The position numbers and the translations under genes were made by a program. Below the pieces are notes generated by a model. It saw nothing but the letters and a program-made list of their open reading frames with translations. It did not search any database and was not told the DNA's origin. A DNA stretch of 64,000 nt, from the NCBI GenBank assembly GCA_945888375.1, contig CAMCZZ010000002.1:1-64000 (forward strand). Direction: 5' to 3'. Positions 1-64,000 of this stretch are shown piece by piece (within the stretch, counting starts at the first letter, position 1; each line of letters starts with the position of its first letter). The stretch is from Akkermansia muciniphila. GTDB taxonomy: Bacteria; Verrucomicrobiota; Verrucomicrobiia; Opitutales; Opitutaceae.

Positions 1-79
1 CGACGTAGATGGTCGCCCCCGGCGTTATGACCTCACGGAGTTTTTGGATGGCGGTGTCGCGTTGAACTTCGGTGTTCAT
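1..79 (-). CDS. Partial small hypothetical protein, runs off left edge
   Basis: An ATG on the minus strand at 79 opens a frame that stays open to the window edge, giving 26 residues that begin MNTEVQRDTAIQKLREVI and continue TPGATIYV. The pattern (charged helix, then L-R-x-x-I-x-P-G-x-x-I-Y) recalls small proteins carried by phages and integrative elements, but the fragment is too short to name. It lies in the integrated element that ends at about 2750. Coding status is likely but not certain. Confidence 0.4.
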   Translation of the reverse strand, partial: MNTEVQRDTAIQKLREVITPGATIYV

Positions 80-200
80 GGTGTGTCGCGAGGTCGCGCG
101 TGGTCGGATTCCGGCACCGTGCCGGGTATCTCCGCCAGCCCGATCTCCCAGCTCGTCAGCACGCCTAGGCAAAGGCCGTCCGCGCCCATGCGCGGAGAAC

Positions 201-353
201 TACAGCACCCACAAGCCGGGCACCTTCCGACTCACGCCACCCACCTCTCACGTCGCGAACTGGTGTGCCGATTACCAGGAAATGCTCTATCCGATGTTCT
301 TTGGTGCCACGCCTGCCTTTTATGAAATGGTTGGGGCCGCAGCAGAATTTTAA
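201..353 (+). pseudogene. 3' remnant of an AbiEii-type nucleotidyltransferase toxin gene
   Basis: One frame ends at 353 with a C-terminal segment that has the spacing typical of AbiEii/AbiGii (DUF1814) proteins: KPGTFRLTPP, then a DY-x2-M pair, then PMFFG-x2-P-x-F-x-EM. Upstream of about 200 the same frame no longer looks like the family and there is no room for the roughly 200-300 residues normally present, so only the tail survives. The IS630 element begins 10 bp after the stop codon. The family acts as the toxin of type IV abortive-infection toxin-antitoxin pairs. The assignment rests on motif spacing read by eye, not on a search. Confidence 0.45.
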
Positions 354-363
354 GCGGCGTTTA

Positions 364-389
364 GAGCATTTCAAATAGAGTTGTAGCCG
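364..389 (+). repeat. IS630 left terminal inverted repeat
   Basis: Starts GAGCATTTCAAAT and ends GTAGCCG. It matches the reverse complement of 1337-1362 at 23 of 26 positions and is preceded by TA. Confidence 0.9.
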
Positions 390-414
390 ATATGATCGGG
401 TGTAAGGTAGGGGT

Positions 415-1355
415 ATGAAGAAACCGATATCGCTGGATTTAAGGGAGAGGATTGTGGCGGCCTACGTTGGGAAGGAGGGGACGAGGGAAGAGGTGGCAAA
501 GCGCTTCAAGGTATCGGTAGGCATGGTGAAGAAGCTCTTGGCGCAGCAGGGCCGGACGGGGGATTTGAGACCGAGATACCGGTTTTGCGGGCGCAAGGCG
601 CGGCTGGAGCCGGAGCATGGCAAGAGCATGCGGCAACTGGTGGAGCGGGAGCCGGACGTGACCCTGGAGGAGATCAAGCAGCGGCTGGGCCTGGGCTGCA
701 CGATCGGCGCGATCCACTGGGTGCTGTCCAGGCAGGGGCTGACATATAAAAAAAGACGCTCCATGCGGCCGAGCAAACCCGGGCCGACGTCGCCAAGGCC
801 CGGCGTGGCTGGAGACGCGGCCAAGGCTCGCTCGACCCGGCCCGGCTCGTCTTCATCGACGAGTCGGCGGCCAAGACGAACATGACGCGCTTGCGCGGCC
901 GCTCGCCCAAGGGCGAGCGGCTGGTCTGCCATGCGCCACACGGGCATTGGAGCACCACCACGATGATCTCCTCGGTGCGGTCTGACGGGACGACCGCTTG
1001 CATGACCATCGAAGGGGCGACCAACACCGAGGTGTTTTATGCCTATGTCCGCGAGGTGCTCGCGCCCTCGCTGCGCCGGGGCGACATCGTCATCCTGGAC
1101 AACCTCGGCGCCCATAAGAACGAGCGCACCATCGCCCTGATCGAGCAAGCCGGCGCAGAAGTCCGGTTCTTGCCCGCCTACTCCCCCGACCTCAATCCCA
1201 TCGAGATGATGTGGAGCAAGGTAAAGGCCCGCCTCCGCAAAGCCGAGGCCCGCAACCATCCCGACCTGCTCGTCGCCATCGCCTCCGCCCTCAACTCCGT
1301 CACGCCCCAAGATGCCCTCGGTTGGTTTGCCGCTTGCGGCTATAACTTCATTTGA
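415..1355 (+). CDS. IS630-family transposase, made by -1 frameshift
   Basis: DDE transposase of the IS630 family. The first frame (415-885) carries the helix-turn-helix DNA-binding half, seen as EEVAKRFKVSVGMVKKLL. The second frame (own ATG at 882, ending 1355) carries the catalytic half, with the second and third acidic residues in ILDNLGAHK and NPIEMMWSK. The first acidic residue (VFIDES) lies in the second frame but upstream of 882, so it is translated only if ribosomes change frame earlier. Seven consecutive A at 748-754 sit exactly where homology moves from frame 1 (TYKK) to the -1 frame (KKTLHAAEQTRADVAKA). The full product would be about 313 residues, normal for the family. The overlapping ATGA at 882 is probably not the real start of the second half. 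Confidence 0.88.
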
Positions 1356-1362
1356 AATGCTC
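1337..1362 (-). repeat. IS630 right terminal inverted repeat
   Basis: Partner of 364-389; the outermost 13 bp are identical in inverted orientation. It is followed by TA and overlaps the last codons of the transposase gene. Confidence 0.9.
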
Positions 1363-1449
1363 TAACGCAACCGCTCGATACGGCCACCGTCTCGGCAAAA
1401 TCATCGCCCGGAGATGCTTCGCGCTGGTTGCCGAGGCGCTGGGGTTGGA

Positions 1450-2601
1450 TCAGAAAGCGGGTAGCTTTTCGACCGCGCTTCGAAGCAGCTCGGGGCTGCG
1501 GTGAATGTAGGTTTCGCTTACGCTTTTCTTCGCGTGGCCGGTGATGATGTCGGCGAGGATGGGATCCACGCCGGCATTCACGAGAAGAGTTTTGATGGTG
1601 TGTCGGAAGGAATGAAAGCCGTAGGGCTTAAAGATTCGACCCTTTCCATTAGTTTTGCCGATGGGCTTGTTCGGGATGTTGGCCTTGTCGATAAGCTTCT
1701 CGAATTCGGCCGACAGGCCAGTGTTCCCGCCGGTGTAGCGGCCGGTGAGCGTGGGGGAGAGAGGTTTCTTGGAGTGGTCGGCTGACGGCAGACTGAGCAG
1801 GTGGGCTTCGAGGCTGGGGTGAATCGGACACCAGACCTTTTTCTTGTGCTGTTTCGTCTTGGACGGTTCGAAAGCGATGACGCGTTTCTCCAAGTCGACA
1901 TTTTCCCATGTGAGATTGACGCAGTCAGTAAGGCGGGCGCCGGTGTAGGCGCCAAGGTAGGACACGGTGAGCCAGTCGTCCTTCGCGAGACGCAGGATAT
2001 CGCCCACCTGCTTTGCGGTGAACGGTTGTTTGCTCTCGCTCACGGCATCCGGGATATCGCTGCCCGGAACCGGGTTCACCGCGATGTGGCCTTGGCGAAG
2101 GGCAAGTTGGAACGGGATGTTCAGGATCTTCGCCTCTTTCTTCACGGATTGTGGTTTCTTCCCGGCTTTCAGGCAGGCATCGAAATAGGATTGAAGGTCG
2201 GAGGCCTTGATTTCCTCCAGATAGCTTTCCGCGCGCTTACCCAGGTGCGCGAGAAAGTCCTCGGCGACCTGCCTGTAGCGCTTCTGGGTTCCGGCGCTCT
2301 TGCGCAGGGTCACGCGCTCCAGCCAGTCGTTGAAGAACGAGCCGACCTTGGTGAACTCGACCCGCTTGGGATTGATCCGGTTGAAGATCGACTCGACGGA
2401 CTTGCGGAGGGCGATCTCGGTGCGATTGCCGCGCCCGATCTGTTCCATCTCGTCTGCAATCGACTGGGCCAGGCGGCGTGCCTCGGCTCGCTCCTTCGGC
2501 GTGCCTCGGTCTTTGACGTGCGTGGTTCGTTCCGTGCGGGTCCCATCCGCGAGCGTGATGCAGGCGAACCAAGTTGACTTATGTTTCCGGATACTGGCCA
2601 T
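1450..2601 (-). CDS. int: Tyrosine recombinase / integrase
   Basis: A 383-residue phage-type integrase. The C-terminal catalytic domain shows the first Arg in GARLTDC, the HxxR motif as HSFRHT, then TGHAKKSV and the nucleophile Tyr in SETYIH. Residues about 85-180 form the SAM-like core-binding domain, and the N-terminus (MASIRKHKSTWFACI) resembles an arm-binding domain. The gene points away from the att site at 2682-2750, the usual arrangement of an integrase next to its own attachment site. It should integrate and excise the element occupying the left end of the window. Confidence 0.9.
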   Translation of the reverse strand: MASIRKHKSTWFACITLADGTRTERTTHVKDRGTPKERAEARRLAQSIADEMEQIGRGNRTEIALRKSVESIFNRINPKRVEFTKVGSFFNDWLERVTLRKSAGTQKRYRQVAEDFLAHLGKRAESYLEEIKASDLQSYFDACLKAGKKPQSVKKEAKILNIPFQLALRQGHIAVNPVPGSDIPDAVSESKQPFTAKQVGDILRLAKDDWLTVSYLGAYTGARLTDCVNLTWENVDLEKRVIAFEPSKTKQHKKKVWCPIHPSLEAHLLSLPSADHSKKPLSPTLTGRYTGGNTGLSAEFEKLIDKANIPNKPIGKTNGKGRIFKPYGFHSFRHTIKTLLVNAGVDPILADIITGHAKKSVSETYIHRSPELLRSAVEKLPAF

Positions 2602-2605
2602 ACCG

Positions 2606-2670
2606 GTTACAACAAAGTTACAACGCCGAGTCTCAAGTTAATATGGTTTTTGTTGTTATTTTGTTGTAAC
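2606..2670. repeat. Putative integrase arm-type binding sites
   Basis: GTTACAAC occurs twice in direct orientation (2606-2613 and 2617-2624) and once inverted as GTTGTAAC (2663-2670). All three lie between the integrase start and the att core. Short repeats in this position are what arm-type sites of tyrosine integrases look like; they could also be an operator for the integrase promoter. Function is inferred from position only. Confidence 0.45.
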
Positions 2671-2681
2671 TCTCCGAGGTA

Positions 2682-2750
2682 GGACTCGAACTTTTCTGGT
2701 CTTATTGAGACGGACTCGAATCACAGGTTCGAGTCCTGTGGCGTCCACCA
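2682..2750 (+). other. Attachment site: tRNA-like 3' end with integrase core
   Basis: The segment ends like a tRNA: a T-arm (ACAGG, seven-base loop TTCGAGT, CCTGT), then GGCGTCC, a discriminator A and CCA ending at 2750. The matching 5' acceptor strand (GGACGCC) is absent upstream, so this is only a 3' fragment. Within it GGACTCGAA (2712-2720) and its inverted copy TTCGAGTCC (2728-2736) flank a 7-bp spacer (2721-2727), the geometry of a tyrosine-recombinase crossover core. A third copy of GGACTCGAA lies at 2682-2690. The intact tRNA should lie beyond the other end of the element, outside the window. The tRNA identity could not be determined. Confidence 0.7.
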
Positions 2751-2757
2751 TTTTCCG

Positions 2758-2791
2758 GCCCGTCTCCGCAACCTTGCGGGACGGGCTTTTT
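2758..2791 (+). terminator. Rho-independent terminator of the disrupted tRNA
   Basis: Stem GCCCGTC (2758-2764) pairs with GACGGGC (2780-2786), with an inner CCGCA/TGCGG pairing, and is followed by TTTTT. It sits 8 bp after the CCA end and would have terminated the original tRNA transcript. Confidence 0.75.
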
Positions 2792-2821
2792 GTTGCGGCT
2801 GCGGCCTGCGGAGGCGGACAT

Positions 2822-2852
2822 AAAAAAACCGCCTCCGGAAGGAAGGCGGTTT
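2822..2852 (-). terminator. Terminator of the rplM-rpsI operon
   Basis: On the minus strand CCGCCTTCC pairs with GGAGGCGG and is followed by seven T. It lies about 28 bp past the rpsI stop codon. Confidence 0.8.
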
Positions 2853-2879
2853 GAAGGGGGTTCCCGGTCTCGTCGCGGC

Positions 2880-3278
2880 TTAGCGCTTGGAGAACTGGAA
2901 GCGCTTGCGGGCGCCGGGCTGGCCGGGCTTCTTGCGCTCTTTTTCGCGAGGATCGCGCATCAGGTGGCCGGCCTTCTTCAAGGCGGCGCGCAGCTCGGGA
3001 TTGAGCTTCTGGAGGGCGCGGGCGATGCCATGGGCCACGGCACCCGCCTGACCGGCGACGCCGCCGCCGGCGATGTTGGCGGTCACATCGATCTTGTCCT
3101 TCATCTCAACGGTGAGGAGGGGGATGTAGGCCTGCTTGGCGAAGTTCTCGTGGGAGAAGTAGTCGTCAAAGGTGCGGCCGTTGGCGATCAGCTTGCCCGT
3201 GCCTTCGGTGATGCGGATGCGGGCGGTGGCGGTCTTGCGGCGACCGGTGCCGGTGAAAACAGTGGTTTCAGCGCTCAT
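2880..3278 (-). CDS. rpsI: 30S ribosomal protein S9
   Basis: The 132-residue product matches S9 throughout: the early GTGRRKTATARIRI block, the central NIAGGGVAGQAGAVAHGIARAL segment that defines the family, and the basic tail ending RKRFQFSKR that reaches into the ribosomal P site. Length is normal. It is the second gene of the standard rplM-rpsI pair, 12 bp downstream of rplM and followed by a strong terminator. Confidence 0.97.
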   Translation of the reverse strand: MSAETTVFTGTGRRKTATARIRITEGTGKLIANGRTFDDYFSHENFAKQAYIPLLTVEMKDKIDVTANIAGGGVAGQAGAVAHGIARALQKLNPELRAALKKAGHLMRDPREKERKKPGQPGARKRFQFSKR

Positions 3279-3290
3279 GGTAAAGGGGGC

Positions 3291-3722
3291 TTAGCGGACG
3301 GAGATCTTGACCGGATTTTGGGCCGCGTGGGTGTGGGTGGGACCGGCAAAAACGCGCAGCTTGGTGAGCATCTTGCGGGCGATCCGGTTCTTGGGGAGCA
3401 TGCCTTTGACCGCGTGCTCGATGATGAACTCGGGGTGGCGCTCGCGCTGCTGCTGGAGGGAGCGATAGCTCTCGCCGCCGACGAAGCCAGAGAAGAACAT
3501 ATACTCGTTCTGCTCCTCTTTCTTACCGGTGACGACCGCCTTCTCGGCGTTGATGACGACTACGAAATCACCCGTGTCGACAGACGGGGTGTAGGAAGCT
3601 TTGTGACGGCCGCGGATGATGTTGGCGGCTTTGACGGCGATGCGTCCGAGAACCTCGCCCTGGGCATCGATAAGATACCACTTGGGCTGCACGGTCTCCT
3701 GTTTGGCGAGGAACGTTTTCAT
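3291..3722 (-). CDS. rplM: 50S ribosomal protein L13
   Basis: Starting at the ATG at 3722 the product is 143 residues and begins MKTFLAKQETVQPKWYLIDA, the usual L13 N-terminus. The family core is clear (GRIAVKAANIIRGRHKASYTP, then FVVVINAEKAVVTGKK). An in-frame ATG at 3743 would add seven residues not seen in the family, so the internal start is preferred. L13 is an early-assembling 23S rRNA-binding protein; rpsI follows in the same operon. Confidence 0.95.
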   Translation of the reverse strand: MKTFLAKQETVQPKWYLIDAQGEVLGRIAVKAANIIRGRHKASYTPSVDTGDFVVVINAEKAVVTGKKEEQNEYMFFSGFVGGESYRSLQQQRERHPEFIIEHAVKGMLPKNRIARKMLTKLRVFAGPTHTHAAQNPVKISVR

Positions 3723-3784
3723 GAGAAAAGAGGTGGAAGGCATAAGACTGCGCGAGGCGTGTCAACTGCCGATTTCCAAGGAAA

Positions 3785-3820
3785 TAAAAAACCCGCCTCC
3801 GCACAGGGCAGAGACGGGTC
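3785..3820 (-). terminator. Terminator downstream of the porin gene
   Basis: On the minus strand a GC-rich stem (CCCGTCTCTGC pairing with GCGGAGGCGGG, with G-T pairs) is followed by TTTTTTAT. It separates the porin gene from rplM. Confidence 0.7.
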
Positions 3821-3864
3821 TCGATTAAATTTTCGCTAGAGAAACCAAGTCGCGCGAGGCGAGC

Positions 3865-4668
3865 TTAGAAACCGATGGCGAGACCGACCTTGCCGACGAG
3901 GGCGTCGTGGCCTTGGCCGAGGGTGTCGTTAACGCCAAAGAAGCCATTGTATCCAGCGAAGCCAGAAGCAAAGGTGGAGATGGTATCAAGGCGATCGTCG
4001 TCGTTGGCGACATAATCCACGCCAACGGTGAGGGTGGCGTTCTCGCTGAGCTTGTAGGGGATGGCGGCGCTGAGGACACCGTAAACATACTCTTCGTTGT
4101 CGTAGGCGTTCACGAAACCGACCAAGGCGGTCAGATCAAGGGAGGAACCGATGATGTCCAGAGCGATGCTGTGACCGACCGAAGCGGTGTAGGTGGCAAC
4201 GCCAGCATTGGCGGATTCTTCGCTGTAATAGGCGTAAACGCTGGGCTTCAGGAAGGTATCGACATTAGCACCAACGTAGAACTCGGTGGTGTCTTCGGTG
4301 GACTGACCTTCGTAGAGATAGCGGGTCAGGCCGACATCGAGCTTGATGCTCTCGGAAACCTTGTAGCCGTAGCCGATGTAGAGATCGGTCTCGGACGAGG
4401 TGATGAAGCGACCGGAACCGCTCGTGTTACCTTGATCGAACGAATCAAGGGCATCGGAATACCAAACGCCGGCGTAGAAGTCGCCGTAGGTGGCTTCGAT
4501 GGAGGGCTGGACGGAGTCATCGGCCACAAGGAGGCCGCGGAACACGTAGTGGGAGACGTAGCTGATGTCCGCGGTGACGGACAGAGCGGAGGCCTGGGCG
4601 GCGTCAGCGGCCTGGGCGGAAACGCCGGCGGTGAGGGCGGCGAGAGCAAGGATGGTCTTCTTGATCAT
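3865..4668 (-). CDS. TorF-like putative outer-membrane porin
   Basis: A 267-residue exported beta-barrel candidate. The ATG at 4668 gives a good signal peptide (MIKKTILALAALTAGVSAQA); the frame extends 12 residues further upstream with a polar stretch, so the internal start is preferred. The mature protein begins with SVTADISYVSHYVFRGL, characteristic of the Gcw_chp/TorF porin family, continues with alternating aromatic/polar beta strands and ends GLAIGF with a C-terminal Phe, as in outer-membrane barrels. The substrate is unknown. It appears monocistronic, with its own terminator. Confidence 0.8.
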   Translation of the reverse strand: MIKKTILALAALTAGVSAQAADAAQASALSVTADISYVSHYVFRGLLVADDSVQPSIEATYGDFYAGVWYSDALDSFDQGNTSGSGRFITSSETDLYIGYGYKVSESIKLDVGLTRYLYEGQSTEDTTEFYVGANVDTFLKPSVYAYYSEESANAGVATYTASVGHSIALDIIGSSLDLTALVGFVNAYDNEEYVYGVLSAAIPYKLSENATLTVGVDYVANDDDRLDTISTFASGFAGYNGFFGVNDTLGQGHDALVGKVGLAIGF

Positions 4669-4891
4669 GTTGGTTTTGTTTTGGTTGGTTTGGTTGTGTC
4701 GCAAAGAGCGACATCGCCGAAAAGATGGATAGAGGCGCGAAATGCAAGTCCTGAGTAACTAACGCCAGTAACCTGAAACAGCTCCGCTGGAGCAGATAGC
4801 CCCAAGGAGAAGGCTCGCCGCGAGCGCGGGAACGCTCCAGAAAAAGGCCGGTTGCCAATCGCGGCGTCTGCCGTGCCGGCCCTACCCCTCC

Positions 4892-5305
4892 GTGAAAACC
4901 CGCCCATCCCGCTGCGCCTTTCTTCTCGTGCTCTTAACCCTGGGGGCGTGCAAACCCGCCGCGCCAGCGCCCGGCACGGCGAGCACCGCAACGCAGCCGG
5001 AGCGGAAGGGTAACTGGGCCGAGGCCATGGGCCTAAATCCCGAAGGCGAAAGCCTGGGCCGGGACGCCCCCCCGCCGCCCGCCAAATTGCCGCCCCCGGC
5101 AGAGGCGAGTGCGCCACTCCGTCGCACCCTCACGGCGATGGACGGTCGCACGCTGGACGCGGTGCTGCTCGGCCGGACCGAAAACGCCGTGAGCGTGCGC
5201 CGCCAGGTGGATGGCCAGGAATTCGTGATTCCCTTGGAAAAACTCTCCGCCGCCGATCGCGACTTTATCCGCGCCAGCGCTTTGCCCGTGAAGGCAGAGC
5301 GCTAA
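4892..5305 (+). CDS. Lipoprotein with SHD1-like domain
   Basis: A 137-residue protein from a GTG start. The N-terminus is a lipoprotein signal with lipobox LTLGAC at residues about 16-21. A Pro/Ala-rich linker is followed by residues about 75-130 (TLTAMDGRTLDAVLLG, then VSVRRQVDGQEFVIPLEKLSAAD), which resemble the SLA1-homology-like (SHD1) domain common in Planctomycetes and Verrucomicrobia. Function is unknown; it is probably a membrane-anchored periplasmic or outer-membrane protein. It converges with gltB, 12 bp away. Confidence 0.6.
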   Translation: MKTRPSRCAFLLVLLTLGACKPAAPAPGTASTATQPERKGNWAEAMGLNPEGESLGRDAPPPPAKLPPPAEASAPLRRTLTAMDGRTLDAVLLGRTENAVSVRRQVDGQEFVIPLEKLSAADRDFIRASALPVKAER

Positions 5306-5317
5306 GGGCAGGGTAGC

Positions 5318-8300
5318 TCAGGCCGCGCCGAGGGCGACGGGGACCTTGGCCGGATCGAAGCGGTAGAGCGGCTTGGGCGCCTCGGGGGTAGGCGGGAAGG
5401 GCACGACCTTCCAGAACTTGCCGACCTCGGCCTCCCAGTTTTCCACCAGTTCCCGGGCGTGCGGGCTGCCGGTCAGGCGGAAGTGCAGGGCGATGATCTC
5501 GCGCAGGCTCTTCGCCTCGTCGGTATCGGTCAGGCGTTCGAGGCCGATCATGGCGGGGTTGATCTTCTGGGCGAAGCCACCGGCCGCGTCGTAGACGAAG
5601 GCTAGGCCGCCGGACATGCCGGCGCCGAAATTCACGCCGGTCTCGCCGAGGATAACCACGAGACCGCCCGTCATGTATTCGCAGCCGTGGTCGCCCACGC
5701 CCTCCACCACAGCGGTGGCGCCGGAGTTGCGGACCGCGAAACGTTCGCCGGCCCGACCTGCGGCGAACAGATTACCACCGGTGGCACCGTAGAGACAGGT
5801 GTTGCCCGCGATGCTCTGATCCTTCCACTGGAAGGTCTCGGAAGCCTTGGGCCGGATGACGATCTCGCCGCCATTCATGCCCTTGCCGACGTAATCGTTG
5901 GCCTCGCCGACCAGGGTCAGGCGCACGCCGTTGACGAGAAAAGTGCCGAAGCTCTGGCCGGCCGAGCCGGTGAAGGTGAGATCGATGGTGCCGGAGGGCA
6001 GGCCCTCGTCGCCGTTGTAAAGCGCGATCTGGCCGGAAAGCTGGGTGCCGACGTCGCGGTTGACGTTGGTAACCTTGTAGTTGCGGACGAGGCTCTTGGA
6101 CATCTTGAGCAACACGTCACGGGCATCCTGCACGATGGCCTCGTCAAGGGAACCCTCGCCGCCGAAGCGTTCGTTGCGTTCGCGGGTGTGGTAGCGCTCC
6201 AACTCGCCCGAGGGATCAGGGTTGTGGAGCAGGCCGCCGAGGTTGAGCAGCTTGGTCTTCGGGTTGGCGGGATCGTCGATCTGCTCGAGCAGGTCCACGC
6301 GGCCGATGATCTCATTCAAATTACGCGCGCCGAGCTTGGCCAGGTAGTGGCGGACGTCCTCGGCGACGGCGTTGAAGAAGTTGATGATGTTCTCGGGTTT
6401 GCCACGGAACTTGGCCCGCAGGTCCTCGCGCTGGGTGGCGACGCCGACCGGGCAGGTGTTGAGGTGGCAGACGCGGAACATGGCGCAGCCGCCGGCGATG
6501 AGGGCGGCGGTGCCGAAGTTAAACTCCTCGGCGCCGAGCAGCGCGGCGACGACGATATCGCGGCCGGTCTTCATACCGCCGTCGGTGCGGAGGACGACGC
6601 GGCCGCGCAGGCCGTTCATCATCAAGACCTGATGGGCCTCGGCGACGCCGATTTCCCACGCCGAGCCGGCGTTCTTGATCGAGGCGAGGGGGGAAGCGCC
6701 GGTGCCGCCGTCATGGCCGGACACGAGGACCACGTCGGCGTAGGCCTTGGCCACGCCGGCCGCGATCGTGCCGACGCCGGAGCAAGAGACGAGCTTCACG
6801 CAGACTTTGGCGCGTGGATTTACCTCCTTCAGATCGAAAATGAGCTGAGCGAGGTCCTCGATCGAGTAGATGTCGTGATGGGGCGGAGGCGAGATGAGCA
6901 TCACGCCGGGCACGGAATAGCGGAGTTTGGCGATCAGCGGAGTCACCTTGGCGCCGGGCAGCTGGCCGCCCTCGCCGGGCTTGGCGCCCTGGGCCATCTT
7001 GATCTCGATCTCCTTGGCGGAAGAGAGGTAGGCGGCGGTGACGCCGAAGCGGCCGGAGGCGACTTGCTTGATGGCGGAGTTGGCGTTGTCGCCGTTGGCG
7101 CGGACGTTGAAACGATCCGGGTCTTCGCCGCCTTCGCCCGAGTTCGACTTGCCGCCGATGCGGTTCATCGCGATGGCGAGGGCCTCGTGCATCTCGGGGG
7201 AGAGGGCGCCGAGCGACATCCCGGCGGTGGTGAAGCGTTTGCGGATTTCCTCGATGGTCTCGACTTCCTCGACGGGCACGGCGGTGCGGCCGGCGAAGCG
7301 GATCTTGAGGAGGTCTTTCAGCGCCACCGGCTGGTGCTCGTCGCTCTGGGTCTTCCAGTCTTGGTAGCCGGCGAAGTCGCCCGCTTTGATAAACTTATTC
7401 ATCGACGCGACGACCTTGGGATTCCAGCCGTGGAACTCGCCTTCGCCGCGCTTGTTCACGCGGTAATAACCCTCGGGCTGCAAGGCCAGGGGCGCAGCGT
7501 CGGGCGCAGGCGCCTCGGCCGGGAAGGCGCGGGCGTGGCGGCGCAGGGCCTCCTCGGCGATCTGCACATAATCGATACCGCCGATGGGCGAAGCAGTCCC
7601 GGTGAAGCACTCGGCGATGACCTTGGTGGAGACGCCGAGCGACTCGAAAATCTGCGCGCCGCGGTAGGACGCGAGGGTGCTTATGCCCATCTTGGCCATG
7701 ATCTTATAAAGGCCGGCATCGATGGCGTCGCGGTAGTTGGCGAGGGCCTTGGCGGGCTCGATCGGCTTGCTGGTCTTTCCGGCGGCGGCGAGCTCGGCGA
7801 CGGTGGCGAGGGCGAGGGTCGGGTAGACGGCGTTCGCACCGAAGCCGAGGAGGCAGGCGATCTGGTGGACCTCGCGGGCCTCGCCGGTCTGGGCGACGAG
7901 GTCGGCCTGAAGGCGCAGACCGGCGCGGACCAGTTGCTGGTGCACGGCGCCGACGGCGAGGAGCATGGGGATGGCGGCCTGCTGGGCGGTGCCGCTGCAA
8001 TCGGAGAGCACGACGAGCTTGGCGCCGTCGCGCACGGCCTTTTCGGCGGCGGCGGCGAGGGCCTTCAACGCGGGCTCCAGCCCGGCGGGACCGGTGGTGG
8101 CCGAGAAATGAGCGTGCAGGGTGGCGACGCGGCCCTGAAGGGCGGGCACGCCGGAAAGCGCGGCGAACTCGTGGTGGAGCAAGACCGGTGAATCGATCTC
8201 AACCAGGCCGGTGCTCTCGGGGAACTCCTCGAAGAGGCCAAGGCGGCCGCCGAGCAACATGTGCAATGACATGACCGCCTTTTCGCGCACGGAATCGATG

Positions 8301-9892
8301 GGCGGATTGGTGACCTGCGCAAAGAGTTGCTTAAAATAGGTATACAGCAGGCGCGGGCGGCGGGAGAGGACGGCCAGCGGAGTGTCGTCGCCCATGGAGC
8401 CGGTGGGCTCGGCGCCCTCGGCCAGGGGGGTGAGCACGAGCTCGAGCTCGTCGGTTTCGTAGCCGAAGGCGAGCTGGCCGGGGAGCAGGACTTCGGGGGC
8501 GTCCACGGCGGGCGCGGGGGCGGGACCGGCGAGGGCGGAGAGGTTGACGAGGTGATTGTCGCACCACTCGCGGAAATGCGGAGACGAGGCGATGGCGGCC
8601 TTCACCTCGGCGTCGCGGAGGAATTTTTTGGTGGCGAAATCGATCGCGATCATACGACCGGGCCCGAGGCGGCCGGACTCGATGACCTTGCCGGGGAAAT
8701 CGTGCACGAGGCCGGCTTCGGAAGCCAGGATGACGTAGCCGTCGTCAAAAATCTTGTAGCGGGCGGGCCGGAGGCCGTTCCGGTCGAGGGAGGCGCCGAC
8801 GACTTTGCCGTCGGTAAAAACCATGGCGGCGGGGCCATCCCACGGCTCGATGACCGCGGAGTGATAACGGTAGAAAGCGCGGGTCTCGGGCGCGAGGGTC
8901 TTGTCCTTCTCCCAGGCCGGGGGCATCATCATCATGCAGGCGTGCAGGGGGCTGCGGCCGCCGAGGGTGAGGAGCTGGAGGGCGTTGTCGAACGAGGCGG
9001 AATCGGAACCGGAGGGCTGGACGAGGGGCTTGAGGTCGTCGAAGCGATCACCCCAGACGCCGTGCGCGGTGGAGTTTTCGCGGGCGTGCATGAGGTTGCG
9101 GTTGCCGCGGATGGTATTGATCTCGCCGTTGTGGGCCAGCATCCGGAAAGGATGGGCCAAGTGCCAAGTGGGGAAGGTGTTCGTCGAGTAGCGCTGGTGG
9201 AAAAGCGCGAACGCGGTGGTGAAGAGCGGGGACTTCAGATCGGGGTAGTATTTCTTGATCTGCGCCGGCGTCAGCAGGCCCTTGTAAACGATGGTGCGGG
9301 CGGAGAAGGAGCAGATGTAGAAACCGGAAATCTTGGCTTCGAGAACCTCTTTTTCGGCGGAGTTTTGCACGAGGAACAGCTTTCGCTCGAACTCGTCGTC
9401 TGACGTGTCGTCCTTGCGGGCCACGAGAGCCTGGACGATGGCCGGCTGGGTCTCGATGGCCTTGCGGCCGAGGCAGGAGGAATCGGTCGGAACTTCGCGC
9501 CAGCCGAGGAAGGAGAGGCCCTCGGCCTTCACGGCGGCCTCGACGATCTTTTTGCAGTGGGCCTGGGCGTAGTCGTCCTCCGAGGGGAGGAAAATCATGC
9601 CGACGCCGAGATCGGAGTCTTGGAAGAGGGGTTGCTCGATGGACTCGAGGTAGTCCTTGAAGAACTCAATCGGCAGCTGGGTAAGCACGCCGGCGCCGTC
9701 GCCGGTGACGGCGTCGGCGTCGATCGCCCCGCGATGGGCGAGGGCCTTCAGGGCGCTCAGGGCCCGGTTGAGGACGTCGTAAGAGCGCTCGCCGGTGAGT
9801 TTAGCGATGAAGCCGACGCCGCAGGCGTCATGTTCCTGGTCAGAGGAATACAGCGGGGACGGGATGATGGCGGGCGTGGACGTGGCGGGCAT
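5318..9892 (-). CDS. gltB: Glutamate synthase, large subunit
   Basis: The 1524-residue product has the full GltB architecture. A short propeptide precedes the nucleophile Cys in [10 protein letters not shown], followed by the class II glutaminase domain ([18 protein letters not shown], then [11 protein letters not shown]). Next come the central domain, the FMN-binding synthase domain ([20 protein letters not shown], then [14 protein letters not shown]), the 3Fe-4S cysteines in [19 protein letters not shown], and the C-terminal GXGXG beta-helix. It transfers glutamine amide nitrogen to 2-oxoglutarate. The small subunit gene gltD is not adjacent, so it must lie elsewhere or the enzyme uses another electron donor. 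Confidence 0.96.
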   Translation of the reverse strand: [1524 protein letters not shown]

Positions 9893-9946
9893 GGGAAAAG
9901 GCGTGGTGCGGAGAGCCGGAAAGGGAAGCAGGAAGGCGGGAAGGCG

Positions 9947-9985
9947 AAAAAAAAGCCGGCTGCGCGGGGTATCGCGAGAGCCGGC
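9947..9985 (-). terminator. Terminator of the glutaredoxin-like gene
   Basis: On the minus strand GCCGGCTCTCGCG and GCGCAGCCGGC form a stem and are followed by eight T. It separates the glutaredoxin-like gene from gltB. Confidence 0.75.
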
Positions 9986-10017
9986 CCGGGTCGGGAGGGG
10001 TTGGAGCTCGCAGGGAT

Positions 10018-10353
10018 TTAGAAGAAGCGGATGGTTTTGGCGGCCATCTTGGCGTGTTCCTCGTCCGAGCAGGCCGCGTTGGTCGGCGCGTCGGCGGGTT
10101 TATCGGTCGGTTTTATCAGGTCGTTGGCGAGCAGGTAGTTTTCCACCTCTTCGCCGGAGATGTCGGCCAGCATGACGCCGTCGATCTCGACGCAGGGGGA
10201 GAGGGGCTGACCGGATTTGGCCACCATCTCGGCGTAGTTCGCGCGGTTATTGATGATATCGATGTCTTCGAAGGCCAGGCCGTGTTTGCGCATGATGGCG
10301 CGCACGCCGTTGGACCAGCCGCAGGAGGGTTTGAGATAGGCTTTGATATGCAT
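10018..10353 (-). CDS. Glutaredoxin-like protein
   Basis: A 111-residue product from the ATG at 10353 (MHIKAYLKPSCGWSNGV). The thioredoxin-fold start with a CGWS motif places a single active-site Cys, like a monothiol-type glutaredoxin. The cis-Pro region (LSPCVEIDGVMLADISGEEVENYL) is typical of glutaredoxins. A second Cys precedes the substrate-binding strand (SPCVEI), and there is a C-terminal extension of about 25 residues with another Cys. Frames extending six residues upstream are possible. The likely role is thiol redox or Fe-S handling; the partner is unknown. Confidence 0.8.
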   Translation of the reverse strand: MHIKAYLKPSCGWSNGVRAIMRKHGLAFEDIDIINNRANYAEMVAKSGQPLSPCVEIDGVMLADISGEEVENYLLANDLIKPTDKPADAPTNAACSDEEHAKMAAKTIRFF

Positions 10354-10514
10354 GACGGACACCGGATTCAAAATACGAAGCTACGCAAGGTAGGGAACGG
10401 GGGCGGACGCATGAAAGAAAATTTCACGTTCCGGTAGCAAAAAGTGCGCCCGCAACGGCCCGGCAGGCTAAAACCGGCGCGGGAGGCGGTGGGGCGAGCG
10501 CCGGGGGCGGCGGC

Positions 10515-10829
10515 TTACTGCGGCAATTGGGCGCGCAGTTGTTGCTGGGAAGCATAGGCTTTCAAGGCGCTGCGGAAGTTGGCGCTGCGGGCCTCGCCGG
10601 GGGCGGCGGCCAGATGGGCCTCGGCTTTTTTCAGGTTCGCATCGAAAGCGGTCCAATCCCGGGAGCCGGCGGCTTTCAACTGGTCGGAGAGCAGGGTCGT
10701 GAGGTGTTGCTGCGCCTCCGCTTCCCAAGTGGCGGAGGGGCCGCTGGCGGGCGGGGTCTGGTGGACAAAGAGGAGATAACCGCCGCCGATGAGGAGGACG
10801 GTGAAGAACAGGGTAAGGAAGAGTTTCAT
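10515..10829 (-). CDS. Small membrane-anchored hypothetical protein
   Basis: A 104-residue product from the ATG at 10829. Residues 1-21 form a hydrophobic helix (MKLFLTLFFTVLLIGGGYLLF) that is a signal anchor or signal peptide. The rest is an Ala/Gln-rich, probably helical domain (WEAEAQQHLTTLLSDQLKAAG). It starts 13 bp after the uvrC stop codon on the same strand, so it is probably co-transcribed with uvrC. No family was recognised and nothing in the sequence ties it to DNA repair. Confidence 0.65.
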   Translation of the reverse strand: MKLFLTLFFTVLLIGGGYLLFVHQTPPASGPSATWEAEAQQHLTTLLSDQLKAAGSRDWTAFDANLKKAEAHLAAAPGEARSANFRSALKAYASQQQLRAQLPQ

Positions 10830-10842
10830 GGGCGGGCGGGGT

Positions 10843-12363
10843 TCAGGGCGTGGACTCGTCCACCTCGCGGGCCTCGCCGGCGTGGTGGAGAAAGTGGTGG
10901 AGCTCGGCGGCGAGTTTACCGCCGAAGCCATCGACCTCGGCAAGCTGGGCGGCGCTGGCGCGGCGCAGGCGGTCGATGTCGCCGAAGCGTTCGAGGAGGG
11001 CGGCGCGGCGCACGGGGCCGAGGCCGGGGAAATCATCGAGCACGCTTTCGCGGATTTTTTGGGAGCGCAGGTCGGCGTTGTAGGTGTTGGCGAAGCGGTG
11101 GGCCTCGTCGCGCAGGCGTTGGAGCAGATGGAGGGCGGGGGAGTTGAGCGGCAGGTTGAGCGGGGGACGGGCGTCGGGGAAGATGATCGTCTCGTGTTTT
11201 TTGGCGAGGCCGATGAGCGCCGGCGGAGTGAGGTCGAGGGCGAGGAAGGCCTTCAGGGCGGCGCCGATCTGGCCGCGGCCGCCATCGATCACGACGAGGT
11301 CGGGGAAGGGCCGACCCTCCTCGGCCAGACGTCGATACCGGCGGCCGACGACCTCCTCCATGGCGCGGAAGTCGTCGTTGCCGATGAAGCTTTTGATCTG
11401 GAAACGGCGGTAACTGGGTTTGTCGGGCCGACCCTCGGAAAAACGCACCATCGAGGCGACGCAATAGGTGCCGCTGATGTGGGAGATATCGAAGCACTCT
11501 AGAATACGCGGGGCGGGGTCGAGCCCGAGGGCGCGGCCGAGCTGGGTGATCGCTTCCTCGTCGGTGATGATAACCGGTCGGTCGCGCTCAAACTTGCGCG
11601 TTTTCTGAAGGGTTTTTTCGAGGGCAAAAACTATGTCGCGCAGCTCGGCCGCCTGCTCGAAATGCTGCTGGGCGGCGGCGGCGGCCATTTCGACCCGGAG
11701 GGTCTCGAGCCATTCGCGGGACTTGCCCTCGAGAAAATCACAGGCGGCCTCCACGCGTTCGCGGTAGGCCTCGGGGGCGACGATGTTTTCAGCCGAGTAA
11801 AGCTCCTCGCGCACATCGTCGTAGAGTTGCCAGCGCCCGTCAGGCAAGCGCTGCGGGGTGGCGTCGCCCAGCAGGATGCCGAACTGCCGCCGCATCTGGG
11901 CGAGGGTTTTGCGAAGCAGGCCAGAGTGGGCGAAGGGGCCGAAGTAGCGGGAGCGGTCCTCCTTGCGCAGGCGGGTGAGGCGGAAGCGCGGGAGGGTTTC
12001 ACCGAGATCGACGCGCACCAGCAGGAAGCGTTTATCGTCAATAAAGTCGGTGTTGTAGCGGGGCTTCCACTGCTTGATCAGCTTGCCCTCCAGCAGCAGG
12101 GCCTCGGGTTCAGATTTCACCTCGATGGTGTCAAAATCGTGGATCAGGGCGATGAGGGCGCGGATCTTCGGGTGGACCGTCATGGCCCGCGAGGGAGTGA
12201 AGTAGGAGGATACCCGTTTTTTCAGGGCCTTGGCCTTGCCGACGTAGAGAATGCGGCCGAGGCGGTCCTTCATCAGGTAGACGCCGGGTTTGTCGGGCAG
12301 ACGGCGCACCTTTTCCTTCAGGTTCGCGGGGGCGGCGGTGTCGTCGGGGTCAGGCGCTGGCAT
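10843..12363 (-). CDS. uvrC: Excinuclease ABC subunit C (short form)
   Basis: Nucleotide-excision-repair nuclease that makes both incisions. Residues about 22-100 form the GIY-YIG domain (DKPGVYLMKDRLGRILYVGKAKALKKR) for the 3' cut, about 220-255 the UVR motif that contacts UvrB, and from about 288 the RNase-H-like domain (ECFDISHISG, then VIDGGRGQIGAAL) for the 5' cut. Tandem helix-hairpin-helix motifs follow (DDFPGLGPVRRAALLERFGD). At 506 residues it is about 100 shorter than E. coli UvrC. The missing part is the segment between the UVR motif and the RNase-H-like domain. All recognisable catalytic parts remain. Confidence 0.93.
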   Translation of the reverse strand: MPAPDPDDTAAPANLKEKVRRLPDKPGVYLMKDRLGRILYVGKAKALKKRVSSYFTPSRAMTVHPKIRALIALIHDFDTIEVKSEPEALLLEGKLIKQWKPRYNTDFIDDKRFLLVRVDLGETLPRFRLTRLRKEDRSRYFGPFAHSGLLRKTLAQMRRQFGILLGDATPQRLPDGRWQLYDDVREELYSAENIVAPEAYRERVEAACDFLEGKSREWLETLRVEMAAAAAQQHFEQAAELRDIVFALEKTLQKTRKFERDRPVIITDEEAITQLGRALGLDPAPRILECFDISHISGTYCVASMVRFSEGRPDKPSYRRFQIKSFIGNDDFRAMEEVVGRRYRRLAEEGRPFPDLVVIDGGRGQIGAALKAFLALDLTPPALIGLAKKHETIIFPDARPPLNLPLNSPALHLLQRLRDEAHRFANTYNADLRSQKIRESVLDDFPGLGPVRRAALLERFGDIDRLRRASAAQLAEVDGFGGKLAAELHHFLHHAGEAREVDESTP

Positions 12364-12401
12364 TTTAGCAAAGAGTAGCCAAGGTGGAGCTTTCGCAACG
12401 C

Positions 12402-13766
12402 ATGGTTTCCAAGCCCCCCTTCCCCTCCGGCCCCGCCCCGGCCTCCAATGTCGCCGCCATCCGCTACGAGTTGATCACACTCGGTGACGAGCTGCTCCTC
12501 GGCCTAACGGCCAACAGCCACTTAACCTTCATCGGGGCCGCCTTGGGCCGGCGCGGCGCGAGCCTGACCAGAAATGTCACCATCACCGACGAGGCCGGCG
12601 CCATCGCCGACCAGTTCCGCGAGAGCTGGGCGCGCAGCGACGTGGTCATCACCACCGGAGGGCTGGGCCCGACCTGCGACGACCGCACCCGTGAGGTCAT
12701 CGCCGGCGTGCTGGGCCAGGACCTGGTCTTCGAACCCGCCGTGCTGGCGGATATCGAGGCGCGTTTCGCCCGGCTCGGACGCAAGATGACCGACAACAAC
12801 CGGAAGCAGGCCTACCGTTTTTCCCGCGGCGAGCTCCTGCCCAACGCGAATGGCACCGCACCCGGCCTGTGGGTCGAGCAGGACGGCAAACTGCTCGTGA
12901 TGCTGCCCGGCCCGCCCAACGAACTGCACCCGATGTTCAACGAGCAGGTCCTGCCTCGCCTAGCCGAGCGCGGCCTGGTGGCGCGACGCGAAGCCTACGT
13001 CCAGATCCGCACCGCCGGTATCGGCGAGAGCGCGTTGGAAATGCGGCTGCAACCCCTGCTCGCTCCGCACGGAGCGGCTCTGAACATCGCCTTCTGTGCT
13101 CATCAGGGCCAGGTGGATGTGCGCCTCAGCTCGCCAGACGGCACCCGCGATGAGACCGCGTTGGAGGGCATCGCGCGGGAGTGCGCGGCGCTGCTGGGCG
13201 ATGACTTCGTCTGCTACGGACACGACTCGCTGGCCAAGGTCTGCGCCGACCTCTTGCGGTCGGGTGAACACACCCTCGCGGTGGCCGAGACCGCGACCGG
13301 CGGATTGCTGGCAAACGGTTTCACCGACATCGTCGGTGCTTCGAAGTTTTTTGCCGGCGGGTGCGTCTGCTACTCGAACGAATCGAAGATGCAGCTGCTC
13401 GACGTGCCCGAGGATCTGCTGCTCCAGCACGGCGCAGTCTCGGCCGAGAACGCCGTGGCGATGGCCGCCGGCGTGGCCGAACGCTTGGGCGCTGACTACG
13501 GCCTGGCGGTGACGGGCTTCGCCGGCCCCTGCGGCGGCACCCGGGAAAACCCGGTCGGCACAATCTACCTCGCCCTCTATACTCCCGGCGGGGTTTGGTC
13601 GCGGCGCCTGAGCCAGTCCGGGCCTCGTGGCGCGGTGAAGCTACGCGCGGTCAACGGCGCGCTCGACTGGCTGCGCCGCGAGTTGGTGCGTGGCAAACGC
13701 GGCGACTCCCGGCCGCCCTGCTTCGGGGGCGACACCGCCCCGGGCCCGGGAGCCCCCGGCGGTTAA
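12402..13766 (+). CDS. cinA: CinA-like protein / NMN deamidase
   Basis: About 454 residues from the ATG at 12402; a GTG at 12384 is possible. The N-terminal half is a molybdopterin-binding-like COG1058 domain (YELITLGDELLLGLTANSH, then VITTGGLGPTCDD, then LPGPPNELHPMF). The C-terminal half is a PncC-type amidohydrolase domain (AVAETATGGLLANGFTDIVGASKFF, then GLAVTGFAGPCGGTRENPVGTIYLAL) that deamidates nicotinamide mononucleotide in NAD salvage. Two-domain CinA proteins may also have ADP-ribose pyrophosphatase activity. It is transcribed divergently from uvrC. Confidence 0.92.
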   Translation: MVSKPPFPSGPAPASNVAAIRYELITLGDELLLGLTANSHLTFIGAALGRRGASLTRNVTITDEAGAIADQFRESWARSDVVITTGGLGPTCDDRTREVIAGVLGQDLVFEPAVLADIEARFARLGRKMTDNNRKQAYRFSRGELLPNANGTAPGLWVEQDGKLLVMLPGPPNELHPMFNEQVLPRLAERGLVARREAYVQIRTAGIGESALEMRLQPLLAPHGAALNIAFCAHQGQVDVRLSSPDGTRDETALEGIARECAALLGDDFVCYGHDSLAKVCADLLRSGEHTLAVAETATGGLLANGFTDIVGASKFFAGGCVCYSNESKMQLLDVPEDLLLQHGAVSAENAVAMAAGVAERLGADYGLAVTGFAGPCGGTRENPVGTIYLALYTPGGVWSRRLSQSGPRGAVKLRAVNGALDWLRRELVRGKRGDSRPPCFGGDTAPGPGAPGG

Positions 13767-13846
13767 ATCCACCGGCCAGCGGGTGTTTCCTGCTGGTGCG
13801 GAGGGTTTTTACTTTATCCGCAAAAAACCAGTAACGAACCTACGGC

Positions 13847-14698
13847 ATGATAACTCCGGTCACCGCCCAGCAGATACTCGCCGCGGCTCAAAAACTGCCG
13901 GCCATGGGGCGGGCCTTTCGCGCCTTGGAGGCCGCGCTAAATAATCCCGAAGCCACCCTCTCGTCGGTTATGGACTCCGTGCGCCTCGACCCCGCCCTGG
14001 CCGCCCGGTTGATGCGCAGCGCCAACAGCGTGGTCTTCCAACGAGGGGAGCCCTGCCGCAGTCTGGACGAGGCCATCGGCCGCCTCGGGCTGCGCGAAGT
14101 CGAGCGGCTGACCGGCGCGTTTGTGGCCCAGCGGATGTTCTCCGATGGCCTGCCCCTTTACCAAATCGACGGCGATACGCTCACCGTAAACACCATCGCG
14201 ACAGCGCTCGCCGCCGAAAATATCGCCATGCAAGCAGGCACCGACCCGCGCCAGGCCTACACCCTGGGGGTGCTGCACTCAGTCGGCCGGTTGCTGGCCC
14301 AGCGCCTCGCGATTGATCTCTCGCTGCCCGACATCACGAAAGAAAAACTCGATGCCAGCGCCGCGCAGACCTGGGAAATCAGGCACTTCGGAGCCACCGC
14401 CGAACAGCTCGGGGGGCGCATGCTTCGCCTCTGGGAATTTCCCGTCGAGCAAGAAGCCGCCCTCCGCCACGTGGTGACGCCCGAGGCACAACCGGCGTTG
14501 TCCCGCGAATGCGCCGGCCTGCATCTCGCATGCTGGACGGCGGAAGCCCTCGGGAAAGGCCTGCCCTTCGAGCAGGGGCGCTGGCGCATCGAGGAAACGA
14601 TCCTCAAGCAAGCCGGGCTAAAGGAAAGCGCGGCCCGCGATACCGTGCTCAATACCCGCGAGATGCTGAACCGGACACTGCAGGTCATCCGGGCCTGA
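13847..14698 (+). CDS. HDOD domain signalling protein
   Basis: The 283-residue product is almost entirely one HDOD domain, an HD-like fold usually lacking phosphohydrolase metal ligands. Visible features are QILAAAQKLPAMGRAFRALE at the start, IRLDP-like VRLDPALAARLMRSANS, and SLDEAIGRLGLREVERL near residue 75. A later stretch, AYTLGVLHSVGRLL, sits where true HD phosphohydrolases would carry their metal site. HDOD proteins take part in regulatory signalling, but the partner cannot be told here. It follows cinA by 80 bp. Confidence 0.85.
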   Translation: MITPVTAQQILAAAQKLPAMGRAFRALEAALNNPEATLSSVMDSVRLDPALAARLMRSANSVVFQRGEPCRSLDEAIGRLGLREVERLTGAFVAQRMFSDGLPLYQIDGDTLTVNTIATALAAENIAMQAGTDPRQAYTLGVLHSVGRLLAQRLAIDLSLPDITKEKLDASAAQTWEIRHFGATAEQLGGRMLRLWEFPVEQEAALRHVVTPEAQPALSRECAGLHLACWTAEALGKGLPFEQGRWRIEETILKQAGLKESAARDTVLNTREMLNRTLQVIRA

Positions 14699-14934
14699 AC
14701 CGGCACCCTTCCGCTGGAGGGCAGAGCAGCCGGGCGAGGGGGCGAGCCGCTTTCGGCGCGGACCGAGTGCAGCCCGGAGCCGTAGGTGGAGGGTGTGTCC
14801 GCCGGGCAAACACTATCCGGTGGCCATTTCGAGCCGAGGGCTCCACCGAAAGGGGCCGCCAAGCCGCCTCGACGCGACCCGGCCAACTGCATGATCCCGG
14901 CCGAGCGCCGCTCCGCCGAGGGCGCGCGCCGGCG

Positions 14935-15849
14935 TCAGGCCATCAGGTTGCGCAAGGCCTGGAGATATTTCTCGCGCGTGCGAGCGATGACGTCGGCGGG
15001 CAACGCGGGCGCGGGCGGGCGCTGGTCCCAGCTGAGAGCGAGCAGGTGGTCTCGCACGAACTGCTTGTCGTAGCTCGGGGGCGAGCAGTCGGGCCGGTAG
15101 CCGGCGGCCGGCCAGTAACGCGAGGAATCAGGGGTCAACACCTCGTCGATCAACACCAGCCGGCCCTCGGCATCCGTGCCGAACTCAAACTTGGTATCGG
15201 CCAGGATCATGCCCGCACCTGCCGCGGTGTCATGGCCCAGGGCATAAAGGGCGAGACTGGTCGCCTTGACCCGAGCATACACCGCCGCGCCGACGATGGC
15301 CTCGCCGCGGGCGTCGTCGATCGGCTCGTCGTGCTGGCCCTTGGGCGCTTTGGTCGTGGGGGTAAAAAGCGGCGCGGGCAGGCGGTCCGCCTGGCGCAGG
15401 TCATCGGGCAGGCGATGGCCGCAGACCTCGCCGTTTTTTTGATACGAAGCCCAGCCGCTGCCGACAAGATAGCCGCGCACCACGCACTCGATGGCCAGGG
15501 GCCGAAGCTTGCGCACGATCATGCTGCGCAGGCGCAAGTCGGGGTCGGTGATGCCGCGCCGGGCAAATTCGCCCGCCTGGTCGGGCAGAAGGTGATTCTC
15601 GATTACCCCGGAAGTGCGGGCAAACCACCACAGGCTGAGCTGGGTGAGGAGGATGCCCTTGCCTGGGATGCCGTCGGGCAGGATGACGTCGAAAGCCGAG
15701 AGCCGGTCCGTCGCGACCAACAAAAGGGCATCACCGAGGTCGAAAATCTCGCGGACCTTGCCCGAGGCCACGCGAAGGAAGGGCAGACCGTCGATGGAGG
15801 TCCGGGCTTGGTTCGGCAGGGCGGCGGCGATCTGGTCGGCGGTCAACAT
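14935..15849 (-). CDS. purC: SAICAR synthase
   Basis: The 304-residue enzyme of purine synthesis that joins aspartate to CAIR using ATP. The opening SGKVREIFDLGDALLLVATDRLSAFD contains the ATP-binding GKVR loop and the DRLSAFD signature. Family motifs continue with IECVVRGYLVGSGWASYQ and IDEVLTPDSSRYWP, the latter near the C-terminus. The length fits the longer SAICAR synthase class rather than the roughly 240-residue E. coli form. It is monocistronic as far as can be seen; the 236 bp to the HDOD gene hold no recognised feature. Confidence 0.95.
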   Translation of the reverse strand: MLTADQIAAALPNQARTSIDGLPFLRVASGKVREIFDLGDALLLVATDRLSAFDVILPDGIPGKGILLTQLSLWWFARTSGVIENHLLPDQAGEFARRGITDPDLRLRSMIVRKLRPLAIECVVRGYLVGSGWASYQKNGEVCGHRLPDDLRQADRLPAPLFTPTTKAPKGQHDEPIDDARGEAIVGAAVYARVKATSLALYALGHDTAAGAGMILADTKFEFGTDAEGRLVLIDEVLTPDSSRYWPAAGYRPDCSPPSYDKQFVRDHLLALSWDQRPPAPALPADVIARTREKYLQALRNLMA

Positions 15850-15937
15850 GTGGACGGATGTTCCCGCCCCCGCTTCGCCGCCGTCGAGCCGAAAGCAGCG
15901 GGGCCTGCCCCACCGCGGCCGTTATGATAAGGTTGCC

Positions 15938-16873
15938 TCACGCCGTCACCAGCGCGATGGCGGCGAGCATCAGGACAGCACCGATTAGGCGGCGGCGAAA
16001 AACACCGGGCGGCAGTTTCCGCTCGCCCGCCGTGCCCAGCCAGCCGCCGAGCAGCCCGACCGCAAGCACGCTCCACAGCCCGCGCGTGCTGTAGAGGATG
16101 TTAGCCGCCGTGGCGCGGCCGTAGTTACCCATGGTCCAAGCCATGCCCGAGGCCTGCACCGCCAGCAAGACCGCTCCGGGCAACAGCCAAGGCCAGGCGG
16201 CGGTGGGCACGGTCCGCAGCGGGGCGTGGAAAAACGGGATCAGACCAAACGAAAGCAGCGCCACCCCGCCAAAGGCGAGCGGCAGAAACCGACCGGGCCC
16301 CCACGCCGGGGTGAAGCGTTGCACCAGCACGTCGACGAGGGCGAAGGCGAGCGCAGCCAGCGCGGCCAGCAGCACGACACGGCGCGGGTGGGGCGCGGCG
16401 TCGGCGGGTTTCACCGGAACGAGGCCGGACGCACCGCGCGGCGACCACTGGAGCAGGATCACGGCGGCGGTCGCCAGAGCCGCCGCGATCCACCAGGCCG
16501 GGCGCACCGCGTCGGTGAGGAGCAACGCACTGGCAGCGGCGACAAAAAGAATCTTCAAGCCCAGCACCGGCGTGGCCAGCGACACGTCCCCCGCGAGGGC
16601 GGCGAAGGTGAAGACCTGGCCGACGAAAAAGAGCGCCGCGAAGAGCAACGGTTGCCATAGACGCGCCGCGTCAACGGGCTGACCGCCGAGGGCCCAGAGC
16701 GGGGCGAAACACAGGCCCATGGCTAGGTTCGAGATAAACGCCGTGCGCCACAGGCCAACGCCATGGGCGGAGGCGCGTTTCACCAACAGAACGGCAACGA
16801 CATAGCCAAAGCCGCTGGCCAGCGGCAGCAAGGTGGCCGCAAGGGGCGCGGGGGCGGAAACGTCGGCGGCCAA
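15938..16873 (-). CDS. EamA-family (DMT superfamily) transporter
   Basis: A 311-residue integral membrane protein with about ten hydrophobic helices in two five-helix halves, as in EamA/DMT permeases. The first half includes FGYVVAVLLVKRASAHGVGLWR and ATPVLGLKILFVAAASALLL, the second half RVVLLAALAALAFALVDVLV and GLWSVLAVGLLGGWLG. The inter-half loop is long and polar (WSPRGASGLVPVKPADAAPHPRR). The substrate cannot be predicted; relatives export metabolites or amino acids. Confidence 0.8.
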   Translation of the reverse strand: MAADVSAPAPLAATLLPLASGFGYVVAVLLVKRASAHGVGLWRTAFISNLAMGLCFAPLWALGGQPVDAARLWQPLLFAALFFVGQVFTFAALAGDVSLATPVLGLKILFVAAASALLLTDAVRPAWWIAAALATAAVILLQWSPRGASGLVPVKPADAAPHPRRVVLLAALAALAFALVDVLVQRFTPAWGPGRFLPLAFGGVALLSFGLIPFFHAPLRTVPTAAWPWLLPGAVLLAVQASGMAWTMGNYGRATAANILYSTRGLWSVLAVGLLGGWLGTAGERKLPPGVFRRRLIGAVLMLAAIALVTA

Positions 16874-16948
16874 GTGGGGTGGAAACGCCCGCGATGACCC
16901 GCCGCTGCTGCCGGTCAGGGCAGTGGCGGCGGGTCACCAGGCGGGAGA

Positions 16949-18745
16949 TCAGCGATACTCCTCGGCGGTGAGGGCGTTGATGATTTTGAAGTTCTCCACG
17001 TGGTAGCTTGGGTCGGCGCGGAAGGCCAGTTTCACGCCGTATTCGCGCTCCATGCGGACCAGCAGATTGGCGTCTTCGCTGCGCAGGCGCTCGAGGATGC
17101 CGGGGTGGACCATCACGCGCAGATTGTATTCCTTGCCGTCCTGCCGGGCGACGAGCCGACGGATGACGGCGCTGAGCTTGCGCTGCAACTCGACGGACAT
17201 GGTGGTGGCGCTCTTCACGATGCCACGGCCGCGGCAGTAGGGGCAGTCAACGTAGAGGTTGCTCGTGAGGCTCTCCTGCTGGCGTTGGCGGGTCATCTGC
17301 AGGATGCCGAGCTGCGAGATGGGCAGGATGTGGTTCTTGGCTTTGTCCTCGGCCATGGCCTCGCAGAGCTTCTCGTAGACGCCGTTGCGGTGGCGGCGCT
17401 CCTTCATGTCGATAAAGTCGATGATGATGAGGCCGCCGAGGTTGCGCAGGCGGATCTGCCGGGCGGCCTCGACGGCGGCCTCCAGATTCACGGAGTAGAT
17501 GACGTTCTTCTCGTCGCTCGACTTGTTCTTGTGCGAGCCGGTGTTCACATCGATGGCGATGAGTGCCTCGGTCTCGTCGATGATGATCTCGCCGCCGCTG
17601 GGCAGGGCGACCTTGCGCTGGTAGGTCTGCTCGATCTGGCGCTCAATGTTGAAGCGTTCGAAGATCGGGATGCTGTTCTGGTAGAGGGCGATCTTACCCT
17701 TGGAGCGCTGGCTGATCTGGGCGACGGAGGCCTGGCAGCGGACGTGGTCCTCGGGGTTGTCGATGAGCACGCGGTCCACCTCCTCGGTGAGGAAATCGCG
17801 CACGGTGCGCTCGACGATGTCGGGCTCCTGATAAAGAGGGAGCGGGGCGCGCTGGGTGTTGAGCTTGGCCTGGATGTCGGCCCAGGTCTTGAGCAAGATG
17901 TGGAGATCGCGGACGAAGTAGACGGAGCGTTTACCCTCGCCGGCGGTGCGCACGATCACGCCCATGCCTTCGGGGATAGTCAGGCCGTTGAGCATCTCGC
18001 GCAGGCGGGCGCGTTCCTTGGGGTCCTCGATTTTGCGGGAGATGCCGCAGGAGTCGGAGAACGGCGTCAGCACAAGATACCGGCCAGGCAGGGAGAGATT
18101 GGTGGTGGTGCGGGGGCCCTTGGTGCCGATGGGACCCTTGGTCACCTGAATGACGATCTCGGAGCCGGGCGGGTAGAGCTGGGGGATGTCCTTGACGGTG
18201 GGCTCCTGGCCGGGAGGCAGGGCGTTTTTCTTTTTGTTCACGCGCACGACCTCGACCGACGAATCGGTGGCGGCAGGCAACATGTCCCAGTAGTGCAGAA
18301 AGGCGTTCTTGGAGTAGCCGATGTCGACGAAGGCGGCCTTCAGGCCGGGGTCGAGGTTCTTGACCCGGCCCTTGAAGATGCCGCCGACCATGCGATCGGC
18401 GTCGTGGCGCTCGATCTCGAACTTCTCCAGCACGCCGTCGACGAGTAGGGCGACGCGTTTCTCCAGCGGCTCGCTGTTGATGATGAGTTCGCGGAAGGAG
18501 GTTTTTTCCTTCTTAAAAACGGCGAGGATTTTCTGGAGCAGTGGACGCTGTTTAGAGCGTTCCTGGGCGCCGGCCTTCAGCTCGGCGCGGTCCACCGGCT
18601 CGGCTTCGTCTTCCTCGGGGGGCTGGGCGAGTTCTTCGTCGAGACTCCGGGGGGCATGGGAAGATGAGGCGGGGGGCGCGTCGTCGCGGTCATCCTCGGG
18701 ATAGGGCTCGCGCTCGGGCGAATCGGGGGGGGTGCGGTCGTTCAT
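16949..18745 (-). CDS. rng: Ribonuclease E/G family endoribonuclease
   Basis: A 598-residue enzyme of RNA decay and rRNA maturation. An acidic N-terminal extension of about 80 residues precedes the catalytic core. The S1 RNA-binding region is seen in [31 protein letters not shown]. The DNase-I-like catalytic subdomain carries the metal-binding Asp residues in IAIDVNTG and IIIDFID. The zinc-link signature DCPYCRGRG is present. It lacks the long degradosome-scaffold tail of RNase E, so RNase G or a short RNase E is the better label. It lies downstream of rodA, a gene order seen in other bacteria. Confidence 0.92.
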
Positions 18746-18850
18746 GGCGGGTGTGGTCCTGTGTTGCGGGTTGGACGGGGCACCCTGGTGCGCAAGCAGA
18801 GGCGCAGGAAATTCCAGTCGGGAGGTCGGAGGCGCGGGAAAGGTTCAGTT

Positions 18851-20077
18851 TCACGTGAAATCCTTTCTGAAGCGATAGACGCTCTGGACGAGTCCTTGCA
18901 GCAAACAACAACTGAGCACGAAGGAGCCACCGTAGCTGATGAAGGGAAGCGGTATGCCCGTGATGGGCACGAGGCCGATCGTCATCGCGATATTCACGAA
19001 CACATGCACGGCGAACAGGACCGTGACCCCGACGGCAAGCAGAGTGCCGAAGCGGTCGCGGGCGAGTCCGGCGATGCGGATGCCATTGAACAGGACGATG
19101 CCAAAAAGGCCTAGCACGGTGAGACTTCCCAAAAATCCCTTCTCCTCGGCGATGACGGAGAAGATAAAATCATTGTGCGCGACGGCACGCGGCAGGTAGC
19201 CCAGCTGGGCCTGCGTGCCCTCGGTCCAGCCCTTGCCGGTCAGCCCCCCGCTGCCGACCGAGATAAGCGACTGGCGCTGGTTCCAGCCTATGCCCATCGG
19301 ATCAATCTTCTCCGGGGCGATGAAGCTGACGATCCGGTTGCGCTGGTAATCCTTCAGCGGAACCCACGAGACTGCCTCGTAACGGCCGCGATCCTTTTGA
19401 AAGGACAACTTGTTCGCGTCCATGAAGTTCATGTAGCGCCCCATATCCCACGAAACCACGGCCACGAGGATCGTAAACGCGCCGAGCGCCCCCGCGAAAA
19501 AGCGGGTCGAGAGCCGGGAAACGTAAAGCATGGAAAAAACCATGGGGGGGAGAACAATCGCCGATTTCAGATCCGGCTGAAGCAAAATCAGCAACACGGG
19601 CCCGCCCGCCGCAAGGGCCAACTTCCCCAAGGTGCCCAAGGATTGGCGGATGGACCCTAAGCGCGCCCCGACTAGAAGCGAAGCGGTCGCGAACAAAACG
19701 CCCGCCTTGGCCGGTTCGCTCGGCTGCACCGCCAGTATCCCAAGGTCCAGCCAGCGCTGCGCCCCGAAGCGCTCCTGCCCCACCCCGGGCAGCAAGACCA
19801 AGATCAACAACAACAAGCACGCCAAATAGAACCAGTGCCAGACGCTCAGCCAGAAGCGGTAATCGACCAGTGAGACCACCAGGTAGACCGCCGCGCCCGC
19901 CGCCAGCCAGACGAGTTGGTTGATCCAGTTGGAAAGGGGAGTGGAAAACTGCGCCGAGTAGATGAAGGCCACCCCGATCGCGCTCAGCCCCGCAAGAGCC
20001 AGCGGCGTCCATGGATCCCAGCGCTCGCGCGTGCTGGTCTTGAAGACACTAAGGTAGGCGCTGGCGTCACTGAGCAT
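18851..20077 (-). CDS. rodA: Peptidoglycan glycosyltransferase RodA
   Basis: A 408-residue SEDS protein with about ten transmembrane helices, from the ATG at 20077 (MLSDASAYLSVF); the open frame extends further upstream without family similarity. Family signatures include GAQRWLDLGILAVQPSEPAK near the middle, where the Trp/Pro-Ser-Glu motif marks SEDS proteins, and GIPLPFISYGGSF near the C-terminus. It polymerises lipid II during side-wall elongation with a class B PBP. rng follows 105 bp downstream; no mre genes are in view. Confidence 0.94.
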   Translation of the reverse strand: MLSDASAYLSVFKTSTRERWDPWTPLALAGLSAIGVAFIYSAQFSTPLSNWINQLVWLAAGAAVYLVVSLVDYRFWLSVWHWFYLACLLLLILVLLPGVGQERFGAQRWLDLGILAVQPSEPAKAGVLFATASLLVGARLGSIRQSLGTLGKLALAAGGPVLLILLQPDLKSAIVLPPMVFSMLYVSRLSTRFFAGALGAFTILVAVVSWDMGRYMNFMDANKLSFQKDRGRYEAVSWVPLKDYQRNRIVSFIAPEKIDPMGIGWNQRQSLISVGSGGLTGKGWTEGTQAQLGYLPRAVAHNDFIFSVIAEEKGFLGSLTVLGLFGIVLFNGIRIAGLARDRFGTLLAVGVTVLFAVHVFVNIAMTIGLVPITGIPLPFISYGGSFVLSCCLLQGLVQSVYRFRKDFT

Positions 20078-20254
20078 GGGTGACGGGCAAACTCCACGCG
20101 GAGCGCCCCGGGCGCAAGAGCGGGTTGCAAGCCTCTGCCCCGGGCCGGCCAAAAACGCCCGCGCCGCCCCCATCTTGGCAACTTTCGCCGGCCGGCGCGG
20201 TCGGATTGGACACCGCGCCTCCCCCGCCCCACCCTCCTTTCCCGCTCCCTACCC

Positions 20255-20908
<654 letters not shown>

Positions 20909-20932
20909 GTAGATATCTAGCAATTACATACT

Positions 20933-20961
20933 ATCTCACGCGCCTGCCTTGCCCGTGAGAT
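20933..20961. terminator. Hairpin between convergent ppi and ygiQ genes
   Basis: ATCTCACG (20933-20940) is perfectly complementary to CGTGAGAT (20954-20961) across a 13-base loop. T/A tracts are weak on both sides. Its position between two convergent genes suggests a shared terminator. Confidence 0.5.
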
Positions 20962-20976
20962 TTATCAAGGGGGGCA

Positions 20977-23157
20977 TCAGGCCTTGCGGCCTTTCCCGGC
21001 GCCTTTGGGGAAAGGGAAAAATGGGCGGGAAGCGGGCTTGGCCTTGGGGCCACTTCCCGGAGCGCCGCCACAGGGCGGACGGGTGAATGCCGGCGGCTCT
21101 TGGCGCGAGTTTTTCGGCAGACCGGGCGAGCCTAGCGGGACTTTCATGCCACAGGGGGCCGTCGTCATGCCGGTTCCGGAGACCGGCGTGATATGTGGCG
21201 GCGGGGTGACGTCACGGGTGGCTTTGTTTTCGTCGAGCAGGCGGCGGGCGATCTCGGGGAGACCAAGCCGCTGCAGAGTGCCGCGCAGGGCTTTTTTCAT
21301 CTCGGGCTTATACCAGAAGAAGAAACTCCGCTGCTCCTGCTTCTCATCAGGCGTGCGGGCGACTTCCACCGGCTGGCCGTCGTAGGGATGCACCCCGGTG
21401 GCATAAATCTCGGTCGCGACCGTCATCGGCGTGGGCGTGAAATCCTGCACCTGCTCCAGGCGGAAGCCGAGGTCCTTGGTCTTGAGCGCGAGCTCGGCCA
21501 TGTCCTCGGGACGGGAGCCGGGGTGCGAGCTGATGAAATACGGGATGACGGGAGTGTCGGCTTTACCAGCCTTGGCCGAGGCGCGGTCGAACTTTTCCTT
21601 GAACTTGTAGAACAGGCTGAAGCTCGGCTTGCGCATGATGCGCAGCACGTGGTCGCTGGTGTGTTCGGGGGCGACCTTGATGCGACCGGGCACATGATGG
21701 GCGGCGAGTTCCTCGATGTATTTCTCGTGGCTGGCCTGGACCTCGGGGGTGACGCCCTTGTCGTGCAGGAAAAGGTCATAGCGGATGCCGCTGGCCACGT
21801 AGGCGTGGTTGACGCCCTCGGTCTCGCGCACGGATTTGTAGATGTCGAGCAACGCGGTGTGGTCGGTGTCGAGGTTGCGGCAGACCTCGGGCCAGATGCA
21901 GGAGGGGCGCACGCACTCGTCGCAGATCCACTGCTCCTTGCCCTTCATCTTATACATGTTGCCCGAGGGGCCACCGAGGTCGCTGATGGTGCCGCGGTAG
22001 TCCGGCATCTGCTTGATCGATTCGACCTCGCGCAAGATGGACTCCTTCGAGCGGGAGGCGACGAATTTGCCCTGATGGGCGGAGATCGTGCAGAAGCTGC
22101 ACCCGCCGAAGCACCCGCGATGCATGTTGATGGAGTGCTTGATCATCTCGTAGGCGGGGATGGGGCCGCGCTTGCGATATTTCGGATGGGGCAGCCGCGT
22201 GTAGGGCAGGTCGAAGGAGGCATCGATCTGCGGCTCGCTCATGGTCGGGAAGGGCGGGTTGACCACGAGCAGGCGGTCGCCGGTCGGCTGAAAAAGGCGA
22301 CGGGCCTTCACGCGGTTGGACTCGGTCTCGATGGCCTTGAAATTTTGGGCGTAGAGCTCGCGGTCGGCGGTGCACTCTTCGTGGGTGTGGAGCGTGTGGT
22401 CCTCCCAGTTGGCGTTTTTCGGCGCGGCCTTGCCCGGTGGCAGCAGCACGGCGGTTTGCGCTATGGTGGTGAGCGAAGAAAACGGCACGCCACGTTTCAG
22501 CAGACGCACCGTCTCCTTCAACGGGAGCTCGCCCATGCCGTAGATCAGCAAGTCAGCCCCGCTATCAGCCAGGATGGAGGGCTTGAGCGTCTCGGACCAG
22601 TAATCGTAGTGCGTCACCCGCCGCAGCGAGGCCTCAATGCCGCCGATCATAATCGGGGTCTCGGGGTAAAGCTGTTTCAGAATGCGTGAATAAACCGTGG
22701 TGGCATAGTCGGGCCGGAAACCGATTTCACCCCCGGGGGTATAGGCGTCCTCGCTGCGGGGTTTACGCGCGGCCGTGTAGCGGTTGACCATCGAGTCCAT
22801 GCACCCCGAGGTGACGCCGAAGAACAGGCGGGGCGCGCCGAGTTTCTTGAAATCGCGAAGGTCATCGCGCCAATTCGGCTGGGGCAGGATGGCGACCTTC
22901 AAACCCTCGGCCTCGAGCAGGCGGCCAATGACAGCGGTGCCGAAGGCAGGGTGGTCGACGTAGGCGTCGCCCGAGACGATGATCACATCGAGTTGGTCCC
23001 AACCGCGGGCTTTGACTTCGTCGGCGGTGGTGGGAAGCCAGCGGGACGGGTTCCAGACGGGTTCGCTGGAATAAACCTTGGTGGCGGGGGACGGAGCGGT
23101 TGGGTTCACGGAGAGGCTTGACCCAACGTGGAGTAAATCGGGCGGGGGGGAATGCAT
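20977..23157 (-). CDS. ygiQ: YgiQ-family radical SAM protein
   Basis: A 726-residue member of the UPF0313/YgiQ family. A B12-binding-like N-terminal half includes DVIIVSGDAYVDHPAFGTAVIGRLLE. The radical SAM cluster motif CxxxCxxC is present in HRGCFGGCSFCTISAHQGK. The C-terminal region has the family segment YFISSHPGSRPEDMAELALKTKDLGFRLEQVQDFTPTPMT and ends in a basic, low-complexity tail. Its reaction is not established in the family. It is divergent from gcvP, with 68 bp between starts. Confidence 0.9.
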   Translation of the reverse strand: MHSPPPDLLHVGSSLSVNPTAPSPATKVYSSEPVWNPSRWLPTTADEVKARGWDQLDVIIVSGDAYVDHPAFGTAVIGRLLEAEGLKVAILPQPNWRDDLRDFKKLGAPRLFFGVTSGCMDSMVNRYTAARKPRSEDAYTPGGEIGFRPDYATTVYSRILKQLYPETPIMIGGIEASLRRVTHYDYWSETLKPSILADSGADLLIYGMGELPLKETVRLLKRGVPFSSLTTIAQTAVLLPPGKAAPKNANWEDHTLHTHEECTADRELYAQNFKAIETESNRVKARRLFQPTGDRLLVVNPPFPTMSEPQIDASFDLPYTRLPHPKYRKRGPIPAYEMIKHSINMHRGCFGGCSFCTISAHQGKFVASRSKESILREVESIKQMPDYRGTISDLGGPSGNMYKMKGKEQWICDECVRPSCIWPEVCRNLDTDHTALLDIYKSVRETEGVNHAYVASGIRYDLFLHDKGVTPEVQASHEKYIEELAAHHVPGRIKVAPEHTSDHVLRIMRKPSFSLFYKFKEKFDRASAKAGKADTPVIPYFISSHPGSRPEDMAELALKTKDLGFRLEQVQDFTPTPMTVATEIYATGVHPYDGQPVEVARTPDEKQEQRSFFFWYKPEMKKALRGTLQRLGLPEIARRLLDENKATRDVTPPPHITPVSGTGMTTAPCGMKVPLGSPGLPKNSRQEPPAFTRPPCGGAPGSGPKAKPASRPFFPFPKGAGKGRKA

Positions 23158-23225
23158 AAATCACAGAGGTTTTCCCCACCCCGTTCTTGCGGACCGGAAC
23201 AACGCTCCCACGCTGCCACCCCATC

Positions 23226-26102
23226 ATGCCTGCCATCGCGTCTTTCGCCGCCCTCGCTCCCACCGATGTTTTCGCCCCACGTCACATCTCCCCCACCCTA
23301 GCCGAACGGGAACACATGCTGGCCGCGCTCGGTCGCCCCAGCCTGGCAGCACTGATCGACGCCACCGTGCCGACCGGCATCCGCCTCGAAAAACCGCTTG
23401 GCTTGCCGGCACCGCTCGGCGAATCGGCTGCGCTCAATGAATTAAGATCCATTGCCTCGCTCAATAAAGTATTCCGGAACTTCATCGGCCAAGGGTATTA
23501 CGAGACGCTCACTCCACCCGTCATCCAGCGCTGCATTTTGGAAAATCCCGCCTGGTATACCCCCTACACCCCCTACCAGGCCGAGATTTCCCAAGGGCGG
23601 CTGGAGGCTTTGCTGAATTTCCAAACTTTGGTCACCGATCTCACCGGACTGGATATTGCCAACGCCTCGCTGCTCGACGAAGGCACCGCGGCTGCGGAGG
23701 CGATGATGCTCTGCCACCGGGTTCGCCCCGCCTCGGGTGGTCTATTTTTTGTTTCGGAAAAATGCCACTCCCAGACCATCGATCTGGTCAAAACCCGAGC
23801 CGAACCTCTCGGCATCGAGGTGCGCGTGGGGGACCACGCTGCGGTGGACCCAGCCACGTTACCGGGGCTCTTTGGCCTGCTCGTGCAATATCCTGACACC
23901 AATGGTGATATCCACGATTTTGCATCGCTTTTCACCCGCGCCCACGAGGCCGGCGCTCTGTGCGTGGTGGCGACCGACCTGCTCGCGTTAAGCCTCCTGC
24001 GCCCCCCCGGCGAATTCGGTGCGGATGTCGCCATAGGTTCCGCGCAGCGCCTAGGCGTGCCCCTCGGCTTCGGCGGACCCCACGCGGCTTTCTTCGCGAC
24101 CCGTGATGCCCTCAAACGCCAGATGCCCGGACGTCTCGTCGGCGTTTCAAAAGACGCACAAGGAAACCCCGCTCTGCGCCTCTCCCTCGGCACCCGCGAG
24201 CAACACATCCGCCGGGACAAGGCCACCTCCAACATCTGCACCGCTCAAGTGCTCCTCGCCGTGATGGCGTCCATGTATGCGGTTTACCACGGAGCCGAAG
24301 GCCTTAAGGCTATCGCCACTCGTATCCATTTACTCACGACTACGCTCGCCGAAGCCCTGCGCCGGGCGGGTGCTACCGTCAATACCGGTCCGGTTTTTGA
24401 TACGCTCACGATCGGAAACGTCGCCGCCGCCCGCGTTCTCGCCGCCGCCGAAGCGCGCAAAATCAACCTCCGCAAGCTCGACGCCAACCAGGTTGGGCTT
24501 TCCCTAGATGAAGCAACCACCCTGGAAGAGCTGGAGGCCCTATTAGATTGCTTCAGCGAGTCGGTCGAGCTGGTTCCTCAAACCGCGCTTGGACTCGGGT
24601 GCTTTTTGAGAAGTTCCCCCTACCTCGCAGCCAGGGTTTTTCGAAGTCACCGGACTGAGCATGAGTTGCTCCGTTATATAAAACGTTTGGAGTCAAAGGA
24701 CCTCTCCCTTTGCCATTCAATGGTCTCCCTCGGCTCCTGCACCATGAAGCTCAACGCGGCGGCGGAAATGTTTCCGCTCTCCTGGCCGGAGTTTGCCCGG
24801 CTTCATCCTTTCGCCCCGGTCGAGCAAACCCGTGGATATCAACGTCTCACGCGCGACCTAGAAGCCTGGTTGGTGGAAATTACCGGGTTGGCGGCGGTTT
24901 CCCTTCAGCCCAATGCCGGCTCCCAAGGAGAATATGCCGGGTTGCTGGCCATCCGCGCCTACCACGCCGCCCGAGGCGAGGCACACCGGCAAATTTGCCT
25001 GATCCCAACCAGTGCCCATGGCACCAACCCCGCCAGCGCCGTAATGGGCGGTTTCAGTGTGGTTCCGGTAAACTGCGACGCCCAGGGCAACATCGATCCG
25101 GTTGATCTTCGCACCAAAGCCGAGCTGCACGCCACCCAACTAGCCGCGCTGATGATCACCTACCCCTCGACCCACGGTGTGTTCGAAAGTTCTATACGAG
25201 AAATTTGTAATCTTATCCATGACCTCGGGGGGCAAGTTTATATGGACGGCGCCAATATGAATGCCCAGGTAGGTCTTACCTCTCCCGGTCGCATCGGCGC
25301 TGACGTTTGCCATCTAAATTTACATAAAACATTCTGTATTCCGCACGGAGGCGGCGGTCCCGGTGTCGGACCAGTTTGTGTGGCCTCACACCTAGCGCTT
25401 TACTTACCGGGACATAGGGAACGGATACTCGTGCACCAGACGGCGGAGGGCGCCGCTCTAGCCGCTGGTCTCGGTGCCGTTTCAGCCGCACCCTATGGCA
25501 GTGCCTCTATCCTGGTGATCCCGTGGATGTATATTCGCATGATGGGTGCCGCGGCCTTGACCGAAGCCACCAGTATCGCCATCCTGAACGCTAATTACAT
25601 AGCCCACCGTTTAAAAAATTATTTTACGGTGCTTTACCGCGGAGCGGATGGATGCGTTGCCCACGAGTGTATCATTGATTTGCGCGGATGGAAAAAATAT
25701 GGCCTGGAAGTTGAGGACGTGGCCAAACGTCTGATGGATTATGGCTACCATGCGCCAACCATGAGCTGGCCGGTGGCAGGAACGCTTATGATAGAACCGA
25801 CGGAAAGTGAAGATTTGGCCCAATTGGACCAGTTTTGCGATGCGCTGATTGGCATACACGATGAAATGCAGGCTGTCGCCACCGGCCAATGGAGTTCAAC
25901 CGACAATCCCCTAGTAAACGCACCCCATACCGCAGCAATGGTCAGCGCCGATTCATGGCTCAAAAACTATAGTCGTGAAGAAGCGGCCTATCCGGCAGGC
26001 TGGACCCGCACTTTTAAATTTTGGCCATCCGTGGCTCGCGTTGATAATGTGTATGGAGATCGCAACCTTATCTGCAGTTGCCGGGGCATGGAGACTTACT
26101 AA
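23226..26102 (+). CDS. gcvP: Glycine dehydrogenase (decarboxylating), P protein
   Basis: A 958-residue single-chain P protein of the glycine cleavage system, combining the two homologous halves. The PLP-binding Lys lies in [18 protein letters not shown]. Other landmarks are [42 protein letters not shown] near the start, seen here as [16 protein letters not shown], and [18 protein letters not shown] in the second half. The ATG at 23226 gives a compact N-terminus; an in-frame ATG lies at 23187. gcvT and gcvH are not adjacent and no glycine riboswitch is visible upstream. GC content drops noticeably through its 3' third. Confidence 0.95.
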
Positions 26103-26160
26103 TTCTTAAACGGTATCGAGAACAGAAAAAGAGGAGCATGATTAGATTTAGGAATCTAAA

Positions 26161-27039
26161 TCAGTGATAGACTGCGGGCTTACCGAAATAATTCAAAGTA
26201 AGCATTTCTTTCCATATGCGATAGCGTCCCTCGTAACTGATACGGCCATGCTCGTCATGAAGATTGTGAGGTAATAGAAACCCCATTTCGGTATTGATAC
26301 GTTCTAATTCGGCTTGCTGAGTATTTAAGTCAACCACTGGTTCGGTGTCCCAAGCAACTGATTGCTTTCCGGATAAAGTCACACGTCGCTCATGATAATT
26401 TAGCAATTGAAGAAAACTGCGCGTGTTTGGTTTACGTTGAACTAGCCAATTTTCTGAATAGAAACCAGCAAAAGGCAAAAAGTGGTTGTCTGTGACCAAA
26501 CATGTTCCGTCTACAAGACGGGTAGTAAATTGAAAGCAAAGAGATAAATTGCCCCCAGGGTGAGGCAAGAAAGAAACCTGTAAGCGCAGGTGTGAATCTG
26601 CTTTCTGGTAAACGGAAACGCGAAGCTGAAAATGCGTGGAGACTTCCGAACGTAAGGCTTGCAAGTGATTAAACCCTTTTTCTCGCAAGGTGTCGCGTAA
26701 TTTAAGAAAGCGACCTTGCACTGGCCACTGATCACCAGAGGGATTTAATTTGAAACGTGGAAAAAGTGGCAAAGGGCTTACACTAATTGCACTTATCGTA
26801 AGCCAGCGATAAATTGAATCAATCAGAAACCAGCCGATAAAAAAAGCGGCGAAAAGCGTCTCAAAAGATTGCTGGAACCAGTCGAAATATAAAGAAATTT
26901 CTGTAAATCCAACCGCCAAGACAAACCAACGTAACCAGCGGTTTATTATAGATAATACCGGAGATGCATAGGTATGAATTAACTTAGTAATAACCAATGA
27001 TAAAATCATCATTGGTATCAAAATTAAACTGGGCTGCAC
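26161..27039 (-). CDS. Membrane protein of unknown function
   Basis: A 292-residue protein with three or four hydrophobic segments in the first 90 residues (SLILIPMMILSLVITKLI, then WLRWFVLAVGFTEISLYF, then LFAAFFIGWFLIDSIYRWL). A soluble domain of about 200 residues rich in aromatic and charged residues follows. No family or catalytic motif was recognised. It is codirectional with and just downstream of dnaN (56 bp), so co-transcription is possible. Base composition is AT-rich compared with most of the window, like its neighbours. Confidence 0.65.
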   Translation of the reverse strand: MQPSLILIPMMILSLVITKLIHTYASPVLSIINRWLRWFVLAVGFTEISLYFDWFQQSFETLFAAFFIGWFLIDSIYRWLTISAISVSPLPLFPRFKLNPSGDQWPVQGRFLKLRDTLREKGFNHLQALRSEVSTHFQLRVSVYQKADSHLRLQVSFLPHPGGNLSLCFQFTTRLVDGTCLVTDNHFLPFAGFYSENWLVQRKPNTRSFLQLLNYHERRVTLSGKQSVAWDTEPVVDLNTQQAELERINTEMGFLLPHNLHDEHGRISYEGRYRIWKEMLTLNYFGKPAVYH

Positions 27040-27095
27040 AGCAACAATCTCGCTAACAAAAACACCTATAATTTATGTTGGCTAACTATACAAAC

Positions 27096-28220
27096 CTAGC
27101 TAATTCGAACTGGCATTACAACACAAATGAAGTTTGCGTCCGTCTTTAAAACGCCTGGACTTACCTCGTCTTTTAATTCGAAATATACATCATCCTTCGT
27201 CAAGGCACGCAAAGGATCGATAATAAACTGCGGATTAAAAGCTACTTGCAAATCAGGACCACTATATGCAATAGCCATGGTCTCATTTGCTTCACCAAAA
27301 TCAGGACTGCTAGCGCTTATTTCTAAGTGGTTACTGCTTAACTTGAGTTTTACGGAATTGCTTTTATCCGAGCAAACCAATGCCGCACGGTGCACACACT
27401 CCACAAGAAGTTCCCGGTCAAGTTTAATTCGTTGATGGGTTTCCTTTGGTATAACCTGTTGATAATTCGGATAATTACCTTCAACTACTTTGCTATACAA
27501 ATAAATCGAATCAATTAAACCAGTTTCAGGATTATCTGCATGAATTTGGAAAGCGGCCCGACGTTCATTAAATGAAATTTTTAATTTCTCTCCTTTATCG
27601 AGCATTCGTAAAAGTTCTGATACAGTTTTAGCAGGTAAAATAATAGCACCGGCTTTATCTGTAGGAACTTCTATTTCTTTGTTTATTAAAGCAAGACGGC
27701 GGCCATCCGTTGCAACTAGAGAGAGTTTCCCATCTCTAAAATTGAAGTAAACACCATTTAAAATGTAACGAGTCTCATCAGTAGATTGAGCATACGAAAC
27801 GCTCTTAAGCATGCCGATTAGTTCAGCCTGGTCCAAAGTAAAAGTCTTATCATCTCCAAAATCTGGCAACGGAGGAAATTCATCTTTTCCTATGCCCATA
27901 ATTCGGAAAATTGAACCTCCAGATGTTAGCTTAACTTGATGATTTGGGGACGCATCAAAAGTAACGTCCAACTGGGGTAATTCTCGAACAATTCCAGCGA
28001 GCCGTTTAACCGGCAGGGTAACTGATCCAGTTTCCTTAACATCAGCTTTTATTTTAGCCCGAATTCCCAAATCTAAATTTGTCGTTGTTAGGGTAATAGC
28101 GTCTTTTTCTGCCTCAATCAGAACATTGCTTAGGATAGGCATAGTTGCTTTTGAACCTACGACGTTAAGCACCTGCGCGAGGCCGTTGCTGAAGTGATCT
28201 CGATTGATCTTGAATTTCAT
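27096..28220 (-). CDS. dnaN: DNA polymerase III beta subunit (sliding clamp)
   Basis: The 374-residue product has the length and three-domain repeat of bacterial beta clamps. Landmarks are [37 protein letters not shown] at the start, here read as separate N-terminal blocks, [31 protein letters not shown] in domain 2, and the C-terminal CVVMPVRIS tail that forms the protein-binding cleft. It tethers polymerase III to DNA. dnaA and recF are not adjacent. The gene is AT-rich and its upstream spacer is the most AT-rich part of the window. Confidence 0.96.
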
Positions 28221-28534
28221 GGGTAAGGCGAAAGGTAGTTAGAAAGCCCTATTGAGATGGTCGGTCAAGCAGAGTGCAAGGTTTTGCTTAAAATAAATGG
28301 CATTTTTCTAACCATACGTTCTTTGTTCACCTACCGGTATTAAAAAATGATCTAATTAAATAAATTAATCATCTTCTTAATGCCTGTGAGTATGTCCAAT
28401 AACCCTTCTTTTTACCTGCTGGATTGGGTCATTTTGACCTATCCCGCTAAGAATGTTTTTTGATTCATAAAACCTACGTTATTCCCAATATCTTAGTTGT
28501 TGGAAGTTATTCCCAAGCTTATTCCTAAGTTTGT
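28221..28534. other. AT-rich intergenic region, candidate replication origin
   Basis: No gene is visible in these 314 bp. Positions 28321-28560 contain 77 G/C of 240 (32%) by hand count, far below most of the window. TTATTCCCA occurs at 28479-28487 and 28507-28515, with a variant TTATTCCTA at 28519-28527; these differ from the DnaA box TTATCCACA at two or three positions. An imperfect AT-rich inverted repeat spans 28347-28372. The dnaN promoter must also lie here. Origin function is an inference from composition, repeats and neighbouring genes. Confidence 0.4.
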
Positions 28535-29428
28535 TCAGAATTTAAATTTTAGACACAACACTAGTTTCTCCTTTTTTTTTCGACGAATATGCCGGATGAT
28601 ACCATAAAAGATGTAAGCCAAGCAAAAGAGCAACATTCCAAATTCTTTAAATACCACCACTGATGCGGCCACTACTATATATAAAATTAGAGTGGTAAAT
28701 TTGGTTTTGGTTTGATAATCGATTTGTTTACCACTAGGATATTTTACGGAGCTTACCATTAATAAAGCGATTACAAGCAGTAAAAATGGCAAAACTAATG
28801 CCCACCGTTGTAACTCTCTTTCATGAGCAGCGAGATTTAACAAAAAAAGAACAAGTGACGCCACAGTTCCTGCGGCCATTGGGACCGGTAGTCCAAGAAA
28901 GTCCTTATTTACCTCTTTATTTTGTTTTTGCAGTAATGGATGGGTAATAACATTAAATCTTGCCAGGCGAATGGCTGCGCATAAAAGATAGATAAATCCA
29001 AGCAACCAACCGATTTCTCTAAAATAGGGATATCCTTGGGTTGGTGATAAAATCAGAAAAAAAACCATCAGTGCTGGTGCCAGACCAAAAGAAACTACAT
29101 CAGCCAACGAATCAAATTCAGCTCCAAATAAGGATTCTTTTCCAACCATACGGGCTAGACGTCCATCTAGTGCATCAAATGCCATAGCCCCAAAAATTAG
29201 CCACACGGCTTTTGTGTATAATTCGCTGGCTTCTTTGGTTATTGTATCTGAACCTCTCATTGCATAATGGGCTTGGATGCACATGATAACAGCAACAAAA
29301 CCACAAAATAAATTACCAGCTGTCATCAAATTAGGCCAGAAATAGATGCGACTTGCGTCTGTTGAATTCAACGCGACTGTTTCCTTCTCCTCATCTTGTA
29401 AATTTTCCAAAGGCATTTCTGGTTTCAT
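28535..29428 (-). CDS. pssA: CDP-diacylglycerol-serine O-phosphatidyltransferase
   Basis: A 297-residue membrane enzyme that makes phosphatidylserine from CDP-diacylglycerol and serine. The CDP-alcohol phosphotransferase signature is complete in FDALDGRLARMVGKES and FGAEFDSLADVVSFG, i.e. DG-x2-AR-x8-G-x3-D-x3-D. About eight hydrophobic helices surround it. The start at 29428 overlaps the stop of the upstream RelE-like gene as ATGA, so translation is probably coupled; the open frame extends nine residues further. It ends in a basic tail. Confidence 0.92.
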   Translation of the reverse strand: MKPEMPLENLQDEEKETVALNSTDASRIYFWPNLMTAGNLFCGFVAVIMCIQAHYAMRGSDTITKEASELYTKAVWLIFGAMAFDALDGRLARMVGKESLFGAEFDSLADVVSFGLAPALMVFFLILSPTQGYPYFREIGWLLGFIYLLCAAIRLARFNVITHPLLQKQNKEVNKDFLGLPVPMAAGTVASLVLFLLNLAAHERELQRWALVLPFLLLVIALLMVSSVKYPSGKQIDYQTKTKFTTLILYIVVAASVVVFKEFGMLLFCLAYIFYGIIRHIRRKKKEKLVLCLKFKF

Positions 29429-29778
29429 TTTGTGAGATCTTCCAAGTATTTCCAAAATTTTGAATTCTGTTCTATCAATTGATGTTCAGACACAGGCAGT
29501 CTGTTCCTTAATAAAAAATCTTCCAAAGAATGAGGTTGTAAAATATAGAGAATTTTAAGTCGATTCTCATTCTCAAGTTCAAAATAGTATCTCAAATCAC
29601 CATCCCGAAGTCGGAACAAAACCCGACCAGCTCGCACAAAACGTCCCAAGGGTTCACGCGGATTAACCAAGTCTTCAGATCTTAATTTGCCAAGCGGATC
29701 AATTGCCGTTAGTTGTTCCAGGGGGGCGAGTTTTTTGAGTTCACCCATGGCTTGTTGGGAAAAGGTTACTTGAAACAT
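29425..29778 (-). CDS. Small RelE/ParE-like protein coupled to pssA
   Basis: A 117-residue protein from the ATG at 29778. The layout FQVTFSQQAMGELKKLAPLEQ, then LGRFVRAGRVLFRLRDGDLRYYFE, then LKILYILQPHSLEDFLLRN resembles the RelE/ParE toxin fold, with the strand pattern ending in an R-x-R-x-GD-x-RYYFE-like block. No antitoxin gene is adjacent. The stop overlaps the pssA start by 4 bp, which argues for a housekeeping or regulatory role rather than an active toxin. The family placement is tentative. Confidence 0.55.
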   Translation of the reverse strand: MFQVTFSQQAMGELKKLAPLEQLTAIDPLGKLRSEDLVNPREPLGRFVRAGRVLFRLRDGDLRYYFELENENRLKILYILQPHSLEDFLLRNRLPVSEHQLIEQNSKFWKYLEDLTK

Positions 29779-29909
29779 TTCCCCCAATTAATGGTTTGGT
29801 TAGCCCTGAAGCAAGTCTCGCTTGGGTGTTTTCACTCTTTTTTTTAATTCCGCCACCTTTAAAGAAGATTGCACCTGATTTTCCATTTATAATCTATTTA
29901 TTAATTACC

Positions 29910-32261
29910 ATGGTGCTTTTTCGTTTTTTCCCATTAACTATTTTTTTACTTTTCGGGACCATTTTAGGAGCAACCCAGATAACGCTAAATATCCCTGTCT
30001 TGGTTGCTGGTTACGGTGCTGATTTTTTTGAAGAAACTGCACGTGAATTTGAAAAGTTACGCCCTGGCGTGCGCGTTAATCTTTATGGGAATCCTCGCAT
30101 AAATGATCATGTTCGCACCCGGGTGATGGCAGGTGACTTCCCTGACGCTACGGATGCGGTTTTATTGTATCCCAATCTCATTCAGGCGGGTAAGGTTTTA
30201 GATCTCAGTTCAGCGCTTAATGGGCTTAATTGGGATCAGACGGGAAGGTGGCGTGATGATTTTAGGCCAGGTTCTTTAGCTCGTTGGAGCTTTCAGCATA
30301 AAATGGATGATTCTTTACCGGTAGGTGTTTACGGATTACCTTTTGCTCATGCAGTGTGGGTGGTATTTTATGATAAGGTGCGATTTCGTCGCGAAGGTTG
30401 GCAGTTGCCCCGCACTTGGCCTGAATTTTTTGTGTTATGCGAAAAAATTGAGGAAAAAGGAGGCGCAGCTCTATCTTTACCCGGTGTGGCAATGCGTTAC
30501 GGTGATGCTATCTTAAGGGCCGCTCATTATAATTTGGTTGGCGAAGATGGTTACACTGCCTATAAAGAACTGGTGCCTGGCACCCGATCGGATGCACGTT
30601 TTATACGTGCGGCGGGGGTTCTGGAGAGAGTGGCCAACCGGCATTTAGTTCGAGGTTGGGAGGGGATGACTCATACGGCTGCTCAGCGTGAGTTTATCGA
30701 GGGGCGATGTGCTATGACCATATCAGCATCATGGTTTGCAAACGAGATGCGAGGACGTATTCCCGATGGGTTTGAATTGGGTGCTTTTAATCTTCCGGTT
30801 TTTACAGATGGTGCGGTTTCGCCGGAAACGGTTCAGGCTCAAAGCGGTTATTATTTTTGCTTTCGCACCGGGGATTCAGTCAGGGAGCAAGCAACTATAG
30901 ATTTTTTCCGGTTTATGACTTCAAAGGAAAGGATTAAACGATTTGTTACTTTAACAGATTCACCGGTTGCATTGTTTGGGGCGTCTCGGTCTGACTATTC
31001 AACCCGGATGTCTGACACGGCTGGTTTATTGGAATCCAACCCTCCCTCTTTTGACTCGGCTCCGACCCCTTTTTCGACTGGTCAACAAAATCTTCAACAG
31101 GCTTTTACAGATGTACGTTATCAGTTGATGACGGGCCGAATTGATGCCGGACAATTTGGCCTACGCTTAGAGCAAGCTGCGGAAGTGGAGCGAGTCCGGC
31201 TTTCACATCCTGAATTTATAAAGCAGCGACATTTTTGGCCCGCATTTATTTTGGGGCTTATATTTTTGATTTGTCTATTTTGGTCCTTACAACCCCGGAA
31301 CCAAAGGGGTGTTATTGAAAAATTTGGTGCATTTTCCCCTAGTCTTGGGTCCAGCAAGTTGGCTTTGATATTTGTCGGTCCTTCGTTTTTTGTTTATTCT
31401 TTTTTTGTTTTGGTCCCCTCGGCGGCCGCTTTTGCCCTGTCTTTTTTCCGTTGGGATGGTTTTGGTAATCCTGAGTGGGTGGGCTTTTTGAACTTTCGTT
31501 GGTTGTTGTTTGAAAGTGACATTTTTTGGAGTGCTTTAAGAAATAACGGTTTTCTCATGTTTGTGCCTCCGCTATTGGTTGTCCCGGTTGCCTTAGCTTT
31601 GGCTGCATATATCCATCGTGGGGGTGCAGGGGCTGGATTCGTCCGTGTGATTTTGTTGTTTCCTAATCTTTTGGGTGGTATCGCCGCCGCTTTGATTTGG
31701 ATGGCTGCCTATGAGCCAAGCTCTGGTTTTGTTAATGCTTTCTTTGTTTTTGCTGGGGATTTATTGGCTTTTTTTCAAGCGCCTGCTTTTGTTGTGGAGT
31801 GGCTTCATTCTTTTCGTGGTTATGCGTGGCTCGCGCAGTCCAATTTATATTTTTCCCTTTTACCGATCTATCTTTGGATGGCTGCCGGTTTTAATTTAGT
31901 GCTTTATTTGGCAGCCATGCAGGGTGTTCCGGATGAACTTTACGAAGCAGCGGAACTGGACGGGGCCAGCAAAGTTGATCAGTTTTATCACATTACCTTA
32001 CCGTTGATCCGCGGGGTATTGGCGGTCTCTGCTGTATTTTTGGTTATTGGAGGATTAAATGCTTTTGAATTGGTTTGGCTATTAACTGGCCAAGAACCCT
32101 CTGCGGGCGCGCATACCTTGGGAACTTTCATGGTTGGTATGCTTTTTAACGAGTTTCAAGCCGGCCGCTCTGCAGCTATTGCAGTGATTTTATTTGGCTT
32201 AGTTTTGGTGGGTTCCTTGGTCGTTTTGCGCTTTAGTCGCGCTGAGGAGGATGAACCGTGA
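29910..32261 (+). CDS. Fused solute-binding protein and ABC permease
   Basis: A 783-residue protein from the ATG at 29910; the open frame goes back to a TTG at 29796. A signal peptide (VLFRFFPLTIFLLFGTILGATQ) leads into a family 1 solute-binding domain of about 400 residues (IPVLVAGYGADFFEETAREFEKLRPGVRV, then GVYGLPFAHAVWVVFYDKVRF). A transmembrane linker (FWPAFILGLIFLICLFWSL) precedes a MalF-type permease domain with the EAA loop EAAELDGASKVDQFYHITLPLIRG. Such binding-protein/permease fusions are unusual for CUT1-type importers. The partner permease follows with a 4-bp overlap; no ATPase gene is adjacent. Confidence 0.88.
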   Translation: MVLFRFFPLTIFLLFGTILGATQITLNIPVLVAGYGADFFEETAREFEKLRPGVRVNLYGNPRINDHVRTRVMAGDFPDATDAVLLYPNLIQAGKVLDLSSALNGLNWDQTGRWRDDFRPGSLARWSFQHKMDDSLPVGVYGLPFAHAVWVVFYDKVRFRREGWQLPRTWPEFFVLCEKIEEKGGAALSLPGVAMRYGDAILRAAHYNLVGEDGYTAYKELVPGTRSDARFIRAAGVLERVANRHLVRGWEGMTHTAAQREFIEGRCAMTISASWFANEMRGRIPDGFELGAFNLPVFTDGAVSPETVQAQSGYYFCFRTGDSVREQATIDFFRFMTSKERIKRFVTLTDSPVALFGASRSDYSTRMSDTAGLLESNPPSFDSAPTPFSTGQQNLQQAFTDVRYQLMTGRIDAGQFGLRLEQAAEVERVRLSHPEFIKQRHFWPAFILGLIFLICLFWSLQPRNQRGVIEKFGAFSPSLGSSKLALIFVGPSFFVYSFFVLVPSAAAFALSFFRWDGFGNPEWVGFLNFRWLLFESDIFWSALRNNGFLMFVPPLLVVPVALALAAYIHRGGAGAGFVRVILLFPNLLGGIAAALIWMAAYEPSSGFVNAFFVFAGDLLAFFQAPAFVVEWLHSFRGYAWLAQSNLYFSLLPIYLWMAAGFNLVLYLAAMQGVPDELYEAAELDGASKVDQFYHITLPLIRGVLAVSAVFLVIGGLNAFELVWLLTGQEPSAGAHTLGTFMVGMLFNEFQAGRSAAIAVILFGLVLVGSLVVLRFSRAEEDEP

Positions 32262-33130
32262 ATGCATTCCGCTCCAGGTCATCAAACTGTTTGGCTCAGG
32301 GCTTTCATTTTTTAGCCCGCCTAGCTTTGATTGCTTATGTTTTTTGGGTGACCGCACCTTTTGTTTGGGTGTTGGTTTCATCGTTTAAGTCGGACTCCGC
32401 AATTTTACATGATCCTCTCGGTTTTCCTGAATGGTCCGAATGGAATTGGGTTGCTTATCCCCGGGCGTGGGAGGAGAGCGGTATTGGCGCTTGTTTGCTT
32501 AATTCTGCTTTTATTGCGATTATATCGGTAGGTTTGATTCTTTTACTAGGATCCATGACCGCTTATATTTTGGCATGGTATCGGCAACCCTGGGGGCGGG
32601 TGGTTCAGCGTTTGTTTTTGGCCGGGTTAATGTTGCCGGCGCAATTGGCGATGGTTCCTTTATTTTTTGAATTAAGAACACTGGGCTTATTGGAAACCCG
32701 AACGGGGTTAATTTTGGTTTACGTGGCCAATGGTCTGCCCTTCGCCGTATTTATTCTTACAGCTTTTTTTCGAGAACTACCTCGCTCTTTGCATGAGGCG
32801 GCGGTGATTGACGGCTGTTCGGATGCAGGTGTCTTTTGGCGTATCATGTTACCCTTGGCGCGACCTGGATTAATCACCGTGGCGATTTTTCAATTTATCG
32901 GTCTTTGGAAGGAATACTTTTTTGCTTTTATGCTGGTGGGTGGCGGTGAGGGGGATGCACGCACGCTGCCGCTTGCTTTGGCGGATCTTGCGATTTTTGC
33001 TCAGTATCGCAGTGAACAAGGCATGCTTTTCGCCGGTCTCGTGATTGTAACTATACCTATGCTAGCGGTTTATGTTTTTATGCAAGGGCACCTTGTCAGG
33101 GGTATCGCTGCTGGAGCGGTCAAAGGCTGA
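32258..33130 (+). CDS. Carbohydrate ABC transporter permease (MalG-like)
   Basis: A 290-residue inner-membrane permease with six predicted helices and the EAA motif EAAVIDGCSDAGVFWRIMLPLARPG. The N-terminal FWVTAPFVWVLVSSFKSDSAIL is typical of MalG-like subunits of CUT1 importers. The start codon is GTG, overlapping the stop of the fused gene as GTGA and preceded by GAGGAGG. It should form a heterodimeric channel with the permease half of that fusion. An ATP-binding subunit must be supplied from elsewhere, as happens with shared MsiK/UgpC-type ATPases. The sugar is unknown. Confidence 0.92.
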   Translation: MNAFRSRSSNCLAQGFHFLARLALIAYVFWVTAPFVWVLVSSFKSDSAILHDPLGFPEWSEWNWVAYPRAWEESGIGACLLNSAFIAIISVGLILLLGSMTAYILAWYRQPWGRVVQRLFLAGLMLPAQLAMVPLFFELRTLGLLETRTGLILVYVANGLPFAVFILTAFFRELPRSLHEAAVIDGCSDAGVFWRIMLPLARPGLITVAIFQFIGLWKEYFFAFMLVGGGEGDARTLPLALADLAIFAQYRSEQGMLFAGLVIVTIPMLAVYVFMQGHLVRGIAAGAVKG

Positions 33131-33176
33131 AGCTCGACGTCGAATTTCCTGTGGTTAAGCTCATATTGTTTTTTAT

Positions 33177-35522
33177 ATGTCCGACCTTTTGCCGAATTCT
33201 CATACCTCGATAGACGCTTTTGAACCTATGCTCCTTGCTTGGTTGAGGCAAGGTCTTGATCAGCATGATATTGTCGCATTAACTGATGCACAGGGGCTTA
33301 TCCGTTTTGTGAATGAACGGTTCTGTGAGATTTCGGGATACTCAACCGAGGAGCTAATAGGTCAAAACCACCGCATTCTTAAGTCTGGGGAGCACCCTGA
33401 AGCCTTTTACCGTGATTTATGGAAAACGATCACGGCTGGTGAGATCTGGAGGGGATCCATCTGCAACCGAAACAAAACTGGCTGCCTTTACTGGGTGCAG
33501 ACGACCATCCTGCCCCTGCTCGGGTTGGGGGGCAGGACGCTGGGATATCTTTCCGTCCGGACGGATGTTACTCGTCTGGTCTTGGCGGAGCGAGAGTTGG
33601 CGTTGAAAACGACAGAATTGCATTTGCTTTTTGAGCATGCTCCAATCGGGTTGAGTTGGAGGGAATTTAACGCCGATGGCAGTCCTGGCTCGAATCACGT
33701 TAATCAGAGGTTCTGCGAGTTGATCGGGCTGAGCCGTGCCGACGCTGCTGATTTGGGTAATGTTCAGCGAATAACCCATCCGGATGATTGGCAGCAGCAG
33801 GCAGCATTGAATGCCGAGATATATGCTGGGAAGCGAGATTCTTTTACTTTGGAAAAACGCTACTTGCACCCTGACGGCTCCACAATTTGGGGCATCCTTA
33901 CGGTGGTGGTGCTGCGGGAGAAGGATGGTCGCATTACGCATCATTTTGCCATGTTGGAGGACATTACAGCCCGGCATTTGGCCGAGGAGGAGCTACGTCG
34001 CACCGAGGCGCGGTGGCGCACTTATATTCAGACCGCAAGTGAGATTCTTTACGCCCTCACGCCGGAGGGATGCGTCAAATTTGTTTCGCAGGCCTGGACA
34101 GCGAAGCTTGGGCATTCGGTAGAAAACGTAGTCGGAACTTCTTTCCGGGATTACTTGCATCCAGATGACCTCGGGCGCTGGGATGCGTTTTTCTCACGAA
34201 TTCTTGCCACCGGGGGAGATGCGGAGGGAATCGAATATCGAGTGCGCAAAAACGACGGACGGTGGGTTTGGCATGCATCCACCGGATCGGCTTACACGGA
34301 TCGAGATAAGCGCAGGGCCTTTTTTGGCGTGGGGCGTGATATATCGATCAGGCGACAAGCCCAGCAGGAGCTCCGCGCGGCGCTCGGTCGTCTGGAGGAA
34401 ATGGCGCGTATCATCGATCGTTCTCCCTCGGTGGTGGTTCTGTGGCGTTCGGAGGGAGGTAGTTGGCCGGTGGAGTTCGTGTCGGCTAGTGTGCGACAGT
34501 TCGGATATGAACCGGAAGATCTTATGTCGCGGCGTTTAAATTTTCGGGATATCACTCATCCAATGGATCGTGAGCGGGTGGGCGCGGAAGTTGATGCCCA
34601 TGCCGCCGCCGGTCATCGGGAATACAATCAGGAATACCGCATTCAATGCACGGACGGTGCCGTCCGTTGGGTGGATGACCACACCATCGTGCGATTGGAT
34701 GAACGGGGCGAGGTCACTCATCACGAGGGACTAATTACGGATATCACCGAACGAAAGGCGGCCGAGGCGCGCGCACGAGAGGTTCAGGAGCGGGAGCTCG
34801 AGCTCGCCCGCGATGTTCAGCAGCATCTGTTGCCCAGTCGGTTTCCGGATCTGGGTCGGATAGATGTCGAAGTTCTTTCCCAGCCTTCCCAGCAGTTGGG
34901 TGGTGATTATTATGATGTCTTGCCGGTTGATGACCGGCATCACGGTTTCGTTATCGCGGATGTTTCGGGCAAGGGTGCGCCTGCGGCTCTCATGATGGCC
35001 GCGTGCCGCGCCAGTCTTCGCTTATGTGCTCCTGGGGAATTATCGCCCGCCTCCGTGCTGCGCCGGGTAAATCGCGCTCTGCAGCCGGATATGCCTCCGG
35101 GCATGTATATCACTCTTTTTTATTGTATCATAAACTTAGATACGCTGGAGCTGAGGTATTGCCGAGCTGGTCATGAGTCCGGCCTTTTGTTGCGGGCCCA
35201 GGGCGGCGAGCCGGTGCTCTTGGGCCAGGGCGGCATGGCTCTGGGCATGGCTCCGGCCGAGTTATTTGACGCCATTTTGGATGAGGGGCGGGTGGTGATG
35301 GCTCCGGGTGATCTTTTGGCTCTTTATACTGACGGGGTTAATGAAGCCTGTAATGCCTCCGGGGAAGAATTTGGCCGCGAGCGCCTGGCCGATGCACTCC
35401 GGCGTCACCAGCAAGAGCCGCTCGCGGAGATCATCCGCCGCATCGACCGTTATCTGCGGCAGTTTTGCACGCTCGCGCCCAGGCATGATGACCGGGCGCT
35501 TTTGGTGATTCGCGCGCGTTAA
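33177..35522 (+). CDS. Multi-PAS sensor with PP2C (SpoIIE-type) phosphatase
   Basis: A 781-residue signalling protein. Four PAS domains can be outlined at about residues 25-140 (VALTDAQGLIRFVNERFCEISGYSTEELIGQNH), 150-270, 275-390 and 400-515, each ending in a PAC-like segment such as GVGRDIS or GLITDITERK. A short coiled-coil (REVQERELELARDVQQHLLP) leads into a PP2C/SpoIIE domain (GGDYYDVLPVDDRHHGFVIADVSGKGAPAALMM, then LLALYTDGVNEA). It should dephosphorylate a protein, probably an anti-sigma-factor antagonist, in response to signals sensed by the PAS domains. No partner gene is adjacent and no transmembrane helix is visible. Confidence 0.9.
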   Translation: MSDLLPNSHTSIDAFEPMLLAWLRQGLDQHDIVALTDAQGLIRFVNERFCEISGYSTEELIGQNHRILKSGEHPEAFYRDLWKTITAGEIWRGSICNRNKTGCLYWVQTTILPLLGLGGRTLGYLSVRTDVTRLVLAERELALKTTELHLLFEHAPIGLSWREFNADGSPGSNHVNQRFCELIGLSRADAADLGNVQRITHPDDWQQQAALNAEIYAGKRDSFTLEKRYLHPDGSTIWGILTVVVLREKDGRITHHFAMLEDITARHLAEEELRRTEARWRTYIQTASEILYALTPEGCVKFVSQAWTAKLGHSVENVVGTSFRDYLHPDDLGRWDAFFSRILATGGDAEGIEYRVRKNDGRWVWHASTGSAYTDRDKRRAFFGVGRDISIRRQAQQELRAALGRLEEMARIIDRSPSVVVLWRSEGGSWPVEFVSASVRQFGYEPEDLMSRRLNFRDITHPMDRERVGAEVDAHAAAGHREYNQEYRIQCTDGAVRWVDDHTIVRLDERGEVTHHEGLITDITERKAAEARAREVQERELELARDVQQHLLPSRFPDLGRIDVEVLSQPSQQLGGDYYDVLPVDDRHHGFVIADVSGKGAPAALMMAACRASLRLCAPGELSPASVLRRVNRALQPDMPPGMYITLFYCIINLDTLELRYCRAGHESGLLLRAQGGEPVLLGQGGMALGMAPAELFDAILDEGRVVMAPGDLLALYTDGVNEACNASGEEFGRERLADALRRHQQEPLAEIIRRIDRYLRQFCTLAPRHDDRALLVIRAR

Positions 35523-35598
35523 GGCGAGTTGGCAGGTGTCTCAGCTGGCCACCGGTTCAGTTTTGCTCTGATCGGGCCTTTTTCTCCAGTTTTGTGAG

Positions 35599-36426
35599 AT
35601 GCTTGAAACCGTCTTTCCGTTACTCTTCGAATCCCACGTCCACACGCCTCTCTGCAAGCACGCCATAGGGGAACCGGAGGAGTATTGTTACCATGCTATT
35701 AAAAAGGGTTTGCGAGGGATTATCTTCACCTGCCACGCCCCTTTGCCCAATGGCTGGTCAGCCGAGGTGCGAATGGCGAACGATGAATTTCCGGCGTATG
35801 TAGCCATGGTAGAACGCGCCCGGGCCGCTTTTGCCGGAAAGCTAGAAGTGTATCTTGGTTTGGAGAGTGATTTCATGCCTGGACTCGAGCCTTGGCTCGA
35901 GCACCTCCACGGCCGGGCACGGCTACACCATGTGCTGGGCAGTGTTCATTATCAGATGGCTTTTTATCGGGAGCGATTCTTCACGGGCGATGTCTTTTCG
36001 TATCAAAAAACCTATTACGAACATCTTGCCCTGGCCGCCGAGAGCGGTCTTTTCGATACGCTCAGCCATCCGGATCTGGTTAAAAACGAAAGACCTTCGG
36101 AATGGCATTTCCCGCGTATCCGTGACGCGGTGACGCGGGCACTTGACCGGATCGCAGCGACTGGAGTGGCCATGGAGTTGAATACCAGTGGCTTATTTAA
36201 AGCTATTCCCGAAATGAATCCTAATCCTGAGCAGTTACGCTTGATGCGTGATCGCGGAATCCCGGTGGTGCTTGGTGCGGATGCTCACCGGCCGGAGCGG
36301 GTGGCGGACGGGTATGTGGCGGCGCTGGGTTTGCTTCGTGACGCGGGATATGAAGAAGTTAGTTTTTTCGTGAACCGGCAGCGCCAGACGCTATCGCTGG
36401 AGGACGCTCTCCGGAGTCTTAGGTAA
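35599..36426 (+). CDS. hisK: PHP-family histidinol-phosphatase
   Basis: A 275-residue PHP-domain phosphoesterase. Metal-binding motifs are FESHVHTPLCKHA near the N-terminus, GLESDFMPG, GSVHY, DTLSHPDLVK and GADAHRPERVADGY near the C-terminus, matching HisK-type histidinol phosphatases of histidine synthesis. Other PHP phosphatases share the fold, so the substrate is probable rather than proven. No other his genes are in the window. Confidence 0.82.
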   Translation: MLETVFPLLFESHVHTPLCKHAIGEPEEYCYHAIKKGLRGIIFTCHAPLPNGWSAEVRMANDEFPAYVAMVERARAAFAGKLEVYLGLESDFMPGLEPWLEHLHGRARLHHVLGSVHYQMAFYRERFFTGDVFSYQKTYYEHLALAAESGLFDTLSHPDLVKNERPSEWHFPRIRDAVTRALDRIAATGVAMELNTSGLFKAIPEMNPNPEQLRLMRDRGIPVVLGADAHRPERVADGYVAALGLLRDAGYEEVSFFVNRQRQTLSLEDALRSLR

Positions 36427-36442
36427 GTCCGAGAGACAACGC

Positions 36443-37897
36443 ATGACTCCAGGCGAACCAATTTTGAACATGCCACCCTCCCCTACCCTCTTTGACCCAT
36501 TGCTGCATGTTGGCCGAACTGATGCTGAATCTCCTCGGGATACCATCGCAGCTCTGGCAACTCCGTCCGGTAATTCGGCGTTGGCGCTTATCAGAGTGAG
36601 TGGTCCGGCTTGCCGGAGGATTGCGGGCCAAATTTTTGAGCGTGAGCCTCAACAACTTGTGGAGAGACGTCCGGTTTATGCGACCTACCGTTCAGCAAAC
36701 GGGCATTTACTTGATGACTTGGTGTGGGTTTTTCTTCCCGGGCCACGCACAGCAACTGCGGAAGATACCTTGGAATTAACGCCGCATGGAAACCCGCTTA
36801 TCGCCCAGCTGATTCTGGAGGACTTATTTTACCGCGGTTGCCGGGCCGCCGAGCCAGGAGAGTTTACACGCCGGTCTTTTTTAGCAGGGAAAATAGATTT
36901 AACTCAGGCAGAGGCGGTAATGGATCTCATTCATGCGAGAAGCGAACGAGCTTTGGCAGTGGCCCAACGCCAGTTAAGGGGTGGATTGGGAAAGGTCGTT
37001 GAGCGACTTATTGGCGAGCTGCTACTTATCCTGGCCCGTATCGAGGTTTACGTTGATTTCCCGGATGAAGACCTTCCGCCTGAGGACCGTCAGCAGGTGA
37101 TGGCGTCGTTACGAGAAGTTCTACGTGGAACAAAGCGGCTATTGGCGACCGAACGGTTTGGGGGATTGCTGCGGGACGGGGTGAAGACCGTTCTGCTGGG
37201 TGCGCCGAATGCAGGCAAAAGTAGCTTGTTAAATGCCTTTGTGGGTCGGTCTCGCGCCTTGGTGGGGCCCGAGCCAGGGACAACCCGGGATTTTTTGGAG
37301 GAACGACTTCAAGTGGGGCCGCACATGCTTCGTTTGATCGATACTGCAGGATTAAACCCGCTTCCCGGTGCCCTTGAGCGCCAAGGCATGGCGAAAACCC
37401 TGGAATGTCTGATCGAGGCAGATCTCGTGCTGTGGGTGTTGGATGCAACGCAACTGTCTACGGATCTTGATCCGGTTTACTCGGAGCATCTTGTTTCGGG
37501 TAAAGTTATCGTCGTCTTGAATAAATCAGATTTGGGGGATGTTACCAAATTTGACCGGCTTGGGGTGCCCTACCCTGTTCTGGCTGTATCGGCGCTAACG
37601 GGTGCTGGTATGGCTGAGCTTGGATCCGAAATTGTTCGTTTGGTTGAGGGGAATGCTCCTGACGTATCGGGTGCGGAGGAAGTGGCGGTTAATACGCGTC
37701 ATGCCGAAGCCCTGCGGAGGACAACGTTAATGATTGAGCGCGTTATAAGTGGCTTTTCTGCTCAATCCGTTTCTCCGATAGAGTTGATCTCTAGCGATTT
37801 GCGTTGTGCTCTAGATGCTTTGGGCGAGATTGCGGGGAGGGTGGATCATGAGCGCATGCTCGATGCGCTTTTCGCAAACTTTTGCATCGGAAAGTAA
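36443..37897 (+). CDS. mnmE: tRNA modification GTPase MnmE
   Basis: A 484-residue GTPase that, with MnmG, makes cmnm5U34 in tRNA. An N-terminal tetrahydrofolate-binding domain (DTIAALATPSGNSALALIRVSGP) is followed by helical domains and an inserted G domain with G1 GAPNAGKSSLLNA, G3 DTAG and G4 NKSD. The C-terminus FCIGK contains the family's essential Cys. The first ATG gives about 30 residues before the conserved start; an ATG at 36470 is an alternative. mnmG follows 80 bp downstream, so the two partners are together. Confidence 0.95.
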   Translation: MTPGEPILNMPPSPTLFDPLLHVGRTDAESPRDTIAALATPSGNSALALIRVSGPACRRIAGQIFEREPQQLVERRPVYATYRSANGHLLDDLVWVFLPGPRTATAEDTLELTPHGNPLIAQLILEDLFYRGCRAAEPGEFTRRSFLAGKIDLTQAEAVMDLIHARSERALAVAQRQLRGGLGKVVERLIGELLLILARIEVYVDFPDEDLPPEDRQQVMASLREVLRGTKRLLATERFGGLLRDGVKTVLLGAPNAGKSSLLNAFVGRSRALVGPEPGTTRDFLEERLQVGPHMLRLIDTAGLNPLPGALERQGMAKTLECLIEADLVLWVLDATQLSTDLDPVYSEHLVSGKVIVVLNKSDLGDVTKFDRLGVPYPVLAVSALTGAGMAELGSEIVRLVEGNAPDVSGAEEVAVNTRHAEALRRTTLMIERVISGFSAQSVSPIELISSDLRCALDALGEIAGRVDHERMLDALFANFCIGK

Positions 37898-37977
37898 GTG
37901 CTTCAACTTCGCTTGGTTAAGGCCCGATAGCAGGACGTGACTTGTCCTTTGCCTAGGTCCTGCGTGTGTTTGAGTAA

Positions 37978-39987
37978 ATGAGCGACAGCCCTACCCAACT
38001 ATTTGATGTTATCGTTTGCGGCGCCGGACATGCCGGTTGTGAAGCTGCTTTGGCGGCGTCGAGAACGGGAGCGAGGACTATCTTACTGACCGGCAATCTG
38101 GATACCGTAGCCCAGATGAGCTGTAATCCGGCAATTGGCGGTCAAGCCAAGGGGCAAATTGTAAGGGAAATTGATGCCCTGGGTGGCGAAATGGCGATCA
38201 ACACCGATGTCACAGCCATCCAGTTTAGGCTTCTTAATGAATCAAAGGGGCCCGCGGTTCAGTCTCCACGGGCCCAGTGCGATAAGAAGGCCTACCAATT
38301 CAGAATGAAACATACCCTGGAGCTACAGCCAAACCTCCAGCTTTTCCAGGCCACGGTCACCGGATTGATTTTTGAAGACAATGGGCTCGGGGGGCGTCGA
38401 GTCTGCGGCGTCAAAACCAACCTTGATCTGGATTTTCGGTCTCGGACGGTCGTTGTGACCACGGGAACCTTTTTGCGCGGACTCATGCACATCGGGCAGA
38501 ATAAAAACGAAGGGGGGCGTTTGGGTGATTTTAGCGCCAAGACACTTTCGGCCAGCTTTTTAGAGGCGGGAATTGAGTTGCAGCGGCTCAAGACCGGCAC
38601 ACCGCCGCGCCTAGCCGGTCGCTCCATTGATTTTAGCCGCATGGAACCCCAGCCGGGAGACCTCAAACCGACCTTGTTCGCTTTTCACGACACCCGTGAT
38701 CCCGAGCCCTTGTTCCACGTGGAACAGGGGCTCGCGGCTGGAGTGACCATGCGGGAGGAGCGTTTAGGCTGGTCGCCGGGGCGCGCACAGGTGCCTTGTT
38801 GGATGACCTATACGACGGAGCGCACGGCGCAGTTGGTGCGGGAGAATCTACATCTTTCCGCCATGTATTCTGGGGAAATCGAAGGGGTGGGGCCGCGCTA
38901 TTGTCCATCGATCGAGGACAAATTTGTGCGCTTTGCCGATAAGCCCCGTCATTTACTGTTTCTTGAGCCGGAGGGCCGCTCCACGAACGAGTATTATATC
39001 AATGGGCTTTCCACTTCGCTGCCGTTTTCGGTGCAGGTGGCGATGGTCCGGAGCATTCCAGGGCTTGAGCGAGCGGAGCTGCTGCGTCCGGCCTATGCGG
39101 TAGAATATGATTTTGCGCCTCCCACCCAGCTTTATCCCTCTTTGGAGTCCAGGAAGGTGGAGAATTTATTCTTCGCCGGACAAATCAACGGCACTTCCGG
39201 CTATGAGGAAGCGGCGGGGCAGGGCTTGATGGCGGGGGTAAATGCGGCCCGTAAAACCCGGGCCGAGGCTCCGCTGATCCTTGGGCGGCATGAAGCTTAC
39301 ATCGGAGTTTTGATCGATGATTTGGTGACGAAGGGCACTACGGAGCCGTATCGTATGTTTACCAGCCGGGCGGAGCATCGCCTATTGTTTAATCATGGCA
39401 GTGCGGAGTTGCGTTTACTGAACCATGCACGTGAAGGCCGGCTTATCTCGCCTTCAAGGCTAGCTCGAATCGAAGCCAAGGCTGGACGTATCGAGCAGTG
39501 GCTTGCGCTCTTGGAACGTCAACGGCCGGCTTCGGGCCAAACGGGGGTAGGGGAGGGGACTTGGGCGGATTTATTGCGGCGCGAGGCAGCAAAGGGGACT
39601 TCAGTTGAAAGCATGGCGGCGACGACAGGCCCGGCTGGCTTTTTGGAAATTCCCGAGGTAGAGCGAGCGGAGGTATGTTATCGTATCGTTTACGCCGGCT
39701 ATCTGGCGCGCGAGCAGCGGCAGGTGGCTAAATTACTGGAAGTGGAGAAGGTGAAAATCCCGGGGGATTTTGATTTTTCAACCGTGCGCGGGTTACGCGC
39801 CGAAAGCCGGACGAAATGGATGGCGACGCGTCCGGTTTCGGTGGGCCAGGCAGGGCGAATCAGCGGGGTAAGCCCAGCGGACGTGAGTGTGCTATTGGTG
39901 GCACTGGATGCGCACAGGCGCGGGCGGTTGACGGCGGGTATGGAGCAGGCAGTAAAAGCCACAAGCACTTCTTCACCTGTTGTTTAA
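37978..39987 (+). CDS. mnmG: tRNA uridine-5-carboxymethylaminomethyl modification enzyme MnmG
   Basis: A 669-residue FAD enzyme and partner of MnmE. The FAD-binding loop is VIVCGAGHAGCEAALAASRTG. Family signatures follow: SCNPAIGGQAKGQIVREIDALGGEM split over the early region, LKTGTPPRLAGRSIDFSRME in the middle, and GQINGTSGYEEAAGQG later. The C-terminal helical domain that binds MnmE is present (YAGYLAREQRQVAKL, then SRTKW). It is somewhat longer than the typical 620-640 residues. It converges with recQ, 22 bp away. Its plus strand is G-rich whereas gcvP, also plus-strand, is C-rich. Confidence 0.95.
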   Translation: MSDSPTQLFDVIVCGAGHAGCEAALAASRTGARTILLTGNLDTVAQMSCNPAIGGQAKGQIVREIDALGGEMAINTDVTAIQFRLLNESKGPAVQSPRAQCDKKAYQFRMKHTLELQPNLQLFQATVTGLIFEDNGLGGRRVCGVKTNLDLDFRSRTVVVTTGTFLRGLMHIGQNKNEGGRLGDFSAKTLSASFLEAGIELQRLKTGTPPRLAGRSIDFSRMEPQPGDLKPTLFAFHDTRDPEPLFHVEQGLAAGVTMREERLGWSPGRAQVPCWMTYTTERTAQLVRENLHLSAMYSGEIEGVGPRYCPSIEDKFVRFADKPRHLLFLEPEGRSTNEYYINGLSTSLPFSVQVAMVRSIPGLERAELLRPAYAVEYDFAPPTQLYPSLESRKVENLFFAGQINGTSGYEEAAGQGLMAGVNAARKTRAEAPLILGRHEAYIGVLIDDLVTKGTTEPYRMFTSRAEHRLLFNHGSAELRLLNHAREGRLISPSRLARIEAKAGRIEQWLALLERQRPASGQTGVGEGTWADLLRREAAKGTSVESMAATTGPAGFLEIPEVERAEVCYRIVYAGYLAREQRQVAKLLEVEKVKIPGDFDFSTVRGLRAESRTKWMATRPVSVGQAGRISGVSPADVSVLLVALDAHRRGRLTAGMEQAVKATSTSSPVV

Positions 39988-40009
39988 GAAATAGCGGAAG
40001 TTTATCCGG

Positions 40010-41854
40010 TTAATCTTGGAATTGCAGGCGGGGGTTGTTTTCGAGGAACTCGGCGATGAATCGTGCAAAGATCGCGCCGAATTCCTCACGCTTCTTTTCG
40101 CCCAGCCCGAAGATGCCCTGCATGTCTTTTTCGCGGGCCGGATACTCGCGGGCCATCTGACGGAGAGTTTTGTCACCAAAAATCACATACGCCGGCACCT
40201 CGCGTTCGTCGGCGAGGCGTTTGCGTAGCTTCTTCAGCTCGGCGAGGAGGATCTCATCGCACGCGACCTCGCCCTCGCGGCGCAGAGGCGCGCGTTTCGC
40301 CTTCGGGGCGAGTTCGGAGGGTTTGGTGAGGGTGAGGGAGGCGCGTGATTTCAGGAGAGCGAGGCCCTCGGCGGTGAGTTCAAGGGTAGGGAACTCGCCT
40401 TCGCCCGGGGCGACGTAGCCGAGGCGCTGGAGTTCGCGGCCGACGGCGGCCCAGTGGTGGCGGGGGAGGTCGCCGCCGATGCCGTAGGTGGTGAGGCGGT
40501 CGTGGCCCCATTTGAGGACTTTTTCCGTCTTGGCGCCGACGAGGACTTCGACGACGTGGTTCAGGCCGACGCCGAAGCGCGAGGCCTGGCGGCAGCGGTA
40601 GACGCAGGAGAGGAATTTCTGGGCGTGGAGTGTGCCGTCGTAGGTGTCGCGCGGTTCGTTGCAGTTGTCGCAGGCGGCGCAGTTATCCAGCGGGAAGGTC
40701 TCGCCGAAGTAGGCGAGCAGTTCGCGGCGGCGGCAGCCGGTGCCCTCGGCGTAGCGGGCCATGAGGCGGAGCTGGGCGCGGGCGCGTTGTTGTTCGGCGA
40801 CGTCGGTGATTTCGTCCAGGAAGTGGGTTTGTTTGGCGATGTCGCCGCCGGAGTAGAGCAGCAGGCAATCGCCGGGCAGGCCGTCGCGGCCTGCGCGGCC
40901 GGTTTCTTGGTAGTAGCCCTCTAGGTTTTTGGGCAGGTCGTAGTGGATGACCCAGCGGACGTTGGGCTTGTTGATGCCCATGCCGAAGGCGATGGTGGCG
41001 CAGATGATCTTGGTCTCGTCGCGCAGGAACACTTCCTGGTTGCGGGCGCGTTCGGCGGGGTCGAGGCCGGCGTGGTAGGGCTTGGCGGCATAACCCCGGC
41101 CGGCGAGAGACTCGGCGACGCGTTCGGCGGTGGCGCGGGAGGCGCAGTAGACGATGCCGGACTCGTCCTCGCGGCGCTTCACCCAGTCGATGATCTGCTT
41201 TAGCGGTTCGTCCTTCGCGAGAACCTTGTAGGTGAGGTTGGGGCGGTTGAAGGAGGCGACGAAGACGGCCGGGTTGCGCAGGCGCAGGTGTTTGACGATG
41301 TCTTCGCGCACGCGCTCGGTTGCGGTTGCCGTCAGGGCAATTACGGGGATGTCCGGCAGCAGGTCCCGGAGTTGGGCGATTTGGCGGAATTCGGGGCGGA
41401 AGTCGTGCCCCCACTCGGAAACGCAGTGGGCCTCGTCTATGGCGAGGCACTGGACGTTCCAGGCGCGCAGGTTTTCCTTCCAGTTGTCCAGCATCAGGCG
41501 TTCGGGGGCGACATAGAGCAGGCGGAACTCGCCGCGGTGGAGGCCCGAGAGGCGCGAGCGGGCGGTGGCGGAGTCGAGTGAGGAGTTGAGAAAAGTGGCG
41601 GCGACGCCGGCGGCTTGCATCTGGTCGACTTGGTCCTTCATCAGGGCGATGAGCGGTGAGACGACCACGGTCAGGCCGGGGCGGTGGAGGGCGGGAAGCT
41701 GGAAACACATCGACTTGCCGCCGCCGGTGGGGAGCAGGGCAAAGACGTCGCGTCCGGCCAGACTGGTCTCGATGATCTCGCGCTGGAGCGGGCGGAACTC
41801 GTCGTAGCCGAAGGTGGTGCTGAGGGTGTGGAGGAGTTCTTCGAGGGACGGCAC
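40010..41854 (-). CDS. recQ: ATP-dependent DNA helicase RecQ
   Basis: A 614-residue superfamily 2 helicase from a GTG at 41854 (VPSLEELLHTLSTTFGYDEFRPLQREII). The open frame continues to 42241 but upstream residues are low-complexity and overlap the next gene, so the GTG is preferred. Motifs are I LLPTGGGKSMCFQLPAL, II AIDEAHCVSEWGHDFRPEF, VI QETGRAGRDGLPG, the zinc-binding CAACDNCNEPR region and a C-terminal HRDC domain (DKTLRQMAREYPAREKDMQGIFGLGEKK). It unwinds recombination intermediates. Confidence 0.95.
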   Translation of the reverse strand: MPSLEELLHTLSTTFGYDEFRPLQREIIETSLAGRDVFALLPTGGGKSMCFQLPALHRPGLTVVVSPLIALMKDQVDQMQAAGVAATFLNSSLDSATARSRLSGLHRGEFRLLYVAPERLMLDNWKENLRAWNVQCLAIDEAHCVSEWGHDFRPEFRQIAQLRDLLPDIPVIALTATATERVREDIVKHLRLRNPAVFVASFNRPNLTYKVLAKDEPLKQIIDWVKRREDESGIVYCASRATAERVAESLAGRGYAAKPYHAGLDPAERARNQEVFLRDETKIICATIAFGMGINKPNVRWVIHYDLPKNLEGYYQETGRAGRDGLPGDCLLLYSGGDIAKQTHFLDEITDVAEQQRARAQLRLMARYAEGTGCRRRELLAYFGETFPLDNCAACDNCNEPRDTYDGTLHAQKFLSCVYRCRQASRFGVGLNHVVEVLVGAKTEKVLKWGHDRLTTYGIGGDLPRHHWAAVGRELQRLGYVAPGEGEFPTLELTAEGLALLKSRASLTLTKPSELAPKAKRAPLRREGEVACDEILLAELKKLRKRLADEREVPAYVIFGDKTLRQMAREYPAREKDMQGIFGLGEKKREEFGAIFARFIAEFLENNPRLQFQD

Positions 41855-41983
41855 GGCGCGGGTGGATCCAACATCGGGCCAGGACAGGACGCCTCCAATC
41901 CTGAAGTGACCCCCTTGGAAGCTTCGTAAGGAGTTTTTTCTTCGCTGGCTTGGAAAAATGAAGGACCTGCGCCAACTTGGGAC

Positions 41984-42784
41984 GTGTCTCCGCTCCTCAT
42001 TGCCGCCGTCGCCTTGGTCGTGTGTTGCGTGCTTTTTGCTAGGTTTTTTCGGGTGGCGCGGCGTTTGGACAATTATGGCATCGTTGATATTGTCTGGAGC
42101 TATGCCTTTGGGGTCGTCGCGTTGGTTTACGCTGCAATGGCCGGTGGGTGGGCGCCGCGGCGGTGGGGCGTTGCCATGCTGGTTGTCTTTTGGAGCCTTC
42201 GGCTGGGCACCTACCTTTATCGCAGGGTTATGGGGCATCATCCGGTCGAGGACGGTCGTTACCGAGAGCTGCGGCTGCGTTGGGCGGCGAATTTTGCCCG
42301 GGAGATGGCGCGCTTTTATCAGCTACAGGCTGTTTCGGTGGTCGTCTTGGCGGCGCCCGTTCTCCTCGCCGTCAGCCGTGCCGAGGCGGGGTTCACCCTT
42401 CTCGATGGGGCGGCCCTCGCGCTCTTCGTTGTTTCGCTGGCTGGCGAGGCGCTGGCGGACGGGCAGTTGGCGGCGTTTAAGCGCGATGCGGCCAACAAGG
42501 GGCGGGTGTGCGAGGCCGGGTTGTGGGGGTGGAGCCGGCATCCGAACTACTTCTTTGTGTGGTTGAGCTGGGTGAGTTTCGCCCTCTTCGCCTGGCCGGC
42601 ACCGTGGGGCTGGCTCGGGTTGGTTGCGCCTGCCTGCATCCTTTACCTGCTGCTCTTCGTCACCGGCATCCCCATGACCGAGGAGCAGGCGGTGCGGACC
42701 AAGGGCGACGCCTATCGCGACTACCAGCGCCGGGTGTCGGCCTTCGTGCCGTGGTTTCCGAGGCGAGTAGCGAGCAGGGTGTAG
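41984..42784 (+). CDS. DUF1295 membrane protein (steroid 5-alpha-reductase-like)
   Basis: A 266-residue membrane protein from a GTG start with six or seven hydrophobic helices. The C-terminal signature GLWGWSRHPNYFFVWLSWVSFALFAW and the tail IPMTEEQAVRTKGDAYRDYQRR define the DUF1295 family, related to isoprenylcysteine methyltransferases and steroid 5-alpha reductases. It is followed at 66 bp by a Cfa-like methyltransferase, a pairing seen in gene clusters thought to modify membrane fatty acids. Its reaction is not established. Confidence 0.85.
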   Translation: MSPLLIAAVALVVCCVLFARFFRVARRLDNYGIVDIVWSYAFGVVALVYAAMAGGWAPRRWGVAMLVVFWSLRLGTYLYRRVMGHHPVEDGRYRELRLRWAANFAREMARFYQLQAVSVVVLAAPVLLAVSRAEAGFTLLDGAALALFVVSLAGEALADGQLAAFKRDAANKGRVCEAGLWGWSRHPNYFFVWLSWVSFALFAWPAPWGWLGLVAPACILYLLLFVTGIPMTEEQAVRTKGDAYRDYQRRVSAFVPWFPRRVASRV

Positions 42785-42850
42785 CGGCTATGCCTTATCT
42801 GCTTTTCCAATCCATTCGCTAGCCACTTGTCGTTACTTGCTCCTTTCCCC

Positions 42851-43861
42851 ATGATCGACTCCCTCCTCGAAAAAAACCTGCTGCCGGACTGGCTTGTGCG
42901 CATCGGCATCCGGCGTTTGTTGGCGCAACGCATCCGCGAGGAGGAGCGCCGCTACGATCGCGCGGTCTATGTGGCCGATCTCAAGACCCGCGCTCTGGCC
43001 GAGCAGACGGCGGCGGCCAACGAGCAGCACTACGAGGTGCCGACAGCGTTTTACCAACGCTGTCTGGGGCGTAGGCTTAAATACTCGGGCTGCCTTTATC
43101 CGACCGGTCGGGAGACGCTCGATGAGGCGGAGGAGCTCATGCTCGCCCTTTACGCTGAGCGGGCGCAGCTGGAGGATGGGCAACACATCCTCGAGCTCGG
43201 CTGCGGGTGGGGTTCGCTTTGCCTCTACAACGCGGAGCGGTTTCCGAATTCCCGCATCACGGCCATCTCCAACTCCCGCACCCAAAAGGAGCACATCGAT
43301 ATCGAGGCGCGGAAACGCGGCCTCAAAAACCTCCGTATCCTCACCTGCGATATCAATGCCTTTGATATCGAGTCCGGCCAGTTTGATCGCGTCGTCTCGG
43401 TCGAGATGTTTGAGCACCTCAAAAACTACGACCTGCTCTTCAAAAACATCGCACGCTGGCTGAAACCGGGCGGCCTGCTCTTCACCCACATCTTTACCCA
43501 CAGCAGGTTCAGCTACCATTTCGTGGCGCGGGACGAGACCGACTGGATGAGCCGCTACTTTTTCACCGGAGGCCAGATGCCCGCGCACGATTTGTTCATG
43601 CAGTTCCAGGCCGATTTGAAGTTTGTGCAGGATTGGAAGGTAAACGGCCGCCACTACCAGCAAACCGCCGAGCACTGGCTGAAAAACATGGATGCGCATC
43701 GCGACGAGATCCTGCCGCTTTTCCGCGACACCTACGGCCCCGACCAGGCCGAGAAGTGGTGGGCCTACTGGCGGGTCTTCTACCTGGCTTGCGCGGAGCT
43801 CTGGGGCTACAAGCGCGGCGAAGAGTGGCTGGTCAGCCACTATGTTTTCCGCAAACCATAA
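42851..43861 (+). CDS. Cyclopropane-fatty-acyl-phospholipid synthase-like methyltransferase
   Basis: A 336-residue SAM-dependent methyltransferase from the ATG at 42851; a TTG at 42827 would add eight residues. The SAM motif is ILELGCGWGSLCLY, followed by ITAISNSRTQKEHI and VVSVEMFEHLKNYDLL, matching the Cfa/mycolic-acid methyltransferase family. The N-terminal acyl-binding domain of true Cfa enzymes is shortened. Together with the DUF1295 gene upstream it probably modifies unsaturated phospholipid acyl chains, but the product is uncertain. Confidence 0.82.
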   Translation: MIDSLLEKNLLPDWLVRIGIRRLLAQRIREEERRYDRAVYVADLKTRALAEQTAAANEQHYEVPTAFYQRCLGRRLKYSGCLYPTGRETLDEAEELMLALYAERAQLEDGQHILELGCGWGSLCLYNAERFPNSRITAISNSRTQKEHIDIEARKRGLKNLRILTCDINAFDIESGQFDRVVSVEMFEHLKNYDLLFKNIARWLKPGGLLFTHIFTHSRFSYHFVARDETDWMSRYFFTGGQMPAHDLFMQFQADLKFVQDWKVNGRHYQQTAEHWLKNMDAHRDEILPLFRDTYGPDQAEKWWAYWRVFYLACAELWGYKRGEEWLVSHYVFRKP

Positions 43862-43867
43862 GTTTGC

Positions 43868-43903
43868 ATTATGTAATGTTTGATATAACAAACATCGCAT
43901 AAT
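43868..43903. promoter_or_regulatory. 36-bp palindromic operator overlapping the hsdM start
   Basis: ATTATG (43868-43873), two bases, ATGTTTG (43876-43882), a 6-bp centre, then CAAACAT (43889-43895), two bases and CATAAT (43898-43903). The arms are perfectly complementary at 13 of 15 positions each. The last two bases of the palindrome are the first two of the hsdM ATG (43902), and TATAAC inside it could be a -10 box. The encoded HsdM has an XRE-type HTH domain at its N-terminus, so binding here would be autoregulation. The sequence symmetry is observed; binding is inferred. Confidence 0.75.
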
Positions 43904-45752
43904 GACCGATTTCGACCCCTCCACTCTTCTTCCCGCCCTTCGCCACCGCCAAAATTGGAGCCAAGAACAGCTCGCCGCCCGTCTCGGCGTTTCCTTCGCT
44001 ACCGTCAATCGCTGGGAGGGCGGCAAATCCGCCCCCCAACGCGCTCAACGTGAGGCCATCGCCGCCCTCGCCGCCGATCTCGGCCTCGCCACCGACGCCA
44101 CCACTCCCGCCTCGTTCGCCCCTTCCGTCGCCGCCTCCTCGGATGCCGACGCACCCGCCGCCCCCAAACCCCGCCGCGGCCTCGCCCGCTCCACCGTCCT
44201 CGGCAACAAATCCATGGAGCAGATGCTCTGGGACGCCGCCTGCGCCATTCGCGGCGAAAAAGACGCGCCCAAGTTCAAGGACTACCTCCTCCCCCTCGTC
44301 TTCCTCAAACGCCTCTCCGACGTCTTCGACGACGAGGTCGCCCGTCTCACCCAGACCTACCGCGACGCCGACACCGCCACCACCCTCATCGAGGCCGACC
44401 ACACCCTCGTGCGCTTCTACCTCCCGCCCGAGGCCCGCTGGCCCGTCCTCTCCGGCCGCGCCCCCCACGCCTGGCCCGAGGGCAAAAAACCCGCCAGCCT
44501 CGGCGAACACGTCACCACCGCCACCCGCGCCGTCGCCCGCCAAAACACCCAGCTCCTCGGCATCATCGACCAGGTGGACTTCAACCACGTCGGCGCCGGC
44601 GGCGAACGCGAGATCAGCGACTCCGCCCTGCGCGGTGTCATCGAGATCCTCTCCGATCCCCGCTACCGCCTCGGCCTGAAAGACGTCGAGCCCGACTTCC
44701 TCGGACGCTGCTACGAATACCTCCTGCGCAAATTCGCCGAGGGCGCCGGCCAGAGCGCGGGCGAGTTTTTCACCCCCACCGAGGTCGGCTTCCTCATGGC
44801 CGAGATCCTCCAGCCCCGCCCCCGCGAGGATGCCTACGACTACGCCTGCGGCTCCGCCGGCCTCCTCATCAAGCTCCAGCTCGTCGCCGAGAAACGCGAC
44901 CCCGCCGCCAAAAAACTCCCCCTCCGCCTCCACGGCCAGGAACTGCAAGGCTCCAGCTACGCCATCGCCTGGATGAACGTCATCATCCACGACCTCCAGG
45001 CCGAGATCGTGCGCGGCGACTCCATGCGCAATCCCAAGTTCCGCGCCGAGGGCGGCACCCGCCTGCGCCAGTTCCCCCTCATCATCGCCAACCCGATGTG
45101 GAACCAGACCTTCGATCCCGACGTGTTCGAGCACGACGGCTTCGACCGCTTCGAACGCCAGGGCGGCAACACCTCTGGCAAAGGCGACTGGGCCTGGCTC
45201 CAGCACACCGCCGCCAGCCTCGCCGACGGGGGCCGCGCCGCCATCGTGCTCGATACCGGCGCCGTCTCGCGCGGCTCCGGCAGCAAAAACGAGGACAAGG
45301 AACGCGCCCTCCGCCAGTGGTTCGTCGAGCAAGACCTGATCGACGGCGTCGTCCTCCTGCCCGACAACCTCTTCTACAACACCACCGCGCCCGGCGTGAT
45401 CATCTTCCTCCGGCGCGGCAAACCGAAGGACAGACGCGGCCGCATCACCCTCGTCAACGCCGCCGGCGAGGCGAAAAAAGGCACGCCGAAAAACTACCTG
45501 CCACCCGAAGCCGTGCAAAAAATCGCCGCCGCCTACCACGCCGGCGCCGACGTTCCCGGCTTCGTCAAAACCATCACCACCGCCGAAGCCGCCGCCAACG
45601 ATTTTAATCTCAGCCCGAGCCGCTTCGTGGCGGCGGAGATCGATAACCAACTCCGCTCGCTGCCCGACATCGTCGCCGAACTCACTGCGCTCGATACCAA
45701 GTCCGCCGCATTAGCCTCCGAACTCACCGCCGTCTTGGGGAAACTCGCATGA
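43902..45752 (+). CDS. hsdM: HTH-HsdM fusion: type I DNA methyltransferase subunit
   Basis: The 616-residue modification subunit of a type I restriction system, adding methyl groups to adenine. Residues about 8-62 are an extra XRE helix-turn-helix ([27 protein letters not shown]). A Pro/Ala/Ser linker is followed by the HsdM N-terminal helical domain ([16 protein letters not shown]) and the N6-adenine methyltransferase domain, with SAM motif [10 protein letters not shown] (about 313-322) and [10 protein letters not shown] (about 287-296). The catalytic motif IV reads NPMW (397-400) instead of the usual NPPF/Y/W. The coding strand is very GC-rich. hsdS overlaps its stop by 4 bp. Confidence 0.94.
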
Positions 45753-46975
45753 GCACGCCTTGGCCCACGACCACCATCGGCGAATTGTTCGACATCGGTG
45801 CGGGTAAATCCGTCACCCCGGCATCTCGCGGACAAGATCCCAAGCGTCCGTTTCTGCGCACCTCCAACGTCCTCTGGGGCCGCTTCGATCTCACCGACGT
45901 GGACACCATGTTTTTCACCGATGACGAGTTCGCGGTGAAGAATCTTCGCTCCGGCGACTTGCTGGTTTGTGAAGGTGGCGACATCGGCCGCGCCGCCGTC
46001 TGGCAAGGCCAGTTGGCCGAGTGTAGTTTTCAAAATCACCTCCACCGGCTCCGCCCGAAACGCCCCGACATCAGCCCCGAGTTCTACCAATTCGCGCTCG
46101 AGGGAGGCATCACCCTGTTCGGTCTGATCGAGGGCGTCGGCAATCGCACGACGATCCCGAATCTGTCCCGCAACCGGCTCGCCGAGCTGGCGGTGCCTAA
46201 GCCGCCCATCGACGAGCAACGAAAGATCGCGGCGGTGTTGGGGAAGGTGCAGGCGGCGGTGGCGGTGGAGGGCGACCTGGTGCGGGTGGCGCGCGAACTC
46301 AAGCAAGCCGCCCTCCGCCAGCTCTTCACCCGCGGCCTCCTCCACGAACCCCAAAAACAAACCACCCTCGGCCCCGTCCCCCAAAGCTGGGTTGTCGAGC
46401 CGCTTAGCCAGGCCGCCTTCCTTCAGCGAGGGCGATTCACGCATCGCCCACGCAACGAACCCCGTTTCTACGGAGGAAAAACGCCTTTCGTTCAAACGGG
46501 CGACGTTGTGCGTTCGGACGGATGGGTTCGTGAACACACCCAAACGTTAACCGACGAAGGTGTCGCGATAAGCCGGGTCTTCCCCGCCGGAACCATTTTG
46601 ATCACGATTGCCGCCAACATCGGCTACTCAGGAGTGCTCACCTATGCGTGCGCCGCGCCCGACAGTCTTGTTGGTATTACGGCAAGCGAGGACTTCGATA
46701 CCACTTATCTGAGCTACTATCTTCAAACTCAGCAAAAGCGGATGGACGAGTTGGCAGCACGCGGAACCCAGAAAAACATAAACATTCAGTTCCTGACACC
46801 ATGGCCGGTGCCCAAGCCGCCCATCGCCGAGCAACGCGAAATCGCCGCTTTGCTGGCGACGCTGGACGCGAAGATCGCGCACCACGAGGCGAGGCGGGCG
46901 CTGTTGCGCGAGCTCTTCCGCACCCTCCTCCACGACCTCCTCACCGCCCGCCGCCGCGTCACTTCCCTCGACTAA
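45749..46975 (+). CDS. hsdS: Type I restriction system specificity subunit
   Basis: A 408-residue specificity subunit with the two-fold repeat organisation of HsdS. Each half ends in a conserved coiled-coil block: [25 protein letters not shown] (about 150-175) and [25 protein letters not shown] (about 350-375). The target-recognition domains are about 1-150 and 195-350; they set the two halves of the methylated sequence, which cannot be predicted by eye. The second recognition domain is less GC-rich than flanking sequence, as expected for frequently exchanged domains. The start overlaps the hsdM stop as ATGA. Confidence 0.93.
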
Positions 46976-47013
46976 TCATCGCCAAAGCAATCACTCCAAA
47001 TCACTAATCCCCC

Positions 47014-47919
47014 ATGCCCGCCAAACGCTACTCCGACTCGGCCGTCAGCGCCGCTTTTCCCGAGCTGTCCGGCATCCGTCACTTCGACGCCGGAAGCTAC
47101 AAGAACGTTTACACCGTCACCACCGGCTCCGGCCGCGAGGAGATGCTTAAGATCGCGCCAATTCTACAGGACGAGAGCACCGATGACGCGCGCGCTCTCC
47201 GTCAACAGGAGATCGGGCGGTTAGTGCGAGAGACCAAGGTGCTGGGTTCCTGCCAGTCCCCTTTCGTTGTTCATTTGGGCTCTATTACTTCGAGCATCCG
47301 GCAGATCGAGGGCGAGTCCTGCTTCGTCTATTCAGAAGAACGCCTGCCCGGCTCCAGCTTGGAAACCGTGATCGAACTCGGGGCTGGTGCGAAACCCGCC
47401 GAGGCCGAGATCAAAAGCCTGCTGCGCTGTCTGGTGCTGGGCATTCAAGCGCTGTGGACATCGGAACACAAAACCGTCCACCGGGACATCAAACCCGCAA
47501 ATATTTTCAGCACCCGATTGCCAGACAGGCCCTATGTTTTGATCGACTTGGGCATCGCCTACAACGTCACCGAGCCCGGACTTACCGTGCGCGCGGATCA
47601 TGTCCCGCATACGCCGCTTTATATGGCCCCGGAAATGGTTGATTCCAATTTCCGCGACACCCTCAGCTATCGCGCGGATTTATACGCGGCGGGCGTAACC
47701 GCCTTCGTTTTTGCCACCGGCGGCGTGCATCCCCTCGCCAAACGAGGAGAGGGACTCTCCAAAACCTATCATCGCATCATCACCCAAGAACCCACCCGCT
47801 TGGTCGCTGAACGACCCGATTTATCGCCGGATCTCTGCGGTCTCGTGGACCAATTTCTGAAAAAGAAGCCCGCTCTCCGCCCCGGTAATTTCACTCTGAT
47901 CCTCAACCAACTCGCCTGA
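47014..47919 (+). CDS. Serine/threonine protein kinase in the RM operon
   Basis: A 301-residue cytosolic kinase domain with no transmembrane helix. The glycine-rich loop is degenerate (FDAGSYKNVY, about 25-33) and the ATP-binding Lys is in EEMLKIAP (Lys46). The catalytic loop is HRDIKPANIF (Asp158), the magnesium loop reads DLG rather than DFG (178-180), and the APE motif is YMAPEM (205-207). All residues needed for activity are present. It starts 38 bp after hsdS and its stop is 2 bp before the next gene, so it belongs to the hsdM-hsdS transcript. A role in defence is inferred from context. Confidence 0.9.
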   Translation: MPAKRYSDSAVSAAFPELSGIRHFDAGSYKNVYTVTTGSGREEMLKIAPILQDESTDDARALRQQEIGRLVRETKVLGSCQSPFVVHLGSITSSIRQIEGESCFVYSEERLPGSSLETVIELGAGAKPAEAEIKSLLRCLVLGIQALWTSEHKTVHRDIKPANIFSTRLPDRPYVLIDLGIAYNVTEPGLTVRADHVPHTPLYMAPEMVDSNFRDTLSYRADLYAAGVTAFVFATGGVHPLAKRGEGLSKTYHRIITQEPTRLVAERPDLSPDLCGLVDQFLKKKPALRPGNFTLILNQLA

Positions 47920-47921
47920 CC

Positions 47922-49124
47922 ATGAAACTCTACGCCCAGCACGGCTTTCAGCCCGGCAAACGCATCACCCAAGGCTTGGCGGACGGCCTGATTGATGGAG
48001 TCATTTATAGCGCCAAAGACACCGATCCGTCCCGACTGGAAGAAGTGCTCCGTGCACAAGCACCCCGCTCGGACCGGTTTCTCGATCCACAATACTACGC
48101 GTGCATAGTCGCCACGCAGCCCGGCGCCCGACTTGGCTGGTTGCTTAGCGAGGAGGACGGCTATCCTTACTTTCGTGCTCGGCGTCGTGCCGAGCTTGAG
48201 CGCGAGGTAAATGTGCAAGCCGACCTCGAAGCCTGCATCGCGTTTCAAGCACCGCTTCCGCTTACGGCGATTATCGCGCCCAATATCGTGATACGCCGAT
48301 CCTTCGATTCAGTCGAGGGGACCATCGCTAAGGATTTCATCCGCAACACGGCGATTGTCGCCCAAAGAATCGCGCCGGGAAAACCTGTCTATGGCACCCT
48401 CGCGGTATCTACGGCTGCGCTTGGTGATCGGGTGGAACTGCAAAACTTCCTTCAAGAAATCACGGAAATAGAGTCTCCCCCCGTGGGCCTTTATCTTTTG
48501 CTTGAGCGACCAGACCAAGCGATCCCGGTAAGTCTCACCGAGCAGGATGTCTTGTCGCGTTGGATGCTCATCAACCACACGCTGAAAATAAACGGATTCA
48601 AGTTGATCAATGGCTATACCGACGGGATTTCTCCCTACATCGGAGCAGTGGGAGGCGATGCAGTAGCAAGTGGTTGGTTTAATACACTCAAGGCATTTTC
48701 TTTGAAAAAATTCGAGCCTGCGGTGGATCAATTTGCCCGTCGCGCCGTGCCGCGTTACACGAGCAAAGCCTTGCTCCGAAGCATTCGCTATACGGAGTTC
48801 CACGATCTGCGCGATACGTTCCCTGAGGTGCTAAACGGCCGTCCTACCGATGCTTACTTCGACAAAGCCGAAGGCTCTGAACCCGCGGAGGCCGCTTACG
48901 AAGCACTTCAGAACTGGGACGCACTGCGCATCATGATCAGTCAATGTATCTCAGGAAGTGTCGAAGACGCTCTCACGAATTGCCACCTGGCGCTGAACGA
49001 CGCGCAGGATCTTTATGGGCGAATCACAGGCCTCGGATACACCCTTCGCGATAGATCCAGCGACGCTCACATCGAACCGATTCGCTACGAACTCAAAAAA
49101 TTCGCCGAACTAGCCGAGATCTAG
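47922..49124 (+). CDS. Unrecognised 400-residue protein paired with the kinase
   Basis: No family was recognised. The 400-residue sequence is soluble, with alternating hydrophobic strands and helices: PLTAIIAPNIVIRRSF, VYGTLAVSTAALGD, VGLYLLLERPDQ, INGFKLINGYTD, then GGDAVASGWFNTLKAFSLKKFEP. The repeated strand-helix pattern suggests a TIM-barrel-like alpha/beta fold, but that is a guess. Its start is 2 bp after the kinase stop, implying tight co-expression, and its 3' end overlaps the convergent nuclease-like gene by 15 bp. It may be the kinase's substrate, sensor or effector. Composition is less GC-rich than hsdM. Confidence 0.75.
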   Translation: MKLYAQHGFQPGKRITQGLADGLIDGVIYSAKDTDPSRLEEVLRAQAPRSDRFLDPQYYACIVATQPGARLGWLLSEEDGYPYFRARRRAELEREVNVQADLEACIAFQAPLPLTAIIAPNIVIRRSFDSVEGTIAKDFIRNTAIVAQRIAPGKPVYGTLAVSTAALGDRVELQNFLQEITEIESPPVGLYLLLERPDQAIPVSLTEQDVLSRWMLINHTLKINGFKLINGYTDGISPYIGAVGGDAVASGWFNTLKAFSLKKFEPAVDQFARRAVPRYTSKALLRSIRYTEFHDLRDTFPEVLNGRPTDAYFDKAEGSEPAEAAYEALQNWDALRIMISQCISGSVEDALTNCHLALNDAQDLYGRITGLGYTLRDRSSDAHIEPIRYELKKFAELAEI

Positions 49125-49685
49125 GTGGCGATGGATAATATCAATCGCCTTTTCGCGGGCACGTTCGTTCAGCGGACGGCGAACGCGGGGCGTGGTATGT
49201 TTGATGATCCGCTCGGTTGCGGCGTCAAATTCCCACAGGCCCACGTTGAGACTGCGAAATGTCTCAAGAAAACCGAGTGCGATACGAGCGGTGTCCGGCG
49301 GCAATACGAGCAACGCCCGGTTCGCAAAGTAACGATAGCGGGACGCCTGCTGAAGGCCTTTTCTCCAGTCCTTCAACTTCGCTTCAACTGCAGTTACATG
49401 GATTCGCTTGCTCAACGCCAACGCCGAGAAATCGCTCGAATCGGGCGTTTTTTTCCAAGCAATCCAAAGAACATCGGCACGCCCAAAGCCATCCAAGCCA
49501 AACTCCCGGCCAGCTGCGAACTCGTGACCGGAAAGACTCGTTTCCTGTGCAAAGTAGGCGCGTTCGAACTGGGCAAGAAAGTTGCTTTCGCCACGCTTCG
49601 ATGCGGAGGCAGCCGGAAGGTTTCGGCGCGTGTTATGGGCACCGAAACGTATGACGCGGGGAAGTTCGAAGGTCGTCAGACGCAT
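49110..49685 (-). CDS. PD-(D/E)XK nuclease-like protein, antisense within RM locus
   Basis: A 191-residue protein on the strand opposite to its neighbours. Residues about 62-110 give a nuclease-like core: GLDGFGRADVLWIAW supplies the Asp, and HVTAVEAKLKDWRKGLQQASRYRYFANRALLVLP supplies the E-x-K followed by the QxxxY helix common in restriction-endonuclease-like folds. The N-terminus is a charged region and the C-terminus is basic. Its 3' end overlaps the 400-residue gene by 15 bp, tail to tail. It could be a defence nuclease or a DNA-binding accessory. The family was not identified. Confidence 0.65.
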   Translation of the reverse strand: MRLTTFELPRVIRFGAHNTRRNLPAASASKRGESNFLAQFERAYFAQETSLSGHEFAAGREFGLDGFGRADVLWIAWKKTPDSSDFSALALSKRIHVTAVEAKLKDWRKGLQQASRYRYFANRALLVLPPDTARIALGFLETFRSLNVGLWEFDAATERIIKHTTPRVRRPLNERAREKAIDIIHRHLDLG

Positions 49686-50139
49686 GTTTTATTGGGAAGA
49701 AACGAAAGAGTTGAGGGGGTGCAGGTCCCAAGCTCCAATATCATACCCTTGCGGGTTGCCTTCCTTGCGGAAGGTTTGGGTGCTGCTTGCGCTCGCCTGC
49801 GGTCAAAAAAATGCGCCATGTGCGCTTTCTCACAAGCAAAGAAATGCGGCACTGCCGTGGTCTATTGGTGCCGGGAGATAAACTTTACCACGCCGCGAGC
49901 ATTCTCGCGCTTGTCGCGCCAAGCTTTTACGTTCTTGTTTTCATGTAACATACCCGCCACGCCTCGGGCGTTTATCCGCAAGGATGACGCACTGCGCACC
50001 AGGGCGGGTGCTTTGTTTTCGGGTCGGTTCTGGACCTATCCTTGCGGAAGGTGCACTTACGGAGCCCTTGTCGGTCTAGGATCCATTTCCAACTCCCTGC
50101 GTGCGGCGTTGTTTTCCCTGTGCAAGTCCTGATCAACCC
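49686..50139. other. 454-bp divergent spacer between nuclease-like gene and hsdR
   Basis: No convincing gene was found. It must hold the promoters of the minus-strand nuclease-like gene and of hsdR. CCTTGCGG recurs: within CCTTGCGGAAGG at 49763-49774 and 50040-50051, in CCTTGCGGG at about 49748-49756, and inverted as CCGCAAGG near 49976-49983. The repeats may be regulatory or remnants of inserted sequence. Their arrangement was read by eye. Confidence 0.5.
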
Positions 50140-53100
50140 ATGACCAACCTCGCCCTCGAAGCCGCCACCGTGCAGTTCCCGCTCGTCCGCCATGCGGTGG
50201 ACGCGGGCTGGACGTTTGTGTCCGAGGCCGAGGCGCTTATCCGGCGCGGCGGCGAGGGCGGGCTGTTTTTCCACGACGAACTCCGCGCGGCGCTCCTGCG
50301 GCTCAACCCCGGCGTCGTCACGGCGGAAAACGTCGCGTCCGTCATCGCCGAAATCGAGGCCGCGCCGCCGACCATCGAGGGCAACAAGCAGCTCCTCGAA
50401 TGGCTGCGCGGCCAGCGCACAACCTTCGTCGCGGCGGAGAAACGCTCGCGCAACGTGCGGCTGATCGACTTCGACGCGCCGCTCGACGCCACCCGCAACG
50501 TCTTTCAAGTCACGGTCGAGTGGGCCTTTCGCCAGCAGTGGAAAAAGGGCAACCGACCCGACGTCGTCTTCCTCATCAACGGGGTGCCGGTGGCGCTCGT
50601 GGAATGCAAAAACCCGAAGCTCAAAGGCGCGATGGAAAAGGCCCTCGTGCAGCTCCGACGCTACGAGAAGGAGACGCCCGAAATGCTGGTGGCGCCCCAG
50701 GTGTTCAACCTCACACACCTGATCGAATATTTTTACGGCGTCACGTGGCCCGGTTCCTACGGCAACAAGACGGTTTTCAACTGGCGTCACGACTACGCCG
50801 CGGCCAAGGCCGCTCTCACCGCCGACTACGTGCAGCCCGACTCGCCCCCCCTCCACACCGGCGACGGCGAGCTGAGACCGGGCGAAACCCTTCCGCTGGC
50901 GGCCGAGGCGCCCACGACCACCACAGCCCGCCCGACGAGCTACGGCGACCACGTGCGGACCTTCTTTGACCGCGAGCGTTTTCTCACGCTGCTGCGCGAG
51001 TGGATTTTGTTTTTTACCAAAGATGACGACCTGAAAAAAACCGTTCTCCGCCAGCACCAGACCCGCGCCGTCGTGAAAGTGGTCGAGCGTTGCCGCGACC
51101 CGCATAAAACCCGCGGCCTCGTGTGGCACACGCAAGGCTCGGGGAAGACTTTTACGATGATCACGGCTGCGCGGCTGCTCCTCTCCGGGCAAAGTGCAGG
51201 CCCGGTGCCGACCGTCTTGCTCGTCGTCGATCGCAATGAACTCGAAGGCCAACTCGCCGGCTGGGTCGACCGTTTGCTCGGCGAAATCAGTCAGGCCGGT
51301 GTCGCAGTAGAGAAAGCCTATCGCCGCGACCGGTTGCGCGAGCTGTTGGCGGCCGATTTTCGCGGACTCATTATCACGATGATCCACAAGTTCGACGGGA
51401 TGCCGGCGCGCATCACGCCGCGGGGAGATTTCTTCGTGCTCATCGACGAGGCGCACCGCTCCACCGGCGGCGACCTCGGCAACTACCTCATGGGTGCGCT
51501 GCCCGCGGCGACGTTCATCGGCTTCACCGGCACGCCCATCGCGAAGACGGAAAAAGGCGAAGGCACGTTCAAGACCTTCGGCCTCCAAGACCCCGACGGT
51601 TACCTCGACAAATACCCCATCGCCGAGTCTATCCGCGACCGCACGACGTTGAAACTCCGTCACAGTCTTGCGCCGAGCGAACTCACCCTCGACCAAGGTC
51701 TGCTCGAAAAGGAATTCCTCTCACTCGCCGAAACCGAAGGCGTTTCGGACATCGACGACCTCAACCGCGCCCTCGACCGCGCGGTGAACCTCAAGACTTT
51801 CCTCAAAGCCGATCACCGCGTCGCGCAAGTGGCCGCCTTCGTCGCGAGACATTTCCAGGAAAATGTCGCCCCTCTTGGCTACAAAGCCTTCCTTGTCGCG
51901 GTAGATCGCGAGGCGTGCGCGAAATACAAACAGGCCCTCGACCGCCTGCTCCCACCGGAGTGCTCCCAGGTGGTCTATACGAAAAGCCCCAACGATGTCG
52001 TCGAGCGCCCGCTCGTGGCCGAGCTTCAGCTCGACGAGGTGGCGGAAAAGGCGGTGCGCAAGACCTTCCCAAAGCCCGGCACACAACCGCAGATCCTCAT
52101 CGTCACCGACAAGCTGCTCACCGGTTACGATGCGCCGATCCTCTACTGCATGTATCTCGACAAGCCGATGCGCGACCACGTCCTCCTGCAGGCCGTCGCC
52201 CGTGTGAACCGGCCCTACGAAGACGCGCGCGGGGTCGAGAAACCCTGCGGCCTTATCATCGACTTCGTCGGCATCCTCAAAGACCTCAAAAAAGCCCTGG
52301 CCTTCGACTCGGAGGACTATAGCGGCGTGATCGAGGGTCTCGACGTGCTGTTCGGGCGCTTCCGCGAGCTGATGGACGGCCCGGCGAAGCGTTATCTGCC
52401 GACCGCTTCCGGCGCGGACCGCGATGCGCAGCTCGAAAAGCTCCTCTACGAAACACTCTTCCGGAAGGAAGCGCGCGAGGTGTTCACGGAGTTGTTCAAA
52501 GAGATCGAGACGCTCTACGAAATCCTCTCCCCCGATCCCGCGCTCGCCGGCGACATCGCGCCCTACAATCGCCTCGCCGATCTTTACGCGATGATGCAGG
52601 CGGCCTACGGCCAGACCACGAGCTTCGTCGGTGAACTGGCGCACAAGACCGCCGCCCTCGTGCAGCAAAATGCCGTCGCCCACGGGCTCGACCGCCTCAC
52701 GAAGACCGTGGAGTTCGACGAAGCGGCGCTCGCCGCGCTCCGGGTGCGTCGCGGCTCCGACGAAGAAAAAGTCATCAACCTCGTCCGCAGCCTCCAGCAG
52801 GACGAGGCGAAGACGGAGCCGCACCTCATCTCCATCGCGGAGCGCGCCGCCTCGGTCATGGAAGCGCTCGACGAGCGCCAGGCCTCCACCCAGCAGGCTC
52901 TCGAACAACTCGACGCGCTGATGGCTGAACGCCTCGCCGCCGAGAAAGCGCGCGCCGCCAGCGGCCTCGCGGCAGGCCCCTTCGGTGTTTACTGGGAACT
53001 CCAGCGTGAAGGCTACCCGGAGGACCGCGCCAAGGCCCTCGCCCTAGATATCGAGGACGCCTACGTGCGCTTCCCCAACGCCAGCGACAACGCCGACGAA

Positions 53101-53214
53101 CTGCGCCAGCTCAAGGCGGATATCTACAAGGTGCTGCTCAAAATCGTGAGCGGCGTCAAAATGATCGCCCTCGCCGACAGGGTCATGCGCGCACGGCCCG
53201 GCTCATCGTCATGA
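50140..53214 (+). CDS. hsdR: Type I restriction enzyme, restriction subunit
   Basis: A 1024-residue endonuclease-translocase from the ATG at 50140; the frame extends 13 residues upstream without family character. The nuclease domain has PD (140-141) and ECK (155-157) in RPDVVFLINGVPVALVECKNPK. The SF2 motor has Walker A HTQGSGKTFTM (GSGKT 333-337), DEAH (436-439) in VLIDEAHRSTGGD, and later motifs FIGFTGTPIAKTEK and QAVARVNRPYE. It cleaves unmethylated DNA after translocation when bound to HsdM2S. It is separated from hsdS by three other genes, unlike the compact arrangement in classical loci. Confidence 0.95.
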   Translation: MTNLALEAATVQFPLVRHAVDAGWTFVSEAEALIRRGGEGGLFFHDELRAALLRLNPGVVTAENVASVIAEIEAAPPTIEGNKQLLEWLRGQRTTFVAAEKRSRNVRLIDFDAPLDATRNVFQVTVEWAFRQQWKKGNRPDVVFLINGVPVALVECKNPKLKGAMEKALVQLRRYEKETPEMLVAPQVFNLTHLIEYFYGVTWPGSYGNKTVFNWRHDYAAAKAALTADYVQPDSPPLHTGDGELRPGETLPLAAEAPTTTTARPTSYGDHVRTFFDRERFLTLLREWILFFTKDDDLKKTVLRQHQTRAVVKVVERCRDPHKTRGLVWHTQGSGKTFTMITAARLLLSGQSAGPVPTVLLVVDRNELEGQLAGWVDRLLGEISQAGVAVEKAYRRDRLRELLAADFRGLIITMIHKFDGMPARITPRGDFFVLIDEAHRSTGGDLGNYLMGALPAATFIGFTGTPIAKTEKGEGTFKTFGLQDPDGYLDKYPIAESIRDRTTLKLRHSLAPSELTLDQGLLEKEFLSLAETEGVSDIDDLNRALDRAVNLKTFLKADHRVAQVAAFVARHFQENVAPLGYKAFLVAVDREACAKYKQALDRLLPPECSQVVYTKSPNDVVERPLVAELQLDEVAEKAVRKTFPKPGTQPQILIVTDKLLTGYDAPILYCMYLDKPMRDHVLLQAVARVNRPYEDARGVEKPCGLIIDFVGILKDLKKALAFDSEDYSGVIEGLDVLFGRFRELMDGPAKRYLPTASGADRDAQLEKLLYETLFRKEAREVFTELFKEIETLYEILSPDPALAGDIAPYNRLADLYAMMQAAYGQTTSFVGELAHKTAALVQQNAVAHGLDRLTKTVEFDEAALAALRVRRGSDEEKVINLVRSLQQDEAKTEPHLISIAERAASVMEALDERQASTQQALEQLDALMAERLAAEKARAASGLAAGPFGVYWELQREGYPEDRAKALALDIEDAYVRFPNASDNADELRQLKADIYKVLLKIVSGVKMIALADRVMRARPGSSS

Positions 53215-53519
53215 AGCGCGTCCTGCTCACACCGATGGAAGAGTTCCGACATCGCGTCGCGCAGTGGGCGCGCCGCCTCCAGGCCCAGCCGCGACAAATC
53301 ATGGTGATGCGCATGACCCGCAAGTGGGCCTCGTGCTCGACCCGAGGTCGGGTGTGTTTCGCCTACGACTTGCTCAAGGTGCCGCCGCGGCAACAAGACT
53401 ATGTGATCGTGCACGAACTCCTTCATCTGCGCCTTCCGAACCACGGCCGGGTTTTCAAGGCGCTGCTTGCCGCGCATTTGCCGGATTGGCAAAAGTTGCA
53501 CGACCGGCTCGGGCGCTAG
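53211..53519 (+). CDS. Short YgjP-like metallopeptidase downstream of hsdR
   Basis: A 102-residue protein whose HELLHLRLPNHGRVFKALL segment gives the HExxH zinc site with a downstream His, as in the DUF45/YgjP-like family. KWASCSTRGRVCF just upstream is the family's other signature. The usual N-terminal part of YgjP (about 100 residues) is absent. The start overlaps the hsdR stop as ATGA. Genes of this family are often found beside type I restriction systems; whether they cleave a protein there is unknown. Confidence 0.85.
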   Translation: MKRVLLTPMEEFRHRVAQWARRLQAQPRQIMVMRMTRKWASCSTRGRVCFAYDLLKVPPRQQDYVIVHELLHLRLPNHGRVFKALLAAHLPDWQKLHDRLGR

Positions 53520-53530
53520 AGTTTCACGCC

Positions 53531-53962
53531 ATGCCTTCGCACCTTGGAGCCATCACCTACCTCGTTCGCGACTACGACGAGGCGATCGCGTGGTTCACGC
53601 GTTGCCTGGGGTTCAGCCTCGTCGAGGACACCTTATTGGTGCCGGCTGCGGCCGACGCGCCGGCCAAGCGCTGGGTGTTGGTCGCCCCGCCGGGCGGGCC
53701 GCAGACGCGGCTTTTGCTCGCCCACGCGAGCACGCCGGCCCAGGAGGCGGCGGTCGGGACGCAGGCGGGCGGGCGGGTGATGTTTTTTCTCCACACGGAC
53801 GACTTCGCCCGCGACTACGCGGCGTTCCTCGCCGCCGGGGTGGTTTTCCGGGAAGCGCCGCGCCACGAGGCCTACGGCACGGTCGCGGTGTTTGAGGATC
53901 TTTACGGTCAGCCGTGGGACTTGTTGGAACTCGCGGGTGGCGGGGCGCCCAAAAACAATTAG
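53531..53962 (+). CDS. VOC-superfamily (glyoxalase-like) protein
   Basis: A 143-residue single VOC module. It opens with HLGAITYLVRDYDEAIAWFTRCLGFSLVEDT, the first beta-alpha-beta unit, and closes with YGTVAVFEDLYGQPWDLLEL, which supplies the second metal-binding acidic residue and the typical DPxGN-like turn in altered form (DLYGQ). Such proteins include dioxygenases, lyases and antibiotic-resistance proteins; the substrate is not predictable. It lies 11 bp after the metallopeptidase gene and ends in a strong terminator. Confidence 0.85.
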   Translation: MPSHLGAITYLVRDYDEAIAWFTRCLGFSLVEDTLLVPAAADAPAKRWVLVAPPGGPQTRLLLAHASTPAQEAAVGTQAGGRVMFFLHTDDFARDYAAFLAAGVVFREAPRHEAYGTVAVFEDLYGQPWDLLELAGGGAPKNN

Positions 53963-53999
53963 GGCCCGCCGATTACCCCTAAACGGCGGGCCCTTTTCT
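53962..53999 (+). terminator. Rho-independent terminator after the VOC gene
   Basis: GGGCCCGCCG (53962-53971) pairs with CGGCGGGCCC (53984-53993) and is followed by TTTTCTTTTC. The stem starts at the last base of the VOC stop codon. It would end the hsdR-metallopeptidase-VOC transcript. Confidence 0.9.
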
Positions 54000-54123
54000 T
54001 TTCTAGTCCGGCGCAAGGACCGGGCTATCTATGTTACCCCTTAAACCCTGCCGAGGCAGGGAAGTATTTTAAAGAACACTTCAGCCTAAGCAGCCCGCGT
54101 GCCAGGCAGGGGGCTATTTCGGG

Positions 54124-55725
54124 TTAATGGTGACTGTCGTAAAAGGGGGCGAACTGGGCCAGTTGATCGGCGATTTGGCGATCGCTGCGGCAACGCGGCA
54201 TTTTATTTTGGCCACCCCAGCGGCCGGCGGAGCGCTGCCATTGTTCAAAAACCCCCGGCATTACCAGACGCACAGTGGGGCTGAGTAGCCCGCCGCCTTT
54301 GCGTTTGGCTTCGTAGTCGTCGTTCAGGCGCTGGAGTTCGGCATCGAGCAGTTCCGCCAGCAGCGGGCCGGTAGGGGTTTTTTCGGTGCCCGGGCGGAGT
54401 TCGAGCCACCACTCGTGGCTGCCGCGTTTTTGGCCGATGAGAGAGTCGATGAAGATCGGGGCGACGTGAAAATTCACCACCTGCCATTGGTGGCGGGTGG
54501 TGACGGCGGTAAGGGCGTCGGTGAGCTCTTTCTCGATGACGTGCTCGCCGAAGGCGCTGAGTTGGAGCTTAGTGCGGCCGGCATAGACTAGGCGGGCGGG
54601 TTCGGTGGAGAGGAAGCGCACGACATCCCCGATCACGTATCGGGTGAGGCCGGCGGGCGTGCTCATGACCAAGGCGTAGTCCACGCCGGTTTTGACGCCT
54701 TCCAGCGGCACGGCCTTGGCTCCGAGATGCTCGAGGCGGTCTTCGTCAAAATCCTGCAGCGGTATGAATTCGTAGAAGATGCCGGCGTTGGCGATCAGGC
54801 GCAGACCGGCGCTGGCGTCGGCGTCCTGGGCGGCGATGAAGCCTTCCGAGGCCGGGTAGACCTCGTGAAAATTAACGCCCGGTCCGCACACTGCCTCGAG
54901 TTCCTTTTGGAACGGCCCGATCGGCACGCCCCCGTGGACGAGGCATTCGAAGTGAGGCCAGATTTCGCGCAAGCTAGAGAACTTTCTACCCCCGTTGATG
55001 CGGCTGGCCTCGGCCATCATCTCGGCAGCGAGGATAAGGACCCAACTGGGGATGCCGGCGAGCATGCGGATATCGCGACCGGCGCAGCGGCGGGCGATGG
55101 CCTCGATTTTAGCGGGCCAGTCGGCCAGCTGGGCAATTTCGGCGCCGGGCTCGTAAAGGTGTTTTTCGACCCAGGCGGGCAGGTTCAGCGCGGTGATGCC
55201 GCTCAGGTCGCCGGCGAAAGCGGGGTGATTTTTCGACTCGGCCAGGGGGGACAGGGTCGTCGCTCCTCCGAGGAAAAGGTGTTTGCCGCCAAAGACTTTT
55301 GCGTGGCCGGCCCGGGCGGAGTAGTAGAGGAGTGAATCCAGCCCGGCCTGCCGGAAATGTTCCAGCATGGCGGGGGTGATGGGCAGATATTTGGTGCGAC
55401 CGGCGGTGGTGCCGGAGGAGACGGCGTAATAAGCGCAACGACCGGGCCACAGCACATCGGCTTCGCCTGATTTCATCCGCTCGACGTAGGGTGCGAAGCC
55501 CTCGTAGGTGCGCAGCGGCACACGCGTGCTCCAGGTGGTCTGGTTAAGCCGGGGTTCGATGCCGTGGGCCCGGCCGTAGGCGGTGTTGGCGAGTTGATTC
55601 TGGAGCCCGGCAGCGACCGTGGCTTGGGCTTTCTGGGCCCAGCCGTGGGCCCGGAGTTGGCGGGCGCGGTGGGCGCCCATCCATTTTGCCCCGAGTGAAA
55701 CCAGTGACTTTGGCGGGGTGAACAT
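54124..55725 (-). CDS. GH3-family acyl-acid-amido synthetase
   Basis: A 533-residue member of the GH3 family, adenylating enzymes that conjugate amino acids to carboxylic acids. The ATP-binding motif is AVSSGTTAGRTKYLPITPAM, followed by a second region RYVIGDVVRFLSTEPARLVYAGRTKLQLSAFGEHVIEKEL near the end of the large domain. The family is best known from plants (auxin and jasmonate conjugation); bacterial members have no assigned substrate. It lies 65 bp downstream of an alpha/beta hydrolase gene on the same strand, so they may be co-transcribed. Confidence 0.85.
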   Translation of the reverse strand: MFTPPKSLVSLGAKWMGAHRARQLRAHGWAQKAQATVAAGLQNQLANTAYGRAHGIEPRLNQTTWSTRVPLRTYEGFAPYVERMKSGEADVLWPGRCAYYAVSSGTTAGRTKYLPITPAMLEHFRQAGLDSLLYYSARAGHAKVFGGKHLFLGGATTLSPLAESKNHPAFAGDLSGITALNLPAWVEKHLYEPGAEIAQLADWPAKIEAIARRCAGRDIRMLAGIPSWVLILAAEMMAEASRINGGRKFSSLREIWPHFECLVHGGVPIGPFQKELEAVCGPGVNFHEVYPASEGFIAAQDADASAGLRLIANAGIFYEFIPLQDFDEDRLEHLGAKAVPLEGVKTGVDYALVMSTPAGLTRYVIGDVVRFLSTEPARLVYAGRTKLQLSAFGEHVIEKELTDALTAVTTRHQWQVVNFHVAPIFIDSLIGQKRGSHEWWLELRPGTEKTPTGPLLAELLDAELQRLNDDYEAKRKGGGLLSPTVRLVMPGVFEQWQRSAGRWGGQNKMPRCRSDRQIADQLAQFAPFYDSHH

Positions 55726-55790
55726 CTTGTGGGGGACCGGTCAGGCGGTGCGGACGAACAAGTCCTGCCGTCGGGGGGCCGCAAGGGAAT

Positions 55791-56909
55791 TCAAGCCGCC
55801 TCCAGCACTTTACGGGGTTTTAAGCTACGATAAAAGCGACCGAAGTGAGGCAGGAAATTTTCAACGTGGAAAATCAGCGAGGCATGCTGGACCGGGGTGC
55901 CGCGGGGATTGGCGACCAACAGGCAGCGACCGCGGGGAAAGAATGATCCGCAGGCTCGCTCGAAGGTCGGGCGGGCGGTGGCGTATTCACTCAGCACCGA
56001 GCCCTCTTTTTCGGCATACAGGATGAGTGCGGGGGCGTCGGCCAGAGGTAGCAACTCGGGCGTGAGGTAGCTGGTCGGTGAGGCCATGTCGGCCATGGCG
56101 CGGACGCGGGCGAGGGCTCCATGCGGGGTGATGCCGGCGATAGTGCCCAGCACCCCGGCGCGCAGGGCGGCGAGTTCGGCCTTGGTCATCAAGGTGGCGA
56201 GGGCGAGTTTGTTCTGGGCGCCGGCCTCGAACATGCGCGCGAAGATGGCGCGGGCCTTTTCCACGGCGGCGTCGCTGGCGTGTTCGGGCGCGTCGAGCAT
56301 GGGTTTGAGGGCGCGACCGAGCAGGGTGGAGGGTTTGGCTTCGCCGGGGGCGACGATATCTTCGGCACAGCAGACCGGGCTGATCAGCATGACTCCGGCC
56401 AGGGTGGGGGCGGCGCGGCCGGCGAGGCGGGAACGCCGGAGCCAGTCGAGCACCACGCCGGCGCCAAAGCTCACAGCAAGCACGACGGGTGCTGCACCCT
56501 CCCGGGCGATGACCTCCGCGACCAAGTCCTCCAGTTGCGCGCCGATCAATTCCAGGGAAAAATCCCCCTTGGCGTAATCGACAAAATAGATGCTGCCTTG
56601 CCGGGCGAGGAATCCGCGCAGGAGGTAAACCTGCTCGCAGGCATCCGGAACAAAGCCCCCTAGCACGATGGTGGGCCTGGCTCCACGATGGGCCTCGCGT
56701 CGCACGGTGGCGAGTGCGCCGACCCCGCCCACGCCACGCGCCAAGGCCGAGCGCACCGCCGGGCCCGCCGCCGAAGAAAGGGTTTCCAAGCGTGGCGGAT
56801 TAAACCGGCGGCTGGTCGTGCGTATAAGGGTGCGCAGCGGTTGCGCAGGCGATACTTGGCCAAAGGCGGCCAGCAACGACAGGGCAGGGGCAAAACTCAG
56901 GGCGGGCAT
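55791..56909 (-). CDS. Alpha/beta hydrolase-like protein
   Basis: A 372-residue protein with an alpha/beta-hydrolase-like segment. The strand-turn-helix VVLAVSFGAGVVLDWLRRS has a G/A-x-S-x-G-like elbow with Ser in SFGAG, and IVLGGFVPDACEQVYLLRGFL resembles the oxyanion-hole region. A later strand ALILYAEKEGSVL could hold the acidic residue, and a His follows (QHASLIFHVENFL). It probably acts on an ester or acyl substrate, and sits upstream of the GH3 gene. Confidence 0.65.
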   Translation of the reverse strand: MPALSFAPALSLLAAFGQVSPAQPLRTLIRTTSRRFNPPRLETLSSAAGPAVRSALARGVGGVGALATVRREAHRGARPTIVLGGFVPDACEQVYLLRGFLARQGSIYFVDYAKGDFSLELIGAQLEDLVAEVIAREGAAPVVLAVSFGAGVVLDWLRRSRLAGRAAPTLAGVMLISPVCCAEDIVAPGEAKPSTLLGRALKPMLDAPEHASDAAVEKARAIFARMFEAGAQNKLALATLMTKAELAALRAGVLGTIAGITPHGALARVRAMADMASPTSYLTPELLPLADAPALILYAEKEGSVLSEYATARPTFERACGSFFPRGRCLLVANPRGTPVQHASLIFHVENFLPHFGRFYRSLKPRKVLEAA

Positions 56910-57192
56910 GACAGGGGGGAGAGACGGCGACGAAACCGGGACGGAATGGACGGGGGATTCGGAAATGGGTAAAAGTTATTTTTTACGATTGTGCCAACTT
57001 CAGTGAAGGCGAGGCGTCTCTCGCAAGTTCCGCCCGACCGCGTAACCCGCTATTCACGGTTCTGGAACACATCCGTCACATTCAGGGCCCGGAATATCGT
57101 AGAACGTGAAGGCGGGTGATATTTGGTGGCGTTAACGCTTCGGTTCTTGGCCCCGGGGCCTGGGTCGTGCCTTTTGAGGTTTAGCCAGACTT

Positions 57193-57981
57193 ATGCTTCC
57201 GCCCATTCTCCATGAGGACGACGTCCTCATCGCCTTCGACAAACCCAGCGGCCTGCTGATCGCGCCTGATCGTTGGGACAAGGCGCGGGCCAACCTGATG
57301 ACGCAGGTGCATGACCGTTTGGGCGAGCATGTGGCCAATGTTCACCGCCTGGATGCCGATACATCGGGGGTGGTTTTGTGCACGAAGGACAAGGTCGCGC
57401 TCGATTTCGTCTCCGGTCAGTTTCAGTCCAAGACGGCGCAAAAAACATACCATGCCCTGTGTTATGTGCCTCCGGTGGACGAGGCGATGAAGGTGGGGCG
57501 CACCCAGCGCGACGAGTCCGGGTTATTGCCGGCCGAGTTCACGGTTGATCTGGCTTTGGGCGAAGATGAGGCCCAGCCGGGGCGTATGCGGGTTTTTAAG
57601 CGGCGCGGCGGCAAGGCATGCGAGACACGGTTTCGCACGCTGGAGCGTTTTCATGATCGGACTGGCCGGGCCTACGCCTGGGTGGAGTGCCGGCCGCTGA
57701 CCGGGCGGACGCATCAACTCCGCGTCCACCTCGCGGCGGTCGGGGCGCCTATCTTGGGTGATCCGTTTTATGGTGTGCCGGGCATCGAATTACGGCTTTC
57801 GGATTTGAAGCGCGGCTACAAGGGGCGGGACGATGAGCGCCCTTTGCTGACCCGCCTGGGGCTGCATGCGAGTGTGTTGACGGTGAATCATCCCGCCACC
57901 CGCGAACCTGTCACGATCACCGCGCCCCTGCCGCGGGAGTTTGAGGTGGCGTTAAAAAACCTGCGCCGCCACGGCGTTTAA
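57193..57981 (+). CDS. RluA-family pseudouridine synthase
   Basis: A 262-residue pseudouridine synthase of the RluA group. The catalytic Asp is in VHRLDADTSGVVLCTKD and the family's last signature is PLTGRTHQLRVHLAAVGAPILGDPFYGVPG. No S4 RNA-binding domain is attached. The target uridine in rRNA or tRNA cannot be told from sequence. Upstream, the 283 bp back to the hydrolase gene hold no recognised feature. Confidence 0.92.
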   Translation: MLPPILHEDDVLIAFDKPSGLLIAPDRWDKARANLMTQVHDRLGEHVANVHRLDADTSGVVLCTKDKVALDFVSGQFQSKTAQKTYHALCYVPPVDEAMKVGRTQRDESGLLPAEFTVDLALGEDEAQPGRMRVFKRRGGKACETRFRTLERFHDRTGRAYAWVECRPLTGRTHQLRVHLAAVGAPILGDPFYGVPGIELRLSDLKRGYKGRDDERPLLTRLGLHASVLTVNHPATREPVTITAPLPREFEVALKNLRRHGV

Positions 57982-58080
57982 CCCGGACCCCGCGATTATC
58001 CCGGCGGAGTATCGCGCAAGTTATTAAGCTGAAGGGAAAAAACGTGTGCGAGACGACCCGTGATAGGCGTAGTATCCGGG

Positions 58081-59853
58081 TTAAATTTCCCGGCCTGTTT
58101 GGCTCCGGCGTTTTCTTGCGTTGCTAGTAACCAGAGCCAACAGGCCGAGCCAGGTTGAGGCGGCCGCGGGTTCGGGAATCACGGTGGTCGCCCAAGCCAG
58201 GCCGTAGGCCACCGCGCCGCCGGGGGTGCCATCGAGGTCATAGACGGTATCATCGAAATGCACCCGGAGGCCGAAGCGTTCGCCCGGACTCGCTCCGAAG
58301 CGCAGGAATTCGGCAGTGTTAAAATTGCTGCGCGAGGCGGCCAGCAGGGTGTCAAAGGAGCCATTCAAACTGACGGACCAGACTTCCAGGTCGAGGTTGG
58401 CGAAACTGCCGTAGGTGGTCACGCCGGTGACCGAGTCAAAGGTGTCGGCCGTGAACCAGTTCAGCGCCACGGTAAATTCGAGCGCTGCACTGCCGGTGAA
58501 GGAGTCGAGGGTGTAGTTATTCACCCCCCCGAGATCGATGCGCCCAAAGTCCCAGCCGAGTGAATCCAGGCTGTTGCCGCCCGCATCGCCGGGGACGTCG
58601 GTGGTGCCGAGCGCGTAAACGTAGGCCGCGGTTTCTAAATCTACCCGGCCAGCGCCGGTGCGGAAGTCTAGAGCCTGGGTGGTTACGAGGGCTCCGCCGG
58701 GGCTGGAGTGCTGGCCGTTGTCCCAACCCTCGGTTCGGCTGGCCGAGGCCATGAGGACGGAGCGCATCACGCGGGTATCGAGCGCTTCGTTTTGGGGCAA
58801 TTGGAAGGAGGGGGTGCGGATTACCTCCTTGAGCAGGCCGATGCCTCCGGCGACGACAGGAGCGGAGAAACTAGTGCCGCTTTGGGAAAAGGTGAAATAG
58901 AGGTTGTTGGCGCCCGTAACGAAGCCGCCGAGGGCGGGCTCAAGACCGCCGGTGGGCTGGAGGTAGGCGGCGAGGGCGAAGTTCTCACCCGGCGCGGCGA
59001 GATGCACGGCAGCGCGGGCGGCCGGCGTGGTCGAAGCGGTCGCGGGATTGTAGAAGGCGACTGGGCCGCTCGAGGAGAAATCGGATGGGGTCAGCCAGGC
59101 CGGGCCGCCCAGGGCGCCGACCGTGATGACGTTGAACGACGAGCCGGGCCCGCCGACGGTATTGGGGCCGGGGCCGGAATTACCTGCGCTGAAAACGGTG
59201 GCGACGGAGGGATTCTGCGCGGCAAGACCGGTGATGATGCGTGTCTCGCGTTCGCGGGCGGAGGGGTCCTCGAAGCCCCAGCTGCTGTTGATCACATCGG
59301 CCCGGCCCTGAGGGCCTCCTTCGTAGAAGGCAACGTAAGGGGTGCGAAAGGACGTATCGCTGATCTCGAAGGAGCCGAGGTTCTCCAGCGTCTTGTCGAA
59401 GCGGGTGGCGATGGCGCCAGACCAAAGGGTGGCGAGGGGGGCCATGCCGGCGCCGGCGAGGGTGAGGCTGATCGAGTTATTGGGGTTCACCACGGTTTTT
59501 GCCCCGACGAGCACGTGGGCGACCATGGTGGCGTGGAAATCGCTTTCGCCCAACTCGGGCTCATCCGCGCTGGCGGGGGCGTTGACCAACCGGGCCGGGG
59601 TGGCGGGGAGGCCAAGGGCGGTGCGGTCAAAGACTTCATGGCCGGACCAAGGATGGCCGGCCTCGACGTTGGCGATGACCACGCCGGCTCCGTAGTAGCC
59701 GGCATTCCACAGCACGTCGGTTCCAACCGCGTCGTTGATAAAAAATGGATCGCTTTGCAGGCCGCCGAGCAGGTGGGTTTCAGCGCTGAAGACGGGCGTC
59801 GCGGGCAACAGGCAGAGGACAAAAATGACGCGGCGGACGGGGTTTGGAAGCAT
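58081..59853 (-). CDS. S8-family (subtilisin-like) peptidase with PEP-CTERM tail
   Basis: A 590-residue exported protein. A signal peptide (residues about 1-23) precedes a subtilisin-like domain with catalytic His in DFHATMVAHVL and Ser in SGTSFSAPVVAGG. The position normally held by the catalytic Asp reads IANVEAGHPW, with Glu in place of Asp, so activity is doubtful or altered. A beta-rich domain follows, then VIPEPAAASTWLGLLALVTS and a basic tail, a PEP-CTERM sorting signal. It is probably anchored or exported by an exosortase pathway. Confidence 0.85.
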   Translation of the reverse strand: MLPNPVRRVIFVLCLLPATPVFSAETHLLGGLQSDPFFINDAVGTDVLWNAGYYGAGVVIANVEAGHPWSGHEVFDRTALGLPATPARLVNAPASADEPELGESDFHATMVAHVLVGAKTVVNPNNSISLTLAGAGMAPLATLWSGAIATRFDKTLENLGSFEISDTSFRTPYVAFYEGGPQGRADVINSSWGFEDPSARERETRIITGLAAQNPSVATVFSAGNSGPGPNTVGGPGSSFNVITVGALGGPAWLTPSDFSSSGPVAFYNPATASTTPAARAAVHLAAPGENFALAAYLQPTGGLEPALGGFVTGANNLYFTFSQSGTSFSAPVVAGGIGLLKEVIRTPSFQLPQNEALDTRVMRSVLMASASRTEGWDNGQHSSPGGALVTTQALDFRTGAGRVDLETAAYVYALGTTDVPGDAGGNSLDSLGWDFGRIDLGGVNNYTLDSFTGSAALEFTVALNWFTADTFDSVTGVTTYGSFANLDLEVWSVSLNGSFDTLLAASRSNFNTAEFLRFGASPGERFGLRVHFDDTVYDLDGTPGGAVAYGLAWATTVIPEPAAASTWLGLLALVTSNARKRRSQTGREI

Positions 59854-59999
59854 GGGGTGGGGGAGTGGGGCGTGGGTTTAGAAGGGCGACCGTCTGGGTG
59901 CCGTCAACGGGTTTGGCTCGGCGGTAGCGAGTGGTGGGACGATCCGAGGTTGAAAAGCAGGGCGGGGCGGTTCGTGCTCCGGGTTCTTTTTTGCCGCGT

Positions 60000-60323
60000 A
60001 TGAAAGCTCCCGCCTGTCCGGTTTGCACCCTCGAAGATGTGCTCGCGCACCCTGATCACTGGGAGTGTGCCACCTGCGGCCACGAGTGGCCCAAGGAGGA
60101 GGCGCCCGAGGGTCCCCGCGTGGTCAAAGATGCCCATGGCAACGTGCTCGCCGAAGGCGATAGCATCACGACGATCAAGGACTTGAAGCTCGGCGGCGCC
60201 CAGGTTTTGAAGGCCGGTTCCAAGGCCAAAAACATCCGCCTTGTGGAGGGAGACCATGAGATCGACTGCAAAGTCGACGGCGTGGCCATTATGCTCAAGG
60301 CCTGCTTCGTAAAGAAGGCCTGA
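60000..60323 (+). CDS. yjdM: YjdM/PhnA-type zinc-ribbon protein
   Basis: A 107-residue protein from the ATG at 60000; the open frame goes further upstream without family similarity. The N-terminal zinc ribbon has CPVC and CATCGHEW, and the C-terminal SH3-like part has VVKDAHGNVLAEGDSITTIKDLKL and IDCKVDGVAIMLKACFVKKA. This matches the YjdM family, formerly called PhnA, although no role in phosphonate use is established. It stands alone. Confidence 0.9.
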   Translation: MKAPACPVCTLEDVLAHPDHWECATCGHEWPKEEAPEGPRVVKDAHGNVLAEGDSITTIKDLKLGGAQVLKAGSKAKNIRLVEGDHEIDCKVDGVAIMLKACFVKKA

Positions 60324-60414
60324 CGCGGTCCATCGGGTGATTTTTGATTCATACAGGGCAGAGTGAAGTTTTGCTTCGGTTTGCCTTTGGAACAATTACT
60401 CGCGTTCTGCTTGG

Positions 60415-62250
60415 ATGAGTTTCTTTTTTCACCGTAGCTACGCGCTTTTGTTTTTATCCACCTTCGTGCTGCCGGTATATAGTGCGGAGTCGGCGGCTCC
60501 GGCCGGGGTTTTGGATGAGTTTGCGAACTATGTAACGCCCGCAATCAAGGATGCGCGGCTGGGTTGGTGGCGCGAGGCCCGCTTCGGGATGTTTATCCAC
60601 TGGGGGGTTTATTCCGCCCTGGCGGGGGAGTGGCAGGGCCAGGCGGTCGCAGGCTATGCCGAACACATCCAGCGCATCGCCAAAATTAAACGCGACACCT
60701 ACCTTGAGGAGGTGGTGCGGCCCTTTGATCCATCCGCATTCGATGCCGACGCATGGGTGCGGACCGCGCGAGAAACCGGTATGGGCTATATAATAATCAC
60801 CGCGATGCACCACGATGGCGTGGCCATGTTTGATTCCAAGGTGGATAATTACAGTGTGGTCCGGTCCAGCGCTTTCGGCCGCGATCCCTTGCGCGAGCTT
60901 AAAGACGCCTGCGAAAAACAGGGCATAAAGCTGGGCGTCTATTACTCGCACGCCATAGACTGGTCGCTCTCCGGAGATCCGCGTTACCCCGAGCCGAATG
61001 GTCCGGAACGACGCCAGGCATGCGTGGAAAGGAAGGCCTTGCCGCAAATGCTCGAACTCATCCGCGGCTACCATCCCGCAATTCTCTGGGGCGATACGCC
61101 GCACCATAATCCCCGCGAGCTGAACTTGAAAATTCTCGCCGCCCTCCGCGAGGCGGATCCGCAACTCATACTCAACGGCCGCATAGCCGGTTCCGCCCAC
61201 GGGGATTACCATACCACCAGCGATCGACCCTCCGAGTTCGGCCCCATGACTGCGCCCGCGGAGCAGGACTGGGAAGCGATCCCGACCACCAACGAATCCT
61301 ACGGCTACCACGCCGGCGATAAATCCCACAAGCCGCCCGGACATTTTATCCAACTCCTCGCCAAGGCCGCCGCCCGGGGAGGCAACCTCCTGCTTAACAT
61401 CGGCCCCAAAGGCGACGGCACTTTTGCCGCCGAGGATCGCGCCATCCTCGCCGCCATCGCCACTTGGTGGAAGATCAACGGCGAATCCATACGCGGCACC
61501 GAACGCACCCCGCTCTCGCCCCAAAGTTGGGGCGAATCCACACTCAAGGGGAATATCCTCTACCTTCAGGTTTTCGATTGGCCGCGGGACGGAAAGCTTC
61601 TGGTCGGCGGGCTCGATACCGAGGTCGCCGCCGCCGCGCTTCTCGCCGATCCGGAATCACCCCTTCCCTTCGAGCGGATCGGCCCCGACTTGCAAATCAC
61701 ACTGCCCGCTTCCTCCCCCGATGAGGCCGCCAGCGTGATCGCCCTGCAGTGCAAAACCCGCCCCTCCGGAAATCCCCTGCGTCTTCTCCAAACGAACACC
61801 GCCAACAAACTCAGCATCTTCACGGCCGAACTTCTCGGGCCGGTGGATCCCAAGGGCTGGAGCCTCGGCAAAGGCACGTCGATCACCTCCCACGTCAAGG
61901 GATGGAAGAGCACGGAAAGCGCCGTCCTCTGGAAAACCCGCCTCGCTCGGCCCGCCGTTTTCCAGGCCATCCTGCACTACGACGCGCCCGAGGCAGACAA
62001 AACCAAGGTCGAAACCGACGGCGGGGCCGTCGCCGGCAGAATAGGGCAAAGCTACGGCGGCGCCTTCACCCTCACCATTGGCGGGCACACGTTGAAAGGC
62101 AGCGTGCGCCAACCGGGCATGAACGTCTCTCTTGACCTCGGGCGCATCGCCCTCGAGCCCGGCGACTACGATATAAAAATCCAAGCCGACGAAATCACTG
62201 GTGCTGAACTCATGAGGCTCAAAAGCCTCAGCCTCTTTCCGCAGCAATGA
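60415..62250 (+). CDS. GH29 alpha-L-fucosidase
   Basis: A 611-residue exported enzyme. A signal peptide (SYALLFLSTFVLPVYSAESA) is followed by the GH29 catalytic domain. RFGMFIHWGVYSALAGEWQG and GMGYIIITAMHHDGVAMFDS are typical, and ILWGDTPHHN holds the position of the catalytic nucleophile, where GH29 enzymes have Asp (usually WxD). The C-terminal part contains beta-rich modules. It should release terminal fucose from polysaccharide. It overlaps the sulfatase gene by 4 bp (ATGA), so the two are translationally coupled. Confidence 0.93.
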   Translation: MSFFFHRSYALLFLSTFVLPVYSAESAAPAGVLDEFANYVTPAIKDARLGWWREARFGMFIHWGVYSALAGEWQGQAVAGYAEHIQRIAKIKRDTYLEEVVRPFDPSAFDADAWVRTARETGMGYIIITAMHHDGVAMFDSKVDNYSVVRSSAFGRDPLRELKDACEKQGIKLGVYYSHAIDWSLSGDPRYPEPNGPERRQACVERKALPQMLELIRGYHPAILWGDTPHHNPRELNLKILAALREADPQLILNGRIAGSAHGDYHTTSDRPSEFGPMTAPAEQDWEAIPTTNESYGYHAGDKSHKPPGHFIQLLAKAAARGGNLLLNIGPKGDGTFAAEDRAILAAIATWWKINGESIRGTERTPLSPQSWGESTLKGNILYLQVFDWPRDGKLLVGGLDTEVAAAALLADPESPLPFERIGPDLQITLPASSPDEAASVIALQCKTRPSGNPLRLLQTNTANKLSIFTAELLGPVDPKGWSLGKGTSITSHVKGWKSTESAVLWKTRLARPAVFQAILHYDAPEADKTKVETDGGAVAGRIGQSYGGAFTLTIGGHTLKGSVRQPGMNVSLDLGRIALEPGDYDIKIQADEITGAELMRLKSLSLFPQQ

Positions 62251-64000
62251 ATACCTCCCTTTCTTTTGCCGCTTTGTTGAAAAGCGGACTTGTCCTAGCC
62301 GTCGGCTTATTCGCCGCCGGCGAGGTCCGCGCCGCTCCCGCCCAGCGACCGCCGAACATCGTCTTCATCCTCGCCGATGACCTCGGCTGGTCTGACCTCG
62401 GCTGCTACGGCAGCACGTTTTACGAGACTCCGAACCTCGACCGATTGGCCGCCGGGGGCATGCGATTCACCCACGCCTATGCCGCCGCCCCCGTCTGCTC
62501 GCCCACGCGTGCGAGCATCCTCACCGGAAAATCCCCGGCCCGCTTGCGCATAACGGACTGGTTGCCCGGCCGAGAGGAGCGCCCTTCGCAAAAACTAAAG
62601 CGCCCTCAACTCCAGCCGTTTCTGCCGCTGGAGGAGACGACTTTTGCCGAGGCCCTTCGGCCGGCCGGCTATAAAACCGCTTTCCTTGGAAAATGGCACC
62701 TCGGAGTCTCGCCGGAGCATTGGCCCGAGCATCAGGGCTTCGACCTGAATCTCGGAGGTTGTGGTAAAGGGGCGCCGCCTTCCTACTTCAGTCCTTATAA
62801 ACTTCCGAATCTGCCAGACGGGCCGGAAGGAGAATACCTCACGGATCGTCTTACCAGCGAGGCGATCCGCTTCATCGAGCAGCACCGCGAAACGCCGTTC
62901 CTCGTCTATCTCTCCCACTACGCCGTTCACAATCCACTGCAGGCCAAACCCGCTTTGGTGGAAAAATACAAAGCCAAGGCGGCGCGTCTTCCCGCCGCCG
63001 TATCCCCCGCGTTTCTCGACGATCACTGGCGTCCCGTCAGGCAGGTGCAAAACCACCCCGCCTACGCGGCGATGGTCGAGAACCTCGACGAAAATGTCGG
63101 TCGCCTTCTGGACAAACTCGACGAGTGGGGCCTCGCCGAAAATACCCTTGTGGTTTTCACCTCGGACAACGGCGGCCTTTCCACCGCCGAGGGTTCGCCG
63201 ACCTCCAATCTGCCCCTGCGCGCTGGAAAAGGCTGGGCCTACGAAGGCGGGGTGCGCGAGCCGCTCCTGATCAAATGGCCTGCGGTGATCCAGCCCCAAA
63301 GCCTTTGCCGCGCGCCCGTTTCGTCGGTGGATTTTTTTCCCACCTTTGGGGAAATGGCCGGCTTGCCGCCGGCCGCTGCGCGCCACCTCGAGGGGGCAAG
63401 TCTCGTGCCCGAGTTCAAAGGCGCGGACACGCCGGAGCGTCCGGTCTTCTGGCATTACCCGCACTACAGCAACCAGGGCGGCTTGCCTTACGGGGCCGTG
63501 CGCTCGGGCGATTTTAAACTCATAGAATGGTATGAGGACCGGCGCGTAGAACTTTACGACCTTCGCCAAGATCCCGGGGAGAAACACAATCTCGCCGACG
63601 GAAATCCCGAGAAAACCGTCGCCCTGCTTGCCCGTTTGCAGGCTTGGCGCCACAGCGTGAATGCACAGATGCCCACCGATAATCCCCTCAAGGCCAAACT
63701 CGGCCTGCCTCGGCGGGACGGCGGCTTCGAGCGCGCGGGGTATAACCTTTGGGACCCTTCGATCATCAAAGTGGGTGATACCTACCACTTGTTCGCCTCG
63801 TGCTGGACGAGTGAAAATTTTAGCGCTTGGAAAACGAGTTTCATTGTGCGCGCTACCTCGAAAAACCTGCTTGGCCCTTACACTTATGCGGGCGAGGTGT
63901 TTCGTCCGCGTCCCGGAGATTTTTTTGATTCCGAAGGATGTCACAACCCGAAGATCGTCTTCCACGGCGGGAAATATTATCTCTACCATCTCGGCATCCC
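62247..64000 (+). CDS. Sulfatase fused to a GH43-like domain (partial, runs off right edge)
   Basis: At least 584 residues, still open at the window end. A signal peptide (about residues 1-30) is followed by an S1-type sulfatase with metal-binding ILADDLGWSD, the formylglycine motif CSPTRAS (Cys84), GKWHLGVSPEHW and FTSDNGGLST. The sulfatase ends near residue 460. Without a stop the frame continues into WDPSIIKVGDTYHLFASCW and later HNPKIVFHGGKYYLYHLG, a five-bladed beta-propeller pattern like GH43/GH117. Continuity of the frame was checked by codon position across the junction. With the fucosidase it should remove sulfate and sugar from the same polymer. Confidence 0.85.
   Translation, partial: MNTSLSFAALLKSGLVLAVGLFAAGEVRAAPAQRPPNIVFILADDLGWSDLGCYGSTFYETPNLDRLAAGGMRFTHAYAAAPVCSPTRASILTGKSPARLRITDWLPGREERPSQKLKRPQLQPFLPLEETTFAEALRPAGYKTAFLGKWHLGVSPEHWPEHQGFDLNLGGCGKGAPPSYFSPYKLPNLPDGPEGEYLTDRLTSEAIRFIEQHRETPFLVYLSHYAVHNPLQAKPALVEKYKAKAARLPAAVSPAFLDDHWRPVRQVQNHPAYAAMVENLDENVGRLLDKLDEWGLAENTLVVFTSDNGGLSTAEGSPTSNLPLRAGKGWAYEGGVREPLLIKWPAVIQPQSLCRAPVSSVDFFPTFGEMAGLPPAAARHLEGASLVPEFKGADTPERPVFWHYPHYSNQGGLPYGAVRSGDFKLIEWYEDRRVELYDLRQDPGEKHNLADGNPEKTVALLARLQAWRHSVNAQMPTDNPLKAKLGLPRRDGGFERAGYNLWDPSIIKVGDTYHLFASCWTSENFSAWKTSFIVRATSKNLLGPYTYAGEVFRPRPGDFFDSEGCHNPKIVFHGGKYYLYHLGI

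Follow-up and report, generated by a model that had tools for sequence, protein, structure and literature searches.

A Type I methylase subunit fused to a helix-turn-helix domain is a probable repressor of its own operon

The window, i.e. the whole 64-kb stretch of DNA analysed here, carries a Type I restriction-modification operon with hsdM, hsdS and hsdR all present, and its methylase subunit HsdM begins with an XRE-type helix-turn-helix (HTH) domain. The promoters of such HTH-HsdM fusion genes share the half-site TATAGCAAA, which is located between the -35 box and the start codon. The array of half-sites is linked to the HTH domain, is conserved and specific, keeps a 9-bp spacing and stands in front of genes in a recurrent operon order. 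Judged from the sequence, it is highly probable that HsdM autorepresses its own operon by blocking RNA polymerase.

The hsd operon and its HsdM subunit

The hsdM gene (43902..45752, + strand; ORF and Pfam) encodes a protein of 616 amino acids, and its end overlaps by four bases with hsdS (45749..46975, + strand), which was identified by a Methylase_S domain match. The product of hsdR (50140..53214, + strand) contains HSDR_N and SWI2/SNF2 motor domains (the latter matched by SWI2_SNF2) as well as a T1R_D3-like domain, and it scored 422.3 bits with TIGR00348, above the cut-off of 284.55. The hsdR ORF is open from a GTG at 50101; the ATG at 50140 was taken as the start. Directly 3' of hsdR and with a 4-base overlap lies a gene for a YgjP-like metallopeptidase (53211-53519). 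An M48 gene likewise belongs to the RptR island of enteropathogenic E. coli (EPEC), according to extracts of its description.

Between hsdS and hsdR, the window contains a protein kinase gene (47014-47919), U1 (47922-49124) and, on the opposite strand, U2 (49110-49685). Neither U1 nor U2 matched a family in Pfam, PADLOC, NCBIfam or PHROGs. The kinase-U1-U2 set was also found in loci L043 and L063, and kinase-U1 in L064, whose stretch ends there (3/78 loci). By analogy with DarTG in the RptR island, these genes may constitute an embedded defence cassette. As they separate hsdS from hsdR and one of them is read from the opposite strand, hsdR of the window may lie outside the control of the hsdM promoter and may have a promoter of its own. 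Assignment to the methylation-associated defence system (MADS) was rejected, the scores for MAD2 (37.1/720 bits), MAD5 (24.7/400 bits) and MAD6 (42.7/460 bits) all being below the NCBIfam cut-offs. Across the family, hsdS is located downstream of hsdM on the same strand in 72/78 loci, and hsdR is found downstream in 55/78 loci with limited flanks, many of them cut short (on the same strand among the loci listed). Repression at hsdM would thus extend to M, S and usually R.

An HTH of about 55 residues at the start of HsdM, as described in the earlier note, was confirmed by matches to Pfam HTH_31 (residues 10-62; 35.7 bits, cut-off 27) and HTH_3 (residues 13-45; 34.1 bits, cut-off 23). In an AlphaFold2 model of HsdM (77 aligned sequences, mean pLDDT 83.5), residues 6-59 form a compact helical domain apart from the HsdM body (pLDDT 82-94 in 10-residue blocks). 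Based on Pfam and the model, the HTH domain was assigned to residues 1-62 (43902..44087, + strand); by the HTH fold, residues 32-39 or so would form the recognition helix that contacts the DNA. The domain alone gave weak sequence matches, the best being Atu1735 (E 0.005) and HipB (E about 0.02). It is followed by a predicted flexible linker with pLDDT below 50 (residues 67-100; 44100..44201, + strand) and by the Pfam domains HsdM_N (residues 105-249) and N6_Mtase (residues 264-579), which together span 44214..45638 (+ strand).

Motif IV of HsdM proteins has the consensus (N/D/S)PP(Y/F). In the window protein it reads NPMWNQ (residues 397-402; 45090-45107), and NPMW is invariant across all 77 aligned rows of the family. 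The same NPMWNQ is present in L010, an HTH-less sister protein. By both Foldseek and phmmer, the HsdM body is nearest to the PacII M subunits (PDB 7vru, 7vs4), which are closest among the HsdM of solved structure in both sequence and fold and whose two chains have NPPY and NPPF as motif IV. In the window protein, the sequence match begins only with residue 98 and, unlike the window HsdM, the matched chains of 499-504 amino acids have no HTH. With TIGR00497, the hsdM equivalog, the window HsdM reached 150.3 bits compared with a curated cut-off of 242.75 and is therefore not assigned to this equivalog.

Half-site arrays in hsdM promoters

The proposed operator of the window is an inverted repeat of 38 bp (43867..43904, centre 43885/43886), which was detected by a repeat search combined with shuffles. 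Its two arms (43867-43885 and 43886-43904) are 19 nt each without a gap and are 84% complementary, with 16 of 19 positions paired; the last three bases are the ATG of hsdM (43902-43904), and TATAAC is found inside at 43884-43889. The palindrome of the earlier note is real and does cover the start codon, but its size, given there as 36 bp with 13 of 15 matches per arm, had to be corrected. The TATAAC that had been taken for a promoter box does lie within the palindrome, yet a promoter scan revealed no consensus sigma-70 promoter at 43780-44000; probably, TATAAC is the centre of the operator and not a -10 box. A weak candidate -35 sequence, TTGCAT (43864..43869, + strand), is located near the place of TTGAC in relatives (-37 to -35, with the A of ATG as position 0).

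When the local 80 nt were subjected to dinucleotide shuffling, the score of the palindrome was reached in none of 3000 cases. The 64 kb contain five inverted repeats with a score of at least 11.5, the palindrome among them, compared with an average of 0.5 in 20 dinucleotide shuffles; the window is thus somewhat rich in strong inverted repeats, and the palindrome is not special by score alone. This richness, the AT-rich composition and a beginning only six bases past the end of the upstream ORF (43861) would be in line with a chance AT-rich inverted repeat or a terminator of the upstream gene. The likelihood of such an origin is practically negligible in view of the local shuffles and the conservation of the half-sites, and the element is not among the terminator-like sites found. 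In the relatives L043 (92% identical) and L045 (82%), a palindrome occupies the corresponding position, and changes in one arm are matched by changes in the other: among the three sequences, a G-C pair is replaced by A-T at one position, and T-A corresponds to C-G at another.

For the analysis of the family, the best 80 of at least 540 confirmed relatives from a search of genome contigs were retained; as these were chosen by their match to an HTH-bearing query, the sample favours HTH carriers. Together with nine viral loci (L128-L136) and the window (L001), they gave a pool of 90 loci for promoter counts, from which two were excluded: in L044 the contig ends within the gene, and L112 contains no start. 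Of the remaining 88 loci, all with a start, 79 were kept as non-redundant, with under 75% identity over positions -60 to +20. Start codons were set by a rule, the distance to the HTH, and were independent of annotation. L137, L124, L125 and the same-genus ortholog L006/L126 were not used; the latter is 94% identical, is truncated before residue 40 by the end of its contig and contains an in-frame TAG.

In a tree of the 79 fusions, 21 HTH-less HsdM proteins and two truncated members, a single branch (SH-aLRT 99) had all 79 fusions on the same side; the tree was calculated by a quick method and has long branches among the HTH-less rows. Four members form the HTH-less sister clade of the fusions. 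According to the tree labels, the fusion clade has members in 18 named phyla, including Verrucomicrobiota, Pseudomonadota, Actinomycetota, Chloroflexota and Deinococcota. A search of 288 genomes with a sister-clade protein gave matches in five, two of them HTH-bearing, and the same protein had no relative in a viral scan; the sister clade thus proved too rare to enlarge the control set. Nine HTH-bearing members were found on contigs of the IMG/VR viral collection. Fusion L133 had no match in 72,556 plasmid records at E<=1e-100 or in 50,697 phage records at E<=1e-60. With the window protein, 369 plasmid records matched at E<=1e-60, all under 60% identity, and in the 40 matches listed the alignments begin at residue 91 or later. 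The idea that the fusion arose from a stand-alone XRE gene was rejected: tblastn with three HTH domains against 27 loci (L009-L034 and L127), which extend about 1.5 kb upstream at most, yielded a best E of 0.12, which is not credible.

The earlier note had named the presence of the palindrome upstream of close HTH-HsdM homologues as a test in advance. L043 and L045 passed it, but the palindrome is not universal: a long palindrome was significant in 25/79 non-redundant loci (p<=0.05; p<=0.01 in 19 loci; 100 shuffles each). The element common to the family is the 9-bp half-site, arranged as dyads and 9-bp direct repeats. The pattern TATA(G/A)CA was present in 58/79 non-redundant fusion promoters but in 0/78 far-upstream stretches, and each of the 18 named phyla has it in at least one locus. 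It was detected in none of 26 HTH-less HsdM genes (180 nt each), five of which have TTGAC. These controls, which superseded an initial set of nine, come from one phylum and include only four of the sister clade, and L012 was excluded from them. The contrast between fusion and HTH-less promoters lends support to the earlier suggestion that the methylase subunit may act as repressor of its own operon. Elsewhere, the single half-site pattern occurred three times in 697,516 bases of the loci, and a further copy is present in the window (position 27489). The dyad core TGNTATANCA was found in 25/79 promoters and nowhere else in these bases. The possibility of another operator, at hsdR or at some other place in the loci, was rejected, the dyad core being confined to hsdM promoters, and none lies near hsdR of the window. 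L041 and L042, members without HTH, have no site; both are from viral contigs, they are only two, and the absent start of L041 may be due to contig rearrangement.

If the array were bound by a host regulator instead of the HTH of HsdM itself, the site would hardly be expected to recur upstream of fusion genes in 18 named phyla and to be absent from the 26 HTH-less HsdM promoters. In addition, the 18-bp core of the window palindrome, TGTTTGNTATANCAAACA, has one exact occurrence in the 3.22-Mb genome, as expected for a dedicated local regulator. Inexact matches to the core were found at two further places (two and three mismatches), compared with one place for a reversed control pattern. We consider a host regulator highly improbable.

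A 9-column half-site model gave 306 matches in the 79 promoters, six in the 78 far-upstream stretches and a mean of 62 in base-shuffled promoters, but it was trained on the same promoters that it scored; cross-validation served as the held-out version. Trained on the 49 T-type loci, the model detected two or more sites in 28/30 S-type loci (0/29 far-upstream stretches; mean of 4.9 loci in dinucleotide shuffles). Conversely, training on the S-type loci recovered two or more sites in 43/49 T-type loci (0/49 far-upstream stretches; mean of 9.6 loci in dinucleotide shuffles), which gives a held-out total of 71/79 loci. In 17/18 phyla, at least one locus has two or more held-out sites. The counts by phylum refer to the 69 loci to which tree labels and record titles allowed a phylum to be assigned. 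The eight loci with fewer than two include five of the nine Actinomycetota loci, a weaker group in which 4/9 have two or more, and the only Kiritimatiellota locus, which has one held-out site.

The T-trained model, for which the window was unseen in training, recovered all four half-sites that the 9-column model had identified in the window. The two inner ones are strong, with TATATCAAA on the left (43879..43887, - strand, 14.2 bits) and TATAACAAA on the right (43884..43892, + strand, 14.9 bits). The two outer ones are weaker, one on the left (43870..43878, - strand, 9.8 bits) and CATCGCATA on the right, which adjoins the ATG (43893..43901, + strand, 9.4 bits). The window palindrome is thus built around the strong 14-bp dyad TTTGATATAACAAA in its centre, with a weaker half-site shifted outwards by 9 bp on either side, and represents one layout of a more general lattice.

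This lattice was also evident from the spacing of half-sites in other members. In-sample, 75 same-strand pairs were spaced by 9 bp, followed by 23 at 18 bp. In the held-out sets, 39 pairs of 9-bp direct repeats were counted for the T-type loci (0.25 in shuffles) and seven for the S-type loci (0.1 in shuffles); a spacing of 5 was slightly commoner in the latter (eight pairs; 0.3 in shuffles), probably because of an overlap effect of TATATA. Half-sites on opposite strands are mostly offset by 5, 14, 23 or 7, 16, 25, i.e. by steps of 9. In many members, the third of the direct repeats extends over the start codon (CATGACAAA). A threonine at codon 2 is encoded by ACA in 38/43 genes, compared with 3.6 expected from each gene's own codon use, indicating selection on the DNA inside the coding region. 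Codon 2 of the window gene is ACC.

Promoter architecture and proposed autorepression

The 67 promoters that lack a Shine-Dalgarno sequence are hardly conserved from -60 to -37, and the conserved part extends from about -36 to +8. It comprises a -35 box (T in 80% at position -35) and then an AT-rich motif that runs as far as the start codon and across it. A second layout was found in 12 loci, in which a Shine-Dalgarno sequence is present and the -35 box and the array are located about 20 bp farther upstream. TTGAC begins at -37, -36 or -35 in 40/79 loci and farther upstream in 10, i.e. it is present in 50/79 in all. A 17-bp spacer after TTGAC would place the -10 box at about -13 to -8 and the transcription start at the ATG, from which we infer a leaderless hsdM mRNA that starts at the ATG. 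A leaderless transcript has been reported for C.AhdI (PMC5333194).

We propose that the N-terminal XRE-type HTH, on its flexible linker, would bind the half-sites between the -35 box and its own start codon and that RNA polymerase would be shut out by occupied half-sites. Where the mRNA is leaderless, bound HsdM would also cover the start codon. In an HsdM-free cell, hsdM and the co-transcribed genes would be synthesized fast, and their synthesis would be throttled as HsdM accumulates, so that the circuit might have a homeostatic role. Repression as the sign of regulation is suggested by the location of the sites in the spacer, the -10 region and the start codon, by TTGAC in the relatives, by the lack of sites upstream of TTGAC, by a single array per system and by the linkage to the HTH. 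As a counterpoint, the window promoter itself is without a consensus match, though relatives have TTGAC.

The palindrome might also act at the RNA level, with a hairpin over the hsdM start codon that blocks translation and an HTH that has some other job. Indeed, the segment 43855-43915 folds at -16.8 kcal/mol (z -3.98), and none of 200 shuffles was as good. Over the 79 promoters, some excess folding was observed as well (mean z -1.34; 21 promoters below -2 and nine below -3). However, z was -2 or above in 58/79 promoters, while the half-site cross-validates in both halves of the family, and the direct repeats of many members are unable to pair with each other. Moreover, a transcription start at the ATG would place the hairpin outside the mRNA, and the half-sites go with the HTH, being absent from all 26 HTH-less genes. 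For these reasons, translational control by a hairpin seems a very remote prospect.

The idea of the earlier note that HsdM replaces a separate C protein holds for its repression half but not for its activation half. In the 50 loci with TTGAC, all 153 held-out sites (153/153) are located at or downstream of TTGAC and none upstream, where the site of an activator would be expected. A HsdM that behaves like a C protein, activating the operon at low level and repressing it at high level, is very unlikely by this count, even though the XRE-type HTH and the multiple sites would agree with it and C proteins are described as XRE-family proteins (PMC3978073). The match of the -35 boxes to TTGAC in 50/79 loci also implies that an activator seems unneeded.

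Beyond simple autorepression, HsdM might function as a self-titrating sensor whose removal from the operator during infection de-represses the M-S-R operon, which we regard as a rather unlikely extension. Possible triggers are antirestriction proteins that mimic DNA, of the Ocr/ArdA type, or a sudden excess of unmethylated target sites. If this were true, an attack on the enzyme would raise the supply of enzyme, and the response generated by the array with its 9-bp pitch would be cooperative and threshold-like, a property common to an old Type I clade in 18 named phyla.

Relation to known regulators of restriction-modification systems

Among Type II enzymes, autorepression by a methylase that carries a fused HTH is established (PMC12707154; PMC3978073; PMC3874152). 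According to these accounts, M.SsoII, M.Ecl18kI and M.EcoRII have, like HsdM, an N-terminal HTH fused to the methylase and an operator at the methylase promoter, which results in negative feedback. For EcoRII, repression is reported to depend on methylation (PMC12707154). The window HsdM shares with these dual-function repressors the N-terminal HTH and, by sequence and conservation, an operator on its own promoter. Hence it would work like a SsoII-type repressor and yet stand outside that Type II group. M.SsoII is described as a Type II C5-cytosine methylase with one 15-bp intergenic site, whereas the HsdM family has arrays with a 9-bp pitch that reach the start codon; the flexible linker was shown for M.SsoII but is only predicted for HsdM. 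Type II dual-function systems have separate R and M promoters, in contrast to the N6_Mtase domain, the Type I gene set and the collinear M-S-R order found here. The C proteins of Type II systems, as far as they are portrayed in these sources, resemble HsdM in their XRE-family HTH and in binding to their own promoter. They are encoded by a separate small gene and form an activator/repressor switch, whereas here the HTH corresponds to residues 1-62 of HsdM and no site lies upstream of the -35 box.

For Type I systems, the modes of control described in the sources consulted are proteolysis of HsdR by ClpXP and a few separate local repressors (PMC12255303; PMC12707154). In the Type I defence island of EPEC, RptR is reported to repress the Type I operon locally, as proposed here, through 9-bp direct repeats, which in that case overlap the -10 box, and a cassette lies between hsdS and hsdR as in the window (PMC12255303). 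Unlike the HTH of HsdM, RptR is portrayed there as a separate 9-kDa protein, not fused to HsdM, and its repeats contain TAGCTA (PMC12255303). Similarly, the Type I operon of the Mycoplasma gallisepticum hsd locus is apparently repressed by a local regulator, the product of a C-like gene (PMC12707154); this gene is described as separate and upstream of hsdM, whereas the HTH of the window is fused to HsdM.

Among the matches listed in a search of open-licence literature at the level of titles and abstracts, no regulatory HTH in the HsdM of a Type I system was found. Autorepression by an HTH-methylase is known in Type II, and within the literature searched the Type I case presented here is apparently new. 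It would be an instance of a methylase acting as repressor outside Type II. Autorepression is a prediction that can be tested in more than a dozen named isolates, and it adds a promoter logic that may have to be allowed for when DNA is moved into bacteria with HTH-HsdM. Taken from the sequence data, there is a Type I clade whose methylase subunit is very probably a transcription regulator and whose half-site arrays are recognizable from sequence.
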